From positions 1-10,736 of the forward strand of contig JABDRH010000271.1 in assembly GCA_013041835.1 (NCBI GenBank): a stretch of DNA of 10,736 nt. Reading direction: 5' to 3'. The notes under the pieces are model-generated. The model ran no database searches. It was not told where the DNA came from and was given only the letters and a program-made list of their open reading frames with translations. Shown piece after piece: positions 1-10,736 of the stretch (positions within the stretch are counted from its first letter, which is position 1; the number at the start of each line of letters is the position of its first letter). Origin of the DNA: Desulfatitalea sp. (GTDB lineage: Bacteria > Desulfobacterota > Desulfobacteria > Desulfobacterales > Desulfosarcinaceae). A program made the translations under genes and the position numbers.

Positions 1-1437
1 CCTGGTGCATATTCTACATCCAGGCTGGGCCATCCGTCTTTTACATAATTTTCGTGGTTTGTTGGTAGGTCATCCAAGCCTTTTAAATGTTTAGGGACTT
101 TCCCCACTTCAGCCCCCATGGGCTTGCCATCGGGCATCAATGTATAGGGATCTTTAGGGTCGCCGTCCAAGTGTTTTTTCTTGAATTTTTTGTCCGCAAC
201 AGGCTTTTTCTTTTTCAGACTGTCACCGTCAACAAGATCATCCACTTTTTTCGACGGGAGATCAACACCGGGCATGCCTTTGGCCGGTGCCGCACCTTTC
301 GGCGCATTTTTGGCATCCGCAACCGCGTCCGCACACGGCAGTTCCTTTTTGGGCAACCGATGCCGAGGCCCGATCCGCTTGAGGATCTTGGCCAATTTCT
401 CCAAAAGTTCGGCCAGTTTGGAAAGCCGGGCCGACTTGGCCGCCACGTTGGCCGCCGCGCCCACCCCGGCGGTAAAGATCGCCAGCACTACGGTCACCAC
501 GATGTCGGCCGCGGCCGAGGCGCCCATGGCGGTGCGCTCCAACGGGTGGGTGGCGTCCCAGTAGCGCTGAGCAAAATCCTGCAGGATCTCCATGGTCTGC
601 TCGTCGGTAAAAAGCACGCTGAGCATGCTTTTGTAGCGCTGGGCCTCTTCGTAGGTGTTCACCAGGGGCTTGACCATGGCGTCGATCTCGGCCTCCAGGG
701 GGCCGGTGCTGCCGGTCATGATGGACTCTTTGGTCAGGGCGGCCAGGCGGGCCGGCATCAGAGCGATGCGTTGCAGGGTCTTCAGGTATGCCGTGGAAAT
801 GCCGGGAAAGGCCTTGACCAGTTTCACCACGGCGCCGGGCGCGGCCTGGATCATGTCGATGAGGCCGCCGCCGGTGGCGTCCCAGAGTCCGCCGCCGGCG
901 GCCTGGGCGTACAGGGCGGCGTGTTCGGCATCGGTGAGGCCGGCGAGTTTGGCTTCGTAGGCCGTGTACTTGTTGCGCTGTTCGGCCACCAGGTCGTCCA
1001 GGACGTGATTGATCTGGGCCAGAAGGTTGTCCACATCGGGCTCAATGCCCATGGACAAGGGCAACCGGGGCTCGCCGGTGGCCTCGTCTACCCGCACGGA
1101 ACAGCCATGGCCGGGTTCCAGGACCACGCGGTAATTCCGAATAACAAAGTGTTGCGCGATTTCGTACAGCACCCGGCGATCGTCCATCCTGAAGACGAAG
1201 TTCGCCCCGGCTTCATGGGCCAGATAGTGGCGCAGCTTTCGGATGGTGGATGCTGGATTGATTGTGCGCCACGCAGGAACGGAGCATCGCTTCGGCGTCT
1301 TCTTCGTCATGGAAGATCACGTACGAGGCATCAAGTACCTGCCGATTCCAGCAAAACCGGTCCTGAACCAGGTAGCGGCAAAAGTCGTCTTCAAGGATCA
1401 GCTCGCTTTGCAGCGCGTATTTCATGTAGCGGCGCAT
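1..1437 (-). pseudogene. Frameshifted polymorphic-toxin/secreted-effector-like gene, C-terminus beyond left edge
   Basis: The minus strand reads as one protein if a 4-base duplication at 1257-1260 is ignored. Residues 1-59 (from ATG 1437, MRRYMKYALQSEL...) are in one frame; reading resumes at 1256 in another frame with PASTIRKLRHYLAHEAG and stays open to base 1, about 477 residues in all. As written, translation ends at 1213 after 74 residues. An AAGGA site seven bases upstream (1445-1449) supports the start. The reconstructed protein has an alpha-helical, Ala/Leu-rich body, a hydrophobic stretch near residues 311-330 (VVTVVLAIFTAGVG), a charged helix rich in Lys and Leu, then a Lys/Pro-rich low-complexity linker at about 362-425, and the beginning of another domain. 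This layout (delivery or trafficking region, hydrophobic segment, linker, variable tip) is typical of polymorphic toxins and type VI effectors, but I see no named catalytic motif or PAAR/VgrG signature. Family is inferred; coding on this strand is well supported by codon pattern. The disruption could be a real mutation, phase variation, or an assembly error. Confidence 0.6.
1256..1264. repeat. 4-base tandem duplication (GATTGATTG) causing the frameshift
   Basis: The plus strand reads GATTGATTG. Removing one GATT unit joins ...LRSCVAHN to PASTIRKLRHYL... in one frame on the minus strand. The net +4 insertion is what stops the gene at 1213. Confidence 0.65.
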
Positions 1438-1696
1438 GAAATCATCCTTATGGTCTCGGCATGTAATATGACCAGCTTACGTCAATAAGATCGGTTTTTC
1501 CTGCGGTCGCTGCATGGAAGCCGGGTGGGATAGTCGTCGCGGGTGTAGCGTGTTTGGGGCTTCAAGTCAAGGCGGTTTGAGCATGGTTTTAGGCGATTGG
1601 TGGGAAAGGATATACCATCTTGCTTGATCTTTGGCCCATTTGCGGCGTTGGTATTCTGTTTGATTAGATAAAGATGCAAAAACAGCGGTTAAAAAA
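1438..1696. other. Intergenic gap between tsaD and the effector-like gene
   Basis: This 259-base stretch holds no gene I can support. The ribosome site AAGGA (minus, 1445-1449) serves the effector-like gene. A TTGACG on the minus strand near 1479-1484 could be a -35, but no convincing -10 is spaced from it. I see no clear terminator hairpin after tsaD. A short minus-strand peptide with a protein-like look (ending 1567) is described under findings. Confidence 0.5.
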
Positions 1697-2779
1697 TTAT
1701 ACGCGAGTCCTAAGTGTTTCCGGCCGAGTGTTTCGGGAGTAGACATCCGTATCTATAGTTGAAGTGCTTCCCGACTTGAGCAGATGAAAACCGGTAGCGG
1801 CAATCATGGCGGCATTGTCGCCACACAAAGAGATATCGGGAATATAGACCTGGATGCCCCGACGGGCCGCATCGGCATGCAATCGCCGGCGCAGCCCAGT
1901 GTTGGCCGCCACACCACCGACGACGGCTGCCTTTGAACACTTCTTGATCGCCGCGGCATGCAACAGCTTGTGGATCAGGACATCCACCACCGCAGCCTGG
2001 AAGGCGGCGGCGACATCGGCCTGTTGCGTTTGTATCGCATCGGGATGGGTTTGCAGGTAGCGGTGGACGGCAGTCTTCAAGCCGCTGAAACTAAAGTCGA
2101 AGCGGTCTTTTTCCAGGTAGGGGCGCGTAAAGGCTATGCTGTCTGCGTTGCCCCGGGAGGCCAATTGATCGATGACGGCACCGCCCGGATAACCCAAGCC
2201 GAGCATCTTGGCCACCTTGTCATAAGCCTCGCCGGCGGCATCATCGCGAGTCTGCCCCAACAATTCGGCCTGCAACGGACTTTGTACGTAGTAGACGCCT
2301 GTATGGCCGCCCGAAGCCAGCAGCGCGACATAGGGAAAATCCGGCGGATCGTCCGAAAGCAACACCGAACTGAGATGACCGGCGAGATGATCGACGCCGA
2401 CCCATGGCAAACCGCGGGCATACGCAAAAGCTTTGGCAAAGCAGAAGCCGACCAGCAGACAGCCCACCAATCCGGGTCCCTGGGTTACCGCCACGCCTTG
2501 GATATTCTCGGCGGCGATGCCGGAATGGCGCAATGCCTCACGAACAACGGGCACCATCGCTTCGATGTGTGCTCTTGAGGCCAGCTCGGGCACCACACCA
2601 CCATAGCGATGGTGCACTTCGATCTGCGAGGCCACCACCGAAGACAGGATGCGCCGACCGTCGGCCACTACGGCCGCGGCCGTTTCATCGCAGGATGATT
2701 CGATACCGAGAATGTTCAATGGTGTGATCTGGGGTTGGCCGTCCCGGCCCCCGGGCGGCGCTGTGCTCAGGAACGGCAC
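1697..2779 (-). CDS. tsaD: tRNA N6-adenosine threonylcarbamoyltransferase TsaD
   Basis: TsaD (formerly Gcp/YgjD) transfers the threonylcarbamoyl group from threonylcarbamoyl-AMP to A37 of ANN-decoding tRNAs. It works in the cytoplasm with TsaB and TsaE, neither of which is in view. Visible ASKHA-fold signatures, numbered from the GTG at 2779, are ILGIESSCDET (23-33), the metal-binding HLAGH (His131 and His135), DDAAGEAYDKVAKMLGLGYPGG (split here as DDAAGEAYDK and GLGYPGG, 179-200), FSFSGLKTA (229-237), VGGVAAN (287-293) and CGDNAAMIA (319-327). From the GTG the protein is 360 residues. A TTG at 2719 would give a protein starting NILGIE at 340 residues, closer to the usual family length of about 340, so the first 20 residues may not be made. 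Neither start has a clear ribosome site. It lies 80 bases downstream of purM on the same strand, likely co-transcribed. Confidence 0.96.
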   Translation of the reverse strand: MPFLSTAPPGGRDGQPQITPLNILGIESSCDETAAAVVADGRRILSSVVASQIEVHHRYGGVVPELASRAHIEAMVPVVREALRHSGIAAENIQGVAVTQGPGLVGCLLVGFCFAKAFAYARGLPWVGVDHLAGHLSSVLLSDDPPDFPYVALLASGGHTGVYYVQSPLQAELLGQTRDDAAGEAYDKVAKMLGLGYPGGAVIDQLASRGNADSIAFTRPYLEKDRFDFSFSGLKTAVHRYLQTHPDAIQTQQADVAAAFQAAVVDVLIHKLLHAAAIKKCSKAAVVGGVAANTGLRRRLHADAARRGIQVYIPDISLCGDNAAMIAATGFHLLKSGSTSTIDTDVYSRNTRPETLRTRV

Positions 2780-2859
2780 GGCGGTTGCTTGGCCGCACCT
2801 TTTGCCACCCAGGCCATCAATTTATGTAGTGTATGGATAAGTGCGCGCATCATCCGCCG

Positions 2860-3906
2860 TCACTGCCAAACCGAGCGATCATCATCGCCCGTCGGTCGTT
2901 CAATGATCTCGCCGATGACGAAGGCTTTTTCATTCATGCCGGACAGCCTGGCAAGCACATCCTGGGTCGCCTTTTCAGGCACCACGGCCACCGCGCCGAT
3001 GCCGTTGTTGAACACGCGCAGCATCTCCTGATCGTCCACATTGCCCGCTTGTTGTAAAAACGTAAAAACGGGCAGTACTTCCCAACTTTTGCGAAAAAGC
3101 CGAATGCCGCAGGCCTTGGGAATAATGCGCAGAATATTATTTGCAATACCGCCGCCGGTAATGTGCGCCAACCCGCGAACAGGCAGGCCTCGCATAAGTT
3201 GCTGAATCGGCTCGGAATAGATGCGCGTTGGCGTCAGCAGCACTTCACCCAGCGTGCTGGCCAGCTCCGGCACATGGCTTTCCACGGTGAGTTGGAGCCG
3301 TTCGAAACAGATTTTGCGCACCAATGAAAAGCCGTTGCTGTGAAGGCCGCTGGAGGCGATACCGACGATCTGGTGGCCGACACGGATTTCCGAGCCGTCG
3401 ACGATTTTGCTGTTGTCAACCATACCCACGGCGAATCCGGCCAGGTCATATTCACCTTGTGCGTAAAAGCCGGGCATCTCTGCCGTTTCGCCGCCGATCA
3501 GAGCGCAGTGGGCTTGCCGACAGCCTTCCCCTATGCCTGAAATGATTTGGGTCACCGTGTCGTCGTCGATCTTGCCTGTGGCCAGATAGTCGAGGAAGAA
3601 AAGGGGTTTGGCCCCTTGGACGGCGATATCGTTTACACTCATGGCCACCAGATCAATGCCGACGGTGTCATGCGTGTCCATCATAAAGGCGATTTTGAGC
3701 TTGGTTCCGACACCATCGGTGGCGCTGACCAGTACCGGATTCTCCATGTTGGAGATGTTCAGCGAAAAGAGTCCGCCGAATCCGCCGATTTCACCCATCA
3801 CGCCGGGTACACGCGTTTTCTGGGCGATGCGTTTGATGGACTGTACCAACTGGTCGGCCTTGTCGAGGTCGACCCCGGCATCGCCATAGGTCAAAGATTT
3901 ATTCAT
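2860..3906 (-). CDS. purM: Phosphoribosylformylglycinamidine cyclo-ligase (AIR synthetase) PurM
   Basis: PurM catalyses the ATP-dependent closure of formylglycinamidine ribonucleotide to aminoimidazole ribonucleotide, step five of purine synthesis, in the cytoplasm. The 348 residues match the family length (about 345). Signatures in order are ATDGVGTKLK (62-71), GIDLVAMSVNDI (83-94), GGETAEMPGF (138-147), GEYDLAGF (151-158), SSGLHSNGFSL and the HITGGGI segment of the C-terminal domain. The usual FNMGIG motif near the C-terminus reads FNNGIG here, a single substitution beside otherwise standard sequence. An AGGAG ribosome site lies about nine bases before ATG 3906. It is transcribed divergently from hom, with tsaD next downstream. 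A palindrome upstream may be its operator. Confidence 0.97.
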   Translation of the reverse strand: MNKSLTYGDAGVDLDKADQLVQSIKRIAQKTRVPGVMGEIGGFGGLFSLNISNMENPVLVSATDGVGTKLKIAFMMDTHDTVGIDLVAMSVNDIAVQGAKPLFFLDYLATGKIDDDTVTQIISGIGEGCRQAHCALIGGETAEMPGFYAQGEYDLAGFAVGMVDNSKIVDGSEIRVGHQIVGIASSGLHSNGFSLVRKICFERLQLTVESHVPELASTLGEVLLTPTRIYSEPIQQLMRGLPVRGLAHITGGGIANNILRIIPKACGIRLFRKSWEVLPVFTFLQQAGNVDDQEMLRVFNNGIGAVAVVPEKATQDVLARLSGMNEKAFVIGEIIERPTGDDDRSVWQ

Positions 3907-3946
3907 ACCGTGGATCTCCTGCTAAAACGTCATAAAATAACCCGAA

Positions 3947-3975
3947 TGGATAGTCTGGCGCGGGACAAAAGTCAA
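3947..3975 (-). promoter_or_regulatory. Possible purM promoter
   Basis: On the minus strand TTGACT (3970-3975) is followed after 17 bases by TATCCA (3947-3952). The -35 is good (five of six) and the -10 weak (three of six). The -35 lies inside the palindrome at 3967-3994, so a bound regulator would block it. Inferred from sequence only. Confidence 0.35.
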
Positions 3976-3994
3976 AACAAATGTTTTGACTTTT
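3967..3994. promoter_or_regulatory. 28-base palindrome in the purM/hom divergent gap (candidate operator)
   Basis: AAAAGTCAAAACA and TGTTTTGACTTTT are perfect 13-base inverted arms separated by AA. The near-absent loop argues against an RNA hairpin and for a dimeric regulator site. It is not the enteric PurR box or a TyrR box as I know them. It lies 60 bases from the purM start and 67 from the hom start, so it could control either or both. Confidence 0.5.
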
Positions 3995-4061
3995 ATTATT
4001 GACTTTCCCCCGCCTCCGTACGAAATTGCCCAAAACTTTACAGGGTCGAAGGAGTTGAACC

Positions 4062-5378
4062 ATGCGAGCGATTCACTTGGGCTTGATGGGCTGCGGAACC
4101 GTTGGCACCGGCGTGGCGCGCCTGCTGCTGGAAAAGCAGGCATTGATTCAGGCGCGTACCGGTATCGCGTTGATACTCCGGCGTGTGGCCGACCCTGACC
4201 ATGAAAGGGACAGGGGCATTGCGTTTGCCCCGGACACCTTCATTCGAGATGCCCGACAAATTATCGATGACCCCGGCGTGGATGTCGTGATCGAGATGAT
4301 CGGCGGAGAAACCATTGCCAAGGAGCTGATCCTGGCGGCGATCAAGAAAGGCAAGCATGTGGTCACCGCCAACAAGGCCCTTTTGGCCACCCAGGGCAAC
4401 GCCATTTTTCAGGCCGCCGTCGATGCCGGGGTTGAGGTGGCCTATGAAGCGAGCGTTGGCGGTTGTATACCCATCATCAAATCCCTTCGCGAAGCCCTGG
4501 TCGCCAATGACATAGGCGCCATGGTGGGCATTCTCAACGGCACTTCCAACTACATCCTCACGAAAATCACCGAAGAGGGCATTGATTTCGAATCGGCGCT
4601 CGGCCAAGCTCAGGCCAACGGCTTTGCCGAGGCGGATCCCACTCTGGATGTCGAAGGCATTGACGCCGCCCACAAGCTGGCGATCATCACCGCGCTGGCC
4701 TATGGCATGCCCATCAATTTTAAAGACATTTATATCGAGGGAATTTCAAAAATCACGCCACTGGATATTCAGTTCGCCAGGGATTTCGGCTACTGCATCA
4801 AACTGCTGGCCGTCTGCAAGTACCACGGCGGCCGGGTGGAGGCTCGTGTCCACCCGGCCATGATCCCCGAAGGCAACATTTTATCCAGCGTGATCGGCGC
4901 GCTTAACGCCGTGACCGTCAGCGGTCATGCTGTGGGCGACCTCTTTTTTTCCGGGCAGGGGGTCGGTATGCTGCCCACAGCCAGCGCGGTACTTAGCGAC
5001 ATCGTCGATATCGCCAGGAACAAATGCTTCGGAGGCGTTGGACGTTTGCCCCATACCGCCTTTCAGCCGGACGCCGTTCAAGCCATTCCTATTATGCCGA
5101 TGACCGATATCATCACCCATTACTATTTCCGTTTTGCCGTACACGACCGGCCCGGCGTGCTGGCCGCCATATCCGGTATCCTGGGCAAAAACGGCATCAG
5201 CATTAAATCGGTGCAGCAAAAGGGCCGAAAAACCGGTGATTATGTGCCCATTGTCATGCTGACGCACCACGCCAGGGAAGCCGACGTGCAATCCGCCCTC
5301 CGGCAAATCGACACCCTGGATGTCGTCGGCCCGGAGCCTGTGCTCATCCGAATCGAAGATGACATCCAAACGGCGTAA
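4062..5378 (+). CDS. hom: Homoserine dehydrogenase with C-terminal ACT domain
   Basis: It reduces aspartate semialdehyde to homoserine with NAD(P)H, the branch point to threonine and methionine, in the cytoplasm. The 438 residues show the classic monofunctional layout. A Rossmann domain carries GLMGCGTVGTGV (7-18) and VTANKALLA (101-109). The catalytic domain carries EASVGGCIPII (129-139), GILNGTSNYIL (156-166) and GFAEADPTLDVEGIDAAHKL (187-206), which includes the expected catalytic lysine. The ACT domain runs from about 356 to 430 (FRFAVHDRPGVLAAISGILG), the usual site of threonine feedback inhibition. AAGGAG at 4049-4054 sits eight bases before the ATG. It heads a plus-strand cluster with thrH 18 bases downstream. 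A weak promoter (TTGACT 3999-4004, then GAAATT 17 bases on) is possible. Confidence 0.97.
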   Translation: MRAIHLGLMGCGTVGTGVARLLLEKQALIQARTGIALILRRVADPDHERDRGIAFAPDTFIRDARQIIDDPGVDVVIEMIGGETIAKELILAAIKKGKHVVTANKALLATQGNAIFQAAVDAGVEVAYEASVGGCIPIIKSLREALVANDIGAMVGILNGTSNYILTKITEEGIDFESALGQAQANGFAEADPTLDVEGIDAAHKLAIITALAYGMPINFKDIYIEGISKITPLDIQFARDFGYCIKLLAVCKYHGGRVEARVHPAMIPEGNILSSVIGALNAVTVSGHAVGDLFFSGQGVGMLPTASAVLSDIVDIARNKCFGGVGRLPHTAFQPDAVQAIPIMPMTDIITHYYFRFAVHDRPGVLAAISGILGKNGISIKSVQQKGRKTGDYVPIVMLTHHAREADVQSALRQIDTLDVVGPEPVLIRIEDDIQTA

Positions 5379-5396
5379 GGGACGAGGAAGATACCA

Positions 5397-6023
5397 ATGC
5401 CTTTAGACCGAAATAAAAGCATGCATATCGTTTGTACCGATTTAGAAGGCGTGCTCGTGCCCGAAATCTGGATCCATGTTTCTCAAAAAACCGGCATCGA
5501 AGCGTTGCGTCTGACCACCCGCGACATCCCCGATTATGATGAGCTGATGCGCAGACGTCTCGGCCTTTTGGACAAACATGGGCTCAAGCTCAAGGATATC
5601 ACCGACGTCATTGCCGGCATGGAACCGTTGGCCGGCGCCCGGGAATTTCTTGACTGGCTGCGGGAGCAGACCCAAGTCATCATCGTCTCGGACACCTACA
5701 TCGAATTTGCCAAGCCTCTGATGGCCAAGCTGGGTTGGCCCACTTTGTTTTGCCACACACTGAGCATCAATGCCGAAGGGGCCATCGTCGACTATCACCT
5801 GCGCCAGCCCGATGCCAAACGCCATGTGGTGGAATCCTTGAAGCGTCTGAATTTCGAAGTGATCGCCATGGGTGATTCGTACAATGACATCAGCATGTTG
5901 AAAGCGGCCTCGCACGGCATTCTATTCAGGCCGCCACAAAATGTCGTGGCTGAATTTCCGCAATTTCCGGTCAACCATGACTACCGGGACATCAAAACCG
6001 CCATCAGCCGTATTTTGGGATAA
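5397..6023 (+). CDS. thrH: ThrH-type phosphoserine phosphatase / phosphoserine:homoserine phosphotransferase
   Basis: A HAD-superfamily enzyme closely resembling Pseudomonas aeruginosa ThrH, which removes phosphate from phosphoserine and can pass it to homoserine. The 208 residues contain motif I CTDLEGVLVPEIW (nucleophile Asp15, with Glu17 two residues on, the ThrH hallmark), the helical cap with TTRDIPDYDELM (40-51), motif II VSDT (97-100), and motif IV MGDSYNDISML (158-168). EFPQF near the C-terminus also matches ThrH. A GAGGAAG ribosome site precedes the ATG at 5397; the in-frame ATG at 5421 would give a protein closer to the Pseudomonas N-terminus. Position directly after hom supports a role in homoserine phosphorylation or serine supply; no thrB or thrC is in view. 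The next gene starts three bases after the stop. Confidence 0.93.
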   Translation: MPLDRNKSMHIVCTDLEGVLVPEIWIHVSQKTGIEALRLTTRDIPDYDELMRRRLGLLDKHGLKLKDITDVIAGMEPLAGAREFLDWLREQTQVIIVSDTYIEFAKPLMAKLGWPTLFCHTLSINAEGAIVDYHLRQPDAKRHVVESLKRLNFEVIAMGDSYNDISMLKAASHGILFRPPQNVVAEFPQFPVNHDYRDIKTAISRILG

Positions 6024-6026
6024 AAC

Positions 6027-6446
6027 ATGAACCTACAGACGCACTGCACTTCATATCGTGTCATCTACGGTGATACCGACACCATGGGCGTGGCATACCA
6101 CGCCAACTACTTGCGCTGGTTCGAAATCGGGCGAACCGAACTATTGCGCGCCTGGGGACTGCCCTACCGCGAGATCGAGTCCCGCGACATCTTGTTGCCG
6201 GTATCCGAAGCACACTGTAAATACATGACACCGGCCAAATATGATGACGTGTTGATCATCGAGGCCACTTTGGATGACCAGATCAAGGCCGGGCTGAAAA
6301 TTGATTACCGCATCATCAGCGAAGATGGACAAAAAGTTCATGCCGAAGGCTACACGCGTCACGCATTTCTCAACCGGGAAGGCAAGGTGATTCGACCGCC
6401 AAAATTCATGCGGGAGCTGATCCGGCAACAGTGCGACCGTTCTTAA
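6027..6446 (+). CDS. YbgC/4HBT-family acyl-CoA thioesterase
   Basis: A small hot-dog-fold thioesterase (139 residues) that would hydrolyse acyl-CoA thioesters in the cytoplasm. The active-site motif YGDTDTMGVAYHANY (14-28) and following WFEIGRTELLR match YbgC-type proteins; Asp18 is the expected catalytic residue. Its start is three bases after the thrH stop, so translation is probably coupled. YbgC often sits beside the Tol-Pal genes, but none are here, so the substrate and role are not told by context. A 4-hydroxybenzoyl-CoA thioesterase label is possible but less likely. Confidence 0.9.
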   Translation: MNLQTHCTSYRVIYGDTDTMGVAYHANYLRWFEIGRTELLRAWGLPYREIESRDILLPVSEAHCKYMTPAKYDDVLIIEATLDDQIKAGLKIDYRIISEDGQKVHAEGYTRHAFLNREGKVIRPPKFMRELIRQQCDRS

Positions 6447-6448
6447 GG

Positions 6449-6793
6449 ATGATTGAGATCCGCGCCGCTGATGATGGTATCACCTTCCATGTCTACGTCC
6501 AGCCCCGCGCCTCAACCAATACCATCGTCGGCAGCCATGAAAAGGCCCTGAAAATTCGACTCACCGCGCCCCCCATGGGCGGTGCGGCCAACAAACAATG
6601 CATCGAGGTGTTGGCCAAAACCCTGGCCGTGCCCAAATCCAGGATAAAAATCCTCAGCGGCCATACCCGGCGCCGCAAGCAGATTTGCCTGCAGCCCAAA
6701 CACGATGCCTTTACCGCTGCCGAATGCACCGACCTCATCAAGCGGGTGAAAAAGCTGGCGCAACCGGTTGCAGGCAGCCGCCCATCTTCATAA
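6449..6793 (+). CDS. YggU/DUF167 family protein
   Basis: A small basic conserved protein of unknown biochemical role (114 residues from ATG 6449). The family pattern is clear: an N-terminal strand GITFHVYVQPRAS, then IVGSHEKALKIRLTAPPMGG and ANKQCIEVLAKTL, then SRIKILSGHTRRRKQI. The in-frame GTG at 6431 overlaps the thioesterase by 16 bases, but ATG 6449, two bases after that stop, gives the usual N-terminus (MIEIRA). The stop-start packing suggests coupling to the genes before it. It is the last gene of the hom cluster; no terminator is evident before the tRNA promoter. Confidence 0.88.
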   Translation: MIEIRAADDGITFHVYVQPRASTNTIVGSHEKALKIRLTAPPMGGAANKQCIEVLAKTLAVPKSRIKILSGHTRRRKQICLQPKHDAFTAAECTDLIKRVKKLAQPVAGSRPSS

Positions 6794-6845
6794 CCATTTT
6801 TAAAATTGAAGGCGTCGCCGCAAGTTGGAATAAACCAAAAACCAC

Positions 6846-6872
6846 TTGACTCGTAAGAGGGGAAAGTATAAA
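6846..6872 (+). promoter_or_regulatory. Promoter of the initiator tRNA gene
   Basis: TTGACT (6846-6851) and TATAAA (6867-6872) are separated by 15 bases, a little short of optimal. A start near 6879 would leave a leader of about ten bases before the tRNA. Confidence 0.6.
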
Positions 6873-6888
6873 AGGTGGTTTTACTTGA

Positions 6889-6965
<77 letters not shown>

Positions 6966-6979
6966 CAAATGAAATCAGG

Positions 6980-7015
6980 AGGGCCTGGATCCAAAATCGA
7001 GGCCCTATTTTTTTT
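6980..7015 (+). terminator. Intrinsic terminator of the tRNA-fMet transcript
   Basis: AGGGCCT (6980-6986) and AGGCCCT (7000-7006) form a perfect 7-base-pair stem around a 13-base loop, followed by A and eight T residues. Confidence 0.88.
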
Positions 7016-7169
7016 GTATTCCCCGCCTATTCCACTGCGCATGCAAGTACGATGTAAACATTTTCGAAAATTCAGGCTTATTGACCTTAATGCCTGTTAA
7101 TTTGTTCAGTTCATGGAAATAAATAGATTGACCACAATATATAGGAACATTTAAGTTATTACGGTGCAC
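7005..7169 (-). pseudogene. Possible minus-strand gene remnant (54 codons)
   Basis: The minus strand is open from a GTG at 7169 to a TAG at 7005-7007 and reads with a natural amino-acid mix, for example NVPIYCGQSIYFHELNKLTG then VNKPEFSKMFTSYLHAQW. It runs into the tRNA terminator, has no ribosome site, and a stop lies just upstream in frame. I do not recognise a family. It may be the tail of a gene cut when the islet formed, or a chance reading frame. Confidence 0.15.
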
Positions 7170-7203
7170 TGGTTGGGGCTATGTATTTTTTTCTTGCAAT
7201 TTA

Positions 7204-7231
7204 TTGACATCGGTATAGTTATAGCTAAACT
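7204..7231 (+). promoter_or_regulatory. Promoter of the toxin-antitoxin-chaperone-like operon
   Basis: Consensus TTGACA (7204-7209) and TAAACT (7226-7231) are spaced by 16 bases. The start would fall near 7238, only a few bases before the ATG at 7246 that opens the toxin fragment. Confidence 0.55.
7213..7230. promoter_or_regulatory. Imperfect palindrome overlapping the promoter (candidate autoregulatory operator)
   Basis: GTATAGTTATAGCTAAAC is symmetric at 14 of 18 positions and fills the spacer and -10 of the promoter. HigA-type antitoxins commonly repress their own promoter through such sites; binding by the XRE protein encoded here is inferred. Confidence 0.4.
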
Positions 7232-7245
7232 TTCAGTAAAGACGA

Positions 7246-7407
7246 ATGATTGATCGGCCGATAAGACTTTATTGCGGAGATGATTGTATTGCATTAACCA
7301 ATGGCTTCAGAAAAAAATCCCAAAAAACTCCAAAAGGGAAAATCGAAAGAGCAAGTCGTATAAAAACAGAGTATGACCAGATTAGAAAGGGGTTCAGCCA
7401 TGACTAA
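7246..7407 (+). pseudogene. Truncated HigB/Gp49-family (RelE-fold) toxin, C-terminal half only
   Basis: A 53-codon frame whose product contains RLYCGDDCIALTNGFRKKSQ followed by KTPKGKIERASRIKTEY. This is the signature of the C-terminal half of phage-derived Gp49-like/HigB mRNA-cleaving toxins, whose usual pattern is a strand ending in LxxGF, then KKTQKTP, then a helix starting EIxxA. Complete members have about 90-120 residues; the N-terminal helices and first strands are absent, and in-frame stops (7216, 7222, 7237) and the other two frames upstream show no trace of them. The frame overlaps the start of the XRE gene by eight bases, the normal packing of toxin and antitoxin genes. Probably an inactive remnant left by a deletion, but a short expressed product from ATG 7246 cannot be excluded; its ribosome site is weak. 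Confidence 0.6.
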
Positions 7408-7816
7408 TGAGACACTCTATGAGGAATATACCCAAGATAAAGAGTTTGAACGACTCATGGCGCAAGAGGATCTCATCATACAGGTAACTGAATCTTTCTG
7501 TAAAATCCTCGAAAATGAAAATATAAAGAGAAAGGATCTTGCTGAATTGCTTGGAAAGACTAAAGGCTTTATTTCACAGATACTTAATGGCACTAGCAAT
7601 GTTACACTTAGGACTATTTCTGATATCGCTCAAGTTCTTGGCCATAGAGTTGATTTTAAAATCCACAAAAAAAACCAAGTCCCGAAACGAGATACTTTTT
7701 ACCAAGATTGGGACGAGAATACGCTAGGTAGATTTAACAATATCAACCCTTCTGATGACTATCCCTCCACCGACAGCGCTACTGAGCCTGAAGGTGAATG
7801 GGCATTAGCTTCCTGA
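7400..7816 (+). CDS. XRE-family HigA-like antitoxin/regulator with C-terminal extension
   Basis: A 138-residue protein from ATG 7400, chosen because AAAGGGG (7386-7392) sits seven bases upstream; an earlier ATG at 7373 lacks such a site. A helical lead (1-40) precedes a helix-turn-helix of the lambda-repressor type: IKRKDLAELLGKTKGFISQI then LNGTSNVTLRTISDIAQVLG (about 42-81). After residue 90 comes a polar tail with scattered aromatic residues (TFYQDWDENTLGRF, then EGEWALAS at the end). In chaperone-controlled systems such as M. tuberculosis HigA1 (Rv1956) a C-terminal chaperone-addiction segment follows the DNA-binding domain, and this tail is the equivalent position. It probably neutralised the adjacent HigB-like toxin and represses the operon promoter. 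The next gene overlaps its end by 19 bases. Confidence 0.85.
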   Translation: MTNETLYEEYTQDKEFERLMAQEDLIIQVTESFCKILENENIKRKDLAELLGKTKGFISQILNGTSNVTLRTISDIAQVLGHRVDFKIHKKNQVPKRDTFYQDWDENTLGRFNNINPSDDYPSTDSATEPEGEWALAS

Positions 7817-8319
7817 ACAACATGAATATTAAAAGGCCAAAAGAAGAATTTAAAACGCTTGCAAAAATCTCTCGATGCACTGAATTAATAGGTCTATATT
7901 TAGTCAATGCTCAAGTGAGTCGGAAACCAGAAATTGGGCAGTTTAAGAACATTGGGGCCGAGTTTGAATATTCTGGAAGCCTCTTTGAAAGAAAGGACGA
8001 TCAGTTTCAAGCCAAAGTTGATATTTCTGTAAGAGGGGTCAACAAAGATGAGGATGAACCTCAACCAGAAGTGAGCATTCAAGGTGAATATCTTGTCACC
8101 TACAAAATTATATACAATTCGGAAATTTGCGATGCGGATCTTGAAGTGTTCTGTTCGATAAACGCCCTTTATAATGTCTGGCCCTACTTTCGGCACCTTG
8201 TCTCAAGCATGTGCAATACAATGTATATTCCACAGCTTCTGCTTCCTCTTTTAAGAATTATTCAGGGAAAACAGGCTGATGACAGAGATATGATTGAAGA
8301 GACACCACAGGTAGAGTAA
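7798..8319 (+). CDS. SecB-like chaperone of a toxin-antitoxin-chaperone (TAC) type operon
   Basis: A 173-residue protein whose second half shows the SecB-fold signature as seen in solitary SecB-like chaperones: alternating beta strands (QAKVDISVRG, VSIQGEYLVTYKI), then INALYNVWPYFRHLVSS and YIPQLLLPLLR (about 121-153). The canonical export chaperone SecB holds unfolded preproteins for SecA; its relatives in TAC systems (Rv1957) instead hold the antitoxin C-terminus and protect it from proteases. The gene starts inside the XRE gene (ATG 7798, with AAGG four bases before), so the two are translationally coupled; ATG 7822 is an alternative with no ribosome site. The AT-rich base composition matches the XRE gene and differs from the genes on both sides. 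I favour the antitoxin-chaperone role over general export because of the gene order. Confidence 0.8.
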   Translation: MGISFLNNMNIKRPKEEFKTLAKISRCTELIGLYLVNAQVSRKPEIGQFKNIGAEFEYSGSLFERKDDQFQAKVDISVRGVNKDEDEPQPEVSIQGEYLVTYKIIYNSEICDADLEVFCSINALYNVWPYFRHLVSSMCNTMYIPQLLLPLLRIIQGKQADDRDMIEETPQVE

Positions 8320-8427
8320 CCAAAGTCATTTTGCTCAGAATGAAGATTGTCACCATATTCTCCCTATCCAATAGCTTGATATATTATCCGACACCAATCA
8401 GCGCTCAGGTCTTGTGGATCAAAAATG

Positions 8428-8454
8428 AAAGGGCCTGGTAGCACCAAGCCCTTT
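8428..8454 (-). terminator. Hairpin between the islet and the right-hand genes
   Basis: AAAGGGC-C-TGG and CCA-A-GCCCTTT form a stem with one mismatch around a five-base loop. The T-rich tract follows only on the minus strand (CATTTTTG), where no gene needs it, so its job is uncertain. On the plus strand it could slow transcription leaving the islet or lie in the next gene's leader. Confidence 0.3.
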
Positions 8455-8480
8455 AGATGACGATGGTTTCCATATTGCAT

Positions 8481-9113
8481 ATGAACTTTAAGAGCAGGAT
8501 TTCTTTCGGTAGTATGATGTTGCTCTACTGCCTGGTATCTGCCGGCGGCATCGGCTGGCTGGGCGGGCGGCCCAATACCGCCTGGGCCCAGGAGAGGGGA
8601 AAACCTGCGGAAGAGGTGATTAAAGTCACGCGCATTGCACCCGCGGAGCAGGGTGGTCAAGCGTACCGGCTGGTCTATACGGTTTCAGCGGCGTTGCCGG
8701 TCTACTGGCGTTTCAAGACCGACTTCAATAATGATTTTCTTGTCGAGAACAAGTTTATCCAGGCACATCGGGTGATTTCACGGCAGGGCAATACGGTTAT
8801 CACCGAAAACAAGTACACCAACCGCCCCACTGCCTCCTTCCGATGGCAAACGGTGGTCGTGCCGGAAATATATCGTATCGAATTCAAGCTGTTGAATCCG
8901 GAAGCATGCCATCACACGTTTCACTATGGCAACATCCAGTTGGAAGCCGTTGCGGGGGGCACACGCGTGACCCAGATCGCCTATTTTGACTTCGCCGGCG
9001 CCACCTTGTGGGCCATCTATCCCTGGCGGGGAGGCATGCGGGATTTTCTGACTTACACGGCCCGTTGGGAACAGGAGACGATCCAGCGGCTCAAGGCGCG
9101 TTACGTCCGCTGA
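8481..9113 (+). CDS. Exported SRPBCC/START-like domain protein
   Basis: From ATG 8481 the product has 210 residues; an ATG at 8457 would add eight before the signal peptide, and neither has a good ribosome site. The N-terminus is a signal peptide: basic NFKSR, a hydrophobic run (MMLLYCLVSAGGIGWLGG), and a likely AWA-QE cleavage, so the mature protein is periplasmic or secreted. The remainder has the strand pattern of SRPBCC/polyketide-cyclase-like ligand-binding proteins: VYWRFKTDFNNDFL, HRVISRQGNTVITENKY, SFRWQTVVVPEIYRIEFKLL, HHTFHYGNIQLEAV, then a C-terminal helix GGMRDFLTYTARWEQETIQR. Such folds hold hydrophobic ligands; none can be named here. The next gene follows 32 bases later on the same strand, so the two probably form an envelope operon. 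Confidence 0.7.
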   Translation: MNFKSRISFGSMMLLYCLVSAGGIGWLGGRPNTAWAQERGKPAEEVIKVTRIAPAEQGGQAYRLVYTVSAALPVYWRFKTDFNNDFLVENKFIQAHRVISRQGNTVITENKYTNRPTASFRWQTVVVPEIYRIEFKLLNPEACHHTFHYGNIQLEAVAGGTRVTQIAYFDFAGATLWAIYPWRGGMRDFLTYTARWEQETIQRLKARYVR

Positions 9114-9145
9114 GCATGCCAATCCCATCATTTGTAGAAGACGAG

Positions 9146-10654
9146 ATGAAAAGACAAGGCACTTGTTTATCTTTGCTGGGGTGGATGTTGCTGTGTCTGT
9201 TTGGGTTCGGCGGCTGTGCCGGTGTGCCGCTGCCCACGCGTTCTTCATGGATGGGTGAAGAGGGCCAACTGGGTGGTTGCGCTGCCTTCTTTGCCGCCCA
9301 GGACGATACGGCGCTCCAAGCACAAGTGATGGACCCCGGTGTCTTCCGGGTGCCAGGCTATCCTTACTTGCGCGTGAATCGATTCCTGGCTTCCTTTGGA
9401 AACGCGGTAGATTCCCCAGAGGCTTTCGAGGTCTGGGTGGATCGGATGCAGGCTTTGGATCTGGAGGCGCGACGTCACGAATGGGTCAATCTGCCCGGCC
9501 CGCCGCCATCGGAGGCACAATCCCATCAAATCCATCAGCGGGCGACGATATGCGGTGAGGCCTTGCGCGAGGCAGATTTCAAATGGGCTTGGCAACGCCA
9601 AAAATTGAAAGACGCCATCGCCGTCCCGGATGAGTATATCGAAACGCGCCGGGTGTTGGGCATCTACGCGCTGACCCAATGGTTTGTCTCCCGTGGCGTG
9701 AGAGACTGGCACGAAGAAGCCCTCCGGCAATTTTCAACAGCACCTCCCGAGCACCGGTCACCCACGAAGCGCTACTGGCCGCCCGGAGCCGTTTTCGAGG
9801 CTGATGCAACGGGGCGTTTTGCGTTCGTTCAACCGGATGCGCTGGGCATTCCGGTATTTTCCCCGGATGAAAGGGCGGCGCTGTTCAGGTCGTTTGCGCC
9901 GGTCTGGGAGATAGACACTCGGAACGATGCCGACCGCATCGGCGCGCCGATGTGGTCGGCCGACGGGCGGGTGATGATCGATGTCGGCAGGACGCCTGTC
10001 TACCTGAAACTAAACTACACTCATTTCGGCGGCCGGGTGTTGATCCAGCTCAACTACATTATTTGGTTTCCAGCCAGACCCAAGACCGGCGTACTGGATA
10101 TCTATGGTGGCCACTTGGATGGATTGAATTATCGCGTCACCCTGGATATTGACGGTTCCCCCCTGCTGTATGAGACGATGCACAACTGTGGTTGTTACTA
10201 CAAGGCGTATTTCACCGAACGGCTCAAGGTGCGGCAAGCGATCGATTATGCCGAGCCGCCATTGATGTTCCCGGCACCGGCTGTGGACGCCGGCGCTGAA
10301 GTGATGGTGGTGAGTATGCAAAGCCGCACCCACTATGTTCAGCACTTGTATGCCGCCCCGCGAGAAGGTGCAACGGACACAGGCTATCGATTAATGGATT
10401 ATAATATACTGCGCAGCCTGCCCCTGCCCGATACCGGTCGGCGCAGCATGTTTCGACCGGACGGCATCGCCTTCGGCAGCCAGCGGCTGGAACGATTTGT
10501 CCTATGGCCCACGGGCGTGAATTCACCGGGCGCCATGCGCCAGTGGGGACGTCATGCCGTGGCCTTTGTCGGCAAACGCCACTTCGACGATCCTTTCTAC
10601 ATGGAAAAGATGTTCCAACGGGCCGTCGCGGCCGACAATTCATCACTGCCGTGA
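9146..10654 (+). CDS. Large lipoprotein of unknown function
   Basis: A 502-residue protein from ATG 9146, chosen because it begins a lipoprotein signal: MKRQ, a hydrophobic run LSLLGWMLLCLFG, and FGGC with Cys24 as the lipidated residue (Phe at -3 is a little unusual). The reading frame extends upstream to 9008 but there it overlaps the preceding gene. I recognise no named domain. The N-terminal third is helical and acidic (VDRMQALDLEARRHEW). The central to C-terminal part is rich in beta strands and aromatic residues, with VYLKLNYTHFGGRVLIQLNY (about 285-304), a GGHLDGLNYRVTLDIDG stretch (about 320-336) and MHNCGCYYKAYF (about 344-355), whose paired cysteines stand out. Its membrane anchor and the neighbouring exported SRPBCC-like protein suggest a shared envelope task, possibly with a hydrophobic ligand; that is inference. 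No terminator is clear after it. Confidence 0.8.
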   Translation: MKRQGTCLSLLGWMLLCLFGFGGCAGVPLPTRSSWMGEEGQLGGCAAFFAAQDDTALQAQVMDPGVFRVPGYPYLRVNRFLASFGNAVDSPEAFEVWVDRMQALDLEARRHEWVNLPGPPPSEAQSHQIHQRATICGEALREADFKWAWQRQKLKDAIAVPDEYIETRRVLGIYALTQWFVSRGVRDWHEEALRQFSTAPPEHRSPTKRYWPPGAVFEADATGRFAFVQPDALGIPVFSPDERAALFRSFAPVWEIDTRNDADRIGAPMWSADGRVMIDVGRTPVYLKLNYTHFGGRVLIQLNYIIWFPARPKTGVLDIYGGHLDGLNYRVTLDIDGSPLLYETMHNCGCYYKAYFTERLKVRQAIDYAEPPLMFPAPAVDAGAEVMVVSMQSRTHYVQHLYAAPREGATDTGYRLMDYNILRSLPLPDTGRRSMFRPDGIAFGSQRLERFVLWPTGVNSPGAMRQWGRHAVAFVGKRHFDDPFYMEKMFQRAVAADNSSLP

Positions 10655-10714
10655 TCCGGCGCCATCCTCATCATTTCCGCTTTCCAATCAACAAGAGCCC
10701 TAAATCGCCGTCTA

Positions 10715-10723
10715 TGCTATAAT
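10715..10723 (+). promoter_or_regulatory. Extended -10 promoter for a gene beyond the right edge
   Basis: TGC directly before TATAAT (10718-10723) makes a perfect extended -10 element. No -35 match is seen 17 bases upstream, which such promoters tolerate. Transcription would start near 10730 and leave the window. Confidence 0.45.
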
Positions 10724-10736
10724 ATGCACAGTCGTT

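Follow-up and report, generated by a model that had tools for sequence, protein, structure and literature searches.

The stretch of DNA analysed here (the window, 10,736 nucleotides from a Desulfatitalea genome) carries a HigBA-SecB type toxin-antitoxin-chaperone (TAC) operon that has probably been disarmed by an in-frame deletion inside its toxin gene and is now an antitoxin-chaperone (AC) module, perhaps retained or tolerated for a use that the antitoxin may have without its own toxin. We put the probability of this reading at about 60%. The locus varies a known system in an informative way and does not represent a new one, AC loci being already in print. Its features are as follows.

6889 to 6965, plus strand: tRNA-Met (ARAGORN), upstream edge of the putatively acquired island
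6990 to 8450, ends approximate: A+T-rich island with the module, GC mostly about 34-42% against about 48-62% in the flanks
7204 to 8319, plus strand: predicted HigBA-SecB type TAC operon, three collinear genes 3' of tRNA-Met
7204 to 7231, plus strand: probable promoter and operator, with TTGACA and the half-sites GTATA (7213-7217) and TAAAC (7226-7230)
7246 to 7407, plus strand: HigB/Gp49 toxin gene of 53 codons with a predicted in-frame internal deletion (from PF05973, frame profile, operator-antitoxin distance and N-terminal match)
7246 to 7278, plus strand: putative retained toxin N-terminus, about 11 codons, the less certain part; shares 21 of 33 nt with the start of the toxin gene in locus L003
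7279 to 7404, plus strand: retained toxin C-terminus (last strand, loop equivalent to K95/Q98/K99, C-terminal helix), residues 8-47 on profile positions 84-123 of 127
7400 to 7407, plus strand: overlap of toxin stop and antitoxin start, 8 nt
7400 to 7816, plus strand: XRE (HigA-type) antitoxin, 138 aa, HTH_3 match at E 2e-9
7658 to 7813, plus strand: chaperone-addiction-like tail at the antitoxin C-terminus, 52 aa with 6 aromatics and an SDDY motif
7822 to 8319, plus strand: SecB-like (SecB-TA) chaperone, 165 aa (PADLOC, AlphaFold2/Foldseek, profile hit)
from 8457: gene 3' of the module, with only a weak, below cut-off match to Polyketide_cyc2

The 53-codon frame matches PF05973 (Gp49) at 24.9 bits (E 2.1e-5, cut-off 23.9), with residues 9-38 on positions 58-87 of the 90-position profile. 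A profile of the C-terminal part, made from the toxins of relatives with the window row excluded, finds the same frame at 40.7 bits (E 2.8e-12), the next best frame of the window reaching E 0.81. These matches confirm the HigB/Gp49 signature that the sequence-only reading had proposed for the fragment. The overlap with the XRE gene that it described is also present, and this native junction survives: the toxin ends at +8, counted from the antitoxin ATG, both in the window and in L004, and likewise overlaps by 8 nt, by coordinates, in L003, while the junction elsewhere in the relatives ranges from a gap to longer overlaps. The same reading took the toxin to be cut to its C-terminal half. It is crippled, but it is not decapitated, since it still has its native promoter, its native start position and probably some 11 N-terminal codons; what it has lost is the middle.

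The toxin ATG lies 14 nt past the operator in the window and 2-13 nt past it in relatives. The distance from operator to antitoxin is 168 nt, against 350-425 nt in 16 distinct loci with unbroken toxins, and the gene has 53 codons against 121-137 in those toxins. In its first 33 nt the gene agrees at 21 positions with the start of the toxin in L003, the nearest relative. When ATG positions in the fetched loci were scored on either strand, this match came out on top, window copies aside, and was tied once, by an unrelated frame holding a stop (L091). Residues 8-11 can be assigned to either end, the profile itself placing residues 8-47 in the C-terminal part, and profile positions from about 12 to 83 of 127 are missing. 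No hidden N-terminal half of the toxin was found by profile in any other frame of the window (best score 2.0 bits). The native start position, the short operator-antitoxin distance, the N-terminal match, the alignment of the C-terminal part and the lack of an N-terminal half in other frames together suggest an in-frame internal deletion of roughly 70-80 middle codons, of which the N-terminal assignment is less certain. A pure N-terminal decapitation was rejected on account of the start position and the N-terminal match.

According to the account in PMC9098466, the toxicity of HigB-TAC is inhibited by each of the alanine changes at K58, R68, R77, K95 and K99. By eye, the stretch with the equivalents of K58, R68 and R77 is missing from the window and the F-x-K-K-x-Q-K pattern is kept, so that among these catalytic residues (Mycobacterium tuberculosis numbering) only the K95/K99-equivalent region is left. 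With nothing but this loop and the C-terminal helix kept, in a mapping made by eye, the window toxin should be inactive. The toxin of an intact relative (L017) covers PF05973 positions 2-86 of 90, and its predicted model (pLDDT 91.6) matches Streptococcus pneumoniae HigB (6af3/6af4) and M. tuberculosis HigB1 (7awk/7nbu). The divergence of the C-terminal part in the window is not clearly greater than expected from antitoxin identity (residuals from -1.19 to +1.51 sd, with 10 of 14 comparisons falling below the line). The host assembly is an 87% complete draft of 693 contigs, with the window on a 10.7 kb contig; no other PF05973 match was found in it at E 0.1, and thus a cognate toxin in trans is not visible.

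The antitoxin shares 30-50% identity with nine TAC-type antitoxins of relatives and is preceded by a Shine-Dalgarno-like AAAGGGG. Like the antitoxins of TAC systems, it appears to carry a chaperone-addiction-like extension after its XRE domain. The length of this tail is 38-56 aa in all 17 loci with a chaperone and 23-34 aa in all 8 without one, and the motif [SAPE]D[DNGS]Y, picked after the tails had been seen, occurs in 13 of the 17 against none of the 8 (Fisher p 4.6e-4); L070, whose contig stops too early to show a chaperone, is left out of this count. Tail and chaperone come and go together, which fits the chaperone-addiction model and agrees with the chaperone-addiction experiments described in PMC5105189 and PMC6377645. 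Three loci (L104, L105, L065) have an unbroken toxin and antitoxin, no detected chaperone and shortened antitoxin tails; they appear to have passed from TAC to plain TA, or in the opposite direction.

The third protein, called SecB-like in the sequence-only reading, proved to be so by three routes, and a SecB-like chaperone is what a HigBA-type TAC has in this place. It matches the PADLOC profile PD-T4-9_C at E 1.8e-6 and, in a profile search, Rv1957 (PDB 5mtw) at E 3.7e-8. Its AlphaFold2 model (pLDDT 85.8) has its best Foldseek match in 5mtw (E 2.9e-8; TM 0.68 by query and 0.80 by target), the structure of the Rv1957 chaperone with the HigA1 addiction peptide. The protein has no Pfam match of its own: PF02556 misses it and matches 3 of 8 aligned members. 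PF02556 also finds no SecB in the host genome, where a divergent SecB could escape it just as the window chaperone does, and no second relative of the window chaperone was found there. The start at 7822 aligns with relatives and leaves 5 nt after the antitoxin; the overlap of XRE and SecB-like genes once described holds only for a longer frame from 7798 and is to be dropped. With an HTH_3 domain, an addiction-like tail and a predicted SecB-TA fold, the earlier assignment to the TAC type with intact-looking antitoxin and chaperone stands.

The three genes had also been placed behind one promoter. On consensus alone this fails: TTGACA-16-TAAACT at 7204 is a match of a kind found at chance level (3 found, 4.2 expected), and a promoter was accepted only since relatives share the element. 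In related loci the toxin is immediately preceded by TTGAC-N4-GTTTA-N8-TAAACT, an element in which an inverted repeat spans the -10 box. Allowing at most one mismatch, the operator has a single site per genome, at the module, in 9 of 9 genomes searched; the remaining 11 hits carry two mismatches and are at background level, a reversed control pattern giving 13 in all. Conservation before the toxin in relatives and uniqueness at the module in all nine genomes indicate that the element is probably the operator of the XRE protein. A regulon of the orphan antitoxin was considered and rejected, no second site with at most one mismatch occurring in any of the nine genomes; its absence from the host genome of the window likewise speaks against a wider regulon.

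The order thioesterase-DUF167-tRNA-Met (Pfam names) upstream of the module is present in every one of the ten other genomes of the genus. None of the ten has an XRE or SecB match at this tRNA-Met locus, within fetched loci that reach roughly 1.2-1.4 kb past the tRNA, and none has relatives of the chaperone at E 1e-3 or of the antitoxin at E 1e-8. The tRNA site without the module, together with the missing relatives, implies that the module was acquired horizontally by the lineage of the window, loss by all other members of the genus being the less likely alternative. Integration through direct repeats at the tRNA was rejected, since no repeat of at least 12 nt within 6850-8700 involves the tRNA; two repeats elsewhere are chance-sized. 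Among plasmid records the chaperone finds one, at 25.6% identity (E 1e-3), and the antitoxin none (E 1e-8); among phage records the chaperone finds none (E 1e-3) and the antitoxin finds phage mEp237 in two records (E 1e-5). A 12-pair hairpin lies at the downstream edge of the island (8428-8454) and was scored as terminator-like on the minus strand only.

A search of the GTDB 220 collection with the antitoxin alignment found related loci in 6 contigs, and the closest related loci are HigB-XRE-SecB operons. Overlapping samples of whole genomes, with the own genome counted each time, gave antitoxin relatives in 17 of 389 genomes for the order (E 1e-8), 12 of 389 for the class (1e-12) and 19 of 395 for the phylum (1e-15); one other family (f79) gave them in 15 of 22 genomes at 1e-20. 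From 29 entries, 25 distinct operator loci were assembled by hand after removal of duplicates (L015=L057, L016=L098) and of loci cut by contig ends (L099, L024); distant HigBA loci (L025-L036, L068, L069, L072-L074) and viral-contig loci except L053 were left out. The toxin is broken or missing in 9 of the 25 (the window, L003, L060, L061, L062, L070, L071, L102 and L103), the reading frame being shifted or interrupted by a stop, or sequence between operator and antitoxin having been deleted. It is unbroken in the other 16, so that the comparison with related loci proposed earlier did yield full-length toxins, and the relatives are not a set of XRE-SecB pairs that never had a toxin upstream. 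No antitoxin has a stop or frame break (0 of 25; Fisher p 0.0016 against 9 of 25), in a contrast favoured by antitoxin-seeded searches, which under-sample loci with a lost antitoxin.

The operator varies in a few loci, L008 having the half-sites without the TTGAC box and L070/L071 having half-sites of the GTTAA type. These last two belong to a more distant subgroup, without which the broken toxins number 7 of 23; L072, of the same subgroup and outside the count, has an unbroken toxin segment. L061 and L102 apparently share one loss, which leaves at least 8 loss events. L003 was at one time taken as a full-length relative and then moved to the broken set, its toxin frame being itself broken near the N-terminus. 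In L060, L062, L103 and L070 the lesions are small and mid-gene (profile positions about 66-88), and two in-frame stops fall close to the same conserved position. Programmed recoding of these split toxins was considered; as the lesion types differ, they are read as losses, a reading short of proof. In L061, L102 and L071 the antitoxin is kept with nearly no toxin left. In family f79 a murB-like frame lies downstream in 14 of 15 loci, within the fetched stretch (MurB_C confirmed by Pfam for L061), and this shared site makes different states of the module comparable at one position.

Other arrangements were seen beside these loci. Two viral contigs, L090:2819-2974 (IMGVR_UViG_3300031654_000003) and L054:2801-3004 (3300037468_000790), have just a C-terminal Gp49-like toxin piece abutting an XRE gene, with C-part profile scores of 21.1 and 10.4 bits and no N-terminal half nearby; Pfam gives no match at E 0.01 for the piece in L090, and the L054 contig ends after the XRE gene. 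In L006, L007 and L009 a SecB-like gene follows a small protein and a HicB protein, in the order of a HicAB-type TAC; in L007 the HicB match is at E 1.6e-12 and the SecB match just under the cut-off, and the small protein has no Pfam match at E 0.01. On contig C5 of genome G348 a related 105-aa XRE gene occurs three times within about 18 kb (L029, L037, L038), two of the copies with a TAG inside the match.

Evidence for selection on an antitoxin without a toxin comes from L061 and L102, which have in common the operator, a palindromic repeat in place of the toxin and the 3' junction. By Nei-Gojobori counts, their antitoxins differ with a dS of 1.0 and a dN/dS of 0.088 (0.047 in the core; Fisher 4e-19), and the murB genes of these two loci with a dS of 0.68 and a dN/dS of 0.152. 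Other antitoxin pairs with dS below 1 give dN/dS from 0.131 to 0.5, two such pairs including a broken-toxin locus, and more diverged pairs go down to 0.044. Set against these values, 0.088 shows no relaxation of the orphan antitoxin, suggesting that an orphan antitoxin of the HigBA-SecB family is probably kept by selection. The shared loss appears likely and falls short of proof, because the palindromic repeat is less diverged in the alignment than the synonymous sites of the antitoxin and the antitoxin dS (1.0) is above that of murB (0.68). The idea that the pair is kept for another job is thus supported indirectly and in part: both loci also lack the chaperone, and so speak to the antitoxin and not to the keeping of an antitoxin-chaperone pair.

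The chief alternative is decay, with antitoxin and chaperone intact only through the recency of the toxin deletion and no selection on either. Their intactness could indeed mean merely that the deletion is recent, and we consider this possible, if somewhat doubtful. It is in keeping with a toxin broken in 9 of 25 distinct loci, with lesions of which some are apparently recent (the toxin pieces of L103 and L105 still give dN/dS of 0.23 and 0.05), with a C-terminal part in the window not yet clearly diverged and with a module missing from the rest of the genus. It has to be set against an antitoxin that has been orphaned for a dS of about 1 under strong constraint in L061/L102, and against a window that has lost neither the operator nor the overlap, the tail or the predicted fold. 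It counts against retention that a search of the ten other genomes of the genus found no close relative of the window copy, the selection evidence being that of L061/L102 and not of the window copy.

That the 53-aa product is itself functional, as a mini-HigB binding the ribosome or the antitoxin or as a short translated leader coupling antitoxin translation, is unlikely. The third helix of HigB-TAC is described as contacting P-site tRNA and uS13 (PMC9098466), the frame opens at the native start position and closes in the native 8-nt overlap, and the short C-terminal pieces in viral contigs L090 and L054 likewise abut XRE genes. However, the product covers about 3 of the 9 secondary-structure elements of the intact fold (by eye), an in-frame outcome has a chance of one in three, the antitoxin has a Shine-Dalgarno-like site of its own, and in L061, L102 and L071 an antitoxin persists with hardly any toxin left; the fate of a short peptide toxin, once suggested, finds no support. 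Very improbable too is a working TAC in trans, in which the pair would control a full HigB elsewhere in the same cell. TAC antitoxin and chaperone act as diffusible proteins, which would permit it, but the fragment is the sole PF05973 match at E 0.1 in a genome of which 13% may be missing. A deletion created by the assembler, conceivable for a short contig of a fragmented draft, is hardly to be expected given an in-frame junction with overlap and operator intact, and given different lesions of the same gene in several other assemblies.

The preferred reading remains that of a HigBA-SecB TAC operon which would have been gained horizontally and then turned into an AC module by the in-frame internal deletion of its toxin. 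The antitoxin would repress its own operator, the chaperone would fold the antitoxin through the tail, and the 53-aa product would not be an RNase; most likely the AC pair functions under its own operator, behind a dead mini-toxin as leader. The pair may be retained or tolerated as the antitoxin would be useful without its own toxin, most likely in neutralising homologous toxins from mobile elements or in local autoregulation. A wider interpretation, which we offer only tentatively, is that the toxin is the disposable part of the system, repeatedly lost through different lesions behind a kept operator, that the remaining antitoxin, accompanied in the window by its addiction tail and chaperone, is a selected, self-regulated protection against homologous toxins, and that the window stands at the step from TAC to AC. 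The operator-bearing family forms a natural series, from the full TAC through a toxin without chaperone to a broken toxin with or without chaperone. Most of this series is found at a single position, 5' of murB, within one family (f79), and it includes in L061/L102 a species pair whose orphaned antitoxin appears to be under purifying selection.

By gene order and spacing, the window appears to have the toxin-antitoxin-SecB arrangement in one operon that characterises HigBA-type TAC systems. With the HigB1-HigA1-Rv1957 TAC of M. tuberculosis (Rv1955-Rv1957) it shares the gene order, an XRE antitoxin with an aromatic-rich C-terminal tail, a SecB-like chaperone whose model best matches Rv1957 and, through the intact toxin of a relative (L017), the HigB1 fold. 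It differs in that its toxin lacks the middle and thus most catalytic residues, and its tail has, by eye, no clear sequence likeness to the M. tuberculosis chaperone-addiction peptide. The family of the window is marked by the conserved operator GTTTA-N8-TAAAC. The CmdTAC system (PD-T4-9) is also tripartite, and its PD-T4-9_C profile matches the window chaperone; its toxin CmdT, however, is described as ADP-ribosyltransferase-like (PMC9519451), whereas the window toxin is a crippled HigB/Gp49 with no claim to that class.

Why bacteria keep antitoxins without toxins is debated, and anti-addiction is often proposed. Orphan type II antitoxins are reported as common in Klebsiella, with an anti-addiction role proposed (PMC7192599); they resemble the window in having no working partner, whereas the window has a dedicated chaperone and selection after toxin loss was measured in a sister lineage. 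A parallel in kind is offered by the AC loci described in PMC4257090, where SecB lies next to an antitoxin gene alone. The window likewise has an antitoxin with a SecB-like chaperone beside it and, judged from its sequence, no functional toxin, but it still shows a toxin remnant, an in-frame deletion and a retained promoter-operator, and these make visible how a TAC becomes an AC locus.
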